This document shows positions 1 to 64,000 of a stretch of 64,000 bases of DNA, in pieces (position 1 is the first letter of the stretch; each line of letters begins with the position of its first letter). Below the pieces are notes generated by a model. That model was given only the letters and a program-made list of their open reading frames with translations. It had not been told where the DNA came from and did not search any database. A program made the translations under genes and the position numbers. Origin of the DNA: Phragmitibacter flavus (lineage in GTDB: Bacteria > Verrucomicrobiota > Verrucomicrobiia > Verrucomicrobiales > Verrucomicrobiaceae); the NCBI RefSeq assembly GCF_005780165.1, contig NZ_VAUV01000017.1:1-64000 (forward strand), in the 5' to 3' direction.

Positions 1-70
1 CATCCAAGTTTTCAGGAAGAAAGTGCCGCAGCACCTCCCACTCATCCTCGACCAAAGTTCGCGGTTGCAT
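1..70 (-). CDS. N-terminal fragment, possible IS4-type transposase (runs off left edge)
   Basis: On the minus strand an ATG at 68-70 opens a frame that stays open to the edge and begins MQPRTLVEDEWEVLRHFL. The pattern of a conserved Leu-Val, an acidic residue, Trp and then a Phe-Leu-Pro step resembles the first residues of some IS4-type transposases. Only 23 residues are visible, so the assignment rests on N-terminal resemblance alone. No terminal inverted repeat could be identified. Confidence 0.3.
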   Translation of the reverse strand, partial: MQPRTLVEDEWEVLRHFLPENLD

Positions 71-120
71 CAGCCAACATAGCCAGCTCAATGCATACTT
101 CAACCTTTAGGTATATGCTT

Positions 121-162
121 ATGGGCTTGCAGCCTGTGGGTGAGACAGGCTTGTAGCCTGTC
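121..162. repeat. Double-hairpin intergenic repeat, copy 1
   Basis: Two adjacent hairpins separated by GGTGA. The first pairs 121-127 with 131-137 (two wobble pairs, 3-base loop). The second is a perfect 8-bp stem, 144-151 with 155-162, around a 3-base loop. The same architecture recurs near 31.7, 47.6 and 51.7 kb with different but still complementary stem sequences. Confidence 0.8.
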
Positions 163-182
163 GCTTCATCGTCCCGGTCCCC

Positions 183-1619
183 TCACCCCTCCCCCCGCGC
201 CGCCAAAATTTCCCGCACGAACGGCGATCTCTCCATCACCGTCTTCTCGCCCCTAACTACCTCAGGCGGAAGCTCCCTCGATTCAATTAGTCCCTCGCTG
301 GCCTCCCAAATTTCGTAACTGACCTTTGCTGGCTGCATCGAGGCATCCACATCGAGCACCATCCACATCTTCCCATCGTAGCGAACGGTGAATGTCTCCG
401 CATTCACCACCGCCTTTCCATTCCGCTCATTCGGACTCCCCAACGGTCCCGCCGTAAACTCCGGCCAGCGGTTTCGAATATGATACCCTCCGGAAAAATG
501 CCGGTCGCCAGACACGAATACCACCCCTTCAATCTTCTCCGCCTCCAGCCAGTCAAAAAACGGCTCCCTCTCGTGCTTGAAACTCGTCCAGCTGTCCTTG
601 TGTCCATTTGACTGCCACTCACTCCCACTCGCCAGCACCTTCACCGCCGCCTTGCTCGCCTTCAGCCTCGTTTTCAACCACGCCAGTTGCGTTGCTCCCA
701 GCATCGTCTTGTCCGGTCCATCCTCCATCCTGTTTGGACTCCGATGCCAACGCACATCCAACATAAAAAACTCCACCCCTGAGCGCTCAAACGCATAATA
801 AATCGCCGGATCTTCCGCCTCCTCCACCCTCACCGGATTCCGCCAATACTCTCGAAACGCCTGCAACGACTGTTCCTTGCCCTCGGCGGTCGAATCACTG
901 TCGTTCGGCCCATAATCGTGATCATCCCAGATCGCATAAATCGGACACCGCGCCGTCAGCTCCCGGAATCCTGCCAACTGCCGGTGCGCCGTGTAATACA
1001 ATCTCAATCGTTCCAGATCCGTGCTGTCCGCATAATGATTGTCCCCCAGCATCAACAGCAAATCAAAATCCGCCCGCGCCGACATCTCTCCAAAAGTCGC
1101 CGCTGAATCCACCGGCATCCGCCCTGCGCAAGAACTAAAAGCGATCCGCAACTTTCCTCGTTCCCCCTCCGGCAATGCCGTGACAAAACTCGCTGCAGGC
1201 AAAGCACTCACCTCCCGACCATCAAAAAGCACCCTATAAAAATACCGCGTCGAAGCTTTCAATCCCTTCACACACACACCTGACGTGAATGCCGTCGACT
1301 CATCAATCAAACCTCCCTCGACCTCAATCGCTCCAACAAAATCCGCATTCTCACTCACCAATACCTTCCACGAAGCTCCCTTCGACGCCCTCACCCAGAT
1401 CCACGCCTCCGAAGCGCCCAAATGACCCAACATCGGCCCCGCAACAAGACAAGGCGGTCCCTCAATCTTCACCAACGGCGGGATCTCCGGCTTCGGTTTC
1501 TTCGCCGCCACCGCAATCGGATTCACCTTTTCCTTCTTCGGTTCCTTCCCCTGCGCTGACCCCACCGCCATCGGCAATGCCGAACCCGCCACCAAAAATC
1601 CCCGTCGTGTCATGCTCAT
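183..1619 (-). CDS. PhoD-like alkaline phosphatase / metallophosphoesterase, Tat-exported
   Basis: A 478-residue protein of the PhoD-like metallophosphoesterase family, predicted to hydrolyse phosphate esters outside the cytoplasm. The N-terminus carries a twin-arginine start (MTRRGFLVAGSA), which implies Tat export of a folded metalloenzyme. Metal-ligand motifs visible in order are the FSSC block, LLMLGDNHYAD, the hallmark IWDDHDYGPND and SGDRHFSGGYH. A fibronectin-like N-terminal domain (about residues 55-145) precedes the catalytic domain, as is usual for PhoD. The start could be the Met at codon 1 or codon 3. The gene lies in the same direction as the MFS-PlsC gene but is separated by a short heptamer repeat. 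The true substrate is not deducible. Confidence 0.85.
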   Translation of the reverse strand: MSMTRRGFLVAGSALPMAVGSAQGKEPKKEKVNPIAVAAKKPKPEIPPLVKIEGPPCLVAGPMLGHLGASEAWIWVRASKGASWKVLVSENADFVGAIEVEGGLIDESTAFTSGVCVKGLKASTRYFYRVLFDGREVSALPAASFVTALPEGERGKLRIAFSSCAGRMPVDSAATFGEMSARADFDLLLMLGDNHYADSTDLERLRLYYTAHRQLAGFRELTARCPIYAIWDDHDYGPNDSDSTAEGKEQSLQAFREYWRNPVRVEEAEDPAIYYAFERSGVEFFMLDVRWHRSPNRMEDGPDKTMLGATQLAWLKTRLKASKAAVKVLASGSEWQSNGHKDSWTSFKHEREPFFDWLEAEKIEGVVFVSGDRHFSGGYHIRNRWPEFTAGPLGSPNERNGKAVVNAETFTVRYDGKMWMVLDVDASMQPAKVSYEIWEASEGLIESRELPPEVVRGEKTVMERSPFVREILAARGEG

Positions 1620-1677
1620 GCCTAAACCAACACACCAACCACCTCACCTCTTTCACCGCCCCTCATTCCTTTATCCC

Positions 1678-4194
1678 TCATCCTTCATCCTTCATCCTTT
1701 CAAAAAAACCCTCATCATCCAGGCGCATCCCCATTACCTTCACTCTCATCTCCCCATTCACATCCCCTCCAAGCCCACCTACGAAAACCCCGTCACTCTC
1801 CACCTTCACACTCAACCCATTCAACACATGGCCAAAACCACCCGGCCTCCAGCCATGCATCAAATCCTCTTCCCCCTTCGGCATCGGCGGATGCGGAACC
1901 GACAGCGACAATAAGGTCCCCGATTCCGCATCAAACATCGCCGGCAACACCCCTTCACCCGCCTCGACTTCCCCACCCACCTTCATCGACCCCAGCACTC
2001 GCGCCCCTAAAAAATCGCCCGCCTTCAACCCTCCGGCCTCATCTACCACCAACACTTCATCCGCATTCAACCCACCCATCCCCGCCAAACCCCAAACCAC
2101 CCTCAACCGCTTCATCTCCGCCAGCGCCACCCCAAACGTCTGCCCCATCACATGCTCACGCGGGAACCCGCAGACCACCGTTTCAATCCCGTTCAGCAAC
2201 GACGTGTCAATGATCCGCAACGCATTCACCCACGCCACGCGATCCACTCCAGGCAAGGGCTTCCTCCTCGACACCCGCTGCGCAAACGCCTGCTGACCCA
2301 AAGCCGACAATTCCTCCCGCATCCTCAGCGGATTCACCTCACCCGCCTCAATCAGCTCCCCAAACCAAACCCCAATTCCATGCCGAAACCGCTTCGGCAT
2401 CTTTTTGAAAAACTTCCCACCATCAAAAGAAAACAAACTGCCCCACAACCCGTCCAACCACACCGGCTGCACCTTCGCCCCACCACCCACCCGCGCCATC
2501 AGCTCAAACCCCTTGTAGAGTTCATTCACAAACCCCGTGCGCGTCAACTGACCCTCAGCAAACAACACCACGGCCTGACCCGCCTTCAACGCCTCTGAGA
2601 CCGTGCGGATCGCCTCACGCGGCTTCGTCGAAGAAATCGGCACCGTGCCAAAAATCTTCAGCCCCCAGGTAATCGCTTTAATGTGATACAGCGTGTCCAG
2701 CATCACAAACCGCACATCGCGTCGGCACGCCAGACCAATCATCAGCGCATCCGCATAACTCACATGATTCGGCACCACCAACACCCCGCCCTCCAGTGGC
2801 AACCGATCTGGATTCACCGCCCTCACCCGGTAACAAAGCCGGATCACCCAGCTCGCCACCAAGTGTAAAAACCGCCGCGGTAGAATCCGCATGATATACA
2901 TCGCCGCCAAAAACGTCAGCGGCGCCAGCACCAAAATCTGCGTCGTCGCCGAAAGCCCCATCATCATCATCGGCTTCACCACCAAAAGGTTCACCACGAT
3001 CGCCGCCACACAATCCATCAAATTCAAAGACGCCATCACCCGCGCCCGCTCCTCCGGCTTCGCCCGGTCCTGCACAAATGCATACAAGGGTGCCATAAAA
3101 CATCCCCCCGCCACCCCAATCAAAATCAGGCCGCCATGCAACAGCAGGCTCACCTCGGAGAACCCGCCCACCACCATCAACGAAGCCGACAACACCAAGC
3201 CGGACAACGGCACCAATCCCAGCTCAATCCGCTTCCGTGAAATCAACCCCGCCAGCAAACTCCCCACCACAATCCCCACCCCCAGCATCGCTGGCATCAT
3301 CGCCATCGCCCCCGACGCCGCCGCCTTGTCCAACGGATGCAATTCATGACTCAACGTCACCAAAATGCTTCCCAACGCATTCGACAAAAACCAAAAATAC
3401 GACCCCCCCAACGCCGCCAGCATGATTGGCCGATCCTTGAAAATCAGCTTCAAATTCACCACATGCTCCCACCAGATCGAACGATCAAACTTCAACTCCC
3501 GCCGCTCCGGCGTGCGCTGAATCCATAACGACATCATCATCGGAATCAATGACAGCCCCGTCATCATCAACATCGGCCACCACACCGCCGACCACGCATC
3601 ATCGCCCGACTCCAGCCGATGTTTAAACCACGTCGGACCCGCCCACATTCCCGCCAGTGTCCCCGCCAGATTCAGCATCTGCATCATCCCACTGCCACTC
3701 CCCAACCGGCGCGAACCAATCAACTCCTTCAAAATCCCAAACTTCGCCGGACTAAAAAAAGCCGATTGCGTCGCCACCAAAAAGAAACACCCCAAACTCA
3801 GCCATAACGTCCACTGCGTCTCCCCCACCGACAGCGCCCCGAGGAAAAACACAAATCCCACCGTCTGCATCCCCAGCGTCCAGAACATCATCCGCTGCTT
3901 TGAATACCGGTCACTCATCCACCCCGCCACGGGCGAGAAAATGATATACGGAATCGAAAAAATAATTCCCAAATAGACCTGCATCGAATCCCCGATATCC
4001 GTCCCCAACGCCACCGCCCCGGCGAACGCCACCATCAGCATCTTCACAAAATTGTCCGTGAACGCCGTCGCCCCCTGCGTCACCAGCATCGTCACATACG
4101 ACAACTGGTTCCTCGGCGGCAGCTTCTCCGCCTCATCCAGAACCTTCGAATCAAAAGCATCAGCCGACGAAATCATGCAGCGCCATCCATACAC
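1678..4194 (-). CDS. MFS transporter - PlsC acyltransferase fusion (lysophospholipid recycling), reduced C-terminal domain
   Basis: An 838-residue fusion. Residues about 25-430 form a 12-helix MFS permease like LplT. Residues about 455-640 are a PlsC/LPLAT acyltransferase with the HX4D motif in NHVSYADA and the second block FAEGQLTRTG. Known Aas-type fusions flip lysophospholipid inward and re-acylate it, and many carry a third, acyl-ACP synthetase (AMP-binding) domain. Here the remaining roughly 180 residues look like a shortened adenylation domain: a stretch GWRPGGFGHVLNGLSVKV matches its late GSVGRPLPG region, and MRLDDEGFF its end. The Ser/Thr/Gly-rich ATP-binding loop is absent, so acyl activation is probably lost. 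The last codons and the TGA stop are formed by a tandem heptamer repeat. Confidence 0.85.
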   Translation of the reverse strand: MYGWRCMISSADAFDSKVLDEAEKLPPRNQLSYVTMLVTQGATAFTDNFVKMLMVAFAGAVALGTDIGDSMQVYLGIIFSIPYIIFSPVAGWMSDRYSKQRMMFWTLGMQTVGFVFFLGALSVGETQWTLWLSLGCFFLVATQSAFFSPAKFGILKELIGSRRLGSGSGMMQMLNLAGTLAGMWAGPTWFKHRLESGDDAWSAVWWPMLMMTGLSLIPMMMSLWIQRTPERRELKFDRSIWWEHVVNLKLIFKDRPIMLAALGGSYFWFLSNALGSILVTLSHELHPLDKAAASGAMAMMPAMLGVGIVVGSLLAGLISRKRIELGLVPLSGLVLSASLMVVGGFSEVSLLLHGGLILIGVAGGCFMAPLYAFVQDRAKPEERARVMASLNLMDCVAAIVVNLLVVKPMMMMGLSATTQILVLAPLTFLAAMYIMRILPRRFLHLVASWVIRLCYRVRAVNPDRLPLEGGVLVVPNHVSYADALMIGLACRRDVRFVMLDTLYHIKAITWGLKIFGTVPISSTKPREAIRTVSEALKAGQAVVLFAEGQLTRTGFVNELYKGFELMARVGGGAKVQPVWLDGLWGSLFSFDGGKFFKKMPKRFRHGIGVWFGELIEAGEVNPLRMREELSALGQQAFAQRVSRRKPLPGVDRVAWVNALRIIDTSLLNGIETVVCGFPREHVMGQTFGVALAEMKRLRVVWGLAGMGGLNADEVLVVDEAGGLKAGDFLGARVLGSMKVGGEVEAGEGVLPAMFDAESGTLLSLSVPHPPMPKGEEDLMHGWRPGGFGHVLNGLSVKVESDGVFVGGLGGDVNGEMRVKVMGMRLDDEGFFERMKDEG
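1679..1699. repeat. Tandem heptamer CATCCTT x3
   Basis: Three copies of a 7-base unit overlap the 3' end of the MFS-PlsC gene. Read on the minus strand the unit is AAGGATG and supplies the last codons and the stop. Two further copies lie at 28337-28350. Confidence 0.75.
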
Positions 4195-4274
4195 CTTCCC
4201 CCATCTTCACCAACCGATTTTTCTCTCCTATGCCCACGGATATTCGCCCTCGAAAAGCAGATCCGGTTCACGGC

Positions 4275-4322
4275 CCCAAACACAAACACACCAAGCGCGT
4301 CGACTGCTGTCGACACGCTTGG
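4275..4322 (-). terminator. Rho-independent terminator downstream of the bS22-like gene
   Basis: A long hairpin pairs 4291-4304 with 4309-4322: 13 base pairs with one C-A mismatch around a 4-base loop. On the minus strand it is followed by a T-rich stretch (4275-4290, TGTGTTTGTGTTT). It lies about 70 bases after the stop of the small gene at 4391. Confidence 0.6.
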
Positions 4323-4390
4323 GAAAGCCTGGAAATGGAGCGTTGCGAGCTTTGCATCGACCGATCTCCACCGGTCGCGAGCCGCGCGGG

Positions 4391-4495
4391 CTAGCTCTTG
4401 TAACGCAAACGTTTTTTGTGGCGATTCGCCTTCATGCGTTTTTTGCGTTTATGTTTGTTGATTTTCGTCTTACGACGCTTCTTGAGCGAGCCCAT
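4391..4495 (-). CDS. bS22-like / AURKAIP1-COX24-domain small ribosomal protein
   Basis: A 34-codon gene beginning MGSLKKRRKTKINKH and ending RHKKRLRYKS. It is almost entirely Lys, Arg and His, and its composition and the MGSxKKRRK start match the AURKAIP1/COX24-domain proteins known as extra small-subunit ribosomal proteins (bS22 in actinobacteria). No clear Shine-Dalgarno is visible, but the frame is closed by TAG and followed by a strong terminator. It stands alone between hisG and the MFS-PlsC gene, both on the same strand. It is short enough to be missed by gene callers. Family membership is inferred from sequence pattern only. Confidence 0.8.
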   Translation of the reverse strand: MGSLKKRRKTKINKHKRKKRMKANRHKKRLRYKS

Positions 4496-4565
4496 GTTTG
4501 TTGGTTTTCTGTTTTGCTTTGTTTCGGTTTAGGGAAATTGGGAAATTCGGAATTAGACAACGCGG

Positions 4566-5453
4566 TCAGTGCACCACCTTGTTCAATGGATATTCAATAA
4601 TGCCCTCGGCACCCAGTGCCTTGAGCTCGGGGATGATCTCACGCACCACCGACTCATCGATGATCGTTTCAACCGCCACCCAGCCACCACCGGCCAGATG
4701 TGAAATCGTCGGTCTGCGCAACGATGGCAACTGATGCAGCATCGCCTCCAGCTTGTGCTCTGGCAGGTTGAGCTTCAAGCCCACTTTGTAACGTGCCTCA
4801 AGCGCCCCATTCAAAAGCAACGCCAGTCGCTCCATCTTCTTGCGCTTCCAGGGATCAAGGTAAGCCGCCTTGCTGCTGACAAACTGGGGATAGCTCTCCA
4901 TCAACGTGTCCACAATGCGCAGCTTGTTCGCCCGCAGCGAGGATCCCGTCTCAGTGATGTCGACAATCGCATCTACCAACTCCGGCACCTTCACTTCGGT
5001 CGCACCCCAGGAGAACTCGATGTCCGCCTGCACGCCGTGCTTTTCCAAATAGGTCTTCGTCAATCCCATCGCTTCAGTCGCGATGCGTTTGCCCTGCAAA
5101 TCCTGCACCGTCTTGATCGGCGAATCTTCCGGCACCACCAACACCCAGCGCGTTGGCAACGAGGTCGCCTTGCTGTAACGCAGATCCGCCACCACTTCCA
5201 CATCGGCCCCATTCTCCGCAATCCAGTCGCGCCCGGTGATCCCGCAGTCCAAAAATCCGAGATCCACATAACGACCAATCTCCTGCGCACGCAGCAAACG
5301 GATCTCCAGCTCCTTGTCATCCACACTCGGCCGATACGACCGCGAATGCGCAATAATGTTGTAACCCGCCCGGTTAAACAAATCCATCGTCGGCTCCTGC
5401 AAACTGCCTTTGGGCAGTCCGATGCGGAGAAGTTGGGTGGATTTGTCTGACAT
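4566..5453 (-). CDS. hisG: ATP phosphoribosyltransferase, long form
   Basis: First enzyme of histidine synthesis; it joins ATP and PRPP to give phosphoribosyl-ATP. The 295-residue product has the long-form layout: a catalytic domain ([11 protein letters not shown] start, DCGITGRDW, and the PRPP-binding loop [14 protein letters not shown]) followed by a C-terminal ACT-like HisG_C regulatory domain from about residue 215. It should therefore be feedback-inhibited by histidine and not need HisZ. The start chosen is the ATG at 5451-5453 (MSDKSTQ), because the upstream in-frame extension does not resemble the family. No other his genes are nearby. It is divergent from transketolase across a 217-bp gap that must hold both promoters. 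Confidence 0.93.
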
Positions 5454-5670
5454 GTTGGGTCGGTGAAAGGGGGCAGGCAGCCTACACACGCTCCCGTGCT
5501 TGGCCAGCAGAAATTTACAAGAATTTTCATTCAACCCATGAATGAGATGACGAACGTCTCATGCATTCCCAGTTGCATCCGCCCTCCCCTCCAGTATGTA
5601 ACAGGCCGCGTTTTTGCGGACAAACCCCCGCGTTCCAGGCCACTTACTTATCCGAACTTTCCAACACTCA

Positions 5671-7647
5671 ATGAACAAAGCCATCCTTGCCCAAGCCGCC
5701 AACGAAGCCCGTGGTCTCGCCATGGACGCCGTCCACAAAAGCAACTCCGGTCACCTCGGTCTCCCGCTCGGAGCCGCTGAAGTCGGCGCTGTCCTGTTCG
5801 GTGAATCCCTCGTCTTCGACCCCGCCAAACCCAAATGGCTCAACCGCGACCGCTTCATCCTCAGCGCCGGCCACGGCTCCATGTTCATCTACTCCTGGTT
5901 GCACCTCAGCGGTTACGACCTCTCCATCGAAGAGGTTTCCAATTTCCGCCAGCTTCACAGCAAGACCCCGGGGCACCCCGAATCTTTCGAAACCGTCGGT
6001 GTCGAATGCACCACCGGCCCTCTCGGACAAGGCGTCGGCAACGCCGTCGGCTTCGCCCTCTCCGGCAAACGCGCCGCAGCGAAATACAACACCGCCGACC
6101 ACACCATCTTCAACCACCACATCGTCGCCCTCGCCGGTGACGGCTGCTTGCAGGAAGGTGTCGCCCGTGAAGCCGCCGCCTTCGCCGCTCACAACGGACT
6201 CGACAACCTCATCCTCATTTTCGACTCCAACGACGTCACCCTCGACGCCATGGCCAAGGTCACCCAGAGCGAAAACACCGCCGCCATGTGGACCGCCCTC
6301 GGCTGGGACGTCATCACCGTCGACGGACACGACATCGACGCCGTGAAAGACGCCATCGAAGTTTCCAAAAACTCCGACAACGGCAAACCCAAGTTCATCA
6401 TCGCCCGCACCCTCATCGGCAAAGGCATCCCCGAAGTCGCTGGCACTGCCAAAGGCCACGGTGAAGGCGGAGCCAAGTTTGTCGACGCCGCCAAGAAAGG
6501 CCTCGGTCTTCCCGAAGGCAGCCACTTCTACGTTAGCGACGAAGTGAAAGCTTATTTCTCCGACCTCAAAGCCAAACGCGCCGAAGCCCAAGCCACCTGG
6601 CAATCCACCTTCGACGCCTGGGCCGCCGCCAATCCGGAGCTCAAAGCCGAACTCGACGCCTCACAACAACCTCTCGACGCCGACACCCTTCTTAAACTCA
6701 TCCCCGAGTCCCCTGCCGATGGCAAAGCCGCCACTCGCAACAGCGGCGGCGAGATCCTCAATCACATCGCCAAGTCGGTTCCACAAATCATCACCGGCAG
6801 CGCCGATCTCTTCGGCTCCACCAAAAACTACATCAAGGACGGCGGCGATTTCTCCGCCGAAAACCCACTCGGCCGCAACATCTGGTTCGGCATTCGCGAG
6901 CACGCCATGGGCGCCATCTGCAACGGCATTGCTTATGACGGACTGTTCCTCGGCAGCGGTGCCACCTTCCTCGTGTTTGCCGACTACTGCCGCCCGAGCA
7001 TCCGCCTCGCCGCGCTAAGCAAACTCCCCGTCACCTACATCTTCACCCACGACTCCGTTGGTGTCGGTGAAGACGGCCCCACCCACCAGCCCGTCGAAAC
7101 CGTCAGCGGTCTGCGCATCATCCCCAACCTCGACGTCATCCGCCCCGGCGACTCCGAAGAAGCCGCCGCCGCCTTTGCCGCCGCCTTCTCCCGCCACGAC
7201 GGACCAACGCTCCTCGCCCTCACCCGTCAGGACATCCCCAACCAAGGCTCCGCCAGCGCCGACACCCGACGCCAAGGCACCCTCAAAGGCGGTTATGTCC
7301 TCATCAATGAAACCGGCGAATTGAAAACCATCCTTCTCGCCACCGGCTCAGAAGTTCAGTGGGCTGTCAACGCCGCCAAGGAACTCGGTGAAGGCGTCCG
7401 CGTCGTCTCCATGCCCTGCTTCGAGCGCTTCGACCGCCAGTCCCAGTCCTACAAAGACGAAGTCCTCCCACCGAGCGTCACCAAACGCATCGCCATCGAA
7501 GCCGGTGTCACCGCCCTCTGGTGGAAATACGTCGGCACCGAAGGCAAAATCATCGGCATCGACCGTTTCGGCATCAGTGCCCCCGGCAACACCGTCTTCA
7601 AGGAACTCGGCATCACCGCCGAATCCGTCGTCGCCGCCGCGAAGTAA
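5671..7647 (+). CDS. tkt: Transketolase
   Basis: A 658-residue thiamine-diphosphate enzyme of the non-oxidative pentose phosphate pathway that moves two-carbon units between sugar phosphates. Visible motifs are [10 protein letters not shown] at the N-terminus, the ThDP motif starting GDGCLQEG and closing at [13 protein letters not shown] in the pyrimidine domain, and [12 protein letters not shown]. The length matches the family. The start is taken at MNKAILAQ; an upstream in-frame ATG at 5614 would add 19 residues with no family match. A strong terminator follows directly, so the gene is probably monocistronic. Confidence 0.95.
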
Positions 7648-7668
7648 GCGCTCAGATCCAACATCATG

Positions 7669-7710
7669 AAACTCCCATTGGTCTCGTTGACGAATGGGAG
7701 TTTTAGTTTA
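7669..7710 (+). terminator. Rho-independent terminator after transketolase
   Basis: A perfect 11-bp stem (AAACTCCCATT at 7669-7679 with AATGGGAGTTT at 7693-7703) around a 13-base loop, followed by a T-rich stretch. It begins 21 bases after the tkt stop. Confidence 0.8.
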
Positions 7711-7741
7711 ATCTTTGCGTCATAGAGGAGGCACCTCTGCC

Positions 7742-8644
7742 TTGAATGAACACACAGCAGACCAACTCTACCTCGACCTCCGCACAGGTCGCCCCACCAC
7801 CATCCACCTTGACGCCTGCGGGGATGGATTACGAGCAGCTTGCACTGCCCTTAACCGACGCCGAACGCGTGGAATCCAGGCGTTATCTCGACAAATTGCA
7901 TCCCGGAAACCGCTTTCGGTTGATGTTTGGGCAGCCCTTCTTGCCGGAAACGCCATCACATGGGACGTCCCACTGATCTCGCTAAAGTCTCTCGGCATTC
8001 ACGCCGATCGGGATGGCATTCAATATTCTCCTGATCTCATTCGTCTTGGCACAGGTGCAGAAGCCACCGCTTGGCTGGATCAGGCGGCAAGTTGCGTCTA
8101 CAAAACCTTCGATCTGCGCAGCACCGGCGCTTTGGGCAAAACCATTCACCTCGAACCGGATGAAGACAGGGAATGCCGCGTAGCAACGACGGATGCCACG
8201 CTGGAAGATACCCTGGAAAAACTCATGATCCTGCATGAAGCCGGAGCCTGTCACACCGAAATCATCGGCCTTGCCGACTCAGGCGATTTCTTATTAGTCA
8301 AACAGCCCCAATGCAAGCCCTTTAATGACTTTGACTCTGATCAAAGCGCAGCGGCAATTGCCATAAAGGCCCTCTCGGCCAAGGGTCTTTCTGCCCGGGG
8401 ATTTTGGGTCTTTTGGCACAACGATCAACCTTGGTGCCTCGGAGACCTTCATAAAGGGAACATCATGCGCACCGAGGCAAACGAACCCACCATCATTGAT
8501 GCCTTGGTTGGCCTGATTCCTCCTACTCTCCTCAAGCAACTGCCGATCTTGAAATTCACCGTCGATAGAGCGCGTCAATGGACGTCCACGGGGTTCCTGT
8601 CCGAGCACGATCCGTTCGCTGGTATCAACGATTACGAGCTTTAG
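7742..8644 (+). CDS. Kinase-fold protein resembling polyvalent-protein kinase domains (frame-disrupted)
   Basis: From about position 7945 on, the frame encodes a credible kinase-like fold. It shows a glycine loop and ATP lysine (GTGAEATAW, then VYKTFD), a helix C region (LEKLMILHEAG), a hinge (DFLLVKQPQ), a catalytic-loop-like LGDLHKGNIM and a metal-binding-like IIDALVG. These resemble the compact kinase domains found in polyvalent and mobile-element proteins. The stretch encoded before 7945 in this frame is low-quality and begins at TTG (7742, or 7715), while the adjacent frame gives a better N-terminus. The target is unknown. It is convergent with the YdjM-like gene. Confidence 0.5.
   Translation: MNEHTADQLYLDLRTGRPTTIHLDACGDGLRAACTALNRRRTRGIQALSRQIASRKPLSVDVWAALLAGNAITWDVPLISLKSLGIHADRDGIQYSPDLIRLGTGAEATAWLDQAASCVYKTFDLRSTGALGKTIHLEPDEDRECRVATTDATLEDTLEKLMILHEAGACHTEIIGLADSGDFLLVKQPQCKPFNDFDSDQSAAAIAIKALSAKGLSARGFWVFWHNDQPWCLGDLHKGNIMRTEANEPTIIDALVGLIPPTLLKQLPILKFTVDRARQWTSTGFLSEHDPFAGINDYEL
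7746..7976 (+). CDS. Probable N-terminal part of a frameshifted kinase-fold gene
   Basis: A 76-codon frame starting at ATG 7746 after an AGAGGAGG sequence (7724-7731). Its protein has natural composition, including the blocks LPLTDAERVESRRYLDKLHPG and NRFRLMFGQPFLPE, whereas the overlapping frame across the same bases is Arg-rich and looks untranslated. The downstream kinase-like frame has no obvious start codon of its own where it becomes protein-like (about 7945). The simplest reading is a single gene of about 300 codons whose N-terminal part is in this frame and whose remainder is shifted by one base. It could instead be a separate small gene overlapping the next. Confidence 0.45.
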   Translation: MNTQQTNSTSTSAQVAPPPSTLTPAGMDYEQLALPLTDAERVESRRYLDKLHPGNRFRLMFGQPFLPETPSHGTSH

Positions 8645-8679
8645 GAGGCATCCAAACTTTTCTCCAGCCCCTAACCTAC

Positions 8680-9711
8680 TCAAGGCCACCCTTCACCCCT
8701 GATCATCCCCCAGAACCTTTCCAAATCCCCTTCCTTGATCTCGCGGAAGTAGCTCAACCCCACCGGCGCATCGGGGGTTTGTGCGTTCAACCGAATGCCC
8801 CACAATGGCAAGACCTCATTTGGCATCGCGGCATAGCGCAGATCCCCAATCGTCTGGGTATCACTTGGATGCATACCGATCCAGCCGTCGGAAAAATGGG
8901 AAAAACGCTGCACCGCTCGCGCCTGCACGCTTCCTTCCGGCAAGCCCAATGCCTCCACCGCTTCCTGGTCGGAACGGAACATCGACTGACTCTCCCCCGC
9001 CAGCAGTTTCACGGGTCCGCTAATACCACATCGGAGCGCCACCACCCTGAACGTTTGCCCGTGCACGACCATCCCGCGCCAGACGATGATGTTGCCCATC
9101 GAAGGTTTCACCGTGGAACGATCCGGCATCGGCAATCCCTCTTTCGCCAGCCAATCCTGCAACGCTACCTCGGCCCGTGACTTTTGGACCTGGCACAGAC
9201 TTAAATAGATCGCCACTCCTGCCAGAGCCACCCCTGCCGTGCGTTGACTTCCCCACACCCATGCCAGCACCGCTCCGACCAGCAATGGAAGGGTCAACAC
9301 GGGATCAATCACGGAGATCCAATCCAGCGTCACCCGTTCATCTGAGAACGGCCACCACGACCTCGTGCCATAACTTGTCCACACATCACAAAAACCATGA
9401 CCCAAGGCAGCCGCTAGGGCCGGAATCATCAATCGGCCAGCCTCAATCTTTTTTCCGCCGAGTCGATAACTTCCCCACACAAACACCACCGCCAGCAGCG
9501 CGATCACCGGAGCAAAAATCACGCTGTGCGTGAAATGTCGATGATACTCCAGCGAGAACAGAGGATCGGTGCTCGACCGGAAAAAAATGTCCACATCAGG
9601 TAACATGCCCGCCGACAAACCCACCAACGCCGCCGCCCTCCGCAACTCGCGTTTGCTGGTCAGCGCCACCGCACAAGCAATTCCCAACGTGGCATGAGTG
9701 ATCGGATCCAT
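8680..9711 (-). CDS. Membrane-bound metal-dependent hydrolase, YdjM/DUF457 family
   Basis: A 343-residue integral membrane protein. The start MDPITHATLG, the block GMLPDVDIFF, and HRHFTHSVIFAP with its clustered His and Asp residues are the hallmarks of the YdjM (LexA-regulated inner-membrane hydrolase) family. About four to five hydrophobic segments lie between residues 60 and 190. A roughly 150-residue C-terminal soluble part follows, as in other DUF457 members of this length. The biochemical substrate is unknown for the family. It sits alone, convergent with the kinase-like gene and 80 bp after the VOC gene on the same strand. Confidence 0.8.
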   Translation of the reverse strand: MDPITHATLGIACAVALTSKRELRRAAALVGLSAGMLPDVDIFFRSSTDPLFSLEYHRHFTHSVIFAPVIALLAVVFVWGSYRLGGKKIEAGRLMIPALAAALGHGFCDVWTSYGTRSWWPFSDERVTLDWISVIDPVLTLPLLVGAVLAWVWGSQRTAGVALAGVAIYLSLCQVQKSRAEVALQDWLAKEGLPMPDRSTVKPSMGNIIVWRGMVVHGQTFRVVALRCGISGPVKLLAGESQSMFRSDQEAVEALGLPEGSVQARAVQRFSHFSDGWIGMHPSDTQTIGDLRYAAMPNEVLPLWGIRLNAQTPDAPVGLSYFREIKEGDLERFWGMIRGEGWP

Positions 9712-9791
9712 ACATCAACAAAAAACAAGCTCTTCCCATTTAACGGGGCGACTTGATTACGTTTGCCGTGGCATCATGCGCCAAAAATCAT

Positions 9792-10193
9792 TTATTGTCC
9801 TCCACCCACCGGCGCCAAACGATGACAAATCTCCAATCGGTTGCCATCCGGGTCTTCGAAGAAAACCGCATAATAGCTCTTGTCTTCCCATCCCGGTCCT
9901 TCGATCTGACATCCGCCTGCCTCCACCACCACACGCGCCAGCCGATCCACCTCCTCCACGGAACCCGCCCAAAATGCCACACGGTTTTCGTTCGGCACAT
10001 GCCCTGCTGATTCCGTCACGCCAAAAAATGCGCCCGGTTCTCCCGACGCATCCAATGCTTCAAACTGCAGCCATCCCTCAATTCTGGCGTCCACCGAAAA
10101 ACCCAACTCCGGCAGCAAGCGCTCATAGAAAGCGCTTACCTTGGCCAGCGACGAAACCCGCAAATCAATATGATCAATGAGTCGACCGCTCAT
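9792..10193 (-). CDS. VOC-family (glyoxalase/dioxygenase fold) protein
   Basis: A 133-residue protein with a single vicinal-oxygen-chelate domain. It begins with LIDHIDLRVSSLAKVSAFYERLL, has the central GHVPNENRVAFWAG strand and ends PDGNRLEICHRL, the typical beta-alpha-beta-beta-beta repeats with candidate metal ligands His, His and Glu. The specific activity cannot be assigned; relatives include fosfomycin- and bleomycin-resistance proteins and glyoxalases. Its start lies 5 bases after the stop of the M16 peptidase, so the two are probably cotranscribed. Confidence 0.8.
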   Translation of the reverse strand: MSGRLIDHIDLRVSSLAKVSAFYERLLPELGFSVDARIEGWLQFEALDASGEPGAFFGVTESAGHVPNENRVAFWAGSVEEVDRLARVVVEAGGCQIEGPGWEDKSYYAVFFEDPDGNRLEICHRLAPVGGGQ

Positions 10194-10198
10194 CTCGC

Positions 10199-13129
10199 TT
10201 ACGACGAAGGCGAAGGCGCTTCCGAGGGCGCCGTGGAAGTGGACGCCGGAGCAGCTGCTGCAGCCGGAATCACTCCAATCGTGATTGCCCGCTCAGCTCC
10301 CAGAAACTCCTTGGCCAGCGCCTCCAGTTCTTCACGCTTGATCGTGGTGATGTCATTCTCCAGCGACCTGCTCCAATCAAGGCGATAAGCTTGAGCCTGC
10401 GAGTTCACCAGCACGCGTTGCAACCAATAACGGTTGTCGCGACGCATCTGCACAATCTGCTGCAACTGCGGCTCTTGCGCGCGTTTGAATTCATCATCCG
10501 TAATTCCCTTCGCCCCTATTTCTGCACCGATCTCCAGGAACATCGGTTCCACCAATGCCACCTGTTCCGGTTTCAGCGAAGCCATCGCGGTCATGTAACC
10601 AAAATCGGTGAACGTATCACTCGCATTGTGATAACTCGCCGGACTGTAGGTTTCCCCCAATTCCTCGCGAATTTTCAACCTCAAGCGATCGTCCAAAATT
10701 TGTCCAAGCAACACCAACCGACGGGTGCGTTTGATGTCCATCATGTCGGCTGTCGGCCAATACGCGAGGGCATAAGCACGGGGGATTTCCGTGGTGAAAT
10801 TGAACGTCTTTTGACGCGGCTCCTTAGGGAAGGCAATCTTGCGCGCTTCGCTGTCATCCGGCCGTCCGGAAAGTCGCTTCGGCAGCGCACCGAACGTTTT
10901 GCCAATGGCCTCAAGCGTCTTCTCCTCGTCAATATCTCCGACGATGGCGATCTCCATGTAACCCTCTTTCAATGCGTCCGCCATCCACGCCTTCAACTCT
11001 GCCATCGTCCGCTGCTCCATCACGGCTCGAACCGGAAAAAGGAACCGTGGATCACTGCCTTTGATGAATCCGGTCACCTCATTCTGAATCACCCCTTCCG
11101 CCGTTTTGTTCAATTCATTGTAGACTGAATCCAGATTGCGTTTGAACTGGCGATCCGCCTCTTCCCTGAATCCGGGAGCCATCACATAAGCGCACAGCAA
11201 TTCCAACTGTGATTGGAGATCCACGGGCGTCGTTTTGCCTCCCAAAACAAACGAATCATCACCCACCGCGAACTCCACGCCGACTTCCTTGCCAGCGAAC
11301 AGACGACGCAATTCATCGGCGCTGTGTTTCTCCAATCCCCCGGCCTGAAACACGCCTTGAGCATACGGAATGATGCCTGGTTTGTCCGCCGATGGCTGCA
11401 GCTTGCCAGCACCAAAGTTCACCGTCATGCGGATGCTGTTTTTCTCAAACTCCGTCTTCTTCAGGTTGACCCTCACCTCGTTCTCAAACACCGCCTGCAC
11501 GATGCCCAGATCTTCAACCACGTTCTTCTTCGCCACCTTGCCAGCCTCACCAAAATTCTGATAGGCAAACTCCACCTTCTCCTGCTTGGAAGGCGGCTCC
11601 ACCGGCACACCTGCACTTTCCACCAAGGCGGCGGCAATGGTCTTGTCGGCTTCCGGCAACTCCAGTTTTCCACCAACGAACACCTGGATGTCTTTGGTGC
11701 TCCAGGAGTCGCGCAAAGCATCCACACAATCTTCGGCTGTCACCGCTGCGATCTCAATCTCCACCCGCTTCAAATCATCCACCGGATCAGTAAACACCTG
11801 CTTGCGGCCGAGTTGACGCACCAGGCCATTGGCAAGATCGGCATTCTTGCGGGTGTCCTTCTGCTCCGCACGCAAACGCACCGTTTTCAGATAATTCGCC
11901 GTCGCCTCCGCAAACTCTTCCGAAGTAAAACCAAACTGAACAGCCCGCCGCAGCTCACGCTCAATCAATGTCAGCGCAGGCTTCCAGTCCTCAGGCTTGC
12001 TCTTCGCATAAATCCCGTGGATCTCCACAAACTCAAACATCTCATAATTGTAACTCTGCGCCTCGATCAATGGCGTGCCCTCCTCTTTCGCCAGCAACGA
12101 CAAACGCTGGTTGATCATGGCGTCCGCCAGATTTCGAATCATGTCGGCACGACGTTTGGCAATGGAATCCGCCTTCTGATCGGGCGTCCGGTGCGTCTCC
12201 ATACTCAGTTCCACCGCAGGAGCTTCCATGTCCGTGTAAAGCTTCGCCACCAATCCTCGACCCGTGCTGACTTTGCCCAGACTCGGATCAGGCGAGTTGC
12301 CACGACGCGCCACGGCGTCTGCAAAATACTTGTGGATCAGTTTCTCCACCAAGGCCACATCCACGTCCCCAACCACCACCAGCACCGAGCGTTCGGGCGT
12401 ATACCACTTCTCATAAAAATCCACAAACCGCTCGCGAGGCATTTTTTTAATCGTCTCCTCGATCCCAATCGGCATGCGAAACGGAATGGTGGATTCGGGC
12501 AGCGCAAACTTGTAGCCCTCCTCCATGATGCGCGATTCCACGCTGTCCCTGGCCAGCTTCTCACTCAAAATGATGCCCCGTTCGCGATCCACTTCTTCAG
12601 CGGACAGCAGCATGCCGTCCAGATCATCACGGAACAGCCGCAAACCATCCGTCAGCATCGCCTCATCCACTTTGGGAAGCTCCAATTTGTAAACCGTCTC
12701 TTTAAACGAAGTATGCGCATTGGTATCCGCCCCGAACGCCATGCCCATCCGCTGAAATGTCTCCACCATGGTCCCCGCAGGGAAATTCTTGGTGCCGTTG
12801 AACGCCATGTGCTCAAGAAAGTGCGCCATGCCCTGCTGGTCGTCCTCCTCCATCAGCGAACCGGCATCCACGTAAAGTCTCATGCTGGCACGTTCCTTCA
12901 CCGGAAACTTGTTCGGCAAAATGACATACCGGAATCCGTTGTCCAAACGACCCCAAATCGCCGATTGGTCAGGCGTAAGATCGCTTTTTTCATGCGGCCA
13001 GGGAGTAGGCACCGGTGCTGGTGCCGGAGCCGTCGATGCTGGCGCCGGAGTGGCTTGGGAAAGACAGGGACCCATTGCTGCATAAACCGCAGCAATGGCA
13101 AAAACAGGCAGGACGTGGATCAATTTCAT
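10199..13129 (-). CDS. M16 family zinc metallopeptidase, exported two-half pitrilysin type
   Basis: A 976-residue pitrilysin-like protease with a signal peptide (MKLIHVLPVFAIAAVYAAMG) and a Pro-Ala linker. The inverted zinc motif HFLEH is at residues 103-107, and the distal glutamate block ERGIILSEKLARD lies about 75 residues on. A second, inactive M16 half occupies the C-terminal portion, and the chain ends in a Ser/Pro/Ala-rich tail. It presumably degrades peptides in the periplasm. It is the middle gene of an apparent operon of LURP-one-like protein, peptidase and VOC protein with gaps of 36 and 5 bases. Confidence 0.9.
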   Translation of the reverse strand: MKLIHVLPVFAIAAVYAAMGPCLSQATPAPASTAPAPAPVPTPWPHEKSDLTPDQSAIWGRLDNGFRYVILPNKFPVKERASMRLYVDAGSLMEEDDQQGMAHFLEHMAFNGTKNFPAGTMVETFQRMGMAFGADTNAHTSFKETVYKLELPKVDEAMLTDGLRLFRDDLDGMLLSAEEVDRERGIILSEKLARDSVESRIMEEGYKFALPESTIPFRMPIGIEETIKKMPRERFVDFYEKWYTPERSVLVVVGDVDVALVEKLIHKYFADAVARRGNSPDPSLGKVSTGRGLVAKLYTDMEAPAVELSMETHRTPDQKADSIAKRRADMIRNLADAMINQRLSLLAKEEGTPLIEAQSYNYEMFEFVEIHGIYAKSKPEDWKPALTLIERELRRAVQFGFTSEEFAEATANYLKTVRLRAEQKDTRKNADLANGLVRQLGRKQVFTDPVDDLKRVEIEIAAVTAEDCVDALRDSWSTKDIQVFVGGKLELPEADKTIAAALVESAGVPVEPPSKQEKVEFAYQNFGEAGKVAKKNVVEDLGIVQAVFENEVRVNLKKTEFEKNSIRMTVNFGAGKLQPSADKPGIIPYAQGVFQAGGLEKHSADELRRLFAGKEVGVEFAVGDDSFVLGGKTTPVDLQSQLELLCAYVMAPGFREEADRQFKRNLDSVYNELNKTAEGVIQNEVTGFIKGSDPRFLFPVRAVMEQRTMAELKAWMADALKEGYMEIAIVGDIDEEKTLEAIGKTFGALPKRLSGRPDDSEARKIAFPKEPRQKTFNFTTEIPRAYALAYWPTADMMDIKRTRRLVLLGQILDDRLRLKIREELGETYSPASYHNASDTFTDFGYMTAMASLKPEQVALVEPMFLEIGAEIGAKGITDDEFKRAQEPQLQQIVQMRRDNRYWLQRVLVNSQAQAYRLDWSRSLENDITTIKREELEALAKEFLGAERAITIGVIPAAAAAPASTSTAPSEAPSPSS

Positions 13130-13165
13130 GGGGTTGCAATAAAAGCAGTGCGAACAAAGACAGCA

Positions 13166-13750
13166 TCAGCCGCGAGAACGTTCGAGCAAAACGAACATCA
13201 ATAACGAAAGAATCACCGACATTTGATCAGACTCCTCCACCGGCGCATTTTGGACAATCTCAAAACGTGACTCAAGGAAACCTCGATGTTTGATCATCGA
13301 CATCACTTTTTCCTCGCCACGCAGGATGGAATAGCGCGGATTGAACAAATAACCGCTGAACAAGCCAATGATCGGAATCTCTCCAAAAATCCCATCCGCC
13401 ACCTTCACCAGCGGATTGTCCTCGCGAATGGAAAACGCCACATCCCCCTGTCCGTCAAGCACCTCATAATGCGCGCTCCACAGCGACCGCATTCCTTTCC
13501 GACGCACCTTGCCCATCAAGGTCCCGTCGGGCGCATGAAACACATAACACGCGTTGAAATCGATGATCCGGTCCGCCTGAATCGTGCATAGCAACTTCGA
13601 GCGCGTCGAGTCACTGAACACCTCCACCTTCTCTCTCAGGCGAAACAGCTTCTGTTTCACATAACAAATCGTGCCGCCCTGCGCGTCCTCCACAAAAAGC
13701 TGGGGAGCCAGAGCGAGAATCTTGAAGCGCAACTGAAGGGGAAAGTTCAT
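13166..13750 (-). CDS. LURP-one-related / scramblase-like domain protein
   Basis: A 194-residue protein with the beta-barrel pattern of the LURP-one-related family, which shares a fold with phospholipid scramblases and tubby. It has a KILALAPQLFVEDAQG start, KQKLFRLREKVEVFSD and SAHYEVLDGQGDVAFSIRED. The C-terminus has a hydrophobic segment (VILSLLMFVLLE) that may anchor it. The family has no firmly established bacterial function. It is the first gene of the operon with the M16 peptidase, which suggests an envelope role. Confidence 0.7.
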   Translation of the reverse strand: MNFPLQLRFKILALAPQLFVEDAQGGTICYVKQKLFRLREKVEVFSDSTRSKLLCTIQADRIIDFNACYVFHAPDGTLMGKVRRKGMRSLWSAHYEVLDGQGDVAFSIREDNPLVKVADGIFGEIPIIGLFSGYLFNPRYSILRGEEKVMSMIKHRGFLESRFEIVQNAPVEESDQMSVILSLLMFVLLERSRG

Positions 13751-13850
13751 CGTGGGTCACAACCTGACCGGGAACGCCAGCCGCGCAAGCACCACTGGCA
13801 AAAATGGCCGAGATCAGACATCACACCGCCCTGCTGATCCAATGATCCAC

Positions 13851-14723
13851 TCAATAAAGCTCCAAGCTTGGGTTGGCATCCGGGTCCGCCTCAACAAACC
13901 CCTCCTCCACCAGAAACGCATCCAACACATTCAACGTCGACTGGTAGACATCAAACGACACATTGAAATTGAAGAAACCGTGCCCAAGCCCTTCGTAGGT
14001 CACTATCTCACAACGGTTCTTTTTGCGCCGCATGCGTTTCGCGAAATACTCCGAAGTATCACAAGGCACCACCCGGTCGTTGGTGCCGTGAAACACCACG
14101 GTCGGCGGCAAATTCGGACCAATCGCGTTCAATAAACTGGCCTTCTTCGCCAAGTCGGGACTTGGAAAACGATCTGCTCCAAATCCTTTTTTCGTCGTGT
14201 CCAAGATCGGATTAAACAATGCCATCGCATTCGGGCTGCACGGCATCGAATCATCCTCACCCATCTCATCAAAACCTTTCAGCATCGCTGCTGAAGCGAT
14301 GATGTGCGCCCCGCCACTGCCACCAGCACCGACGATCTTGCCAGGGTTCAACCCCAGCTCCAAGGCATTCAAACGCAGCCAGCGCATTGCCGAACGCGCA
14401 TCTGCCATGGCATGCAGCGGAGTCGATTCATGCTTGGCACTCACCCGATACTCAAACGCCACCGCCAACATGCCGCGAGAAGCAAAATACACACAGTGCG
14501 GCGCAAACTGGCTCACCTGACCATTGTCCCAGCCACTGCTGAAGAAAAAGGCGATCACGCTCATGGGATAAGGCGGGATCTTGTCCCCCTCAGGCGTCCA
14601 GAGATACGCGGACAAATGCGTCCCGCCAATACTCTTGTAAACCTCTTCACGTGCAGTCTTGAGGAGCTCCCGATTGCGATCAATGGGAGCAGGCTTTAAA
14701 TTTCTATCTTCTTCAGTGGGCAT
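13851..14723 (-). CDS. Alpha/beta hydrolase (esterase/lipase type)
   Basis: A 290-residue serine hydrolase. It shows an oxyanion region FFFSSGWDNG, the nucleophile elbow GAGGSGGAHI, the acid in VVFHGTNDRVV and the catalytic His in YEGLGHGFFNF. This layout matches alpha/beta-hydrolase-3 or acetylxylan-esterase-like enzymes. The ATG at 14721-14723 (MPTEEDR) was chosen. An in-frame TTG at 14795 would add 24 residues, without clear ribosome-binding support. No signal peptide is evident with this start. The substrate is unknown. Confidence 0.8.
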   Translation of the reverse strand: MPTEEDRNLKPAPIDRNRELLKTAREEVYKSIGGTHLSAYLWTPEGDKIPPYPMSVIAFFFSSGWDNGQVSQFAPHCVYFASRGMLAVAFEYRVSAKHESTPLHAMADARSAMRWLRLNALELGLNPGKIVGAGGSGGAHIIASAAMLKGFDEMGEDDSMPCSPNAMALFNPILDTTKKGFGADRFPSPDLAKKASLLNAIGPNLPPTVVFHGTNDRVVPCDTSEYFAKRMRRKKNRCEIVTYEGLGHGFFNFNVSFDVYQSTLNVLDAFLVEEGFVEADPDANPSLELY

Positions 14724-14965
14724 TAAATTAGCAGGCGCGATAATCGGGAGATTCACAGTGGGAGCAAATACTTTTCCACATCCCACCCCTGACAATCAAG
14801 GAGATAAATAGGAAGAATCCTCATCTGTCCGTCAATATTCCCCCAATCATTGGAGAAACATTCTCCTCGTCAGCCCAACAAAAGCTTGCAAACACTGCCG
14901 CTACAACGGCAAATTCGCTGTTAGACCGCCTCTCCAAAGCGCGTCTTGTCATTTCTCCTTCTGCC

Positions 14966-15949
14966 ATGAAAAAACTGCTTCTTTCCACCCTCCTCCTCGT
15001 CGGATTCTCATCGTTTGCCCACGCTCAGATCACTTTTGAAGGAAAGGACGGGCCTGGAAAGGGCAAACACGTGGTGCTCCTCGCTGGCGATGAGGAATAT
15101 CGCTCCGAAGAAGCCCTGCCGATGCTCGCGAAACTTCTTGCCGAGCACCATGGTTTCACGACCACAGTGCTTTTCTCGGTCAATGAAAGTGGAGAAGTCG
15201 ATCCCAACAAAGGAAGCAGCCTTACCGCCCCCGAAAATCTCGACAATGCCGACCTCGTCATCATGAGCCTCCGCTTCCGCCACTGGCCCGACGAAGCCAT
15301 GAAACACTTCGATGACTACTTGAAGGCAGGCAAACCGATCATTGCCCTGCGCACCAGCACCCACGCCTTCAACATCACCGACAAAACCAGCGCCTTTCAC
15401 TACTACACCTGGAACACCAAAGCCGAACCCTGGCCCGGTGGTTTTGGCAAACACGTGCTTGGCGAAACCTGGGTGGCCCACCACGGTGCCCACAAGAAAG
15501 AAGCCACCCGCGGCATCATTCCCGACACCGCGAAGACCAATCCGCTCCTCAACGGCGTCAGCGACATCTTCGGCACCACTGACGTCTACACCGCCGCCCC
15601 ACCCGCCGATGCCACCATCCTCGTCCTCGGCCAGGTGCTGGCCGGCATGAACCCCACTGACGCACCGGTCGAAGGCCAGAAGAACGATCCCCTTCAGCCC
15701 ATCGCCTGGACCCGTGAATTTAAAAATGACGCCGGCACCACCAATCAAATCTTTACCACCACCATGGGTGCAGCGACCGACCTCACCAACGAAGGCCTGC
15801 GCCGCCTCATCGTCAACGCCGTCCTTTCCTTTACCGGCATAGAAGTCCCTTCAAAAGCCAATGTCGACGTTCCAGACACCTATCAGCCCACCATGTATGG
15901 CTTCGACAGCTTCATCAAAGGCAGAAAGCCCGCAGACTACGCCAAGTAA
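14966..15949 (+). CDS. ThuA-domain exported protein
   Basis: A 327-residue protein with a signal peptide (MKKLLLSTLLLVGFSSFAHA) and a ThuA-like, class-I-glutamine-amidotransferase fold. The visible pattern is VVLLAGDEEYRSEEALPML, then DLVIMSLRFRHWPDEAM and ALRTSTHAFN, with the usual position of the nucleophile occupied by Thr/Ser-His rather than Cys. ThuA-like proteins in this phylum are linked to sugar or glycoside use. A hairpin terminator follows, shared with the convergent lipoprotein gene. Confidence 0.82.
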   Translation: MKKLLLSTLLLVGFSSFAHAQITFEGKDGPGKGKHVVLLAGDEEYRSEEALPMLAKLLAEHHGFTTTVLFSVNESGEVDPNKGSSLTAPENLDNADLVIMSLRFRHWPDEAMKHFDDYLKAGKPIIALRTSTHAFNITDKTSAFHYYTWNTKAEPWPGGFGKHVLGETWVAHHGAHKKEATRGIIPDTAKTNPLLNGVSDIFGTTDVYTAAPPADATILVLGQVLAGMNPTDAPVEGQKNDPLQPIAWTREFKNDAGTTNQIFTTTMGAATDLTNEGLRRLIVNAVLSFTGIEVPSKANVDVPDTYQPTMYGFDSFIKGRKPADYAK

Positions 15950-16063
15950 GCACGGTGGGTCGACGGCCTGACACGAATCTTCGCGAGACATCACCTCCTC
16001 TCGCCAGTGTCAGCACCCGATCCTCCTTTGCCCTGCAACTCCACAGGGCTTGTTCTCCACAAA

Positions 16064-16093
16064 AAAACGGTGCCGGAAATCCGACACCGTTTT
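16064..16093. terminator. Bidirectional hairpin terminator
   Basis: A 9-bp stem AAAACGGTG (16064-16072) pairs with CACCGTTTT (16085-16093). A-rich and T-rich flanks suit termination of both the ThuA gene (+) and the lipoprotein gene (-). Confidence 0.7.
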
Positions 16094-16138
16094 ACTAAAC
16101 TAAAGATTTATTCTTGGAAGAACTAGCTTCCAGCTGGA

Positions 16139-16633
16139 CTATTCAGCCGCAGGAGCTGGAGTCGGTGCAGGAGCCGAAGGTGCAATCGGAGCAGGTTCTG
16201 GTGCGGGTGCAGGAGCTGGTTCAATTGCGGGTGCTGGCTCAGGAGCTGGAGCTGGAGCTGGCGCGGATGCTGGAGGAGGAGTCGATGCCTCTTCAACCTT
16301 GTTGATGCCGGTTTCCAGAGCCTTGGCAGCTTCAGCAGCCGCTTTTTCAATGGCAGCCTTGGCTTCAGCAGCTTTCACTGCCGCTTCGTCCGCCGCCTGG
16401 TCAGCAGCAATTTTGGCATCGTCCATTTTCTCTTTGCCCGCTTCAATGCCTGCAGCAACAGCCTCTTTGGCAGCGTCAAGCGCTTCGCTGGTTTTTTCCT
16501 TGGCAGTCTCAACCGCCTCTGACGAAGTCTTTTCTGCCTCGTCGACAGCTTTGTCTGCCTCAGCTTTTTTCTGATCGCAAGCAGTAAGGCCTGCGGCGAG
16601 GATTCCAATAGTAAGAAGGTTAAGCAGTTTCAT
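16139..16633 (-). CDS. Lipoprotein with Ala-rich coiled coil and Pro-Ala tail
   Basis: A 164-residue lipoprotein with signal and lipobox ILAAGLTAC. The mature part (about residues 20-110) is a Lys/Glu/Ala heptad-like helix with recurring AKEAVAAG/AAEAKAAIE units that looks like a coiled coil or LEA-like helix. Residues about 115-164 are a PAPAPEPAP low-complexity tail that could span peptidoglycan, as in other lipoprotein spacers. An alternative ATG at 16645 adds four residues. The function is unknown and could be structural in the envelope. Confidence 0.75.
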   Translation of the reverse strand: MKLLNLLTIGILAAGLTACDQKKAEADKAVDEAEKTSSEAVETAKEKTSEALDAAKEAVAAGIEAGKEKMDDAKIAADQAADEAAVKAAEAKAAIEKAAAEAAKALETGINKVEEASTPPPASAPAPAPAPEPAPAIEPAPAPAPEPAPIAPSAPAPTPAPAAE

Positions 16634-16798
16634 GGCTTTTACCATCGCAGACCACCGACCGATGGCAAGCAGCAACCGACGCTCATCGACTAAAAAAGCG
16701 CAGTGACTGAAGTTTCTGTATAAGAGCCAACCGCCCCCAAACTCTGCCAATGAGGTTGAGCAAAGCCAAAATCGTGCCATAATCTCCCACCACTTTTC

Positions 16799-17839
16799 AT
16801 GCCCCACTGGTTCAACAACTCCTCCTCCAGCTTCCCGCTTTACCTCGCCCCCATGGCGGGTATCACCGACGTCGTGTTCCGCCAGATGTGCAAACAACTT
16901 GGCGCGGATGTCATGGTCACCGAATTTGTCTCCGCCGAAGGCATCCTCCAGGCCGACGAGCGCACCCGCAAATACACCGAATTCGACGACGGCCAGCGTC
17001 CCGTTGGCGTGCAACTTTTCGGAGCCGACGGCAACCGCATGGGTGAAGCCGCCCGCAAAATCATCGACTGGAAGCAGCCCGACTTCATCGACATCAACTT
17101 CGGTTGTCCGGTCAATAAAGTCGTCTCCAAAAACGGCGGATCATCTCTCCTTAAGGACTGCCCCCTGCTCACCAGCGTGGCCGAAGGCATCGTCAAAGCC
17201 GTCCCGATTCCGGTCACCGCCAAGATCCGCATTGGTTGGGACGAATCCTCCATCAACGCCGTCACCGTCTGCAAACTCCTTGAAGACACCGGCATCGCCG
17301 CCATCGCCATCCACGGCCGCACCCGCGCCCAGGGCTACACCGGCCTGGCAAATTGGGAAGTCATTGCCGAATGCGCCGCCGCCGTGAAAATCCCCGTTGT
17401 TGGCAACGGCGACATCGCCAGCGGACAGGACGTGGAAAAGCGCCGCAACGAAACCGGCGTCAGTGGCGTCATGATTGGCCGCGCCGCCATGCACAATCCC
17501 TGGGTGTTCCGCGAAGCCAAACACTACCTCGCGACCGGCACCCACCTTGCTCCCGTGACCGACGAAGAACGTTTCGAATTTCTTCTTCAGCACTGCCGCC
17601 TCGCCCTGAAATCCAGCCGCTACCAGGGGACCGAATTACAAACGCTGCGCTCCATGCGCACCCGTCTGATGGCCTACACCTCCGGCCTGCCCGGCGGCAA
17701 ACACCTGCGCGTGCGATTCTGCAAAGTCGAAAGCCTTGCCGAACTCGAAGACATCGTCGCCGACTACCTCGCCAACCGCTGGACCGGCAACGATCACGAC
17801 ACCCTCACCGAATCCGCACCAGCCCTCGCCTTGAGCTGA
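16799..17839 (+). CDS. dusB: tRNA-dihydrouridine synthase
   Basis: A 346-residue flavoenzyme that reduces specific uridines of tRNA to dihydrouridine. Visible motifs are LYLAPMAGITDVVFR (FMN barrel start), TEFVSAEG, the catalytic cysteine in NFGCPVNKV, HGRTRAQGYTG and GNGDIASGQD, followed by MIGRAAMHNPW. The C-terminal helical tRNA-binding domain is present and the length is normal. The DusB-type assignment follows overall pattern. It is convergent with the next small exported protein gene (12 bp apart). Confidence 0.93.
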   Translation: MPHWFNNSSSSFPLYLAPMAGITDVVFRQMCKQLGADVMVTEFVSAEGILQADERTRKYTEFDDGQRPVGVQLFGADGNRMGEAARKIIDWKQPDFIDINFGCPVNKVVSKNGGSSLLKDCPLLTSVAEGIVKAVPIPVTAKIRIGWDESSINAVTVCKLLEDTGIAAIAIHGRTRAQGYTGLANWEVIAECAAAVKIPVVGNGDIASGQDVEKRRNETGVSGVMIGRAAMHNPWVFREAKHYLATGTHLAPVTDEERFEFLLQHCRLALKSSRYQGTELQTLRSMRTRLMAYTSGLPGGKHLRVRFCKVESLAELEDIVADYLANRWTGNDHDTLTESAPALALS

Positions 17840-17851
17840 GCAGAGCTGATC

Positions 17852-18394
17852 TCAAGGCGTCTTCTGTCGTTCATTGTTGATCGTTCCCGTCAACGTCACA
17901 TTGCTCTGGTCATCCGTGAACTCGACCACGGTTTGCAGTTTGTCTTGCGCCTCGTCCACAAAAGACTCCTTCACCACCACCTTCGCATTTCCATTGCCGA
18001 GAAAAGCTGACATCTCCAGGCTCATCGCCGCCTCTGATGCCGACACCTCAAACCTTTGAGAATTGGACGTGTCATTGACGATCTCATGCAGCCCCTCAAA
18101 CAATCCCGCCGCACTACCCGGACTAAACACCCAACGATACTGTTGTGTGGTTGTGCCGATCACCCTTGTTCCTTCCACCACAAACGATCCATCTTCAGCG
18201 ACCGAGCCCGTCCAGTCCGCGCTGTATTTTTGCACATTACCATCAGCGCCTTTGAACTCCCCTTCGGCCATCCATTTGCCAATCATCAACTTGAAAAAAG
18301 CATGGTCGCCAATGTCTCCTTCCGCGGCCTCCAGCTTCCCACCAGCCACGCCAAAGAGCACCATCATCAAACCAGCCATCCATTTCGTATTCAT
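17852..18394 (-). CDS. Exported hypothetical protein, possible lipocalin-like fold
   Basis: A 180-residue protein with a signal peptide (MNTKWMAGLMMVLFGVAGG). The mature part alternates beta-strand-like stretches (MIGKWMAEGEFKG, YSADWTGSVAEDGSFVVEG, YRWVFSPG) like DUF1579 or lipocalin-type small barrels that bind a hydrophobic ligand. No catalytic motif is recognisable. It is convergent with dusB and divergent from the M48 protease gene. Confidence 0.65.
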   Translation of the reverse strand: MNTKWMAGLMMVLFGVAGGKLEAAEGDIGDHAFFKLMIGKWMAEGEFKGADGNVQKYSADWTGSVAEDGSFVVEGTRVIGTTTQQYRWVFSPGSAAGLFEGLHEIVNDTSNSQRFEVSASEAAMSLEMSAFLGNGNAKVVVKESFVDEAQDKLQTVVEFTDDQSNVTLTGTINNERQKTP

Positions 18395-18491
18395 GCCAGG
18401 ATGTTATCACGTGCGTTTCTCTTTGTGGAGACAAAACCCACCTCCATCGCGTATGCTGTCCACCTTCCCCAACTTCTGAATAACTTTTCCC

Positions 18492-19733
18492 ATGCTTGAT
18501 CCCAATCCCTGGTTCTGGTTCGCCCTCATCGCCACTGTCGGTCTCTACAAACTCGAACTCCTCACCAGCCTCCTCAACCTCTCCCGACTCGGCACCCAAC
18601 CACCTGAAGCCCTGCGCGACGACCTCGACGAGGACGCATGGGAAAAACTACGCGAATACATCGGAGCCCAATCCCGCGCCGACATCCTGCAACGCAGCCT
18701 TCAACTCGGTCTCTTCCTCGTCTTTTGGTGGGCCGGCGGATTTCCTTGGGTCAATCAATACGCCCAAACCCTGCACCCCCATCCCATCCTTCAAGGACTC
18801 GCCTTCATCGGCATCCTCTGGCTGGCCACCTCGCTGGTCAGCCTGCCCTTTGACGCCTGGGACACCTTCGGCATCGAAGCCCGTTTTGGCTTCAACAAAA
18901 CCACCGTCCGCACCTTCATCACCGACCGACTCAAAGGCACCCTCCTTGCTTTCATCTTCGGGGCTCCGTTGCTCGCCTTCATCCTCTGGTTGTTCGACAA
19001 CGTAGAAAATGCAGCCTTCTACGGATGGCTCACCCTCAGCAGCTTCACCCTGCTCATGAGTTTCATCGCGCCGCGACTGCTCATGCCGCTGTTCTTCAAG
19101 TTCGAACCCCTCAAAGACGCCAGCCTTCAACAAGCCGTCATCGACCTGGCCAAGCGCCTCAAGTTCCCTGTCGCCGAAGTCAGCGTGGTCGACGGCTCAC
19201 GCCGCTCCAGCAAAGCCAACGCCTTCTTCACCGGCATGGGCAAGACCCGCCGCATCGCCCTTTTCGACACCCTCGTCGACAGCCATCCTCGCGAAGAAAT
19301 CCTCGCCGTGCTGGCCCATGAAATCGGCCACTGGCAACGAGGACATGTCCCCAAACAACTTGCCCTTTCCATCCTCACCAACGCCATTCTCTTCGCCCTC
19401 CTGCACTTCGCCATTCACTCCGAGACCCTCAGCGCCGCATTTGGCATTGCACCCGCCACCACCGCGGTCAATTTTGTTTTGTTCTTCATCGTCGTCACCC
19501 CGATCACCGAACTCATCGGCGTATTCGGCTCGTGGATCAGTCGCAAAAACGAATTTGAAGCCGATGCCTACGCCCGCGATGCCATGCAGGACAGCGCCCC
19601 GCTGGCAAGCGCCCTGCATCGCCTCAACCGCGACCACATGAACCACCCCACTCCGCACCCCCTCCACATCATCCTCCACCACTCCCATCCCCCCGTGCTC
19701 GAACGTCTTGCCGCCCTGCGCGGAAATTCATGA
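18492..19733 (+). CDS. M48 family zinc metalloprotease, Ste24/CAAX-protease-1 type
   Basis: A 413-residue polytopic membrane protease. The zinc motif is AHEIGH followed by WQRGHV, and the third ligand lies in RKNEFEADAYA. Seven or so hydrophobic segments surround it, and the N-terminal CAAX_prenyl-protease-like region (GIEARFGFNKTTVRTF) is conserved. Bacterial Ste24-like enzymes act on membrane proteins and quality control rather than prenylated substrates. It has a standard length and an ATG start. Confidence 0.92.
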   Translation: MLDPNPWFWFALIATVGLYKLELLTSLLNLSRLGTQPPEALRDDLDEDAWEKLREYIGAQSRADILQRSLQLGLFLVFWWAGGFPWVNQYAQTLHPHPILQGLAFIGILWLATSLVSLPFDAWDTFGIEARFGFNKTTVRTFITDRLKGTLLAFIFGAPLLAFILWLFDNVENAAFYGWLTLSSFTLLMSFIAPRLLMPLFFKFEPLKDASLQQAVIDLAKRLKFPVAEVSVVDGSRRSSKANAFFTGMGKTRRIALFDTLVDSHPREEILAVLAHEIGHWQRGHVPKQLALSILTNAILFALLHFAIHSETLSAAFGIAPATTAVNFVLFFIVVTPITELIGVFGSWISRKNEFEADAYARDAMQDSAPLASALHRLNRDHMNHPTPHPLHIILHHSHPPVLERLAALRGNS

Positions 19734-19788
19734 ACCCGCTCGCGGCCCACCGCCTTTGCTGTAAAAAAGTCGCGATTCCACCACCCCG

Positions 19789-21042
19789 ATGAACCAGTCC
19801 CCGATCACCCTGCAATGCCCCCATTGCCGTGATCGGTTCATCACCCTCAAACAAGGTTCCGGTCCTCTCGAAACCTGCCCTCATTGCGCCCATGCCGCGC
19901 CTCGGGTGCAGTTTCAACCCATCGTGGCAAACCCTGAATCCACGCGCCCCCAACATCTAATCAAACTACCCGATTCGCACCCTCCGCCAGCAACTCCGAC
20001 CTCGCCGCCTGCCGTCACCAACCACGCCGCCGCTGCACCATCGACCTCTTTCCCCATCCCACATGGCAGTCCCATTCTGCCGCCTCCCGAAGATCCACTC
20101 GACAATACTTCCGAAGAATATTCCCTCCCCCTCGAAGAAGCCGTCCCCCCCATCAGCATCAACGCCCTCCTCATCACCTGCATCATCGCCATCGTCCTGG
20201 GTGCCATCTGGATGCTGCGACCATCCACTCAAACCTCTCCGACCCCAACTCCAGAAATCGATCTACAGACACTTTCCTCCGCCGCAAAGATTCAATCCAT
20301 CATTGCCCTCCCCAGCAATGAACCTGAAACCATTCAAGACCCATGGATCCCATCTCTGCCAACCACCGATTTGACGTCTAAAAATGATCCAACCCCCGAC
20401 CGAGATCTCGCTGAAGAACCCGCACCATGGATGATGATCTCGACCATCGAAGCGGCCCGACAGCTCAATCGCGCCAACACCCTCGATCAACGCCTCCCGC
20501 TTTTCCGTCAGGCCGACAAACATCGCGATGGCATCGAGTCCTTTTTCCAAAACTCCCCAGTATTTCGCGAAGATCTCCTCCCTGAATCCACCCTAATTCA
20601 TCTTCTTCCCAGTGGCCAAAAATCCCACCTTTTGAGCCTGCCCAGTGTCGGCTCATCTCACCCCACCCTCATTCTCCTCCATCGAGACACCGACTCAAAA
20701 CCCACCATCGACTGGCCGCTCTTTCTCCAATCCCACGAACTTCATTACGAAGCCTTCCTCGCCGAATCAGGCTCCAACGCCCGGTGGTTTCGCTTAATCT
20801 GCAAGCTCACCCACGACTTCGAACTTCCCCCTCAACTCCAAAACCTATACCTCACCCTCCGCTCCCACGGTTCCGCCCGGCCCGAATCTTTCTCTCTTCT
20901 CGTTGCCCGCGACACCCCTGCCGGCCGCTACATCGGATCGCAAATGGTCTGGGACCAGCAATATCTTGTCGACGTTTTTGTAAAAATTGATAGCATCGGA
21001 AATAAGCGCCGCCCGTTCATCATGGAAATCAAAACTCGCTGA
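19789..21042 (+). CDS. Zinc-ribbon, single-pass membrane protein of unknown function
   Basis: A 417-residue protein. Residues 10-13 and 30-33 are two CPHC knuckles forming a zinc ribbon. A Pro/Ser-rich linker follows, then one transmembrane segment (NALLITCIIAIVLGAIWML, about residues 123-141) and a roughly 270-residue extracytoplasmic part without a recognised domain. The layout (zinc ribbon, Pro-rich linker, one helix) resembles envelope proteins that sense or anchor. It lies just upstream of rpoN, about 100 bp away. Confidence 0.65.
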   Translation: MNQSPITLQCPHCRDRFITLKQGSGPLETCPHCAHAAPRVQFQPIVANPESTRPQHLIKLPDSHPPPATPTSPPAVTNHAAAAPSTSFPIPHGSPILPPPEDPLDNTSEEYSLPLEEAVPPISINALLITCIIAIVLGAIWMLRPSTQTSPTPTPEIDLQTLSSAAKIQSIIALPSNEPETIQDPWIPSLPTTDLTSKNDPTPDRDLAEEPAPWMMISTIEAARQLNRANTLDQRLPLFRQADKHRDGIESFFQNSPVFREDLLPESTLIHLLPSGQKSHLLSLPSVGSSHPTLILLHRDTDSKPTIDWPLFLQSHELHYEAFLAESGSNARWFRLICKLTHDFELPPQLQNLYLTLRSHGSARPESFSLLVARDTPAGRYIGSQMVWDQQYLVDVFVKIDSIGNKRRPFIMEIKTR

Positions 21043-21074
21043 TGCACCAAGGGAAAAAATTAAATTACCCAGGC

Positions 21075-21090
21075 TGGCACGTATTTTGCT
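21075..21090 (+). promoter_or_regulatory. Sigma-54 (-24/-12) promoter in front of rpoN
   Basis: TGGCAC, five bases, TTGCT: a consensus -24/-12 element with the required GG-N10-GC spacing, located 51 bases before the rpoN ATG. Transcription would start near 21100. Confidence 0.7.
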
Positions 21091-21140
21091 TGCTTATAAC
21101 TTGAAGTAGGATTTGGTAGTCTCGTTAACCACTTCCTCTT

Positions 21141-22544
21141 ATGTCAAGCCAAGGCCTCTACCAGACCCAGTCGCAGAAACAGGTCATTGGGCCGCAAATG
21201 CAGCAAAGCCTGCAAATCCTGCAAGCCCCCGCCCTCGAACTTCAGCAACTGATCCAGTTGGAAGTCGCCATCAATCCGGTGCTCGAAGTCGAAAACAACG
21301 ACGTCTCCCTCGAAACCACCGCACAGGAAGATCCCGACAACGACATCCGCGAACTCTCCCGGCTCGACGAAGAATGGCGCGAGTATTACGCCCAAAGCCG
21401 CGCCCAGACCAGCCCCCGCACCTCCGAAGACGACGAGCGCCATCGGTTCATGATGGATTCCATCGTCGCCCAAACCACCCTCCAGGAACACCTGCTCAGC
21501 CAGCTCAATCTCTCCGACACCACCGATCCCAAACTTCTCGAACTCGCCGAATTCATCATCGGCAACATCGATGACGACGGCTTCCTTCACACCCCTCTCG
21601 AAGAGCTCAGCCTTCGCCACGGCCTTCCGCTCGAAGACCTGCGCCGCGCCAAGGAAACCGTGCAATCCTTCGAACCCGCCGGTGTCGCCGCCGAAAACCT
21701 TCGCGAATGCCTCCTTTTGCAACTTGAGCGCAGCGGCCGCAAGGCAAGTCTCGCCCACCGCATCATCGATCATCACCTCGAAGACCTCGCCCACAAGCGT
21801 TACACCGTTCTTTCCAAAAAACTCGCCGCACCGCCTGATCAAATCTCCCGCGCCGTCGAAATCGTCTCATCGCTCGACCCCCGCCCCGCCCAAGGTTTCA
21901 CCCAGACCCACAATCACTACGTCACCCCCGACATCCGCGTCGAACGCCACAATGGCAGCGGTTATGTCCCGGTGATGAACAATACCGACCTCCCCCAGCT
22001 GCGCATCAGCAACGCCTACAAAGATCTCCTCGCACAACCCGACACCGGTGGCGAAGCACGCAGTTACATCCGCGAAAAAATCCGTGGGGCCAAGTTTCTC
22101 ATCCGCAGCATCGCGCAGCGCCAGCAAACCATCCAGCGCATCGCCGTTGAAATCCTCAATCACCAAAAGGACTTCTTCGACAAAGGCCCCAGCAATCTGA
22201 AGCCCCTCAACATGGCCACCGTCGCTGAAGCCGTCGGCGTTCACGAAACCACCGTCAGCCGCGCCATTGCCGGCAAATACATGTCCACTCCCCACGGCGT
22301 TTTCGAACTAAAATATTTCTTCACCAGTGGTGTCCGCACCGAAGGCGGCGACGATGTCAGCAACACCGCCGTCAAAAACGCCATCAGCGAAATCATCAAA
22401 AGCGAACCCCCGCAGAAACCTTATTCCGACGAACAGCTCGTCAAACAGCTCCTCGGCCGCGGCATCAAGGTCGCCCGGCGCACCGTTGCCAAATATCGCG
22501 AAGCCATGGGCGTCCTGCCGAGCCACCTGCGCAAAAGCGCCTGA
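21141..22544 (+). CDS. rpoN: RNA polymerase sigma-54 factor
   Basis: A 467-residue sigma-54. Region I is the Gln/Leu-rich N-terminus that contacts enhancer-binding ATPases (QMQQSLQILQAPALELQQL). An acidic region II follows (about residues 50-95), then the core-binding domain and a DNA-binding domain with the helix-turn-helix AEAVGVHETTVSRAI. The RpoN box ARRTVAKYRE is near the C-terminus. The length is normal. A sigma-54 promoter sits directly upstream, suggesting autoregulation. No enhancer-binding activator gene is in the window. Confidence 0.96.
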   Translation: MSSQGLYQTQSQKQVIGPQMQQSLQILQAPALELQQLIQLEVAINPVLEVENNDVSLETTAQEDPDNDIRELSRLDEEWREYYAQSRAQTSPRTSEDDERHRFMMDSIVAQTTLQEHLLSQLNLSDTTDPKLLELAEFIIGNIDDDGFLHTPLEELSLRHGLPLEDLRRAKETVQSFEPAGVAAENLRECLLLQLERSGRKASLAHRIIDHHLEDLAHKRYTVLSKKLAAPPDQISRAVEIVSSLDPRPAQGFTQTHNHYVTPDIRVERHNGSGYVPVMNNTDLPQLRISNAYKDLLAQPDTGGEARSYIREKIRGAKFLIRSIAQRQQTIQRIAVEILNHQKDFFDKGPSNLKPLNMATVAEAVGVHETTVSRAIAGKYMSTPHGVFELKYFFTSGVRTEGGDDVSNTAVKNAISEIIKSEPPQKPYSDEQLVKQLLGRGIKVARRTVAKYREAMGVLPSHLRKSA

Positions 22545-22648
22545 CCCATCCATTCAACCGTCACCTTAAGGTCGCGACGAATCGATAGATTGTTTGCGCA
22601 ATCGTCAGCCTGTGGCAAGTCCACGGCGTATCCTTCCTTCCACACACG

Positions 22649-23707
22649 ATGCCCACCGAAGACCAAATCCGCGCCGCCCTTGCCACCGTCAAATACCCTG
22701 GCTTTTCCCGGGACATTCTCTCTTTCGGCCTCGTGCAGGCCATCCGCACCAACGATTCCGATGTCCAGGTCGACATCGCCATCGCCACCCGCGATCCCAA
22801 CATTCCCCGACAGGTTCATGAGCAGGCCACCGCCGCCCTCAGCGCCATCCCCGGCATTGGCGAGATCAAACTCAACTTTGACATCAAAGAACCTGCGAAC
22901 TCCCCCAGCCCCCAAAACCCCGCTGCCCTCACCACCACCATTCCCGGCGTCAAACACGTCATCGCCATCGCCTCCGGCAAAGGCGGCGTCGGCAAATCCA
23001 CGGTCAGCGCCAACCTCGCCCTCGCCTTGCGCGCCACCGGTGCCCGCGTTGGCCTTTGCGACTGCGATCTCTACGGCCCCAGCATTGCCCACATGTTTGG
23101 CACCGACGAGCGTCCTTACGCTACCGACGACAACCAGATCATCCCCATTCAAAAACATGGCCTGCAGCTCATGAGCATGGGCTTCCTCCTCGAAGACGAC
23201 GCCCCCGTCATCGTCCGCGGCCCCATGGCCACCCGCTACATCCAGCAGTTCCTCCGTCAGTGCGCCTGGGACAATCTCGACTACCTCATTCTCGACCTCC
23301 CTCCCGGAACCGGCGACATCCAGCTCACCATCGTGCAAACCGTCGCCCTCACCGGTGCCGTCATTGTCACCACCCCGCAAGAAATCGCCCTCATCGACGC
23401 TCGCAAAGCCGTTGCCATGTTTGGGAAAGTAAACGTTCCCATTCTTGGACTCATCGAGAACATGAGCCACTTCGTCTGCCCCAACGACGGCCACATCTAC
23501 CACATCTTCGGCAAAGGCGGCGGTGAACGCGAAGCCAAACGAATCGGCGCTCCCCTCCTCGGCCAGATCCCCCTCGAAATGCAAGTCCGCGAAGCTGGCG
23601 ATACCGGTGCCCCCATCGCCCTCCTCGATCCTTCCGAGAACCTCGCCAGCGAAGCCTTTCGACGAGCCGCTGTCCAGCTCATTGCACTCGCCACGCAGAA
23701 AGCATAA
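22649..23707 (+). CDS. Mrp/ApbC-type Fe-S cluster carrier ATPase
   Basis: A 352-residue protein with an N-terminal MIP18/DUF59 domain (residues 1-75) and a P-loop ATPase domain whose deviant Walker A is SGKGGVGKST. DLPPGTGD and PQEIALIDARKA are also conserved. The family transfers Fe-S clusters to apo-proteins as a dimer through a C-terminal CxxC. Here the corresponding stretch reads HFVCPNDGHIYHIFG, so only the first cysteine of the pair is present. Some bacterial subfamilies tolerate this, but cluster bridging may differ. It is convergent with the J-domain co-chaperone gene. Confidence 0.9.
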   Translation: MPTEDQIRAALATVKYPGFSRDILSFGLVQAIRTNDSDVQVDIAIATRDPNIPRQVHEQATAALSAIPGIGEIKLNFDIKEPANSPSPQNPAALTTTIPGVKHVIAIASGKGGVGKSTVSANLALALRATGARVGLCDCDLYGPSIAHMFGTDERPYATDDNQIIPIQKHGLQLMSMGFLLEDDAPVIVRGPMATRYIQQFLRQCAWDNLDYLILDLPPGTGDIQLTIVQTVALTGAVIVTTPQEIALIDARKAVAMFGKVNVPILGLIENMSHFVCPNDGHIYHIFGKGGGEREAKRIGAPLLGQIPLEMQVREAGDTGAPIALLDPSENLASEAFRRAAVQLIALATQKA

Positions 23708-23783
23708 GCCTCGGCATCCACAGCTTGAGCGTGCTATTCCATCAATAAACCCTATCGTTGAAGCGCGGTTCAAACCTGCGTCC

Positions 23784-24389
23784 TCAATCCACTGTCAGCA
23801 GCAGCAGGCTCTCGCGGATCTGCCCCCGCCATCTCCCAAGGTAAGCGAAGCGCGCCTGCAACGACGCCAGCTCTTTCCACGCTTCCTGTTCGCCCGTTTC
23901 CAAACGACCATCCAAATCCGCCAGCTGCGCCTCCATTTCCTCCTTCTTGCCTGCAATCTCCATTCCCAGTTGCTCCAATTCATCCCTCAATTTCAAGACC
24001 CCATCCGCCAGCAACGCTTTCACCAACGCGCTGCGAGCCCCCTCCAGCTTCACCGCCATCGCCGAAGCCTTCTGCAACATCGCCCCCAGCCGACCAAAAA
24101 TCGTCATCATGCCATCGTCCAGCGGCACCGTTCTCCACGCCTTCACCTCCTCAGGTCCCGCAAGCTCCAGCAAATGTTTCAATCTCAACTCGGGAACCCG
24201 CAACGTCTCGAAAGCCTGATTCACCGCCGCCGCCGTCGCATCAGAGCCTCCATGATCCGGATGCTCTTCACGACTCAGCTTCGCATAAGCCTGCTGCAGC
24301 ACCTCCTCGTCCATCGACGCAGAACGCTTCAATCCCAGCATCTGGAACCCATCCATCATCTCATTTGAATCACCGGCCATAAAAAACAT
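23784..24389 (-). CDS. HscB-like J-domain co-chaperone
   Basis: About 201 residues. An N-terminal J-domain (FQMLGLKRSASMDEEVLQQAYAKL) carries the HPD tripeptide in EEHPDHGGS, followed by an HscB-like helical C-terminal domain (PELRLKHLLELAG and a long coiled coil). HscB delivers scaffold-bound Fe-S clusters to the Hsp70 HscA. No hscA or iscU is adjacent, but the neighbouring gene is the Mrp-type cluster carrier, supporting an Fe-S role. The start is uncertain: ATGs at 24389 (MFFMAG) and 24380 (MAGDSNE) are both possible. Confidence 0.75.
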   Translation of the reverse strand: MFFMAGDSNEMMDGFQMLGLKRSASMDEEVLQQAYAKLSREEHPDHGGSDATAAAVNQAFETLRVPELRLKHLLELAGPEEVKAWRTVPLDDGMMTIFGRLGAMLQKASAMAVKLEGARSALVKALLADGVLKLRDELEQLGMEIAGKKEEMEAQLADLDGRLETGEQEAWKELASLQARFAYLGRWRGQIRESLLLLTVD

Positions 24390-24483
24390 TTGCGGAAAAC
24401 ATCGCCCTCCGCCCTCATTAGCTGAAACTGTCACCTCACTGCTGCCGTTTTTCAATAGCACAGTTAGCCGCATTCTCCTCATC

Positions 24484-25494
24484 ATGAAGCAACAAGCCCT
24501 GTTCCTAACCACCATCCTCGCACTAGGCATCTCCGCCTTCGGCAACGAAACCCCCAAAGGCTTCTCGATCGAAGAACTGCCTGGCGACGGCGTGCGCGTC
24601 CTCCATCAGGGCAAACCTTTTGCCGAATACATCGTCAACCAGGGCAACAAACCCTTTCTCTGGCCTGTCTATGGTCCCACCGGCAAATCCATGACCCGCG
24701 ACTACCCCATGAAAGAAGTCGAAGGCGAAGACAAAGACCACGTCCACCAGCGTGGCATCAGCTTTGGCCATGAAGGCGTCGGCGGTTTCGACAGCTGGGC
24801 CGAAAAAGCCACCTTCGAAGGCGGCATCAATGATCCCAAACGCGGCGAAACCAACCGCAAACGCCTCGCCGCCGTCGGCTACATCAAACATCGCGAATAC
24901 ACCAAACTCGCCGCCGACGAACACCACGCCAGCGTCTCCTCCATCTGCGACTACACCGATGCTGAAGGCAAAAAGCTCATGTCCGAAGAACGTCACCTCG
25001 TCTTTCGCGTCATCGACGGCAACCGCATCATCGACTTCAACCAGGACCTCATCGCGAGCAGCGGCGATGTGAAACTCGACGACAAAAAAGACGCCGGCCT
25101 CTACATCCGCGTCCCCACCAGCATGTCCGTCGACACCAAGAAAGGCGGCCGTATCATCAACGACGCCGGCCAGGTCGACAACGATGCCTGGGCCCAACCC
25201 GCCAAATGGGTCGCCTACTACGGCCCCGTTCAGGACGAAGTCGTCGGCGTCACCATCCTCAATCACCCTTCCAGCTTCCGCCATCCCACCCGCTGGCATG
25301 TGCGCAGCTACGGCCTCTTCACCGCCAATCCCTTTGCTTCCCAGCAATACGACAAATCCCTTCCCGACGCAGGACTCACCCTTAAATCCTCCGAGAAAAT
25401 CAAACTCCGTCACCGCATGATCTTCCACAAAGGCGACGAGAAAGAAGCCAAGATCGCTGAAGCTTACGAGACCTACGCGAAAAAAGAGCTGTAA
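24484..25494 (+). CDS. DUF6807 (PmoA-like) exported protein
   Basis: A 336-residue protein with a signal peptide (MKQQALFLTTILALGISAFG). The mature domain matches the family often labelled PmoA (DUF6807): FAEYIVNQGNKPFLWPVYGPTGKSMTRDYP, HVHQRGISFGHEGVGG and HPTRWHVRSYGLFTANPF. In Planctomycetes and Verrucomicrobia these proteins cluster with sugar catabolism and are not methane monooxygenase subunits, despite the name. The function is unproven. A strong terminator follows. Confidence 0.85.
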   Translation: MKQQALFLTTILALGISAFGNETPKGFSIEELPGDGVRVLHQGKPFAEYIVNQGNKPFLWPVYGPTGKSMTRDYPMKEVEGEDKDHVHQRGISFGHEGVGGFDSWAEKATFEGGINDPKRGETNRKRLAAVGYIKHREYTKLAADEHHASVSSICDYTDAEGKKLMSEERHLVFRVIDGNRIIDFNQDLIASSGDVKLDDKKDAGLYIRVPTSMSVDTKKGGRIINDAGQVDNDAWAQPAKWVAYYGPVQDEVVGVTILNHPSSFRHPTRWHVRSYGLFTANPFASQQYDKSLPDAGLTLKSSEKIKLRHRMIFHKGDEKEAKIAEAYETYAKKEL

Positions 25495-25525
25495 CGCTCC
25501 GTAAAGCCACCCCCCCGTTTTTTTA

Positions 25526-25559
25526 AGATGCCCGGCCACCCCGCCGGGCATCTTTTTTT
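25526..25559 (+). terminator. Rho-independent terminator
   Basis: A perfect 11-bp stem AGATGCCCGGC (25526-25536) with GCCGGGCATCT (25543-25553) around a 6-base loop, followed by seven T. It terminates the DUF6807 gene. Confidence 0.9.
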
Positions 25560-25604
25560 GTGCCCATCTTCCCCCCTCAAAAAAACTTCACAAAAATTTT
25601 CCGC

Positions 25605-25625
25605 CTTCACCATTTCTTAAGGTTG
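25605..25625 (+). promoter_or_regulatory. Element shared with the second two-component system's upstream region
   Basis: The stretch CTTCACCATTTCTTAAGGTT is similar, with the same spacing, to CTTCATCTTCTCTTAATGTT at 35288-35307. Both lie upstream of genes in two-component-system contexts. It could be a response-regulator site or part of a promoter. This is inferred from two copies only. Confidence 0.3.
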
Positions 25626-25693
25626 GTCGTGGCATTCTGCGGCGCTCACCAAAACAGAGCACCACCAAAAAAACAAACCCAGAATCCAAGATC

Positions 25694-26239
25694 ATGAAAA
25701 CCATCAGTCTCCTCAAAGTCATCACCCGCAGTGCCATTGGCCTTCTCGCCATCTCACTGCTCGCCGCCTCCACTGCCAATGCTCGCCCCGGCCCCCCCAC
25801 TCAAGTTGCTCCATCCGTGACTTCATTGGAATCAGCCACCAAACGCCTTCAATCCGCAGTCGAATCCGAAACCCGCCCGCACAAAGGCCATTTCCATCCC
25901 GCCTCAGCCCAGCTCAGCAAAGCCACCCGCGAATTGTCGTCCAGCGTCCAGCAACTCCGGTCCGCCCTGCTGAAACGCGAGCCTGCACGCCGGATCAATG
26001 AGCGCGTCGCCAGCGTTCAGAGCAATTGGAATCGCGTCGAGAGAAGCAGCAAACAAACCCAACTCAGCAAACGCACCCGCGATCAACTTTCCCAAGTTCG
26101 CAGTCAGGTCAACACCGTCGCCCGCAACAAAGGTCAACTCTATGCCAGCCATAGCCATCATGGCCATGGCCATGGCCACAACAAAAACTCTTCTCCTTCC
26201 TTTGGCCAAGGCTCCCCTTCCAAAGGCCCCAAAAGATAA
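25694..26239 (+). CDS. Small exported protein with helical core and His-rich tail
   Basis: A 181-residue protein with a signal peptide ending near ASTANARPG. The mature part is Gln/Ser/Arg-rich helix (SLESATKRLQSAVESE and similar). The tail HSHHGHGHGHNKN is a likely metal-binding segment. No family is recognised. It lies just upstream of the MacAB-type efflux operon but has its own terminator, so it is a neighbour rather than an operon member. A periplasmic metal-binding or stress role is only a guess, based on the His tail. Confidence 0.6.
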   Translation: MKTISLLKVITRSAIGLLAISLLAASTANARPGPPTQVAPSVTSLESATKRLQSAVESETRPHKGHFHPASAQLSKATRELSSSVQQLRSALLKREPARRINERVASVQSNWNRVERSSKQTQLSKRTRDQLSQVRSQVNTVARNKGQLYASHSHHGHGHGHNKNSSPSFGQGSPSKGPKR

Positions 26240-26258
26240 TCCCCGGCCCTGAACATTG

Positions 26259-26297
26259 AACTGCGGAGAGCCCCCATCTCCGCAGTTCCCTTTTTTT
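26259..26297 (+). terminator. Rho-independent terminator
   Basis: An 11-bp stem AACTGCGGAGA (26259-26269) with TCTCCGCAGTT (26277-26287) and a run of seven T at 26291-26297. It separates the His-tail protein from the efflux operon. Confidence 0.9.
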
Positions 26298-26313
26298 CTT
26301 CAACTCAACTTTC

Positions 26314-27630
26314 ATGAACGCCACCACCACACCCAACACCGAAAATCTCTCGGACATCATCCTCGGTGCCAACGCGCCAGCCCGTCCCTGGACCAAACTC
26401 ACTGCGGCACTCATCCTCGTCGCTCTCGTGGTGACCGCATGGCTGTGGTGGAGTCATCGAACCCAAGCTCAAAACCAGGCCTCCCCCTACATCACCGAGC
26501 CCCTCAAACGCGGCGACATCAACCTCACCATCACCGCCACCGGCAACCTCGAACCCACCAATGAAGTCACCGTCGGCAGCGAACTCTCCGGCACCACATT
26601 GGCCGTCTATGTCGACACCAACGATCATGTCACCAAAGGCCAGCCGCTCGCCAAACTCGACAGCAGCAAACTCAATCAACAAACCGAAAGCAGCCGCGCC
26701 AGCCTCCGCTCCGCCCAGGCCAAAGTCGCCCAGGCCGAAGCCACCCTCAAGGAAAGCGAAGCCTCCCTCGCCCGCACCAAAAACCTGGAAAAACTCACCA
26801 GCGGCAAAGCCGTCTCCACCGCCGATGTCGATACCGCCATCGCCACTGCCGAACGCGCCAAAGCCGATCTCCTCAGTGCCAAAGCCGCCGTCGGAGAAGC
26901 CGAAGCCCAGGTCCGCATCAACGAAAGCGACCTCGAAAAAGCCATCATCAAATCGCCCATCGACGGCATCGTTCTCACCCGCAACCTCGAGCCCGGCCAG
27001 ACCGTTGCCGCCAGCTTCACTGCCCCCGAACTCTTCGTCATCGCCGAAAAACTCGAACACATGAAACTCAAAGTGGCCGTCGCCGAAGCCGACATCGGTC
27101 GCGTCGCCAACCAACAAACAGCCACCTTCACCGTCGACGCCTGGCCCGACCGGTCCTATACCGCCAACGTCACCAAAGTCTCCTACGGTTCCGCCGTCAC
27201 CGACAACGTCGTCACCTACGAAGCCGAACTGCAAGTCACCAACGACGACCTCAGCCTCCGCCCCGGCATGACCGCCACCGCCGACATCCGCGTCGCCGAA
27301 GCCACCCAGGCTTACCTCGTCCCCAACGCCGCCCTCCGATTCAACCCCACCACCGCCTCCGCCTCAGCCGCTCCACCAAAAAAGTCCTTCGTCCAAAACC
27401 TCATCCCAAGTCCACGCGGCGGCGGATCCCGACCCAAAACAAACGACACCCCCAACACCCGCCCGACCGCCGGCAATCATCAAATCTGGATCCTCCGCGA
27501 CGGCAAACCGCAATCGCTTCCAGTCAAACTCGGCATCAGCGATGGACGCCACACCGAAGTCATCAGCGACAACATCACCGAAGGCCTGCCAGTCATCATC
27601 CAAGCCAACGCCAACGCCATCACGCCATGA
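26314..27630 (+). CDS. MacA-like periplasmic adaptor (HlyD/MFP family)
   Basis: A 438-residue membrane fusion protein. A single N-terminal transmembrane anchor (TAALILVALVVTAWLWW) is followed by a lipoyl/barrel-sandwich half (GDINLTITATGNLEP), a long Ala/Glu coiled-coil hairpin (about residues 125-205), the second lipoyl half (KSPIDGIVLTRNLEPGQTV) and beta-barrel and membrane-proximal domains. Such adaptors link an inner-membrane ABC exporter to an outer-membrane channel. It overlaps the ATPase gene by four bases (ATGA), so translation is coupled. Confidence 0.92.
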   Translation: MNATTTPNTENLSDIILGANAPARPWTKLTAALILVALVVTAWLWWSHRTQAQNQASPYITEPLKRGDINLTITATGNLEPTNEVTVGSELSGTTLAVYVDTNDHVTKGQPLAKLDSSKLNQQTESSRASLRSAQAKVAQAEATLKESEASLARTKNLEKLTSGKAVSTADVDTAIATAERAKADLLSAKAAVGEAEAQVRINESDLEKAIIKSPIDGIVLTRNLEPGQTVAASFTAPELFVIAEKLEHMKLKVAVAEADIGRVANQQTATFTVDAWPDRSYTANVTKVSYGSAVTDNVVTYEAELQVTNDDLSLRPGMTATADIRVAEATQAYLVPNAALRFNPTTASASAAPPKKSFVQNLIPSPRGGGSRPKTNDTPNTRPTAGNHQIWILRDGKPQSLPVKLGISDGRHTEVISDNITEGLPVIIQANANAITP

Positions 27631-28334
27631 ACTCATCCCCGCTTATCCAGCTTCGTGGCCTCACCAAAACCTACGGCCACGGCGACGCCGCATTTCAAGC
27701 CCTTCGCGGCATCGACCTCACCATTCAAAAAGGCGATTTCGTCGCCATCATGGGCCCCAGCGGCTCCGGCAAATCCACCCTCATGAATACCCTTGGTTGC
27801 CTCGACACCCCCACCTCCGGCAGCTATCAATACGAAGGCATCCCCGTGGAAACCCTCAACGCCCACCAGCGTTCCCTCCTCCGCCGCCACGCCCTCGGTT
27901 TCGTCTTCCAGGGCTTCAACCTCCTCTCCCGCACCAGCGCGTTGGAAAACGTCGAACTCCCCATGCTCTACCGCGGTCTCGCCAGAAGCGAACGACAACA
28001 TCTCGCCCGCGAAGCCCTCGCCGCCGTCGGACTCCCCACCAAGCTCCGCAACACGCCAGCCGAACTCTCCGGCGGACAACAACAACGCGTCGCCATCGCC
28101 CGCGCCATCGTCACCAATCCCAGCACCCTCTTCGCCGATGAACCCACCGGCAACCTCGACTCCAAAACCACCGAAGAGATCATGCATCTCCTCATCCGCC
28201 TCAACGAAGAACGCGGCATCACCGTGCTCATGGTCACCCACGAAGACGAAGTCGCCACCTACGCCAAACGCATCATCCGCGTCAAAGACGGCCTCATCGA
28301 ATCCGACAACACTCAAGCCCGCACGGGCTCATAA
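27627..28334 (+). CDS. ABC transporter ATP-binding protein, MacB/LolD type
   Basis: A 235-residue nucleotide-binding subunit with Walker A GPSGSGKST, signature LSGGQQQRVAIARA and Walker B plus D-loop FADEPTGNLDS. It belongs to the MacB/LolD subfamily of type VII ABC systems, which work by mechanotransmission. In E. coli MacB the ATPase and permease are one chain; here they are separate. It is the second gene of the efflux operon. Confidence 0.93.
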   Translation: MNSSPLIQLRGLTKTYGHGDAAFQALRGIDLTIQKGDFVAIMGPSGSGKSTLMNTLGCLDTPTSGSYQYEGIPVETLNAHQRSLLRRHALGFVFQGFNLLSRTSALENVELPMLYRGLARSERQHLAREALAAVGLPTKLRNTPAELSGGQQQRVAIARAIVTNPSTLFADEPTGNLDSKTTEEIMHLLIRLNEERGITVLMVTHEDEVATYAKRIIRVKDGLIESDNTQARTGS

Positions 28335-28350
28335 TTCATCCTTCATCCTT

Positions 28351-29565
28351 ATGGTTCTCAACGCCTTCTTCATCGCCCTTCGCGAGATCCGTCGCAATCT
28401 CACCCGCGCCTTTCTCACCGTGCTTGGCGTCATCATCGGCGTCGCCGCCGTCATCACCATGGTCACCCTCGGCCAGGGCACCACCCAGGCCGTCAAAAAC
28501 CAAATCTCCAGCCTCGGCACCAACCTCCTCGTGCTTCGACCCGGTGCCGGCTTCGGACCCCGCTCCTCCGCCGCTGGCGTTCCCCTGTTCACCGAACAAG
28601 ACTCCCGCGCCATCTCCGAACAAATCTACGGCGTCGCCTCCATCGCCCCCGTCAGCAGCTCCTCCCTCAGCACCATCTACCGCCAAAACGCCCGCAGCAC
28701 CACCGTCACCGGCACCACGCCCAACTACTTCTCCATCAACAACTGGAAACTCGCCGACGGACGCTTCTTCACCGAAGGCGACCTCCGGGGCGGCCAGGCC
28801 GTCTGCGTCATCGGCGACACCGTCCGCCAGGAACTCTTCGGCAACGAAAACCCCATCGGCCAAAAAATCCGCATCGGCAAAGCCTCCAGCGAAGTCATCG
28901 GAATCCTCTCCGCCAAAGGCCAGTCCGGCATGGGCAATCAGGACGACACCATCATCGTCCCCCTCTCCACCCTGCAACGACGCCTCGTCGGAAAAACCTC
29001 CGCCCACGACATCGCCAGCATCACCATCTCCGCCGCCGAAGACGCCAACAGCGACCAGCTCATTGCCGACATCACCTCGCTCATGCGCCAACGCCGCAAC
29101 CTGCAATCGAATCAGGACAACAACTTCAGCCTCTTCGACACCCGTCAAATTGCCGACACCCTCAGCGCCTCCACGCAAATGATGACCACCCTGCTCGCCG
29201 CCGTCGCCGGCGTCAGCCTCCTCGTTGGCGGCATCGGCATCATGAACATCATGCTCGTCAGCGTCACCGAACGCACCCGTGAAATCGGCATCCGGCTAGC
29301 CATCGGCGCCCGCGCCCGCGAAGTCCTCCTCCAGTTCCTCGTCGAAGCCATCACCCTCTCCACCATCGGCGGCATCGTCGGCATCCTGCTCGCCCTCGGC
29401 CTCTGCTTCAGCCTCGCCCAACTCATCCAGGTCCCCTTTCAATTCAACCCGCAAATCAACCTCACCGCCTTCCTCTTCTCCGCCGCCGTCGGCATCCTCT
29501 TTGGCTTCACCCCCGCCCAACGCGCCGCCCGCCTTGATCCCATCGACGCCCTGCGCCATGAGTAA
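28351..29565 (+). CDS. ABC transporter permease, MacB type
   Basis: A 404-residue permease with the MacB topology: an N-terminal helix (FLTVLGVIIGVAAVITMVTLG), a large periplasmic core domain (about residues 45-270) and three C-terminal helices (LLAAVAGVSLLVGGIGIMNIMLVSV, then two more) with the conserved ERTREIGIRLAIGAR coupling loop. The start is the ATG at 28351, 16 bases after the ATPase gene. The gap holds two copies of the CATCCTT heptamer. It presumably exports a toxic peptide, antibiotic or lipid from the periplasm. Confidence 0.93.
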   Translation: MVLNAFFIALREIRRNLTRAFLTVLGVIIGVAAVITMVTLGQGTTQAVKNQISSLGTNLLVLRPGAGFGPRSSAAGVPLFTEQDSRAISEQIYGVASIAPVSSSSLSTIYRQNARSTTVTGTTPNYFSINNWKLADGRFFTEGDLRGGQAVCVIGDTVRQELFGNENPIGQKIRIGKASSEVIGILSAKGQSGMGNQDDTIIVPLSTLQRRLVGKTSAHDIASITISAAEDANSDQLIADITSLMRQRRNLQSNQDNNFSLFDTRQIADTLSASTQMMTTLLAAVAGVSLLVGGIGIMNIMLVSVTERTREIGIRLAIGARAREVLLQFLVEAITLSTIGGIVGILLALGLCFSLAQLIQVPFQFNPQINLTAFLFSAAVGILFGFTPAQRAARLDPIDALRHE

Positions 29566-29589
29566 TCAACAACCGCAACCGCACCCCTC

Positions 29590-30240
29590 ATGAAACTCCT
29601 CGTCATCGAAGACGACCCCCTCCTCCAACGCAGCCTCGCCGCCACCCTGCGTGAAGAAAACTATGCCGTCGACACCGCCAGCGACGGCCAGGAAGGACTC
29701 GACAAAGCCACCGACCATCAATACGACGCCATCATCCTCGACGTCATGCTCCCCCGACTCGACGGCTGGGAGGTCCTCGCCCGACTCCGCCCCGGCATCA
29801 CCACCCCCGTCCTCATGCTCACCGCCCGAGATGCCGTGCCCGATCGCATCAAAGGCCTCAACCAGGGTGCCGACGACTACCTCACCAAACCCTTCGATCT
29901 CGACGAACTCCTCGCCCGCCTCCGCGCCCTCATCCGTCGCGCCGCCGGCCAAACCAGCACCGCCCACACTGTCGGCAATCTTCAACTCGACACCGCCGCC
30001 AAACGCGTCACCCGCAACTCCGAAGAAATTCCCCTCACCGCCCGCGAATACGCCCTGCTCGAATACCTCGTGCTCCATCGCGGCAAAGTCGTCAGCCGCA
30101 CCTCCCTCTACGAACACCTCTTCGACGAAGACGAGTTCACCCTCTCCAATCTCCTCGACGTCCACGTCTCCAACCTGCGCAAAAAACTCGGCAACGACAT
30201 CATCACCACCCGTCGCGGCCACGGCTACAGCATCGAATGA
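29590..30240 (+). CDS. OmpR-family response regulator, efflux-linked
   Basis: A 216-residue response regulator. Its receiver domain has the acidic pocket EDD (7-9), phospho-acceptor Asp51 in LDVMLPR, Thr in MLTARD and Lys in YLTKPFD. A winged-helix DNA-binding domain follows (REYALLEYLVLHRGKVVSR, then RRGHGYSIE). It overlaps the kinase start by four bases and follows the permease by 24 bases, so it probably controls the efflux operon. Confidence 0.93.
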   Translation: MKLLVIEDDPLLQRSLAATLREENYAVDTASDGQEGLDKATDHQYDAIILDVMLPRLDGWEVLARLRPGITTPVLMLTARDAVPDRIKGLNQGADDYLTKPFDLDELLARLRALIRRAAGQTSTAHTVGNLQLDTAAKRVTRNSEEIPLTAREYALLEYLVLHRGKVVSRTSLYEHLFDEDEFTLSNLLDVHVSNLRKKLGNDIITTRRGHGYSIE

Positions 30241-31667
30241 CCACGCTCTTCAATTCCATCCGCTGGCGTGTCCAAGCCTGGCATGCCCTCATCCTGCTGC
30301 TCGCCCTCCTCGCCTTCTGCCTAACCGCCTACAAACTCGCCTGGGACTCCCAGCTCAGCCGCATCGATCGCGACCTCGCCAGCACCGAACGCGCTCTCAT
30401 CCGTTCGCTCATGCGCTCCGTGCAGCCTGAGTCACCCGGGCCAAACGCCCCCCCCATGCCCTTCAGCCAGCTCATTACCAAACTCCAGCAAGGCACCATC
30501 ACCCTCCCCCCCGAAACCGCCGCCCTTTTCCAAAACAACGAACCCGGCCACGCCTTCTTCGAATTCCAGGACCAAACCGGCACCACCCTCCTTCGCTCCC
30601 AAAACTTTCCCAAAGATCATCCCCAACTGCTGCCGGTCACCGAATCAGAAATGCTCGAAGACACCCGCACCGAAAAAAACACCCGCGCTTCCTTCCGGAG
30701 TTCCAGCTCCGGCCTGCGCAGCATGGTCGGACGCGACATCACCCCCGAACTCATTGAGATGAATCGCTTCGCCTGGACCATCAGCGCTCTCGGTCTCGGC
30801 GTCTGGACCCTCGGCCTCATCGGTGGCTGGTGGCTCGCCGGTCGCGCCATCCGTCCCATCGAAACCATCAGTCGCACCGCCTCCCATATCGCCGAAGGCA
30901 ACCTTCAAGAACGCATCGACACCGACGGCACCGACAGCGAACTCGACCAGCTCAGCCGCGTCCTCAACCAAACCTTCGAACGCCTCCACAATAGCTTCGA
31001 GCGCCAAAAACAATTCACCGCCGACGCCTCCCACGAGCTTCGCACCCCCGTCACCATTCTCCTCTCCGAAACCCAACGCCTGCTCAAGCGCACCGACCGC
31101 ACCCCCGAAGAATATCGCGAAGCCCTCCTCACCTGCCAGCAAACCGCCCAGCGCATGCGCCACCTCATCGAAGCCCTTCTTCTTCTTTCCAAACAGGAAA
31201 CCCAATCCAACGACTTCCCCAAAACCCCCTTCCAGCTCGACCAGCTCCTCACCGAAGTCGTCACTCAACTCACCCCTCTCGCCACCGAAAAAAACCTCCA
31301 GCTACAAACGCATTTCACCCCCACTCCGTGTGTCGGCGATCCCAGCATGATCCACGTGCTCGCCACCAATCTGTTGATGAACGCCATCCAGCACCACCAT
31401 CATCCAAGCGGCAAAATCGACATCCATTGCGCCCCCTCCGGCCATCACGCCACCTTCGCCGTTCAAGACAACGGCCCCGGCATCCCCCCCGAACACCTCC
31501 CCCATTTGTTTGATCGCTTCTATCGCGTTGACAAAGCCCGCACCGGCAGTTCCGGCCACACCGGCCTCGGCCTTGCCATCGCCAAAACCATCGTCACCAA
31601 CCACAACGGCGAAATCACCGTCACCAGCCACCCCGGCCAAGGCACCACCTTCAAAGTGCAACTCTGA
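30237..31667 (+). CDS. Sensor histidine kinase, efflux-linked
   Basis: A 476-residue membrane kinase with two transmembrane segments (AWHALILLLALLAFCLTAY and a second at about residues 180-200), a periplasmic sensor loop between them, a HAMP domain (RPIETISRTASHIAEGNLQE), the phospho-acceptor His in ASHELRTPV and ATP-binding N, D and G boxes (NLLMNAIQH, DNGPGIP, GHTGLGLA). It pairs with the regulator just upstream. The transcript end is followed by the double-hairpin repeats. Confidence 0.93.
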   Translation: MTTLFNSIRWRVQAWHALILLLALLAFCLTAYKLAWDSQLSRIDRDLASTERALIRSLMRSVQPESPGPNAPPMPFSQLITKLQQGTITLPPETAALFQNNEPGHAFFEFQDQTGTTLLRSQNFPKDHPQLLPVTESEMLEDTRTEKNTRASFRSSSSGLRSMVGRDITPELIEMNRFAWTISALGLGVWTLGLIGGWWLAGRAIRPIETISRTASHIAEGNLQERIDTDGTDSELDQLSRVLNQTFERLHNSFERQKQFTADASHELRTPVTILLSETQRLLKRTDRTPEEYREALLTCQQTAQRMRHLIEALLLLSKQETQSNDFPKTPFQLDQLLTEVVTQLTPLATEKNLQLQTHFTPTPCVGDPSMIHVLATNLLMNAIQHHHHPSGKIDIHCAPSGHHATFAVQDNGPGIPPEHLPHLFDRFYRVDKARTGSSGHTGLGLAIAKTIVTNHNGEITVTSHPGQGTTFKVQL

Positions 31668-31673
31668 ACGTAA

Positions 31674-31716
31674 CACAGACTTTCAGTCTGTGCGTGAGAC
31701 GGACATCCTGTCCGTC
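31674..31716. repeat. Double-hairpin repeat, copy 2
   Basis: A perfect 8-bp stem CACAGACT/AGTCTGTG (3-base loop), the spacer CGTGA, then a perfect 7-bp stem GACGGAC/GTCCGTC around ATCCT. It lies just after the histidine kinase stop. Confidence 0.85.
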
Positions 31717-31732
31717 ATCAAACAGAAAGTGA

Positions 31733-31775
31733 CACAGGCTTGAAGCCTGCGGGTGAGGCAGGCATTTTGCCTGCC
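31733..31775. repeat. Double-hairpin repeat, copy 3
   Basis: A stem CACAGGCT/AGCCTGCG (one mismatch), a GGTGA-type spacer, then a perfect 7-bp stem GGCAGGC/GCCTGCC around ATTTT. A partial fourth hairpin, CAGGCT/AGCCTG, sits at 31807-31821. Confidence 0.85.
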
Positions 31776-31895
31776 GGCTCGGGACCTTCGGCGCGGAGCC
31801 GTATCTCAGGCTTCCAGCCTGCGCATTCGCCGCAGGTCAGGTTCAACAACAGCGACCGCTTCGCCCCGTTCCTACAGTCATCATTGTAGCCATCA

Positions 31896-32462
31896 CTACC
31901 GATCCAATTGCGACCTCATCCCCCATTCCCTAGCCAGAAGCGCAAAAAACAACTCACTGGTCCAACCGCCCTTGTATGCCCGGAGCTCAAGGTGGTGAGC
32001 CTCCTGTCGGAAGCCCAGCCTCCGAAACAATGCCGCTGCGGAATCGTTCAGGGCGTCAGTCGTGGCGAAAAGACGGCGAGCCGACAGATCAGTAAACAAG
32101 TAGGATATCAAACACTCCAGCGCCTCGGTCGCATACCTCTGTCCCTGTCGGCTTGGTGCAAGGGTGATCCCGATCTCAAACTGCCGCGCCTCGTCAGCCA
32201 GACAATGCAACCCGCAGTCACCAATCAACTGACTTGTCCCCGTCTCGACGATCGCCACCTGAAACCATGTGCCCGGAACACCAATGTCTCGATCCTGCTG
32301 ATCGTCGAGTAATTCAGCAGCTTCATCGGGTCCGAACGTCTCCCATGACTGGTATCTCGCCACCTCCGGCGAGGAACGATAAGCACAAAGGGCCGGTGCA
32401 TCATCTCTCTGCAAACGCCTGAGGAGCAATCTAGGAGTGGTCAATGAATCGGGAAATCTCAT
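31896..32462 (-). CDS. GNAT family N-acetyltransferase, RimJ/RimL-like
   Basis: A 188-residue acetyltransferase with the GNAT layout: TPRLLLRRLQRDDAPAL start, a central IGDCGLHC strand, the acetyl-CoA loop PSRQGQRYATEAL and RLFATTDALNDSAAALFRRLGF near the C-terminus. The closest pattern is the RimJ/RimL-like group that acetylates protein N-termini or small amines. The substrate is unknown. The start is the ATG at 32460-32462; a TTG two codons upstream is possible. Confidence 0.85.
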   Translation of the reverse strand: MRFPDSLTTPRLLLRRLQRDDAPALCAYRSSPEVARYQSWETFGPDEAAELLDDQQDRDIGVPGTWFQVAIVETGTSQLIGDCGLHCLADEARQFEIGITLAPSRQGQRYATEALECLISYLFTDLSARRLFATTDALNDSAAALFRRLGFRQEAHHLELRAYKGGWTSELFFALLAREWGMRSQLDR

Positions 32463-32594
32463 ACTCAAGGGTAAGGGAGTTGGTTGGGCGGACGTCTGAA
32501 GTCTGACACCGCGGAAACGAGACGTCCAGGGCGAAGCGAACTAGCCACATTGTCCGTCGCCGCCACCACCGTTACAGCACAACGACACTCCTAC

Positions 32595-35219
32595 CTACGG
32601 ACTCCCCAGTCCCACAGGCTCCGACAACGCCGGAAGCAATGGCGTCACCGTCGGTTGAAGCACCGATTCCACTGGCGTCGCCGTCACACTGGATTTTCGG
32701 ACCGGTTGGCCAGACGGATCGACCAGTTTTGCGGTCACAAAGATCATCAGATTGCGCTTGAAGTGGTCCTCCGCCTTGCTCTGGAACAGTTGACCAAGAA
32801 ACGGGAGGTCGCCGAGCACCGGCACTTTGTCTTCCACATCCTGCACGTCCTCCCTGATAAGTCCGCCCAACGCCACGGTATGGCCATCCCAAAGAGTTAC
32901 CGAAGTCGTCACCTTGCGAGTAGAAAACACCGGCTGCTCAATCTTGTTCTCCGTCAACACCAGCGTCGTCGGATTCCCCAGCGCGTCGGTGGCGGTGGTT
33001 TGAATGGGGCTGCCATAGTTGATGAATCCTTCGAACTCGGTCACTTCAGGAGCCAGGTTCAGATCAATGGTGTAGCCATCTGGGCCAATCACCGGATCGA
33101 CCTCCATGCGCACGCCTACCGGCCGCATCTCGAACGCGGTCGGCGTGGTGGGAGTGACCGGATAGGACGAGGAACTTCCGCCAGTGACACTTCCATCGGT
33201 CGAGGTGCTGCCGACGGTCTGTGGAATTTGCGGCGGATCAAACTCGGTCGGATAGATAAATTCGCGAATGACTTCAATGACCGCGCGCTGTCCGGAACGG
33301 CAGGTCACGCTCGGTGCACTCATCAAATCCACCCCCTTCTTCTGGCTGAGAGCGCGGATGACGACCTGGAACTGCGGATCGGTAAACACGCCAGCGAGCG
33401 AAAAAATACCGGGCGAGACACCCGCGGCGGCGGAAGCTCCAGACAACAGCCCATCAATCGAGTCCGGTGTAATCGCGGAGGAACCACTGCGATTGCCCGA
33501 AGTAACGGGATACTGACCAGTGGCGACGCCATCTTGCGAAAACGAATAATCAGAACTGGTGGCGCTGGTGGTGGATGCGTTGCCGGAGGTGCCGCCACCG
33601 CCAAAAACGCTTTCGCCACCGATGTTGAACTGACCAAGCAACCAGTCGAAGCCGAGTTCATCGGTATTCTTTTGGGTCACTTCCACAAACTTCGTGGTGA
33701 TGTAAATCTGTTGGGGGATTTTTTTCCGAATGCTGTCCACATAGGCTTCAATTGCATCAAGGTTTGGCTGGGTGTTGCGCACAATCAGCTGCGAGGTTGA
33801 AGTGACAAAGTTGGCGGAGGCACCTTCCGGAAAAGGGATACCGCTCGCTTTCAACACGTCGATCGCCGTGGCACGAGATCCGATGGTTGCAGTTCCCGCG
33901 CCACCTCCACCCCCGGCAGCAGCGAACGGATCAGCAGGAGCCGCTGCCCCAGCTGCATCCCCACCAGAAGCACCGCTAAGGAAATCGGGCGGGACTAGGA
34001 ACATCCGGGTATACTGCTCATCGCCTACTTCAGAAAGAGGAACCACCACAACGGCGAATTTTTCCACCTTGTATTTCATGTTGGCGAGTTCAGTGATGTA
34101 ACGAAGCGCTTCGTCCATCGGCACTTCTTTCAAGTCCAGGCTGATGGTTGCAATCAAAGGTGCTGCCCCCTGACGAAGGATCAAGTTAACTCCCTTTTTG
34201 CCTGGATCGCGCTCTTCAGTATCGAAATCACGACTTTTGATGCGCAGGAATTCGATGGCTTCATCAATGCTGGCACTCGAAAAGTTCACGCTTGGGAAAA
34301 TGATGCTGCGCATTTTCTGACTGTAGTAGGCCGAATCATCCGTGGTGGTTCCATAGGCACTGGCAACATCCTGAATGAGCGCTGAAGGAACCTGCTCTTC
34401 CCACGCTTGATTCACGTCGTTAAGCATTTTGGCACGACGCTGGTCACGGGCCGTCTCAAAGTAGTTCTGGCGATTCATCTCCACCTGTTCCATGCCTCGG
34501 CGCGCGGCGCTGTTGTAAGGGTCAATGCGCAGCACATCCTGGAACGTGTTGTTGGCGTTGTCGTAATCACCAAGATTCACGTAACTGTATGCCATCTGCA
34601 TTAGCTTGATGACTTCACTCACGTCGGCCATGTGCGCAGGGGTCAATGCTGGCTCGTAACGTCCAGGGTCATCCAGATGCTCAAGCAACGTTTTTGCATC
34701 GGCACCTTCCGGGTGGATCGCAATCGCCTCCTGAACTAGCAAGCGGGCCTCTGCATAAGCCCCAATGGCGGCGCGCTCGCGGGCGAGGCAGACGGAGGCC
34801 TCACCAAACTTCTGTTTCACCAAGGATCGCCATGGCTCTGACATGGGTGCATCAGGCAGCCAATCCAGGGCCATCTTGTATTCAGTGAGCGCACCTTCGA
34901 AGTTTTTATCATCCATCAACTGGTCACCTCTTTCAATTGCGCTTTGGGCGTCCGCAACACGCTGTTGCCTGCGAACGATCTCACGTTCTGCCACGGCAGA
35001 AACGCCATCCGGACTGCCTGCATGGAGTGCCGAAACGAGAGTGAGTGCCACTGCTCCGAAACAAACCACCGGCTTGACCGTCCACAAACTCCCTTTCGAC
35101 GAAGGTCGAGGTCGATGGTGTTGATTGTCCTGAACAGACTGTGGATCTCGGTTGATCCCGGCTGAAAGCATGGGGGGCAAACTCGGGCCGCCATCGTCGA
35201 ACGCAGTGAGGAATTCCAT
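32595..35219 (-). CDS. Secretin (PilQ/GspD-type outer-membrane channel)
   Basis: An 874-residue secretin resembling the verrucomicrobial Amuc_1098-type pilus channel. After a hydrophobic segment (KPVVCFGAVALTLVSAL) come TPR-like helices (about residues 85-260, including YSYVNLGDYDNANNTFQDVL), then N-domains (PFPEGASANFVTSTSQLIVRN) and the C-terminal secretin domain. That domain carries LMSAPSVTCRSGQRA, VGVRMEVDPVIG and the signature VPVLGDLPFLGQLFQSK. It would form the outer-membrane ring of a type II secretion or type IV pilus machine. No other machine genes are adjacent. The cassette at 38.9-44.0 kb supplies pseudopilin-like proteins that could use it. Confidence 0.88.
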   Translation of the reverse strand: MEFLTAFDDGGPSLPPMLSAGINRDPQSVQDNQHHRPRPSSKGSLWTVKPVVCFGAVALTLVSALHAGSPDGVSAVAEREIVRRQQRVADAQSAIERGDQLMDDKNFEGALTEYKMALDWLPDAPMSEPWRSLVKQKFGEASVCLARERAAIGAYAEARLLVQEAIAIHPEGADAKTLLEHLDDPGRYEPALTPAHMADVSEVIKLMQMAYSYVNLGDYDNANNTFQDVLRIDPYNSAARRGMEQVEMNRQNYFETARDQRRAKMLNDVNQAWEEQVPSALIQDVASAYGTTTDDSAYYSQKMRSIIFPSVNFSSASIDEAIEFLRIKSRDFDTEERDPGKKGVNLILRQGAAPLIATISLDLKEVPMDEALRYITELANMKYKVEKFAVVVVPLSEVGDEQYTRMFLVPPDFLSGASGGDAAGAAAPADPFAAAGGGGGAGTATIGSRATAIDVLKASGIPFPEGASANFVTSTSQLIVRNTQPNLDAIEAYVDSIRKKIPQQIYITTKFVEVTQKNTDELGFDWLLGQFNIGGESVFGGGGTSGNASTTSATSSDYSFSQDGVATGQYPVTSGNRSGSSAITPDSIDGLLSGASAAAGVSPGIFSLAGVFTDPQFQVVIRALSQKKGVDLMSAPSVTCRSGQRAVIEVIREFIYPTEFDPPQIPQTVGSTSTDGSVTGGSSSSYPVTPTTPTAFEMRPVGVRMEVDPVIGPDGYTIDLNLAPEVTEFEGFINYGSPIQTTATDALGNPTTLVLTENKIEQPVFSTRKVTTSVTLWDGHTVALGGLIREDVQDVEDKVPVLGDLPFLGQLFQSKAEDHFKRNLMIFVTAKLVDPSGQPVRKSSVTATPVESVLQPTVTPLLPALSEPVGLGSP

Positions 35220-35391
35220 GCGCCGACCCTATCGGACTGATCATGAAGGAAAGGTTAAGGCGCTGAAATTATCTAAAAAAATCCCGTCTTCATCTTCTCT
35301 TAATGTTGCGCGTTCTAGTCTCGTGTTGATGCAACCGAAAACCGCGCAACAACCCGGCGAGCGCGCCGTCTTGACAGGCCGAACCTTTTCA

Positions 35392-36045
35392 ATGAAGGCG
35401 CTCGTCGTTGAGGATCAGGCGGAGCTTCTTCAAATCCTCGCCCAAACCCTGCGCGAGGATGGCTATATTGTGGATACGGCTACTGACGGGCCGAACGGAT
35501 TATTCAAGGCTCTCGACATCGCCTACGATGTCATGGTGCTCGACATCATGCTGCCGCAGATGAATGGCTGGGAACTCCTCAAGAAACTGCGCGAACAAAA
35601 AAAGAACACCCCCGTCCTTCTTCTAACTGCCCGCGACACAGTCCATGACAGAATCCGCGGGCTGGATGCCGGAGCCGATGACTATCTCACAAAACCCTGC
35701 AACCTGGCGGAGTTGCTGGCCCGACTGAAAGCGCTGATCCGACGAAGTGCCACCCCTCCACGTCCAATCATCGAGATTGGGGATGTCGTGTTCAACCTGG
35801 GTCTACGCACCGTGAGCAGGCACTCCCGTGAAGTCATGCTGACTGCCCGTGAATACGCTGTGGCAGAGTATCTGGCGATCAACCGCGGAAAGGTCGTCAC
35901 TCGCAGTGCTTTGAATCGGCATCTTCTTAATGAAGGAGATGAAAGCCCGTCCAACCTTGTCGCAGTGCATATTTACAATCTGCGCAAAAAACTGGGTCCC
36001 AACTTCATTCTGACCCGCCGCGGCATTGGATACCGGATACCATGA
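35392..36045 (+). CDS. OmpR-family response regulator
   Basis: A 217-residue regulator with phospho-acceptor Asp51 (VMVLDIMLP), LLLTARD and DYLTKPCN switch residues, and a winged-helix output domain (REYAVAEYLAINRGKVVTR, ending TRRGIGYRIP). The acidic pocket reads EDQ rather than EDD/EDE. The start is the ATG at 35392, because the upstream in-frame extension overlaps the divergent secretin gene's promoter region. It overlaps the kinase by four bases (ATGA). Confidence 0.92.
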   Translation: MKALVVEDQAELLQILAQTLREDGYIVDTATDGPNGLFKALDIAYDVMVLDIMLPQMNGWELLKKLREQKKNTPVLLLTARDTVHDRIRGLDAGADDYLTKPCNLAELLARLKALIRRSATPPRPIIEIGDVVFNLGLRTVSRHSREVMLTAREYAVAEYLAINRGKVVTRSALNRHLLNEGDESPSNLVAVHIYNLRKKLGPNFILTRRGIGYRIP

Positions 36046-37502
36046 ACATTTTTTGCCGATCCATCCGATGGAAACTGCAGCTTTGGCACGGCCTGGTTTT
36101 GCTGACGGTGCTTGTGTTGTTCGGGTTCGCCGCGCAATGGCTCGTATGGAAAAACACTTTGAAGCGGATTGATGCGGAGCTCAGCCTGCGCGCCTCCTTC
36201 ATCGGGGCAAAAATGGCATTCCAATATGGCCTCCTCATTGAATCGCCTTTTTTTGAAGGCAACATTCCTCCCGAGCAACGATCCCTTTTTGGACAACCGA
36301 ATCCTGAGTCATTCTACTACGCCATCTGGTCCGTGGATGGCACGCTATTGGAGGCCTCGGAACACGCCCCCTCCGACCTCACCAGGCCCACAGCGACTGT
36401 GCATGCTGATTCTCCAGCCCCGCGAACTCGAGAGGTCTATCGCGAATTCATCGTCAAACCATTGAGGCCAGGTCCACCACCACCGCCAGACCCAACGATG
36501 GTCTTGTCCGATTTCTCACCGCTGGAATTTTCGACTTCGCCCGATGTCATCGGCGTAGTCGGCTGCTCTCTGGACGCCGCGCATGAAGAGCTCCGTCAAC
36601 TCACCCTCGGCTTCACCGCCGCTGGAGGTTTCATGCTCTGTGCAGGTCTCACCATCGGATGGATGCTCACTGATCCCGTCATCGCTCCAGTCAATGAGAT
36701 ACGAAAAGTGGCCATTCAAGTCGCCAATGGAAACATGGCAGAGCGCATCCCGATATCTGAGCAGGACAGCGAAATGGGCGAACTCGCCAGCGTATTGAAC
36801 GACACCTTCACCCGGTTGAAATCGGCCTTCGACAGGCAGGCGAGATTCACTGCCGACGCCTCGCACGAGCTGAGAACCCCCATTTTTATCGTTCTTTCCC
36901 AGGCGCAATCCGCATTGATGCAAGAGCGCTCCTCGGCCGAATACCGCCGTGGCTTCGAAATCACCCAGACCGTGGCCAAACAAATGTGGACTCTTGTTGA
37001 CTCGCTTCTGCTGCTTGCACGTCAGGATGCTGGCGAACTTTCTCAAAGCGTCGAAGTTTGCCAACTTGAGACCATTCTGACCGAGGTGATGAGCTTGATG
37101 GAACCGCTCGCACAATCGAAACAGGTCACCCTCCATCTGCAATGGGAGTCCGCCGCAGTTCTGGCCGGACCACATCATCTCAAACAGATTCTCACCAATC
37201 TTCTGTCCAACGCCATCGACTACAACCAACCGGGCGGCGATGTCCGGGTATCCCTTTGCGTTTCAGAAAAAATGGCAGTTCTCATAGTGGAAGACAGTGG
37301 CTCTGGCATATCTGCAACAGATCTCCCCCATATTTTCGAGCGATTTTACCGTGCCGACAACACCCCCTCTGCAGGTGAGGGTCACTCAGGACTTGGCCTC
37401 GCCATCTGCCGTGCATTGGTTGAAACTTACGGTGGCACCATTGAGGTTGAGAGCACACAGGGCTTCGGGACCAAATTCACCGTAAAGCTGCCTCTTGCCT
37501 AA
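36042..37502 (+). CDS. Sensor histidine kinase
   Basis: A 486-residue two-transmembrane kinase. A short cytoplasmic start precedes the first helix (GLVLLTVLVLFGFAAQWLVW), then a periplasmic loop of about 150 residues with a Pro-rich patch (RPGPPPPPDP), a second helix (LGFTAAGGFMLCAGLTIGWML), a HAMP domain, the H-box DASHELRTPIFIVLSQ and N/G boxes (NLLSNAIDYN, DSGSGISATDLPHIFERFYR, GHSGLGLAI). The target genes are unknown; the divergent secretin and the downstream PEP-CTERM protein are neighbours. Confidence 0.92.
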   Translation: MNIFCRSIRWKLQLWHGLVLLTVLVLFGFAAQWLVWKNTLKRIDAELSLRASFIGAKMAFQYGLLIESPFFEGNIPPEQRSLFGQPNPESFYYAIWSVDGTLLEASEHAPSDLTRPTATVHADSPAPRTREVYREFIVKPLRPGPPPPPDPTMVLSDFSPLEFSTSPDVIGVVGCSLDAAHEELRQLTLGFTAAGGFMLCAGLTIGWMLTDPVIAPVNEIRKVAIQVANGNMAERIPISEQDSEMGELASVLNDTFTRLKSAFDRQARFTADASHELRTPIFIVLSQAQSALMQERSSAEYRRGFEITQTVAKQMWTLVDSLLLLARQDAGELSQSVEVCQLETILTEVMSLMEPLAQSKQVTLHLQWESAAVLAGPHHLKQILTNLLSNAIDYNQPGGDVRVSLCVSEKMAVLIVEDSGSGISATDLPHIFERFYRADNTPSAGEGHSGLGLAICRALVETYGGTIEVESTQGFGTKFTVKLPLA

Positions 37503-37777
37503 CAAGGGCAGCATCACTATTGATCGGCTTCTATCCTAATTGCACCCGACTTTGTCGGATCAAGACCTCACATTGCTTCCAGATCGACATGCAGGAAACA
37601 AACCGGTCGCCGTTGCGCTCTAACCGTCTCATTGTGATTACTTTAGCGTGAAGAATTAGTCACAATACCCCGCTAGTGGATGGGGGATCGAGGGCCAAGG
37701 TGAACACCAATATGAACAGTTTACATAGGCGTGGCGCAAAACCCGGATGCTCCGCCTGTAACTAAATCCAATTCAAA

Positions 37778-38656
37778 ATGCCCAATCCACCATTCCACGA
37801 AAACAGCTCTACTTTCAGAATCCTTGCCGGGATTTCCTCTACAGAAAAAATCACCCGCTCAGGTAAAACCTTGTCCCTCTTTTCCGCACTCGCAATAGTT
37901 ACTATGGGATGGATGGGCACAGCACAAGGGGCAACGGTATTGTATTTCCAAGGATTTGAGGATGTCGCGCCAACAAACGCCTGGAATTATGCCATCGGCA
38001 ATTCCACTGTGACACAGGTCGGCACACTAGCCACGAGCGGCCAGGTTCCTCTAGATCAGGGTGTGTTGGCAGGAGACAAATCGCTTCAACACAGCAATCG
38101 TGTCAATGGCACTGGAGTTTTGGGGACCGTTACTTTCTCCTCAGTCGATCTGACCCAGTTTTCGGGCCTATACACCGGTCTCTACATTGAAGTGCGTTTA
38201 TCCAGCACCGGCACCTCAGCGAATGGAAACGATACGGGCGATTATTTTCGCATGTTTTCCTCCATCAATGGCGCTGCATTTGAAACTGACTCCGCTGCCA
38301 ATGCCGATATTTCATTGGCAGGAAGAAGCAATGCTAGGTGGGGATTCAACGCAGCGCCGCTCTCCCCAAACCCCCCAGCTACCGTCGCCGCAGGAGGCAA
38401 CCTTCAGCTTCAATCTCCCCCAGTAGGAGGTGGAACCAATGACAACAACTATTCCACGTTTCGAATTAATCTCGATGATTCCGCTTCATCGATTGCCCTT
38501 CGCCTAAACTTCCTAAATGACTCGTCAGGAGAGTTCTGGAACGTCGACAACGTAGCCATCTACGGAACTTTGGTTCCAGAACCCTCCAAAATGGTCCTTG
38601 TCGTGTTCGGATTAACGGCAGCATGCATACATCGCCGCAGGTCAAAAACCTGCTGA
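37778..38656 (+). CDS. PEP-CTERM sorting-domain exported protein
   Basis: A 292-residue exported protein. A hydrophobic signal region (SLFSALAIVTMGWMGTAQG) is followed by a beta-rich extracellular domain (ATVLYFQGFEDV onward) without catalytic motifs. The C-terminus is a PEP-CTERM signal: VPEPS, a hydrophobic stretch VLVVFGLTAACI, then basic HRRRS. Such proteins are processed by an exosortase and displayed with exopolysaccharide. No exosortase is in the window. The 275-bp gap upstream contains a 7-bp inverted pair ATTGTGA/TCACAAT (about 37630-37665) but no recognised promoter. Confidence 0.85.
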   Translation: MPNPPFHENSSTFRILAGISSTEKITRSGKTLSLFSALAIVTMGWMGTAQGATVLYFQGFEDVAPTNAWNYAIGNSTVTQVGTLATSGQVPLDQGVLAGDKSLQHSNRVNGTGVLGTVTFSSVDLTQFSGLYTGLYIEVRLSSTGTSANGNDTGDYFRMFSSINGAAFETDSAANADISLAGRSNARWGFNAAPLSPNPPATVAAGGNLQLQSPPVGGGTNDNNYSTFRINLDDSASSIALRLNFLNDSSGEFWNVDNVAIYGTLVPEPSKMVLVVFGLTAACIHRRRSKTC

Positions 38657-38796
38657 AGAAATCTCGGCCACTGCAATCCCCCCGATACGCCGCCATTTAA
38701 GTTTCGCATTTGCTCCTGACAAGATCGGCCAGCTCATCTTGTGGCTCAATGTCTGTCAGACATGACGTCGGCATTCAGAAAACTGTTCATCTAGAC

Positions 38797-38818
38797 TTTA
38801 CGTGCATCGCCACGTAAA
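38797..38818. terminator. Hairpin between convergent genes, possible terminator
   Basis: A perfect 8-bp stem TTTACGTG/CACGTAAA around a 6-base loop, midway between the convergent PEP-CTERM and cassette-A genes. It lacks a T-run, so it may need Rho or not terminate. The rest of 38657-38898 shows no gene. Confidence 0.4.
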
Positions 38819-38898
38819 CCCTGACCGCCTTAGAATTTCACGGGCTAACCTCTAATTCTGGCTGAGCCCATTGAGGCATTGCCGCAAAATTCTCGCCC

Positions 38899-41886
38899 TC
38901 ACGGCATAAGATTACGAAAGTAGATTGTCCGAAACTGCACTTCGTCATCGTTTGGATTTTGGGTGTTCCGATTATTTAGATACCGTTCCACCACTGCCTG
39001 CTGTCTTTGCTCGGCCGTCACGCGCAACCTTCCATTGCGGGTCTGTTTCAGCGATTGGCCAACGGTATAAATGCTAAACACGCCACCCCGCGTCGTGATG
39101 AGACTGGCAATTTCTCTCATCAACGCCTCGGAAGCCTCGCCGCCATCGGCCACCCCTTTGATCTCACAAATCTCTCCGGGCGTGTCGTAGGCATTTCCCA
39201 AGTCTCCTCCGCCGCTTGCCGCGGTCCAGGGGTAACCATAGACCTTGCCCTTCTGGTGTTCCCCATCCGCCAGCACTTGATGATAAATGTTGGAGGCCAC
39301 CTCGCTGGCTGGATGCCGCAATGCTGATGAACCCGCCACCAGCGCCACCAACCCTCGATCTCTCGCCAGATGCTCGAAAGGCAGCACATGCGAGTTCACA
39401 TTAATCCGTCCCCCCACCGATGTGCCGTGCGGCTTGAGCATCTCATTGGAAGCTGCGCCAAAAGAATTCGGCACCGTGAACAAGTCCAGCAATGCCCAGT
39501 CCGGCAACACGCTGGCATCTGGATAGTTGTTGGGTTGCAACCGCAACGTCCTCCAAGGTGTGCTTCCAGAATAAGCATCGGTTCCCGTCACCACATAACC
39601 CAGTTCGCCCACCGAACTCATCAGCCCGTTGTCATTCTGAGCATCGTTCACGCCAAAGCCTTTGGGTGGCGGCATGTAGAGGCTCGCATCAGTCAACAAG
39701 CCATTCGCATCCGTATCCTGCTGCGGCTTCACATCCAGGGGCGGCCTGCCGAGCGTGGAACGAGAATTGATATTGCCCAAAGAGTTGGCACCCGCAGTGT
39801 TGGGCTGCCAGTCACTGGAGTGTCCGTTGGCACGTGGATCGTCAGTTTCCAGTGTCAGCATGGCCGACATTGGAGTCGTCGATGGATCACTGGTCCGGTA
39901 ATTCAACGATCCCGATTGCGGACTCAACAGCAAACGCGGTCGTCTTCCCAGACTGGTCAATATGCCATTCAGATTGGTGGTCGAACGATACGCCGCCATT
40001 CTCACGTTGGCATTGGGCTGTTGAACGTAAGACTTGTCACGATAAAACATCTTCGTCACCACCACCCGTTTTCCCGGCATCAGCATGGTCTGGTTCGGCC
40101 CCTCACCGCCGGTCAGATCTGAGCGAAAAATACGCACGGCATCCAGCGTCCCCTGCATGTTAACAAGATTACCCCTGGGACTTGGAAAATAACAAACATG
40201 GCTGTTCGCGCTAACTCCCGTAATCCCCAACACCCACCCCATCGAACTGTTTGCGGCGGGCTGCGGCGCCAGATCAGGAACCAAATCAATCCCCTCTTCC
40301 ACCCCGTAGCTTTCTGGAAGATAGAACTCTGCGGTGTAGTAACATTTATAAAGCGACTTGCCCGCAGGCCAGCCGGCAGGACGAGGTGTCGGCTGCGGCG
40401 TGGGATCTTTCTCAACATACATCCCCAACTCGGTGAAGTAGGGCGACCGGCTCACCCCTTGATAGCTATCGGTTGCCGCATAGGCATGCGTCGCGTGCAG
40501 CGTATACTTGCCATCCGGTGCCACTCCGAATCGAAGCGGCGCAATGATATCCAGCGAGGATTCTTTGGCACGAACATAGTCGATGATGTTCACAATGATC
40601 TGCGCCAGCCGGATGTCACTGTCGAGGCTGCCAGGATAATACTTGTCTTTGAAACTTACGCCGGGAGCAATTGGCCAGTTCTTTTCACTGATGTAGCGGA
40701 GCAGATCACGCACCACCGCATCAAACTTGTTGGGAACCACCTGCTGACCTGTGGGATCATTCAGCCAATCCTGCTGACCGCCCGCAAGAAAATCCAAATC
40801 GCCCGGATCGCTTTCATCCGCAGCAACGTCATCCCTCATGATATCAATGAACTTCCTCGCGTAAGATCCATCGGGATTCTTTGGCACCAGATCACGATTG
40901 GTGGTCAGCATGATGCGTTCCTCTCCAAAAAACGTCGTGTCGGGATCGTGATTGTAATGCGTCAGCTCAAACTTGTTATACGCCAGCATGTCCGACAATC
41001 CCGGAACCTCTGGCTCCAGTTGCCTCGCATCGGCAAAAGTATTGAAGTATCTTGCAGGCGAAGCCACGGTCCATTGATGCAACGCATCCGCCATGGCTTC
41101 CGTCAATCCCGTTCCACCAGGCAAACTTAGCGCCGTCAAGTTGATCCAACTTGGATGCGACTTTGGATTGCGGTTCACCAGTGAGGTGGACGACGTGTCC
41201 AGATTCCTTTTCCACGCCAGATTGTAATTGATCTTGCTGCTTTCATCGTCTGCCCAATATGCGAACCGTCCAACCAGTGGATTCGCCGCATCCGTCAGCA
41301 CCGGCTCTTCGGCGAAATCGAATGACCGGTCCCCCGTGTCAGAGTTTTGACGCACGTAGACCCACTTCAGCCTCAAGGCCACCGGTTCGCCCGTGGCTGG
41401 ATCCACGCGATCGGTGATCAACCGCGTCGAGACGAGGCTCTCAGATACCATCGGAGCATTGAGATCGGGCCCCTGGAAGATCGGATCACTGTAAGTTGTT
41501 GCCAACGGCGCTCCTGAAGAAAGTTCAACGCGACGTGCCAACAGCTTTTGATCCGCCGGAGGATCGTTGGGGACAATCAATGCCCCGGGTTGCGTCAGCC
41601 AGTTACGCCGCAATCGGGTATGATCCTCCACCGACTGCCCCTCCGCGCGCGCCGGATCCACCGTCTCTCTTTGCAAAGTAGCAATCACCCTCTCCATCCC
41701 CTCCCTCGCAAACAAACCCGCTTTGGTCCGGTCCAGATGACCTCCGGCCGAGGTGTGGTCGAATTTCGCCGATTCAAAATAAGCCACCACCATCAAGGTC
41801 AGCAGCGCAACAAAAAACACCGTCACCACCAACGCGGTGCCCCGACGGGAAAACAACAAAGACGGACGGTGGGAAAAATGTTTCAT
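38899..41886 (-). CDS. Verru_Chthon cassette protein A (GspK-like large pseudopilin)
   Basis: A 995-residue protein, the last and largest member of the four-gene cassette. The N-terminus has a short basic leader ending RRG, then TALVVTVFFVALLTLMVVAYFES. This is a class III signal without the usual Glu5, as in GspK of type II secretion. The next helix is rich in Ala and Glu (AGLFAREGMERVIATLQ), also like GspK. The huge C-terminal region has no assigned fold. It overlaps cassette C by four bases. By analogy it would cap a pseudopilus tip. Confidence 0.88.
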   Translation of the reverse strand: MKHFSHRPSLLFSRRGTALVVTVFFVALLTLMVVAYFESAKFDHTSAGGHLDRTKAGLFAREGMERVIATLQRETVDPARAEGQSVEDHTRLRRNWLTQPGALIVPNDPPADQKLLARRVELSSGAPLATTYSDPIFQGPDLNAPMVSESLVSTRLITDRVDPATGEPVALRLKWVYVRQNSDTGDRSFDFAEEPVLTDAANPLVGRFAYWADDESSKINYNLAWKRNLDTSSTSLVNRNPKSHPSWINLTALSLPGGTGLTEAMADALHQWTVASPARYFNTFADARQLEPEVPGLSDMLAYNKFELTHYNHDPDTTFFGEERIMLTTNRDLVPKNPDGSYARKFIDIMRDDVAADESDPGDLDFLAGGQQDWLNDPTGQQVVPNKFDAVVRDLLRYISEKNWPIAPGVSFKDKYYPGSLDSDIRLAQIIVNIIDYVRAKESSLDIIAPLRFGVAPDGKYTLHATHAYAATDSYQGVSRSPYFTELGMYVEKDPTPQPTPRPAGWPAGKSLYKCYYTAEFYLPESYGVEEGIDLVPDLAPQPAANSSMGWVLGITGVSANSHVCYFPSPRGNLVNMQGTLDAVRIFRSDLTGGEGPNQTMLMPGKRVVVTKMFYRDKSYVQQPNANVRMAAYRSTTNLNGILTSLGRRPRLLLSPQSGSLNYRTSDPSTTPMSAMLTLETDDPRANGHSSDWQPNTAGANSLGNINSRSTLGRPPLDVKPQQDTDANGLLTDASLYMPPPKGFGVNDAQNDNGLMSSVGELGYVVTGTDAYSGSTPWRTLRLQPNNYPDASVLPDWALLDLFTVPNSFGAASNEMLKPHGTSVGGRINVNSHVLPFEHLARDRGLVALVAGSSALRHPASEVASNIYHQVLADGEHQKGKVYGYPWTAASGGGDLGNAYDTPGEICEIKGVADGGEASEALMREIASLITTRGGVFSIYTVGQSLKQTRNGRLRVTAEQRQQAVVERYLNNRNTQNPNDDEVQFRTIYFRNLMP

Positions 41887-42842
41887 CGGGCGTTCTGGAG
41901 CTGAACTTGAGTGGTGTAAATGCGGATGCCCGGAAGCAATCGCTTGAGGTCTTCGCGATTTGCCGAAGCCGTTTCGAGCCGGTTGAGGAACTGCGCCGCA
42001 TCCCTCGTATTCGTCTCCCGGGAGAGCTCCCTCATGTCATCTGCCACCACGGCGAGGCGGGACGCATATCTCGAATCAATTTGAGCCAGGGAAACCTGCA
42101 CCGTGGCTGGAAGTCGACGCTGCTCCGTCACCGTCCCACCACCCGTCGTCGGGAACTGGCAGTTATATCCCACTCGTGAGTCATACTCCCTCGGCAGCTC
42201 AACACCGTCCAATCCAAACGACCGTATCCAAAGTCCCAGCACATATTCCGCAAACAGTCCTTTGTAACCTGCGTCCACATCTGCCGGCTTGACCACCTCA
42301 TCCACCACGCTGGAACTTACCCACAAATCTGGATTGGCATCCTGATAGATAAGAAATTGCGGATTTGGTTTCAGCACGCCATCAATCTTCACCGAAGGAT
42401 TCACGAAAAACCGGCACAACATCGGCACCGCGTTCTCCCACTTCACAAAATACCCCACCTGAGCGATCTCCCCGAAACTGGTTTCCCGAGCCAAAGGTGC
42501 CTGCCAGAAGATGCAATCGGCATTGCGATAGTCCGCCGATAGCCGGTCGACCGGTGGATTGATGATGAACTGAAGATTCGCCGGAGCGCCACCCGTCGAT
42601 TGGGCTACCGGCAGCAACGCCCCCTGCAATTCTGTCCCGATAAAATCCGCAATCGCGCGAACATTCCTCCGCCGCTCCGCATGCCCCTCACCGTTCAACC
42701 ACGCCTTGGATGTGCCGGTGAACATGATCGTAAACAACGTCATGATCACCGCCAGAATGGCCATCGCAATCATCAACTCCAACAGAGTGAAACCACGCGC
42801 ATCCCCGCTTCGGACTCTTCTAATAACGGGCGATGCTGGCAT
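41883..42842 (-). CDS. Verru_Chthon cassette protein C (GspJ-like pseudopilin)
   Basis: A 319-residue prepilin-like protein. The class III signal is ARGFTLLELMIAMAILAVIMTLF: Gly at -1, Phe at +1, Glu at +5. The following helix (NVRAIADFIGTELQGALLP) and a beta-rich C-terminus fit GspJ/PilW-type minor pseudopilins. ATGs at 42842 and 42881 are both possible; the shorter leader was preferred. The start lies inside the 3' end of cassette B and the stop overlaps the cassette A start, so translation is coupled along the operon. Confidence 0.85.
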   Translation of the reverse strand: MPASPVIRRVRSGDARGFTLLELMIAMAILAVIMTLFTIMFTGTSKAWLNGEGHAERRRNVRAIADFIGTELQGALLPVAQSTGGAPANLQFIINPPVDRLSADYRNADCIFWQAPLARETSFGEIAQVGYFVKWENAVPMLCRFFVNPSVKIDGVLKPNPQFLIYQDANPDLWVSSSVVDEVVKPADVDAGYKGLFAEYVLGLWIRSFGLDGVELPREYDSRVGYNCQFPTTGGGTVTEQRRLPATVQVSLAQIDSRYASRLAVVADDMRELSRETNTRDAAQFLNRLETASANREDLKRLLPGIRIYTTQVQLQNAR

Positions 42843-43344
42843 GAAAGATGGATTCTCCAGGACGAAGGTTGGGATCAGCATTCGCAGAAACCGGCCAGGT
42901 GAAGTGCAGTTTCACTTCAACAAGATTGGAGACACTGCCTGCGATCCTGCGAAAACCTTCATCCTCCGACTTTTCCACCACGCATTCAAAATGCGCCTTC
43001 GGATCTGTTGCCGCCAAAGTCCCTGACAATGGCACGCCTTCCTGAGTAAAATAATACACACTGTCCTCCATCGGGCCCGGGGCAGCGGCTTCAGCCATCG
43101 CCGACCACGGCTTCGACCGTCCCAAGGCATCAAACGGCACCACATGCAGATCGCCCACCACCATGCCCGTCATTGCGGCAAGCGCCGTGTCCTCACCCGC
43201 TTCTTCACTGGTATCCATTGCCAGGCTGAGCAATCCAACCACCGAAAGCAAGGCCACCGAAGCAATGCCCAGCGCCAAAGTCACTTCCGCGAGACTAAAT
43301 CCGGTGTTCGCTCCCCTTCCCCTTGCAGTCATCAACATCGACAT
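42820..43344 (-). CDS. Verru_Chthon cassette protein B (GspI-like pseudopilin)
   Basis: A 174-residue prepilin-like protein with leader ending NTG and mature start FSLAEVTLALGIASVALLSVVGLLSL (Glu at +5). The size and the short post-helix domain match GspI/PilV minor pseudopilins. Its ATG shares one base with the cassette D stop (TGATG), and its 3' end overlaps cassette C by about 23 bases. Confidence 0.85.
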   Translation of the reverse strand: MSMLMTARGRGANTGFSLAEVTLALGIASVALLSVVGLLSLAMDTSEEAGEDTALAAMTGMVVGDLHVVPFDALGRSKPWSAMAEAAAPGPMEDSVYYFTQEGVPLSGTLAATDPKAHFECVVEKSEDEGFRRIAGSVSNLVEVKLHFTWPVSANADPNLRPGESIFHASIARY

Positions 43345-44015
43345 CAGGGGCGGTTGATTTTGGCAAGCCCTGTCGCTCCAATGAGTGACACATCATAAAA
43401 ATTCCCGGGCGATCCATCACTCGTGGTATTCCGATATTTCATCACTGCTCCCTGCTTGACCCCCTCCACCAGTCGGATGCGCGCCGGACTCTCCGAATCA
43501 TGCAAACCTCCGTTCGGCAAAAACACCCTCAACGCACATGTGGCACTGGAAAGAGCGACCCCTTGATAGTCGAAAGGCAACGACCCCGATGCCGCATCCT
43601 CTGGAGCCAACGGCAACGGCACTCCCGCTTGAGAAACAAACGTGCAGGTGCGGCGATCCGCAAAATCCACCAACACCCCCGAAGGCAGCGCCTGCCATGG
43701 CGTGGCCTGGGTCCAGCCATTCGATGCATCGTATTCCATGATCGCCAAAGTGCGAAAATCGTCCTCCACCCCCAAATCCCCCAGCACCGCCAGCGCGGTT
43801 ACCGTGTTCTTCGTCATCGCCATCTGCCTCGCCTGCGCCGCAAGATGGGTTACCAGATTTCCAGCAGCCGTCAGTCCGGTCGATCCCACCAGTGCCGCCA
43901 TGGCAGGAGTCGCGATCGCGACCAGAAGTGCAATCAACGCCATTACCACAACCAACTCCAGCAACGAGAACGCTCTGGCACAAGCAGGAATAACGCGGTG
44001 GATGGTATTACGCAT
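43344..44015 (-). CDS. Verru_Chthon cassette protein D (GspH/FimT-like pseudopilin)
   Basis: A 223-residue prepilin-like protein, first gene of the cassette. The signal is CARAFSLLELVVVMALIALLVAI. Glu5 is present but residue -1 is Ala instead of the usual Gly. The helix continues LTAAGNLVTHLAAQARQMAMTKN, the typical FimT/GspH extension, before a beta domain. The promoter must lie in the AT-rich 44016-44307 gap, divergent from the LysM gene. Confidence 0.85.
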   Translation of the reverse strand: MRNTIHRVIPACARAFSLLELVVVMALIALLVAIATPAMAALVGSTGLTAAGNLVTHLAAQARQMAMTKNTVTALAVLGDLGVEDDFRTLAIMEYDASNGWTQATPWQALPSGVLVDFADRRTCTFVSQAGVPLPLAPEDAASGSLPFDYQGVALSSATCALRVFLPNGGLHDSESPARIRLVEGVKQGAVMKYRNTTSDGSPGNFYDVSLIGATGLAKINRP

Positions 44016-44307
44016 TTTAATGATTGGAAACTCCTCATTAACAACGAATTACCTTCAAGTCACCCCGAACGCCGCAACGATTCCGTCACTCAAGCATCGT
44101 CACTCTCTCCCTCTCGTAAGCCGGTCAATTATTTTTCAAATTGCACGCCATCGGACATCCGATTGAATAGATTGCCCGCCATTTCCGTCTCGGAAACGGG
44201 CTGCAAACCGCAAGATATGCCGGGCACCGTTCCAGCCACGACTCTTAAACATGAAAAATGTTTAAAATTCTAGTAGATTTAATTATTTAAAAATTTAAAA
44301 TATCAAC

Positions 44308-45606
44308 ATGCACTCGCTCAACATCCCTATCTATTCGATCGCGGTTGCTTTCTCCCTGGCTGCATCCCTTCCCGCAGCCAGTTCCCAAACCAAAAATCCG
44401 GTCTCCAAAACGTCCGGTCCTGTTCAGCACAAGGTCGCCAAAGGCGAAACCATGTGGAGCATTGCCCAGAAACACCAGACCAGCGTCGGCGAAATCATGG
44501 AGCACAATCGTCTCCAGTCCCATGTCGTTCGCGAAGGCATGAACCTGAAAATCCCTTCCCGGGAAGCTGTCAAACCGATCACTTCGACCACCTCTAACAA
44601 CACCTCTAACACCCCACGACCCACGACCCGCGAGTCCATTCACGTGGTGAAATCCGGCGAAACTTTCTGGACCATCGCCGAGAAATACAAAATCAATCCA
44701 CAGGCCCTTGCGCAGGCCAATCCCAACATCAATCCCAACCGACTCCATCCCGATATGGAGGTGACCGTTCCGCCTGCCCAGATTGCCTCTTCCGCACAGA
44801 AGACCACGCCACAAACCACTGCGAAACCCACCCGCACCAATCCCACACCACCGGTCGTGGCTGCCAGCGGTGAACACATTCTTGAACAAGGAGAGACCTT
44901 CTACTCCATCAGCAAAAAGCGCGGCATCAAACTCGCCGACCTTGTCGCGGCGAATCCGACCCTCAAACCAGAACGCCTCAAACCCGGCACCAAGATCAAC
45001 CTACCCGGCGGCACCGCCAACTCGACGAAACCCCAGCCCACCCTGACTTCGTCGCAAACACCCAAACCAGCGACCACCGCTCCGAAAACAACCACGGCCT
45101 CATCCAAACGTCACACCGTGGGCGAAGGAGACAGCATCGCCAGCATTGCCGAAAAACACTCCATCTCCACTGATCTGTTGTTGAAGCAAAACCGCCTCAC
45201 CGAAAGCGACTCCATCTACATCGGCGACGTCCTCACCATCCCCACGACTGCATCCGGGACAACTCCCACCCAGCAGAAGACCGCTTCCACCACGACCCCA
45301 ACAACAAACACGACCGCCAGCAACACTTCCAAACCCACAACGGCTACTGAAGCTCCAAGTCCTGCCACCGTGGAAACCTCTCCAGTAAAGCCCAAAGCCA
45401 ATGCTCCCCTTCACGTTGCTGAAGATGGAAGCATTCGCTCCTACATCGTCAGCCACGGTGAAACCGACGAAACCATCTGCGAAGCTTTTGGCATCACCAA
45501 AAAAGAACTCTTTGAGCACAACAAGCTCAGCCAGGGCACCCAACTCCGCCCCGGCGATGAAATCATGATTCCTGCGACCACGAAGAAAACCGTCGTGTCG
45601 CGGTAA
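44308..45606 (+). CDS. Exported protein with five LysM domains
   Basis: A 432-residue protein with a signal peptide (IYSIAVAFSLAASLPAASS) and five LysM units: about residues 32-80 (HKVAKGETMWSIA), 108-155 (HVVKSGETFWTIAEKY), 190-232 (HILEQGETFYSISKKRG), 268-315 (HTVGEGDSIASIAEKH) and 378-425 (YIVSHGETDETICEAFG). Thr/Pro/Ala-rich linkers separate them. LysM binds N-acetylglucosamine in peptidoglycan. No catalytic domain is present, so it likely scaffolds or anchors. It is divergent from the pseudopilin cassette across an AT-rich 292-bp gap. Confidence 0.9.
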   Translation: MHSLNIPIYSIAVAFSLAASLPAASSQTKNPVSKTSGPVQHKVAKGETMWSIAQKHQTSVGEIMEHNRLQSHVVREGMNLKIPSREAVKPITSTTSNNTSNTPRPTTRESIHVVKSGETFWTIAEKYKINPQALAQANPNINPNRLHPDMEVTVPPAQIASSAQKTTPQTTAKPTRTNPTPPVVAASGEHILEQGETFYSISKKRGIKLADLVAANPTLKPERLKPGTKINLPGGTANSTKPQPTLTSSQTPKPATTAPKTTTASSKRHTVGEGDSIASIAEKHSISTDLLLKQNRLTESDSIYIGDVLTIPTTASGTTPTQQKTASTTTPTTNTTASNTSKPTTATEAPSPATVETSPVKPKANAPLHVAEDGSIRSYIVSHGETDETICEAFGITKKELFEHNKLSQGTQLRPGDEIMIPATTKKTVVSR

Positions 45607-45631
45607 TCATACAACCAACCACTCCCAACCT

Positions 45632-45668
45632 AAGAACCATGTTCAGCAATGACCATGGTTCTTTTTTT
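45632..45668 (+). terminator. Rho-independent terminator
   Basis: A 10-bp stem AAGAACCATG (45632-45641) with CATGGTTCTT (45654-45663) and a T-run to 45668, just after the LysM gene. Confidence 0.9.
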
Positions 45669-45684
45669 GTGTCGTGCCCCGACC

Positions 45685-46911
45685 TCATCGCGCCAGCCAC
45701 CAACGCTCACGCTTGTCTGTTCCGTGTTGCTCCAACGCATTTCGATAAGACTCAATCTCTTCGTAGTCCAACGCTCGCATCATCAACGGCAGCACCTCTT
45801 TCCGATCCATCTTCTTGATCTGCTTTCCGAGTTTCCATTCCTTTTCCTCAGCCAGATAAGGCACCAACAGATCCAACGCCCCACGCAAGCTTTGCCCCTT
45901 CGGACCCCGGTGCCCCCACCAGTCCACCCCCACGGACTCCCCCATCCGTGCGAGTTGCATAAACGCGCTCAAGTTAAAGACCGAATACGACCACGACAAC
46001 GTCCGCGCCAGCTCCAGCGGCTGCGTTCCATCCGCCTCAATCTGCGCATCCAGCCTTCGCGTCAGCCCAGCCCGGGACCTCGCTTCCGCCTCCTCTTTCA
46101 TGCCCAGATACAAAGCCAGATGCGTCGCGATCACGTCATGATAGACCCCGTGATTGTTCTCCGCCTTCTCGTATTCCAGCCCGCTGTCGCTCGTCCGCAG
46201 CCACTGATAAAATTGCTCCAACCAACCGCTTAACGACTCTCCATCATCCAGCGTCCAGGCCTCCGAGCCCCGGATCATCGCCACTCCGTCCAACATCCCC
46301 ATCATCGACTCCGCCTCAATCAGCCCCGTGCTTCGCCCATCATTCCTTCCCGGCACTGCCTGCGCATAGTTCATGTGTGGATTCATCCGCGTCCCCTCAT
46401 TCAAATACCACACCCGTAAAAACTCCGCCGCCTTCGCCGCATACTTCTCCTCACGAGTAAAATAATACGCCAAACCCAGCGTCTCAACCCACTTGTTCAC
46501 CCGGCTGAACCGCGACGCATCATTGTCCTCCCTCGCCCCCGGATTGCGCACTCCGTCCCTGCGAATCCACGGAAGCCCGTCCGGCTTCTTCGGGTCCGGC
46601 CACCAGTAAACCCCGATGCTGAAATAATCGTGCGGATCCCCACTGGCCGCCCGCTCCTCCTTGCCCATCACCGACTCCGTCTTCGCCTTCAATCCCCGTT
46701 CCGCCTCGCTTACCAACGCCTTCAAAGCTGGTTTCAGCGACTCGTCCCCCTCCTTCAAACGACGCGCACTTTCCATCAGCACCTTCGGCGAAATCGAAAA
46801 CGTCCCCGGCTCCTGTGCCCTCAGATCTTCGCCACCCATCCTCATCACCACTAACACCAACCCCAACATCATCACAGTCAAACGCATCTCCCCTAAACGC
46901 CCCCCACCCAT
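45685..46911 (-). CDS. Alginate-lyase-family (alpha/alpha toroid) exported protein
   Basis: About 408 residues. A signal peptide (MRLTVMMLGLVLVVMRM) precedes an alginate_lyase (PF05426-like) alpha/alpha-barrel: YFSIGVYWWPDP, FSRVNKWVETLGLAYYFT, PHMNYAQAVPGRNDGRSTG, and ENNHGVYHDV with the catalytic Asn-Asn-His. It would cleave uronic-acid polysaccharides by beta-elimination. The frame continues upstream to 47049, but that extension is the translation of a heptamer array (LGSWFLV repeats) and is rejected. The ATG at 46911 follows a G-rich ribosome-binding stretch; 46887 is an alternative. Confidence 0.85.
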   Translation of the reverse strand: MGGGRLGEMRLTVMMLGLVLVVMRMGGEDLRAQEPGTFSISPKVLMESARRLKEGDESLKPALKALVSEAERGLKAKTESVMGKEERAASGDPHDYFSIGVYWWPDPKKPDGLPWIRRDGVRNPGAREDNDASRFSRVNKWVETLGLAYYFTREEKYAAKAAEFLRVWYLNEGTRMNPHMNYAQAVPGRNDGRSTGLIEAESMMGMLDGVAMIRGSEAWTLDDGESLSGWLEQFYQWLRTSDSGLEYEKAENNHGVYHDVIATHLALYLGMKEEAEARSRAGLTRRLDAQIEADGTQPLELARTLSWSYSVFNLSAFMQLARMGESVGVDWWGHRGPKGQSLRGALDLLVPYLAEEKEWKLGKQIKKMDRKEVLPLMMRALDYEEIESYRNALEQHGTDKRERWWLAR

Positions 46912-46938
46912 CAATCTTGCCCCCCACCTCCCAACCCC

Positions 46939-46987
46939 AAGAACCAAGAACCAAGAACCAAGAACCAAGAACCAAGAACCAAGAACC
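46939..46987. repeat. Tandem heptamer AAGAACC x7
   Basis: Seven perfect copies of a 7-base unit in the promoter region between the alginate-lyase-family gene and the Nit1C cluster. The copy number is a candidate for phase-like variation. The rest of 46912-47138 shows no gene. Confidence 0.9.
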
Positions 46988-47138
46988 CCGAGCCCATGCA
47001 ACGATGTGCACGAATCCGCCCCCCACATTCCACCTCCCCATCTTGGCATGGCATCACCGCTGCTAATTCAAACCCGACAGCGCCACTCGCGCTCATCCAA
47101 AAACTCATACAATCTAACCATCCAACCTACTCAATCCC

Positions 47139-47621
47139 ATGCCTGAAGTCACCATCCCAGCTTACAAAGACGGCGACGTCCTCGTCGACTACGAACAAAA
47201 AGTCTTCGAAGACATCAAAGCCAACGAAGGCGAAAAAGCCCTCGTCACCTTCCACGGCGTCGCCTTCGAAGGATCCATCGGCCTCGTCAACACCCTCAAC
47301 GCCACCCGCCTGCTGCGCAAAGGTTACGACACCTCCATCCTCCTTTACGGACCCGGTGTCACCCTCGGCTTCCAGCGCGGATTCCCCACCCTCGGCGACG
47401 AAGCGTTCCCCGGTCACCTTCTGGTCAACAAACGCCTCAAAACGTTTATGGACGAAGGCGGGAAAATCTACGCCTGCCGATTCTCCACCCAGGCCCTCTA
47501 CGGCCAGACCGAGAAAGCCTTCATTCCCGGCATCATCCCCATCAACCCCCTCGACGTGCTCGACTGCATCCTCACCTTCCAACGTGCCAATGCCGTCATG
47601 ATCCACTCCTGGAACCTTTAA
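47139..47621 (+). CDS. Nit1C cluster: MSMEG_0572/Sll0783-family nitrogen-starvation protein
   Basis: A 160-residue DsrE-like fold protein. The sequence [39 protein letters not shown] and [17 protein letters not shown] matches the MSMEG_0572/Sll0783 family, the first protein of Nit1C nitrilase clusters; Sll0783 of Synechocystis is known to rise under nitrogen starvation. It is the first gene of the cluster here. A double-hairpin repeat separates it from the nitrilase gene. Confidence 0.9.
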
Positions 47622-47634
47622 AAAAGTTAAGCAA

Positions 47635-47687
47635 CACAGCCATCCCGGCTGTGCCGTCCCGCAGGCATCCCGCCTGTGGAACGGCAC
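47635..47687. repeat. Double-hairpin repeat, copy 4
   Basis: A perfect 7-bp stem CACAGCC/GGCTGTG around ATCCC, then GCAGGC/GCCTGT around ATCCC. An outer pair GTGCCGT (47651-47657) with ACGGCAC (47681-47687) encloses the second hairpin. It lies between the first two Nit1C genes. Confidence 0.8.
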
Positions 47688-47747
47688 CCCCTACGCCCTC
47701 CGGGTCCCTTTTAGCCTTTCGCCCTTATCCCTTAGCCTTTCTCCGAT

Positions 47748-48773
47748 ATGCCTTCCATTCGCGCCGCCGCCATCCAAATCGCGCCCGACCTCACCAGTTG
47801 CGAAGGCACGGTCGACCGCGTCTGTAAGGCTATCAGCGATGCCGCCTCGCGTGGCGTCGAAATGGCCGTCTTTCCCGAAACTTTCATCCCCTATTACCCC
47901 TACTTCTCCTTCGTCGAGCCTCCGGTCCTCCAAGGCAAAGAACATCTCCGACTCTACGAAAACGCCGTCGAAATCCCTGGCTGGGTCCCCGAAGTCCTCT
48001 CCCAACAAGCCCTCCTCCACAACATGGTCCTCTGCGTCGGCGTCAACGAACGCGACCACGGCACCCTCTACAACACCCAGCTCATCTTCGACGCCGACGG
48101 CACCCTCGCCCTCAAACGTCGCAAAATCACTCCCACCTATCACGAACGCATGATCTGGGGCCAGGGCGATGGCTCCGGACTCAAAGTCGTCAACACCCGC
48201 GTCGGCCGCGTCGGCGCCCTTGCCTGCTGGGAACACTACAACCCCCTCGCCCGCTACGCCCTCATGGCCCAGCACGAACAAATTCACTGCGCCCAATTCC
48301 CCGGCTCCCTCGTCGGACCCATTTTCGCCGACCAGATGGAACACACCATCAAACACCACGCCCTCGAATCCGGCTGCTTTGTCATCAACGCCACCGGCTG
48401 GCTCACCGACGAACAAATCGCCAGCGTCAGCACCGACCCCAAAATGCAGAAAGCCCTCCGCGGCGGCTGCTACACCGCCATCATCTCGCCCGAAGGTGTC
48501 CCCCTCTGCGACCCCATCACCCAAGGCGAAGGCATGGCCATTGCCGACCTCGACTTTGCTCTCATCACCAAACGCAAACGCATGATGGACTCCGTCGGCC
48601 ACTACTCCCGACCCGAACTCCTCTCCCTCAACCTTGATCCCACCGCCCACACCCCTCTCAACACCAACCAAGGCGACCCATACGCCTGCAGCCCAGACCA
48701 CCACCATCATGACGACGACAGCCAATTCCTTCCAGTCGACGCTCCTCACCCGCAAACAGCTGCTCACGTCTGA
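47748..48773 (+). CDS. Nit1C cluster: Nit6803-type nitrilase
   Basis: A 341-residue carbon-nitrogen hydrolase with the triad Glu44 (FPETFIP), Lys126 ([11 protein letters not shown]) and Cys160 (ACWEHYNP). It converts a nitrile to acid and ammonia. The match is to the Nit1/Nit6803 branch, the defining enzyme of Nit1C clusters, which have been linked to growth on cyanide and to nitrogen starvation. It ends in a His/Asp-rich tail (DHHHHDDD) in the region overlapping the radical SAM gene by 65 bases. Confidence 0.93.
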
Positions 48774-49854
48774 GCTCCAATCTCTCGGCATCCGCATCGC
48801 CGACGAGACCAATTCCGCCAACAGCCGACGCGGCGGTGCCGGTCCCTCCGACCACAAAGCCGTCAGCATCATGGGCACCACCCTCATGGTCCCCATCCAT
48901 ACCAAACCCGCCCATCAATCCCCCTTTACCGCTGATCCACCTGACGCCGTTGGCCGCTCCTTCCTTTACCGCGACGGCCAGCCAGAAGCCCCCCTGCAAT
49001 TCCCCCCGCAGCCCCGCTTCTACGGCATGTCCACCCTCGACGGCATCCCTTACTGGAAGATCGCCCAGCTCCACTCCCACAACGTCCTCGCCACCACCGT
49101 CCTTCAAACCTGCATCCGCTACGGCAACACCAGCACCAAATGCCAGTTCTGCGCCATCGGTGAATCGCTCAAAGCCAACCGCACCATCGCCCGTAAAACC
49201 CCCGAACAACTAGCCGAAGTCGCCCGCGTCGCCCAGCAACTTGACGGCATCGAACAGGTCATCCTCACCACCGGCACCCCCATCGGACCCGACCGCGGTG
49301 CCTCCGTTCTCGTCGATGTCGCCGCCGCCATCAAGTCCGCCACCGGCCTCGCCATCCAGGCCCAATGCGAGCCCCCCGCCGACTTCGTCTGGTTCAAACG
49401 CCTCCAGGACGCCGGAGTCGACACCCTCGGCATGCACCTCGAAGCCTGGGACGAATCCGTCCGCGCCAAAATCATGCCCGGCAAAGCCGAAGTCCCCGTC
49501 AGCTACTACCTAAAAGCCTTCTCCGCCGCCGTCGAAGTCTTCGGACGCGGCCAGGTCAGCACCTATCTCCTCGCCGGCCTCGGCGACACCGTCGAAGGTC
49601 TCCTCGACGCCTCCCGCCAGCTCATCGCCCTCGGCGTTTATCCCTTCGTCGTCCCCTTCGTCCCCATCGGCGGCACCCAGTTGGCCAATCACCACCCTCC
49701 CACCGCCGACTTCATGCGCGCCATCCTCGAGCCCCTCGGAAACATGCTCAGCGAAGCCAACATGACCTCCGACACCGTCAAAGCCGGCTGTGCCAAATGC
49801 GCCGCCTGCTCCAGCCTCTCCACCTTCGAGAAGAAAACCGCCTGCGCCGCCTAA
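48709..49854 (+). CDS. Nit1C cluster: MSMEG_0568-family radical SAM protein
   Basis: A 381-residue radical SAM enzyme. The cluster-binding motif is [14 protein letters not shown], a CX9CX2C variant rather than CX3CX2C, typical of this branch. The C-terminus has three further cysteines (AGCAKCAAC) that may bind a second Fe-S cluster. The reaction in Nit1C is not established; it presumably builds the nitrile substrate. The start at ATG 48709 lies within the nitrilase gene, implying translational coupling. Confidence 0.9.
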
Positions 49855-49875
49855 CCACTCCAATTCAAACACTTC

Positions 49876-49964
49876 AACCACAGATGAACACAGATTCACA
49901 CAGATAGCTCCCCAGCCTCATTCAGTAGAATTCCATCCGTGTTCATCTGTGTTCATCTGTGGTT
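49876..49964. repeat. Inverted 20-bp repeat built of 10-base phased units
   Basis: Perfect 20-bp inverted arms at 49876-49895 and 49945-49964, each made of units like CACAGATGAA repeating every 10 bases, separated by 49 bases. It lies between two Nit1C genes. The same phased motif recurs at 58301-58332. The 49855-49984 gap holds no gene. Confidence 0.85.
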
Positions 49965-49984
49965 ACCCAATTCATCCTTCCATC

Positions 49985-50260
49985 ATGCCCGAAGTCATCT
50001 TCACCGTCCAACTACCCAGCGGCGAAACCAAACGCTGTTACTCCCCCTCCAGCGTCGTCCACGACTACTTCAAAACCGGCGAGATCATGTCCGTCACCGA
50101 GTTCACCAACCGCAGCCGCAACGCTCTCACCGAAGCCTCCGAACGCGTCCGCAAAAAGTTCGGCTTCTCCTGCACCTCCGCCGCCGCCCAGCTCGACGAA
50201 ATCGAACACTTCACCAGCACTCAGCCACCCAACGCCACCGTCCGCATCGTCGACATCTAG
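49985..50260 (+). CDS. Nit1C cluster: MSMEG_0570-family nitrogen-starvation protein
   Basis: A 91-residue protein, MPEVIFTVQLPSGETKRCYS onward, with YFKTGEIMSVTEF and a Cys in FSCTSAAAQ. It matches the small MSMEG_0570 family found only in Nit1C clusters; the function is unknown. The start is the ATG at 49985, as the upstream frame crosses the inverted repeat. Confidence 0.88.
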   Translation: MPEVIFTVQLPSGETKRCYSPSSVVHDYFKTGEIMSVTEFTNRSRNALTEASERVRKKFGFSCTSAAAQLDEIEHFTSTQPPNATVRIVDI

Positions 50261-50317
50261 CCACTCCCTCACAAGGAAAGGCGATCTCCAGATCGCCTCC
50301 CTCCATCTCACTCCACC

Positions 50318-51724
50318 ATGTCCAGCCGCAAGTCCATGTCCACAACCACCGATCTCCCACTTCCCACTTCCCACCTCCCACCTCCGACTTTCCACTACCC
50401 CGTCCTCATCATCGGCGGTGGCCAGGCCGGCCTCTCCATGAGCTACTGCCTCAAACAACGCGGCATCGACCACCTCATCTTCGAAAAAAACCGCATTGGA
50501 GAAGCCTGGCGCTCCCAACGTTGGGACACCTTTTGCCTCGTCACCCCCAACTGGCAATGCGACCTCCCCGGCTTCCCCTATCCCGGCAGCGACCCCAACG
50601 GCTTCATGAAAAAAGATGAGATCGTCGGCTACCTCGAATCCTACGCCAACTCCTTCCAACCACCCGTCCGCGAAGGCGTCAGCGTCAGCCGCCTCAACCG
50701 CCATCCCTCCGGAAAATTCGAAGTCCTCACCAGCATCGGCGAATTCACCGCCGACCAGGTCGTCATCGCGACCGGCGGTTATCAAATCTCCGCCCTCCCG
50801 CGCATGGCCGAGCGCCTCCCCAAAACGCTCGTGCAAATGCACTCCTCCCTCTACAAAAGCCCCGACTCCATCCCCCCCGGCGAAGTCCTCGTGGTCGGTT
50901 CTGGACAGTCCGGTTGTCAGATCGCTGAAGACCTCCACCTCGCCGGACGCAAAGTCCATCTCGCCGTCGGCGGCGCCCCCCGCACCGCCCGACGCTACCG
51001 CGGCAAAGACGTCGTCGACTGGCTCCACGACATGGGTTACTACAGCAAACCCGTCCACGAACACCCCCTCAAAGAACGCGTCCGCGCCAAGGCCAACCAT
51101 TACGTTACCGGACGCGACGGCGGACGCGACATCGACCTCCGCCGCTTCGCCCTCGAAGGCATGCAACTCTACGGCCGCCTCAAAACCATCGAAGACAACG
51201 TGATGGACTTCGCCGACGACCTCCCTCAAAATCTCGACAACGCCGACAAAGTCGCTGAAAGCATCAAGGACACCATCGACAAATTCATCCTCACCAACCA
51301 AGTCGAAGCCCCCACCGAATCCCGCTACACCCCCCTCTGGCAACCCGACCCCGGCCCCCGCCAGCTCGACCTCGCCCACTCCAACATCACCACCGTCATC
51401 TGGTGCATGGGTTTCAGCACCGACTACCGCTGGATCGAACTCCCTCTCTTCGACGGCAAAGGTTACCCCGCCCATCAACGCGGCGTCACGACCATCCCCG
51501 GCATCTATTTCCTCGGACTCCCCTGGCAATACACCTGGGGTTCCGGCCGTTTCTCCGGCGTCAAACAAGACGCCCTCTTTCTTGCCGACAACATCGAAGC
51601 CCGTCACACCGCCCCTCCCACCCCCGTCGCCCAAAAACTTAACGAACTCGCTTTAGGAAACCAACCCGTGACACAGGCTTTCAGCCTGTGGGTGTCACGG
51701 GCATTCTGCCCGTGCCTTCAGTGA
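50318..51724 (+). CDS. Nit1C cluster: MSMEG_0569-family flavin-dependent oxidoreductase
   Basis: A 468-residue FAD/NADPH monooxygenase-like protein with two Rossmann motifs, LIIGGGQAGLS near residue 32 and VVGSGQSGCQIAE near 195, as in flavin-containing monooxygenases. It probably oxidises an intermediate of the nitrile pathway. Both ends are unusual. The first about 27 residues are encoded by a degenerate heptamer array, and the last about 18 residues (from QPVTQAFSLWVS) are encoded by a double-hairpin repeat. The family core starts near HYPVLIIGGG and ends near residue 450. Confidence 0.9.
   Translation: MSSRKSMSTTTDLPLPTSHLPPPTFHYPVLIIGGGQAGLSMSYCLKQRGIDHLIFEKNRIGEAWRSQRWDTFCLVTPNWQCDLPGFPYPGSDPNGFMKKDEIVGYLESYANSFQPPVREGVSVSRLNRHPSGKFEVLTSIGEFTADQVVIATGGYQISALPRMAERLPKTLVQMHSSLYKSPDSIPPGEVLVVGSGQSGCQIAEDLHLAGRKVHLAVGGAPRTARRYRGKDVVDWLHDMGYYSKPVHEHPLKERVRAKANHYVTGRDGGRDIDLRRFALEGMQLYGRLKTIEDNVMDFADDLPQNLDNADKVAESIKDTIDKFILTNQVEAPTESRYTPLWQPDPGPRQLDLAHSNITTVIWCMGFSTDYRWIELPLFDGKGYPAHQRGVTTIPGIYFLGLPWQYTWGSGRFSGVKQDALFLADNIEARHTAPPTPVAQKLNELALGNQPVTQAFSLWVSRAFCPCLQ
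50356..50397. repeat. Degenerate tandem heptamer CCCACTT/CCCACCT x6
   Basis: Six 7-base units (two CCCACTT, two CCCACCT, two variants) within the 5' end of the flavoprotein gene, producing the low-complexity LPLPTSHLPPPTFH. Confidence 0.75.
51672..51714. repeat. Double-hairpin repeat, copy 5
   Basis: A perfect 8-bp stem CACAGGCT/AGCCTGTG, the spacer GGTGT, then a perfect 7-bp stem CACGGGC/GCCCGTG around ATTCT. It lies inside the reading frame of the flavoprotein 3' end. Confidence 0.85.
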
Positions 51725-51773
51725 CCAAGACCAACTTCCCGCCCCACAATCACCAATTCCCAACGACCAATTC

Positions 51774-51806
51774 CCAATGACCAATGACCAATGACCAATG
51801 ACCAAT
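51774..51806. repeat. Tandem heptamer CCAATGA x4.7
   Basis: Four full and one partial copies of a 7-base unit upstream of the GNAT gene. Inverted-sense single copies (TCATTGG) lie at about 51864 and 51897. The 51725-51933 gap shows no gene. Confidence 0.85.
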
Positions 51807-51933
51807 CAAATGTCCAAACCCAAATGCTCTAACCATCACTCCACGCACGTCTCATAACCTTCGTCATTGGACCTTTCCTTGCTCATTGAGATTTGCTCAT
51901 TGGTCATTCCTCCCTCTCCCCATTTTCTCCGCC

Positions 51934-52500
51934 ATGCTCTTCGATCCCTACCCCACCTACCAACCCCGCGATTTCATCTTCAAGATCGCCACCACGGAAG
52001 ACGAGATGCGCGGCTACTGGAACCTCCGACGCGAAGTCTTTTGCGAAGAACAACACGTCTTCGAAAACGACGATCGCGATGCTATCGACGACCATTCCAT
52101 CCCCCTCATCTGCGCCACCCTGGTCGCCGGCATGGTCGATGAAGTCGTCGGTCTCGTCCGCATCGACGAACGCGAACCCCGCCTCTGGTATGGCAGCCGC
52201 CTTTGCGTCAAACAATCCTTCCGTCGCCTCACCCAGCTTAGCCCCGGCGTCAGCATTCGCAACCACCAACCCGTCTACAAAGGCTTCGGTGCCTTGGGTG
52301 CCGGGCTGATCTACAAAGCCGTCTCCACCGCCAACGCCATCGGCTGCGACCGCTTTCTCGCCAACGTGCAGGAGCAAAACGAAAAATTCTTCCACCGCCT
52401 CCATTGGCAACCCTTGGGCGAAACCCAATTCCACGGCCTCCGCCACATCCACATGCAAGCCGACCTAGCCCACTATCCCCCGGCCGAGATGGTGGCTTGA
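51934..52500 (+). CDS. Nit1C cluster: MSMEG_0567/Sll0786-family N-acetyltransferase
   Basis: A 188-residue GNAT protein, MLFDPYPTYQPRDFIFKIA onward, with RREVFCEEQHVFENDDRD, GLVRIDEREPRLWYGSRL and the acetyl-CoA region YKGFGALGAGLIYKAV. It matches the GNAT half of MSMEG_0567. The AIR-synthase-like half or partner (Sll0787) that accompanies it in many Nit1C clusters is not seen here. The start is the ATG at 51934, because the upstream extension covers the repeat region. Confidence 0.88.
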   Translation: MLFDPYPTYQPRDFIFKIATTEDEMRGYWNLRREVFCEEQHVFENDDRDAIDDHSIPLICATLVAGMVDEVVGLVRIDEREPRLWYGSRLCVKQSFRRLTQLSPGVSIRNHQPVYKGFGALGAGLIYKAVSTANAIGCDRFLANVQEQNEKFFHRLHWQPLGETQFHGLRHIHMQADLAHYPPAEMVA

Positions 52501-52515
52501 GCGAAAATACAGAAC

Positions 52516-52839
52516 CTACCACTCCAATATCCGTAGCACCTTTTTCTTGATCTCGCTTCGTCTTGCTTGCAGCACCTGGGCTCGTTTACGTCCACGCTCT
52601 GACTTCAACAAATCGTGAATCCTGAGTCAATCCACCGCAGTCAATCGGTCCAATCCATCGGCCTCGTCCAATACCGTTTGAAAAGGTTTCGGCTCACGAC
52701 CAGCCCGAACTGATGTGCACAAAAGACCATTGACCGTCATCAAAGGGTCGTGCCCGCAAACCGCATTCGACGAAATGATGACGAACGGGTGAACCTGTCC
52801 TTCCGGGAAAGGAAACTCCCATATCTCCCACTGTTTCAT
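52516..52839 (-). pseudogene. MazF/PemK-like toxin gene with in-frame TGA at codon 71
   Basis: The frame starting MKQWEIWEFPFPEGQVHPFV has MazF/PemK features (HPFVIISS, NGLLCTSVR) and is 70 codons to a TGA at 52627-52629. Beyond the TGA the same frame continues for 36 more sense codons, giving LRIHDLLKSERGR and LQARRSEIKKKVLRILEW to a TAG at 52516. That is exactly the missing C-terminal helix of a MazF-size (about 107 aa) protein. In relatives this position is commonly Cys (TGC/TGT), one base from TGA. It overlaps the upstream partner gene by four bases. The toxin is probably inactive unless TGA is read through. Confidence 0.65.
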
Positions 52840-53078
52840 TTGGAAACACCAACCGTTGCTTTCACGATTGCCTGCGCGCTCGACAGCGAAACCGCGTTCA
52901 TCAGTTCGATGTCGTCAACGTCAAGTCCAAGATCTTCAATCGTTAGCGACTTGGACGGCTTGGCTCCGGCACCCGCCTTTCTTCGAGGATATCCAACAAC
53001 AGTTGCTGTCGACTTTGCTTGAATCGACCCAACTCTTGCCACCCTTGGTTTTTTATTCGCAGCTCGAACTTTTGCCAT
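52836..53078 (-). CDS. Putative antitoxin partner of the MazF-like gene
   Basis: An 80-residue protein: a basic N-terminus (MAKVRAANKKPRVARVG), then an SKSLTIEDLGLDVDDIELMNAVSLSSAQAIVKA helix-rich part. No DNA-binding domain is recognised. It precedes the toxin-like gene with an ATGA overlap, the classic antitoxin-toxin order. Family membership is inferred from position only. Confidence 0.5.
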   Translation of the reverse strand: MAKVRAANKKPRVARVGSIQAKSTATVVGYPRRKAGAGAKPSKSLTIEDLGLDVDDIELMNAVSLSSAQAIVKATVGVSK

Positions 53079-53108
53079 ACCTATTGATACATTACGCGTC
53101 AACCACCC

Positions 53109-53648
53109 CTACTTCTTCCCACCATCCAAAATCCGCTGAATCACCCCAGCTGCCGCCTGCCAAATATTCCACACGGCTTTCGGCGCTGACAACACCTTCT
53201 GCAATCCGCTCGGAGGCGGGGGAGGTTCTGGCGCAGGCTCCGGCATCTTGAAAGGATCGAGATCGACACTGGGCAACGGCGCAGCACTCGCCGCTGACGC
53301 ACCCGCCGCCGCGACCGCATCCGGCAACTGCTCGTGAAGCTCAAAAATCCGCAGCTCCAAAAATCCACTCACCTTCAATGCCTCTCGTGCAGCTCCACTT
53401 GGCTGCGTCACAAACACCCGGCCATGCTGCCCCTTTAAATCCTTCGCCAGCGACAGCACACTGCGCAACGCCTGACTGCTCATCATCGTCACCCCGCTCA
53501 ACTCCAGCACCGGAAATCGCCGCAATGGATCTTTTGTCCATGGCGCCCGCAACAGATCATCAAAATCCGCCGCCACCGCCGTGTAATCCAGCCTTCCGGA
53601 GATGCGAAACACATCCACCAGTCCTTGTTCTTCGTGCAACACTTGCAT
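53109..53648 (-). CDS. STAS-domain protein (anti-anti-sigma-like)
   Basis: A 179-residue protein. Residues 1-105 form a STAS domain (VFRISGRLDYTAVAADFDDLL, LELSGVTMMSSQALRSVLSL); the Ser in MMSSQ occupies the usual phosphorylation site of SpoIIAA/RsbV. A Pro-rich linker (PEPAPEPPPPPSG) and a short amphipathic helix (VWNIWQAAAGVIQRIL) follow, which is unusual and may target a membrane. It is likely the partner of the adjacent ATPase gene, 29 bases upstream. Confidence 0.78.
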   Translation of the reverse strand: MQVLHEEQGLVDVFRISGRLDYTAVAADFDDLLRAPWTKDPLRRFPVLELSGVTMMSSQALRSVLSLAKDLKGQHGRVFVTQPSGAAREALKVSGFLELRIFELHEQLPDAVAAAGASAASAAPLPSVDLDPFKMPEPAPEPPPPPSGLQKVLSAPKAVWNIWQAAAGVIQRILDGGKK

Positions 53649-53677
53649 AGTCGTTAATCGTCAGGACCCAGCCAGCC

Positions 53678-54238
53678 TTATGCCGCTCCGGGTCGATCCT
53701 CCTCATCAAAAGCCTCCGGCGGCAACGGCGGCGGCAGAGCCCCGCTCATCGGAGAAATGATCGCCTCGGGTTCGTGCGCAGGCTCAGGCGTCGACAAAAT
53801 GACCGGTTGCTGCTCAGGCTCTGGCTCAACCTCTACCGCCACCTTCTTGACCAGCACATTCAAATTGCGTTTATCCACCTCCTGATACTCCCAGGAATCC
53901 ATGCTGCGACGCGCCATGTGAATCCCCCGACCTCCCACCGGCAGCAAGCCGATGTTCCCCTTCGGCGGTTCCGGCACCATGGTCGGATCAAACAGCTCGC
54001 CGTCATCATCGAACTTCATCGTCAAAACCGCCCCATCAAAAGTCACCGTCAGCAGCATCTCCTTCGACTTCGCCCCGCTGTAACGCAGAAAATTGGACCC
54101 CAGCTCATCAATCGTGATCTCCACCGCCGTGCGCATCCGGTCATCCAGCAACTGGCAAAGATTGCTCGACTGCCACGCATCCAAACACTCGCGCAGCGAC
54201 CCCACCCGCAAAATTCTCCAGGAAAAAGACTCGTTCAT
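53678..54238 (-). CDS. HATPase_c anti-sigma-like kinase (RsbW type)
   Basis: A 186-residue protein. Residues 1-130 match an RsbW-type GHKL ATPase: N-box ITIDELGSNFLRYSGA, LTMKFDDDGELFDP and GLLPVGGRGIHMARRSMD. The C-terminal 55 residues are a Pro/Glu-rich tail. It would phosphorylate the neighbouring STAS protein in a partner-switching pair; no sigma factor or PP2C phosphatase is adjacent. The start is the ATG at 54236-54238 (MNESFSW); the upstream extension is not family-like. Confidence 0.78.
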   Translation of the reverse strand: MNESFSWRILRVGSLRECLDAWQSSNLCQLLDDRMRTAVEITIDELGSNFLRYSGAKSKEMLLTVTFDGAVLTMKFDDDGELFDPTMVPEPPKGNIGLLPVGGRGIHMARRSMDSWEYQEVDKRNLNVLVKKVAVEVEPEPEQQPVILSTPEPAHEPEAIISPMSGALPPPLPPEAFDEEDRPGAA

Positions 54239-54398
54239 GGTGCAAAAAGACTGCCATGTATCAACGCTGGCAAAAAACACCGCAAGCACTTTCGCGGCCA
54301 TCCTGTCCGTCTCGAACGAAAATTCCCGCCTAACCACTTGCAAGCCCCACCCCAGCATCTACGCTGTCATTTGACCAACATCACGCAATTTTCCTCAC

Positions 54399-54776
54399 AT
54401 GGTTTCCAAACTTTTGCACACCCGATACCGCGTCGAAGACCTGGAGAAAACCATCTCCTTCTACAAAGACGTCCTCGGGCTTGAGGAAGTCAGACGTCAC
54501 AAATCCCCTCGCGGCTCCGAACTCGTTTTCCTCAAAGCACCCGAAAGCGAAGAACTCATCGAAATCACCCACTATCCTGCCAGCGGCCCTGTCACCGTAG
54601 GCCCCGACCTCACCCACCTCGCCTTTCAAGTAGAAGACCTCGAAGCCTTCGCCAAACACGCCGCCTCCAAGGGTTACCCCCTCAGCGACGGCCCCACGCA
54701 AAGCTCCAGCGGCGTCTTCGCCTTCATCGACGCTCCGGAAGGTTACGAAATCGAACTCATCCAGCGCAACTCCTAG
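54399..54776 (+). CDS. Glyoxalase/VOC protein, lactoylglutathione-lyase-like
   Basis: A 125-residue protein with candidate metal ligands His (LLHTRYRVEDLEKT), Glu (ELIEITHY), His (LTHLAFQVED) and Glu (YEIELIQ), the GloA arrangement. Its small size and early FYKDVLGL support glyoxalase I or a close VOC relative that detoxifies methylglyoxal. Confidence 0.85.
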   Translation: MVSKLLHTRYRVEDLEKTISFYKDVLGLEEVRRHKSPRGSELVFLKAPESEELIEITHYPASGPVTVGPDLTHLAFQVEDLEAFAKHAASKGYPLSDGPTQSSSGVFAFIDAPEGYEIELIQRNS

Positions 54777-54824
54777 GCCGCCCCAATCTCCCACCCCACA
54801 CACTCATTCGCCGCTCCCCACATC

Positions 54825-55106
54825 ATGGACTTTGACTGGATAGACCCACCCTTCGACCTCGCCAACCTTCCTCCCAAGGACATTGAGGAATCTTTCGAAG
54901 ACCCCTTCGCCCTAAAATTTCTGCCCGACAGCGAAGGCGTCGACTCCCGCAACGCCCGTTATTTTTCCCTCGGCAAATCCCTCGCCGGACGCGGCATCTT
55001 CAGCGTCTTCTGGACCGACGGCAAACGCTACCGCATCATCGCCGCCCGCAACATGTCCGCCGAAGAAGAGCATTTTTATCAGCGCAAAAAGTCCGAAGAA
55101 CTTTAA
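54825..55106 (+). CDS. BrnT-like toxin
   Basis: A 93-residue protein: start MDFDWIDPPFDLANL, SFEDPFALKFLP, then the BrnT signature YRIIAARNMSAEEEHFYQRKK. BrnT toxins are RNase-fold inhibitors of translation paired with a ribbon-helix-helix antitoxin. The antitoxin-like gene follows by 70 bp. The core layout is complete. Confidence 0.75.
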   Translation: MDFDWIDPPFDLANLPPKDIEESFEDPFALKFLPDSEGVDSRNARYFSLGKSLAGRGIFSVFWTDGKRYRIIAARNMSAEEEHFYQRKKSEEL

Positions 55107-55176
55107 TCAGCCCACATCTTCTCCGCATCAGGTAATCCTTCCCTTCAAGGCGCCCCATCCCACCGCCACCCATCCC

Positions 55177-55446
55177 ATGAAAACCATCCGCACCTGGAGT
55201 GAGCTCCCCTCCTTCGAAAACGAGGACCTCGAAGCCGCTTTCTGGATCGAACATCAACTTGATGTCCGTCTCATGCAAAGCTCCATCCACCGCCCTGATG
55301 TGCGTGAATCCACCACCATCACCCTGCGCTTCGACCCCCGCATGCTCTCAAGGATCAAGCGCATCGCCCGCCGCCGCTATTTGAACTATCAGAGCATGAT
55401 TAAACAATGGCTCAGCGAACGCCTCGAAAACGAACTTCGCGATTAA
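55177..55446 (+). CDS. BrnA/CopG-like antitoxin
   Basis: An 89-residue protein with a helix-rich N-terminus (TWSELPSFENEDLEAAFWIEH) and a ribbon-helix-helix C-terminus (TTITLRFDPRMLSRIKRIARRR, YLNYQSMIKQWLSERLENEL). The layout matches BrnA/CopG antitoxins that bind DNA and the toxin. It follows the BrnT-like gene. Confidence 0.75.
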   Translation: MKTIRTWSELPSFENEDLEAAFWIEHQLDVRLMQSSIHRPDVRESTTITLRFDPRMLSRIKRIARRRYLNYQSMIKQWLSERLENELRD

Positions 55447-55515
55447 GCCAGTTCAGGAAGCGCCGCCGTCTCGTGCGGCTGCATTCTCCCCATCTCGACA
55501 GCGATAAAAAATCCC

Positions 55516-58236
55516 TCATTCCCCCACCGTTCGCCCAAACAAATACGCGAACAAATCCGCCATTTGCTCCGGCGTGATTACCCCCTCCAGTCCCGCTGGC
55601 ATCAGCGACTGATCAAGGCTCTTCATCGACTTGATGTCGCGCCTCTGCACGGTGTCGAGAACTCCCCCCGGCATCCTCAACGTCACGCCGTCATCCGTCT
55701 CGCTGACCAAAATGCCTGCCAGCGTCCGGCCATCGCTCGCCTCCACCTGATACGCACTCCAACGCGCTTCCACCATCCGGTTCGGATCCAACACATCACT
55801 CAACAACGCCTCCGGCGTCTTTGCCCGCACATCCGAAATGTCCGGCCCCACCTCAAGCCCCACTCCGCCAAAGCGGTGACAGGCCATGCAAACCCCCATG
55901 AACACCTGCTTCCCTTTCTCCGCATCCCCCGGCTTCGCCAGCGCCTTCGCATAACGTTCCATCACCGCTGTCCGATCCCCATCGACCTTCCCAAATATCT
56001 TCTCCGCCAGCGCCTTGTGCTCCGCATTCGCCGAATGCAAATACCGCCACCTCGTCTCCGCCTCCACCACTGCCGCTGAAATCTCGCCTCGCTCGATCCT
56101 CCCAAAAAAGTCCATCACCATCTTCCCGCCAGTCAACTGCGTCACCACCTCACGCCTGGCCTCCGGCCCCAACGACGGCAGCAACTCATAAAGCAACGGT
56201 GCCGTCTTCTCGACCGGAAACCCCTTCAACAATCCCAGCGCCCCCTCGCGAACCGGCACCCTCTCCCCAGATGCCAGCAACACCCTCAACACTTCTTCCG
56301 CCTCCTCCCAGGCTCGTTGCCCCAGCAACGGCAAACACGCCAACCGCATCTCCAGCGAAGCATCCTTGCTCACCAAAACTTCATCCGCCAGCTTCATCAA
56401 CACCACCATCTCCGCCGCCACCTTCTCATGCCCCGCAGGAGGCTTCTCCATAAACCCCTTCAAAGATCCAACCCCCAATTTCCCCCCCGACCTCGGCAAC
56501 CCTTGAGCCATTCCCTGCAACAGCGCCGGCTTCCACCACAGCAACTGGCCCTTGTCCCGATCGAGCAAACTCAACAGGTTTTTCACATCATCTGCATGCG
56601 CATTCCCAACGCTGCTCACCACCAATGCCCGCACTATCTCAGCCAAATCAGGCGAATAGCCGTTTCCCTTCGACATCCCGTCATCATCAAAGAATTGCCG
56701 CAACACCCATCCCGATGACTTCACACTCGCGCTCAACACCGCCTTCAACATCCACTCGTCACCCACATTCTCAGCCAGTGCCCTGGCTCGCACCGCGATC
56801 TGCGCCTCCGTGATCTTCACCACATCATCACTTATCTCGGCGATCTCCAACATCTGAACTCTCGCCTTGTGCTCTGGGGGCCGTTTAAGCAATGGACTGA
56901 CCAATATCCTGCGCGCCGTCTCCCGCTGCCACGCATTCTGATGCCCCAGCATCTTCACGAGTGCTTCTCTGTCAGTCGGCAGCGCTTCAATCTTCCGCAC
57001 CTTCGCCCCCTTCGGTTTGATCCTCCAGATCCGCCCCTCGTTCTCCCCCTGCCGAATGTCGTTCTCCTTCAAAAACGACTCTGGAAAAAACCGCGCATGA
57101 TCAATATACCGCCGATACATGTCGCAAACATAAAGCGCCCCATCCGGCCCCGTCGTCACATTCACCGGCCGACACCACTCATCCCGGCTCCGCAAAAATT
57201 CCTTCCGATCCCCCACTCGAGTCGCCTTCACGCTCGCTCCGTTCGGCTCTGGATGATACCTCACCACCAACTGCCCCGTCGGATCACAAACAAAAATCTC
57301 CCCGCGTAATTCCGGCATCAAATCCCCGCGATAAACCCCCAACCCACACGCCGAGGTATGCGTCCCCGCATGCGCATCTGCGGTGGTATGCGTCACCTGC
57401 AATGGATAAATTCGCGACTCCGCCCCGCTTGGTGCGATGTCCTCCCAACCCTGCGTGATCCCCGCATGCGGATTCCGCTTCACCGCATTGAAATGCATCA
57501 CCGCCATCATCACCGGACTCCGATTCGAACTTGTGTAATACCTTCCCCAATCATCAAAACCCGCCCCGAACTGTCCGAATCCCGTCACCGGCTTGATCTC
57601 CCCCGTCACTGGATCCCAGCAAAAATTCGTCCTCGCCAGGTTCACCTTCTTCCCCTCCTCCTCACTCGGATAAACCTCCTTCGTATCCAGCCCGTTGTTG
57701 AAATACACCCGATTGTCCAATCCCCATCTCGGCGACGAAACCTGCAACTGCGACTGACTCGGATTGAACCCCTCGATCAACGGCCTGCGAACCTCCGCCA
57801 CCCCATCGCCATCCTCATCCTTCAAAAACAAAATCTGCGTCCGCGTCGTGGCGATCAACCCCCCATCGTGCGGCAATATCCCCTGCACATGATCCAGCTT
57901 GTCCGCAAAGGTCACCGCCCGGTCATCCCTGCCATCCCCATCATCACCCATCAACTGCTGCCCCCGCGACAACGGCTCCTTCCCCTCGCCCGGCCCCAAT
58001 GGATAGCCCCGCATCTCCGCCACAAAACATCGACCCTTCTCATCCCAGCACACCTCCACCGGATCCGTAACCAATGGTTCCGCCGCCACCAGTTCTACTT
58101 CATACGAACCATCGATTTCAAACGCCAACCTCGACTCCTCCACCGACCACGCCCCCTCACGACTCACCTTCACCGGCACCTCCAACGCCATCGCCAGCAC
58201 AGGAACCATCACAAAAACCCATCGAAGCCATTTCAT
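55516..58236 (-). CDS. PVC-type multidomain c-type cytochrome / membrane-bound dehydrogenase-like protein
   Basis: A 906-residue exported protein with a signal peptide (MKWLRWVFVMVPVLAMAL), an N-terminal NHL/PQQ-like beta-propeller (FEIDGSYEVELVAAEPLVTDP to GPDGALYVCDMYRRYIDH), a HEAT-repeat middle (about residues 440-760) and a C-terminal c-type cytochrome with the heme site CMACHRFGGVG and distal Met. This layout is typical of PVC-group proteins annotated as membrane-bound dehydrogenase domain or PVC-type heme-binding CxxCH. The function is not established. The ATG at 58236 was preferred over 58275. Confidence 0.9.
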   Translation of the reverse strand: MKWLRWVFVMVPVLAMALEVPVKVSREGAWSVEESRLAFEIDGSYEVELVAAEPLVTDPVEVCWDEKGRCFVAEMRGYPLGPGEGKEPLSRGQQLMGDDGDGRDDRAVTFADKLDHVQGILPHDGGLIATTRTQILFLKDEDGDGVAEVRRPLIEGFNPSQSQLQVSSPRWGLDNRVYFNNGLDTKEVYPSEEEGKKVNLARTNFCWDPVTGEIKPVTGFGQFGAGFDDWGRYYTSSNRSPVMMAVMHFNAVKRNPHAGITQGWEDIAPSGAESRIYPLQVTHTTADAHAGTHTSACGLGVYRGDLMPELRGEIFVCDPTGQLVVRYHPEPNGASVKATRVGDRKEFLRSRDEWCRPVNVTTGPDGALYVCDMYRRYIDHARFFPESFLKENDIRQGENEGRIWRIKPKGAKVRKIEALPTDREALVKMLGHQNAWQRETARRILVSPLLKRPPEHKARVQMLEIAEISDDVVKITEAQIAVRARALAENVGDEWMLKAVLSASVKSSGWVLRQFFDDDGMSKGNGYSPDLAEIVRALVVSSVGNAHADDVKNLLSLLDRDKGQLLWWKPALLQGMAQGLPRSGGKLGVGSLKGFMEKPPAGHEKVAAEMVVLMKLADEVLVSKDASLEMRLACLPLLGQRAWEEAEEVLRVLLASGERVPVREGALGLLKGFPVEKTAPLLYELLPSLGPEARREVVTQLTGGKMVMDFFGRIERGEISAAVVEAETRWRYLHSANAEHKALAEKIFGKVDGDRTAVMERYAKALAKPGDAEKGKQVFMGVCMACHRFGGVGLEVGPDISDVRAKTPEALLSDVLDPNRMVEARWSAYQVEASDGRTLAGILVSETDDGVTLRMPGGVLDTVQRRDIKSMKSLDQSLMPAGLEGVITPEQMADLFAYLFGRTVGE

Positions 58237-58300
58237 CCCCGTAATACGCAACCACCTCAAGCAACCTGTCATCACCCTGCCACCATTCCACCTCTCTCAA

Positions 58301-58332
58301 TATTCGTGTAATTTCGTGTCCATTCGTGGTTA
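58301..58332. repeat. 10-base phased repeat, second locus
   Basis: Three phased units, ATTCGTGTAA, TTTCGTGTCC and ATTCGTGGTTA, aligning position by position with the arm at 49934-49965 (ATCCGTGTTC, ATCTGTGTTC, ATCTGTGGTTA). It lies between the PVC cytochrome and phosphoesterase genes. Confidence 0.8.
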
Positions 58333-58360
58333 AAAAAACCCACTTCCACTCCATCAACCA

Positions 58361-59179
58361 TCACTCAACCCCCGCCCAGTTCCGATTCTCATCCCGCGCA
58401 AACCGCCACTCCCTGCTGATCGCATACCCCGCTTCACCCCAGGTCCACGCCTGCACCTCCATCCAGTCCGACTTCACATCAATCACATGAAACCCATTCG
58501 GCTCCCCCTGCAACCGATGCGACGTCGCCGTTGAAGTCACCGACAACACCGCACTTCTGGAAAACATCCCCGGCAATGCCAGCGGCACCGCATAACTCAT
58601 GTGAAAATGACCGCACATCATCAAATCAATCCCCGCCCGGTTCAGCGCCGTGAATAGACTGCGGCGCTTGTCCATCAAATGCCGCCTCGTCCCCTGCGGA
58701 GGTGCCGCAGGCGGATGATGCACCACCATCACCCTCAACAAATGCTCCGGCAATCCCGCCGCCCAAAGCTCGATCCGACGCAACTGCGACCTCGACACAT
58801 GTCCGCGCGACCAGTCCAGATACCACCCACCGCGCCGCACCGAATTGACGCCAATCACCGCAATCTCCTCATTCTGCCAAAACGGCTCCAGCTCCTCGCT
58901 CACCACCTCCCGGTAGATCTTCCACGTCTCATTAAAACGCGCCCACAGATGATGCCCATGCGGAATGTCATGATTTCCCGGAACCACCAGCAATGGCTGC
59001 GGCAGTGAATCCAAAAAAGCCTTCCCCTCACGCAATTCCTCCTCCGTGCCACGCTGCGACAAGTCCCCGCTCATCACCATCAAATCCGGCTTCAACGCTT
59101 CCACAGCTTCACGCAGCGAATCTGGCCGACCCGACTCCACCGCCCCAAAATGCAAATCTGACAGGTGCACCAAACGCAT
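58361..59179 (-). CDS. Calcineurin-like metallophosphoesterase
   Basis: A 272-residue phosphoesterase with the full motif set: HLSDLHFG, MSGDLSQRGTEEE, VPGNHDIP, MVVHHPPA and MCGHFHMS. The layout resembles 3',5'-cAMP phosphodiesterase CpdA and lipid-A/UDP-sugar hydrolases. It lies two bases after the diacylglycerol-kinase-like gene and is probably cotranscribed with it. Confidence 0.88.
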   Translation of the reverse strand: MRLVHLSDLHFGAVESGRPDSLREAVEALKPDLMVMSGDLSQRGTEEELREGKAFLDSLPQPLLVVPGNHDIPHGHHLWARFNETWKIYREVVSEELEPFWQNEEIAVIGVNSVRRGGWYLDWSRGHVSRSQLRRIELWAAGLPEHLLRVMVVHHPPAAPPQGTRRHLMDKRRSLFTALNRAGIDLMMCGHFHMSYAVPLALPGMFSRSAVLSVTSTATSHRLQGEPNGFHVIDVKSDWMEVQAWTWGEAGYAISREWRFARDENRNWAGVE

Positions 59180-59181
59180 AC

Positions 59182-60153
59182 CTATTGCTGTCCTTCCTCC
59201 GGCATCTCCGCAACCTCATCCGCTGGCTCCACTTCAGCCTCAGGCTCCGCCAACCTTGGAGCCAGCACCCGCAGCGCCTGCGGCCTCAGAAACACCTCAA
59301 ACGGCGTCGTCAGTTTTTCAATTTCGCCATCACACATCACCGCCAGACGCCGCTTACGTTTCACCGAAATTTTCAATTGCGACGCATGAAACACCGTCAT
59401 CTCCTTGTCATGCCTCCAGCGCCCCATCATCCAGGCCACCAGCGATTTAACATATCCAAACCGCGTCCGGTGCCTCGACACATACACCGTCAAATGCCCT
59501 CCATCCAGACTGCGCCGACGAGGAATCAATCCCATCAAATCCTCATAGTCATTGTTCGCCAACGCCGCAAACCGGGTCCGACAGCGAAACTCCTTCTCCC
59601 CATCATGCAGCACCAGGTCCAGCGGAGGATACGTCGCCAGCAAGCGCATCACATCCCAACCCGTTTTGAACGTCTTCACCATCCAGTTGCCATGATACTC
59701 CTTCTGACCCAGCGCCATCACCGGATAAAAACCCAGCACCACCACGCAAAAATACATCCGTCCGTTCACTTCCAAAAGATCCGCCTCTCCCAACGGTGCC
59801 GTGATCAACGCTTCGGCTGCCGCTTCGAGATCCAACGGCATCCCCAAGTCACGCGCCGCCAGATTGAACGTCCCCAACGGCAACACCCCCAGCGGCTTGT
59901 CATTCCCCGCCATCACCGTCGCTGCCGAAGCCACCGTCCCATCCCCGCCACCAACGATCACCGAATCCGCATTCCCATCACGAGCCTTCTCCAACGCCCC
60001 CTGAATCTCGCGTCCCTTCAACAATTGAATCTCCGCCTCCACCCCATGCCTCTGAAAAACCTCCGCCAAAAGATCACGCGCCACCTCTGGCCCCAGCGCC
60101 AGCATCGTCCCCGATTCCCGATTCAAAATCACCACCACACGTTTGCCAATCAT
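59182..60153 (-). CDS. Diacylglycerol/lipid kinase family protein
   Basis: A 323-residue YegS/DgkB-like lipid kinase with the nucleotide loop VIVGGGDGTVASAATVMAG, LPLGTFNLAARDLGMP and the ICD-type DGGHLTVYV; NNDYEDLMG is the family's Asn/Asp site. It probably phosphorylates diacylglycerol or a related lipid. The ATG at 60153 (MIGKRVVVIL) was chosen over an upstream one. The C-terminal acidic tail (EPEAEVEPADE) is unusual. Confidence 0.88.
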   Translation of the reverse strand: MIGKRVVVILNRESGTMLALGPEVARDLLAEVFQRHGVEAEIQLLKGREIQGALEKARDGNADSVIVGGGDGTVASAATVMAGNDKPLGVLPLGTFNLAARDLGMPLDLEAAAEALITAPLGEADLLEVNGRMYFCVVVLGFYPVMALGQKEYHGNWMVKTFKTGWDVMRLLATYPPLDLVLHDGEKEFRCRTRFAALANNDYEDLMGLIPRRRSLDGGHLTVYVSRHRTRFGYVKSLVAWMMGRWRHDKEMTVFHASQLKISVKRKRRLAVMCDGEIEKLTTPFEVFLRPQALRVLAPRLAEPEAEVEPADEVAEMPEEGQQ

Positions 60154-60249
60154 TACCAATAGAACGGCTGTCACCATCTGCGCGGCTCTAAAAACTGCGC
60201 CTTCCCATCTCCCGGCACCTGTGTCATGCTCGATACCACCACCAACCCT

Positions 60250-60789
60250 ATGAAAGCCGCCTTCCTCGCCATCCTCTCCCTAGCCCTCACGCTGATTCCC
60301 CAACAAATCTCCGCCCAGGTCCCCTCCACCACGCCCCCCGCTTCCGGCGAACAGGAAAGCAACCCCGCCTTCTGGCAGGCCAAGTTCAACAACGGCGGCC
60401 ACTACCTGGCCAAGATCGGCAACATCAGCAGCGCCTCCCGCCACGAATACATCGCCAACGCCGCCGCCCGTGTCGTTGAGGTCACCATCGCCGCCTCCGG
60501 TGCCGTCGTCGCCCGTTTCTATTATCTTGAACCCGTCGGCAAAGACAGCTCAATTGCCCCGGTCGTCAACACCATCAACAAGGTGCAATCCCTTGCTCAA
60601 AAAACCGCCAACAACATCTCCCCCGGCGCCGCCGACATCAAAGTCGTCAAAGACTACCCCAACACCACCCACGCCCACACCGTCGAATACGCCCTGCAAT
60701 CCGAAGCCGCCCTCGACTCCCTCTTCCAAAGCCTCCTCAAAGCCATCGACCTCAACCGCGGCCGCACCTGGTTGGAAACCGGTAAATGA
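60250..60789 (+). CDS. Exported hypothetical protein
   Basis: A 179-residue protein with a signal peptide (MKAAFLAILSLALTLIPQQISA). The mature sequence (FWQAKFNNGGHYLAKIGNISSASRHEYI onward) is mixed helix and strand, with HAHTVEYAL near the C-terminus. No family is recognised. It is divergent from the lipid kinase gene. The downstream 60790-60890 holds a GC-rich intergenic patch but no gene. Confidence 0.6.
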   Translation: MKAAFLAILSLALTLIPQQISAQVPSTTPPASGEQESNPAFWQAKFNNGGHYLAKIGNISSASRHEYIANAAARVVEVTIAASGAVVARFYYLEPVGKDSSIAPVVNTINKVQSLAQKTANNISPGAADIKVVKDYPNTTHAHTVEYALQSEAALDSLFQSLLKAIDLNRGRTWLETGK

Positions 60790-60890
60790 TCCATAGAAAA
60801 AGGTAGGGAAGCGCTGCGTCGCGTCCCAAATTGAGCGGGCGGAGGCGGCGGGACAACGTAGCTCACGCCCATCCCTTCCACCAAACCCCC

Positions 60891-62156
60891 TCAAACCTCC
60901 AATCCCCGCATCGTCCCCGTGCTGGTCGCAAACTGCTCCTGCTCCAATCCCAACCGCTGCAAAAAGCTCAAATACAAATTCGGCAACGGATAGTTGTTCT
61001 TCCCATCAAACGCCAGATGCTGACCATGCTTGAACCCACCCCCTGCAAACAACACCGGCATGTTTTTGTTATCATGCGATGACGCATTGCCCAAATTCGA
61101 AGTCAGCAACACCATCGTGTCGTCCAACAACTCGTCCTGCTTCAGCTTGCGCAAAAACGCCCCCCACTGGTCAATCACGCCCTGTTCCACCCGTGCCAGC
61201 TGATCCAGCTTCTCATCATCCATGCCGTGATGACTCAGGCCATGGTAATTCTCCTCCACTCCCTCAATCCCCGACACCGAATTCCCCGTCACATGCAGCG
61301 TGATGAAACGCGTTGAATCCGTCGCCAGCGACAGATGCGCGATATCAAGAAAGATCCGCTGCACCTCCACCTCATTGTCACGCGGCATCTTCGTCGGAGG
61401 CTCCATGTTCACCTTGGGTTTCGGACGATTGACCCACTCCTCATTCGCCACCAACCGCTGTTCCAGATCACGCACACTGGTAAACCACGCATCCAGCTTG
61501 TCCCGATCCCCTGCGCCCAACTCCCGCTGCAAACTCTTCGCCTCCGCCCCCACCACATCCATGATGCTGCGACCACGCCGGATCAACTCCGCCTGACGCG
61601 CCTGTTCCGTCACACTGTCATTCACGAACAACTTCGTAAACAAACCCATCGCATGATGCTGCGCTGGAATCATCGACCCATTCTCCGTATAAGACGGACT
61701 CGCCTGACGCGAAGTATTCATCACCAACGATGGAAACCTCGTCTCATGCCCCAGATGTTTCGCCATCAATTGATCAATGGAAATGCTGTTGCGCGAGGTC
61801 GCCCCACTCTGATTCGGACACGCCGAAAAAATGCTCCCTTCCGCCGTGTGCCCCCCCGACACGCCAGGATGCGAGGAACCTGAAACCACCGAGAACTCCT
61901 CGCGAATGTCCTGCAACGAATTCAAATACCGCGACGGCACATACTGCCTCCCGCTCGTCTCAGGAACCAGATACGGATTGTGCAATCCTAAAGCCAGACT
62001 CACCCCCACAAATCGCTTCGCCTTCTTGACCTGTGGCACCGCCGCGAAAGCCGGAGTCATCGCATCCAGCAAAGGCAACGCCAGAGAGATGCCCGCACCA
62101 CGCAACAAGGTCCGACGCGAAAGCCGACGCTGAAAGTTAAAGTTGGGAATATTCAT
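60891..62156 (-). CDS. DUF1552 domain exported protein
   Basis: A 421-residue DUF1552 protein with a Tat signal (RRLSRRTLLRGAGISLALPLL). Conserved blocks are HPGVSGGHTAEGSIF, SLVMNTSRQASPSY and NYHGLSHHGMDDEKL. In PVC bacteria this protein always accompanies a DUF1592-type cytochrome-like partner, here 25 bases upstream. The role of the pair is unproven; sulfatase-like or polymer-degrading functions have been suggested from context. Confidence 0.88.
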   Translation of the reverse strand: MNIPNFNFQRRLSRRTLLRGAGISLALPLLDAMTPAFAAVPQVKKAKRFVGVSLALGLHNPYLVPETSGRQYVPSRYLNSLQDIREEFSVVSGSSHPGVSGGHTAEGSIFSACPNQSGATSRNSISIDQLMAKHLGHETRFPSLVMNTSRQASPSYTENGSMIPAQHHAMGLFTKLFVNDSVTEQARQAELIRRGRSIMDVVGAEAKSLQRELGAGDRDKLDAWFTSVRDLEQRLVANEEWVNRPKPKVNMEPPTKMPRDNEVEVQRIFLDIAHLSLATDSTRFITLHVTGNSVSGIEGVEENYHGLSHHGMDDEKLDQLARVEQGVIDQWGAFLRKLKQDELLDDTMVLLTSNLGNASSHDNKNMPVLFAGGGFKHGQHLAFDGKNNYPLPNLYLSFLQRLGLEQEQFATSTGTMRGLEV

Positions 62157-62181
62157 AATTGGTCTTCAGGTTCACTTCACT

Positions 62182-64000
62182 TCACTTTCGCAAAAACACC
62201 TCACTCAAAATCGATTCACGAATCAACGTTCTCATGCCATAACCGGCCTCTTCCGATCCGGCCACCACCGCATCTATCGCGGACCGGTCACTCAATCGAC
62301 CCGGAGCCCCCGTCGCATAAGTAATAAACTGTTGCACAAACCCCTGCGCAAGCTGCTTTCCGCGCGCGGCATAAATCCGCTTCCACCCCATAAAATCCTC
62401 AAACGCCTCACCATCCGGAGTCACCCCCGAAGGATCAATCTTCGCCCCCTTGTTGTCCCTGCCATAACCCGTGCGCCAGACGCCCACCGGATCAAAACTC
62501 TCCAACGCCAGCCCCGGCGGATCAATCGTGTAATGACAGGTCGCACAAGCCATGTTGCTGCGATGTTTCTCCAACTGATCCCGAATCGAAGTGGCCCCGC
62601 GGATATCCGGCTCAATCGCCGCCACCCCCGGCGGCGGCGGCGGCAGATGCGCCCCGAGAATCCGCTCATTCACAAACACCCCGCGAACCACTGGCGACGT
62701 GCTCGTGCCATCCGCCGTCACCTTCAAAATCGCCCCCTGCGCGACGAGCCCTCCACGCTTCTCATCGCCCCGCAAAGCCACCTTCTGCAAACCCTTGCCC
62801 GGCTCAATCTCAGGCATCCACTTTTCTTCAACCACGACCGGTTCCTTCTCGCTCACCTCGTCTTTGTTGTTGTCCTTGCCTTTGTCTTTGCCCTTCCCCT
62901 TCCCTTGCCTGCCACCCGACTTCTTCTTCGCCCCACGCTCCGGCGCTTTCGACTCCCCACCATAATAATGTCTCACCAGCCTCTCGTTCATGAAGGCAAA
63001 ATCCGAGTCCACCAAATGACTCACCTGCAAATCCTCCTCCACCATCGACCTCACAAAAGCCCGAGTCTCCTGCACCATCGACTCCTGCAACACCGGATCA
63101 AACAACGGGAACAACCGCGCATCCGGATTGGTAAAATCAATCTCCTTCAACTTCAGCCACTGATCCGTAAATCCATGCACAAACCTCTTCACCTTCGCGT
63201 CCGCCAACATGCGTTCCACCTGTTCCGCCAATACCTTCTTGTCCCTCAACTTGCCCTCATCGGCCAGCCGGCTCAAGACCTCATCCGGCATGCTTACCCA
63301 CAGAGCATAACTCAGCCGCGTGGCCACCGCGTGATCATCCAACTCTCCCGATCCTGGCTCCACAAAGGTCAGAAACCTCGGTGAACAAAGCACCGCCCGA
63401 TAACTCGCCCGCAACGCCTCTGGAAAAGATCCCCCCTCATCCAACACCTTCAATCCAAGATCCACATACGGCTCCACCTGAGCCTCGCCCACCGGACGAC
63501 GGAACGCCTTGCGCGCAAACTTCGTCACCACCTTCCTCAGTTGTTCCTCCCCATTCCCCCCCTTCTCCATAGCCCCCTTCGACTCCGCACCAAAAATCCG
63601 CCGCATCACCCCCGCCCGATCCGACACCGGATAAATGCGCTCCATGGTAACTCCACGATGCGCAATCCCATTAAAACCATCCTTCTCCAGATCCCGACCC
63701 TTAAACGAAACATTCCCGCCCGGAGCTCCCGTGTCTGGACGCTTCAAACTGCGGTCATTCGGCTTCAACTCCAGCATGTGCCCCTCCTCAATCCACGCCT
63801 CAAACACGATGTCCCGCTCCTTCGCTGTCGCCTCCACCAAACCCAGCATGTTCAGCATCGGATCATTGGAAACACAGGCCCCCGAACGCAAAGTGCCCCA
63901 CACCACTCCGTTCAACGGATTGATCGCCTGCACCTGATGCAAGGTCACCCGATACCAGCCATCCTCAGGCGCAACGGTCGACTCCAGCTTTCCAAAAAAT
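62182..64000 (-). CDS. DUF1592/DUF1588/DUF1585 protein, partial (runs off right edge)
   Basis: The visible 606 codons hold the DUF1595-like, DUF1592, DUF1588 (with the heme-like motif MACATCHYTIDPPGLALE) and DUF1585 regions typical of large planctomycete-type cytochromes. The frame remains open to base 64000 (reading GKLESTVAPEDGWYRVTLHQ), so the N-terminal half, usually with another cytochrome, lies outside. A Lys/Gly/Asp low-complexity insert (KKKSGGRQGKGKGKDKG) interrupts the region between DUF1592 and DUF1588. It is the upstream member of the pair with DUF1552. Confidence 0.88.
   Translation of the reverse strand, partial: FFGKLESTVAPEDGWYRVTLHQVQAINPLNGVVWGTLRSGACVSNDPMLNMLGLVEATAKERDIVFEAWIEEGHMLELKPNDRSLKRPDTGAPGGNVSFKGRDLEKDGFNGIAHRGVTMERIYPVSDRAGVMRRIFGAESKGAMEKGGNGEEQLRKVVTKFARKAFRRPVGEAQVEPYVDLGLKVLDEGGSFPEALRASYRAVLCSPRFLTFVEPGSGELDDHAVATRLSYALWVSMPDEVLSRLADEGKLRDKKVLAEQVERMLADAKVKRFVHGFTDQWLKLKEIDFTNPDARLFPLFDPVLQESMVQETRAFVRSMVEEDLQVSHLVDSDFAFMNERLVRHYYGGESKAPERGAKKKSGGRQGKGKGKDKGKDNNKDEVSEKEPVVVEEKWMPEIEPGKGLQKVALRGDEKRGGLVAQGAILKVTADGTSTSPVVRGVFVNERILGAHLPPPPPGVAAIEPDIRGATSIRDQLEKHRSNMACATCHYTIDPPGLALESFDPVGVWRTGYGRDNKGAKIDPSGVTPDGEAFEDFMGWKRIYAARGKQLAQGFVQQFITYATGAPGRLSDRSAIDAVVAGSEEAGYGMRTLIRESILSEVFLRK

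Follow-up and report, generated by a model that had tools for sequence, protein, structure and literature searches.

Verrucomicrobiota is a phylum of abundant polysaccharide degraders. To our knowledge, no general signal is known by which type II secretion systems (T2SS) choose their cargo. In these systems GspH, GspI, GspJ and GspK (XcpU-V-W-X) are four minor pseudopilins, three of which carry Glu5 while the fourth lacks it. This four-subunit tip was described as critical for substrate binding, with XcpV-XcpW reported as its core pair (PMC6211770). The closest precedent for an enlarged, substrate-binding tip pilin of the GspK type is ComZ of the Thermus thermophilus PilA2-ComZ system, a pilin similar to GspK that contains a large inserted domain, binds DNA and is argued to be located at the pilus tip (PMC6561018). 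In Verruconatronum alginivorum, an alginate-induced cluster contains a PulG-like pseudopilin with 67 homologues, and export by a T2SS was proposed (PMC13274419). The NCBIfam families Verru_Chthon A, B, C and D (TIGR02600, 02598, 02599 and 02596) are named without a function, and no papers naming Verru_Chthon were found in the literature searched.

The window analysed here, a stretch of 64,000 nucleotides, belongs to contig 17 of a 5.9-Mb Verrucomicrobiota genome. In agreement with the preliminary description, it contains four overlapping genes, and the coordinates of their reading frames were confirmed, all on the minus strand: D (43344-44015, 223 aa), B (42820-43344, 174 aa), C (41883-42881, 332 aa) and A (38899-41886, 995 aa), with overlaps of 1 bp between D and B, 62 bp between B and C and 4 bp between C and A. 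The top NCBIfam matches of D, B, C and A are Verru_Chthon D, B, C and A, with E-values of 1e-10, 5e-13, 1e-16 and 7e-80, respectively; the locus is a tandem set of A, B, C and D genes of the Verru_Chthon type in Verrucomicrobiota. None of the four proteins reaches the curated cut-off of its family (41.9 against 70 for D, 61.2 against 256.5 for C, 269 against 332 for A and, narrowly, 49.6 against 51.4 for B). Hence, the cassette in the window is a divergent copy. Its A protein is a short, divergent version, 995 aa compared to the 1296 positions of the model, and its closest relatives, with ~37-47% identity, are found at two loci of the same genome (L033 and L034) and at ten loci elsewhere in Verrucomicrobiota (L075-L084). 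A protein with five LysM domains (44308-45606, plus strand) is encoded divergently from gene D at a distance of 292 bp.

All four proteins have a prepilin N-terminus, with predicted prepilin sites (marked by a slash) at CARA/FSLLE in D, ANTG/FSLAE in B, DARG/FTLLE in C and SRRG/TALVV in A. Glu5 is thus present in D, B and C, while A has Val5, as had been noticed before and as in the GspH-I-J-K set. The same pattern repeats in the other cassettes of the genome and in related loci, which argues against chance. Beyond the window, the D, B and C genes were chosen partly by their Glu5, so that the independent test lies in its absence from A: position 5 of the collected A proteins is I, M, L, T, V or A and never acidic.

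To compare the proteins with GspH, GspI, GspJ and GspK, predicted folds and profiles were used, the AlphaFold2 models resting on 58-60 divergent sequences. The model of C, a GspJ/PilW-type minor pseudopilin, has a pLDDT of 86 and shows a GspJ fold: it aligned with XcpW, EpsJ and GspJ from three species at Z 9.9-10.9, compared to Z ≤3 for unrelated structures, and the closest fold by Z was the Thermus pilin TTHA1219, within an overall range of Z 10-12. In a comparison with profiles of GspI, GspJ and GspK from verrucomicrobial T2SS loci, C matched GspJ best with 98.8%, and with 83.6% for its globular part. For A, the model (pLDDT 81.5, pTM 0.86) has a GspK fold, with Z scores of 12.0 and 11.0 for XcpX, the match at Z 12.0 aligning 266 of the 295 XcpX residues over model residues 17-993. 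After XcpX, the next structure was an Ig fold with Z 6.2 that covered only residues ~481-670. The Foldseek search with A was weak (top match GspK 3ci0_K, E 0.16), which can happen when insertions split a fold, and the A sequence found no match among PDB chains. In the profile comparison A was closest to GspK (96.7%), and the GspK model NF037980 by itself detected A proteins through the first 60-83 positions with E-values down to 2.4e-10. The Pfam model T2SSK (PF03934) was rejected as a GspK marker, as it spans only 63 positions and also matched Bacillus, Corynebacterium and Lactococcus controls; NF037980 was used instead. Given the XcpX fold and the GspK profile match, the best reading of A is a GspK that insertions have enlarged to about three times the size of GspK in the T2SS. 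The predicted Ig-like beta-sandwich at ~residues 480-670 (39877-40446, minus strand) is also the least conserved part of the protein, with 16.6% identity within the short-A subfamily, where most other blocks reach 29-46%. The assignment of C as GspJ and of A as a complete GspK into which a variable beta-sandwich is inserted is, at the level of predicted structures, well supported. ComZ likewise combines a GspK-like pilin with a big inserted domain, but its insert is a beta-solenoid in the pilin sheet that binds DNA, while that of A is Ig-like, and a multi-copy cassette was not reported there (PMC6561018).

The remaining two proteins were assigned mainly by their N-terminal profiles. B has GspI as its top match, narrowly ahead of GspJ (97.9% versus 97.8%), with the signal coming from the N-terminal part and none from the globular part. 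For D, which resembles the GspH/FimT type, the NCBIfam GspH model gave an E-value of 1e-4, below the cut-off, and the FimU match was weak; Pfam GspH was matched by 10 of 54 D homologues, the D protein of the window not being among them. B and D are candidate counterparts of GspI and GspH. Hence, the earlier reading of the four proteins as minor pseudopilins is supported by predicted folds and profiles for C and A, which do match GspJ and GspK, narrowly by profile for B, and through the GspH matches of its relatives for D.

The genome contains 15 A copies, two of them solitary (L028 on contig C9 and L031 on contig C2) and the others accompanied by B, C and D genes, and 339 related stretches were found in other genomes. 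The external set consists of the 80 loci most similar to A of the window, several of them being fragments; genes were called as the longest open reading frames. Among the 44 complete cassettes from the own and other genomes, the order D-B-C-A occurs 18 times, A-B-C-D 11 times, B-C-D-A 10 times and B-C-A-D five times. The proposed identity with the order gspH-I-J-K therefore holds for the subfamily of the window but not as a general rule, and only the succession of B and C is invariant (44/44), with A and D shifting around this pair. The constant adjacency fits B-C as a core pair like XcpV-XcpW, i.e. GspI-GspJ (PMC6211770). The preliminary description had also proposed that the tip can be swapped and has a giant GspK-like cap. 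Many copies in a modular arrangement are indeed present, and within the short-A subfamily the insert is the most variable region of A. A may decide what is bound or secreted, a proposal aided by the adjacency of exported-protein genes described below. Next to the solitary A gene on contig C2, a T2SSF-type platform protein is encoded on its own (L031:12472-13569), with no ATPase. On contig C6, a fifth pilin gene (L036:12555-13280, minus strand) is located upstream of a D-B-C-A cassette and resembles the major pseudopilin GspG (E 3e-9); this cassette may carry its own shaft subunit.

A reading to which we lean, with slightly better than even confidence, is that the cassette encodes an exchangeable tip, dedicated to the exoprotein of a neighbouring gene, and forms an alternative tip complex of a type IV filament with a shared engine. 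The genome contains several sets of assembly ATPase and platform genes, six secretins and a single prepilin peptidase, all of them outside the cassettes. The cassettes are not encoded alongside a T2SS engine (E, F, G, D), the ATPase and platform genes of the own genome lying on other contigs, and no secretin, GspE or GspF was found in the flanks (up to 10 kb) of any external cassette locus surveyed. At C9:259-271 kb there is one T2SS-like cluster that includes a GspK of its own. At L066:5850-9625 and L067:6400-10268, two near-parallel sets encode a 243/244-aa protein, a GspE-like ATPase and a GspF-like protein. No gene for a major pilin was called immediately next to these sets, which possibly represent a spare engine without a shaft.

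The window itself contains an orphan secretin (32595-35219, minus strand), which had been suggested as the channel of the cassette. It matches the family of the Amuc_1098-type type IV pilus secretins (NF042912, 1070 bits with a cut-off of 750). Its distance of 3.7 kb from A, the lack of pilM-N-O beside it and the fact that it is one of three Amuc_1098-type paralogues would fit a dedicated channel that forms a self-contained mini-system with the cassette, but the secretin and A are separated by a two-component system and by a PEP-CTERM gene on the opposite strand. As the other surveyed cassettes have no secretin in their flanks, its presence here is probably incidental, it probably lies outside the cassette, and we regard a dedicated channel as very improbable.

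The distribution of secretion and pilus genes among 57 genomes of the class, uncorrected for phylogeny, bears on the nature of the engine. GspK of the T2SS was found in 22 of 25 cassette genomes and in 18 of 32 without a cassette (p 0.018), leaving three cassette genomes without a detectable GspK, while the Amuc_1098-type secretin occurs in 25/25 and 22/32, respectively (p 0.0016). D-B-C-A could be the tip of an Amuc_1098-type pilus, with A, alone or with a neighbour protein, acting as an outward adhesin or receptor similar to the ComZ proposal, and with the large neighbour proteins as tip-displayed or co-regulated surface proteins. The secretin distribution, the three genomes without GspK, the ComZ precedent and the similarity of C to TTHA1219 agree with this. 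On the other hand, A matches GspK of the T2SS over its whole length, all six sampled genomes of a genus from the same order as the window (g12) have the Amuc_1098-type secretin but no cassette, and the subset of neighbour and partner proteins that was scanned contained no PilY1-like domain. Overall, we consider a pilus tip of this kind unlikely, though it is the most serious of the alternatives. As to the shared engine of the exchangeable tip, the hydrolase neighbours and the match of A to GspK over its full length speak for secretion; the association with the type IV pilus secretin and the ComZ precedent speak for a pilus.

Compared to GspH-I-J-K of the T2SS, the cassettes differ in being apart from engine genes, in many copies per genome, variable in order and beside genes for exported proteins. 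New here is this last property, the non-random adjacency to genes for large exported proteins. With PEP-CTERM proteins detected by pattern, 22 PEP-CTERM or autotransporter-repeat (PATR) genes lie within 500 bp of a cassette edge, where the density at 0.5-10 kb would predict 2.2 (a rate ratio of 10), and 20 of the 22 are on the strand of the cassette, compared to 14/28 farther out. The excess is limited to the first 500 bp and falls to background level by 0.5-2 kb. In the own genome, a PEP-CTERM gene lies no more than 500 bp from 9 of the 15 cassettes, compared to 0.41 in random placements (p ≤0.0003). The cassettes might instead have no specificity for a cargo and be interchangeable, redundant or regulatory primers of one pseudopilus that diverged after duplication, their neighbours being co-located in recently gained surface-protein islands. 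Both the cassette and the PEP-CTERM families are indeed multi-copy and widely scattered, and cassettes are also found near unrelated genes; islands alone, however, would not yield an excess so narrow and strand-specific, which makes this explanation improbable.

For the exchangeable tip, the occurrence of about 15 sets in this genome, most of them next to the gene of a large exported protein, suggests interchangeable heads that each handle their own cargo and share a secretion or pilus motor. Adjacency is, however, not interaction, and 65 of the 93 cassettes or fragments have no PEP-CTERM or PATR gene within 1.3 kb. Several of these 65 adjoin other secreted proteins, and the neighbours found where PEP-CTERM or PATR genes are missing include a GH5 cellulase, GH2, Calx-beta/PKD and BNR-propeller proteins. 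When large neighbours were tested crudely for signal peptides, there was no significant excess (24/41 versus 55/116, p 0.28). The candidate partner in the window, a secreted 292-aa protein with a PEP-CTERM sorting tail (37778-38656, plus strand; TIGR02595 at or over the cut-off), is convergent with A at a distance of 243 bp, so that the two are not co-transcribed, and it resembles other partners only in its C-terminal tail. The partner gene at L033 (367 aa) is 48% identical to the partner at L081/L082, so that this pairing is common to different genomes.

From these observations we infer that the four proteins assemble as a tip, that A recognises the cargo and that one engine is shared. D, B, C and A would be the counterparts of GspH, GspI, GspJ and GspK, and the precursors of all four would be processed by the prepilin peptidase, the one found being encoded elsewhere in the genome. 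By analogy to the T2SS, B and C would act as the core pair, bring in A, which lacks Glu5, and prime a short filament that D joins and that is powered by an assembly ATPase and a platform whose genes lie elsewhere. The fast-varying beta-sandwich of A would face outward and hold or push the cognate large exported protein from the adjoining gene, usually a PEP-CTERM or autotransporter-repeat protein and elsewhere a glycoside hydrolase. The strict form of such a plug-in architecture, with one filament engine per cell, a dozen or more interchangeable tip cassettes and recognition of the adjacent exoprotein by the A insert, is put forward tentatively, at somewhat less than even confidence. If each tip is matched to its adjoining exoprotein, the exchange of tips between cargoes would already have been tried hundreds of times in nature, recognition could be readable from the paired sequence variation of tip and cargo, and four families annotated only as 'Verru_Chthon cassette' would gain a function.

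Further features were observed around the cassettes. At L024:5958-12182 (minus strand, contig C8), a PATR/PEP-CTERM gene runs in frame and without a stop into A, giving a frame of 2074 aa in which A retains its own ATG with GGGAGGGG just upstream; this may be a fusion or merely a missing stop. Three exosortase matches and more than 100 PEP-CTERM matches were counted in the own genome. The idea that cassette-linked proteins form a PEP-CTERM subtype of their own was rejected, as their tails look like those of unlinked ones. Two-component regulators are found within ~3 kb of 4 of the 15 cassettes of the own genome (35152-37502 in the window, L024:32-3630, L025:1284-4018 and L035:1437-5098), possibly reflecting cassette-specific sensing; with eight two-component genes within 4.5 kb of cassettes and five farther away, the numbers are too small for a claim. 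The V. alginivorum pseudopilin is comparable in being multi-copy, verrucomicrobial and tied to a polysaccharide-degradation cluster, but it is a single PulG (GspG)-like gene without an H-I-J-K set (PMC13274419). In other genomes, the cassettes at L131, L138, L143 and L150 adjoin a LacI-type repressor and sugar-related genes, as if located in polysaccharide-utilisation loci.
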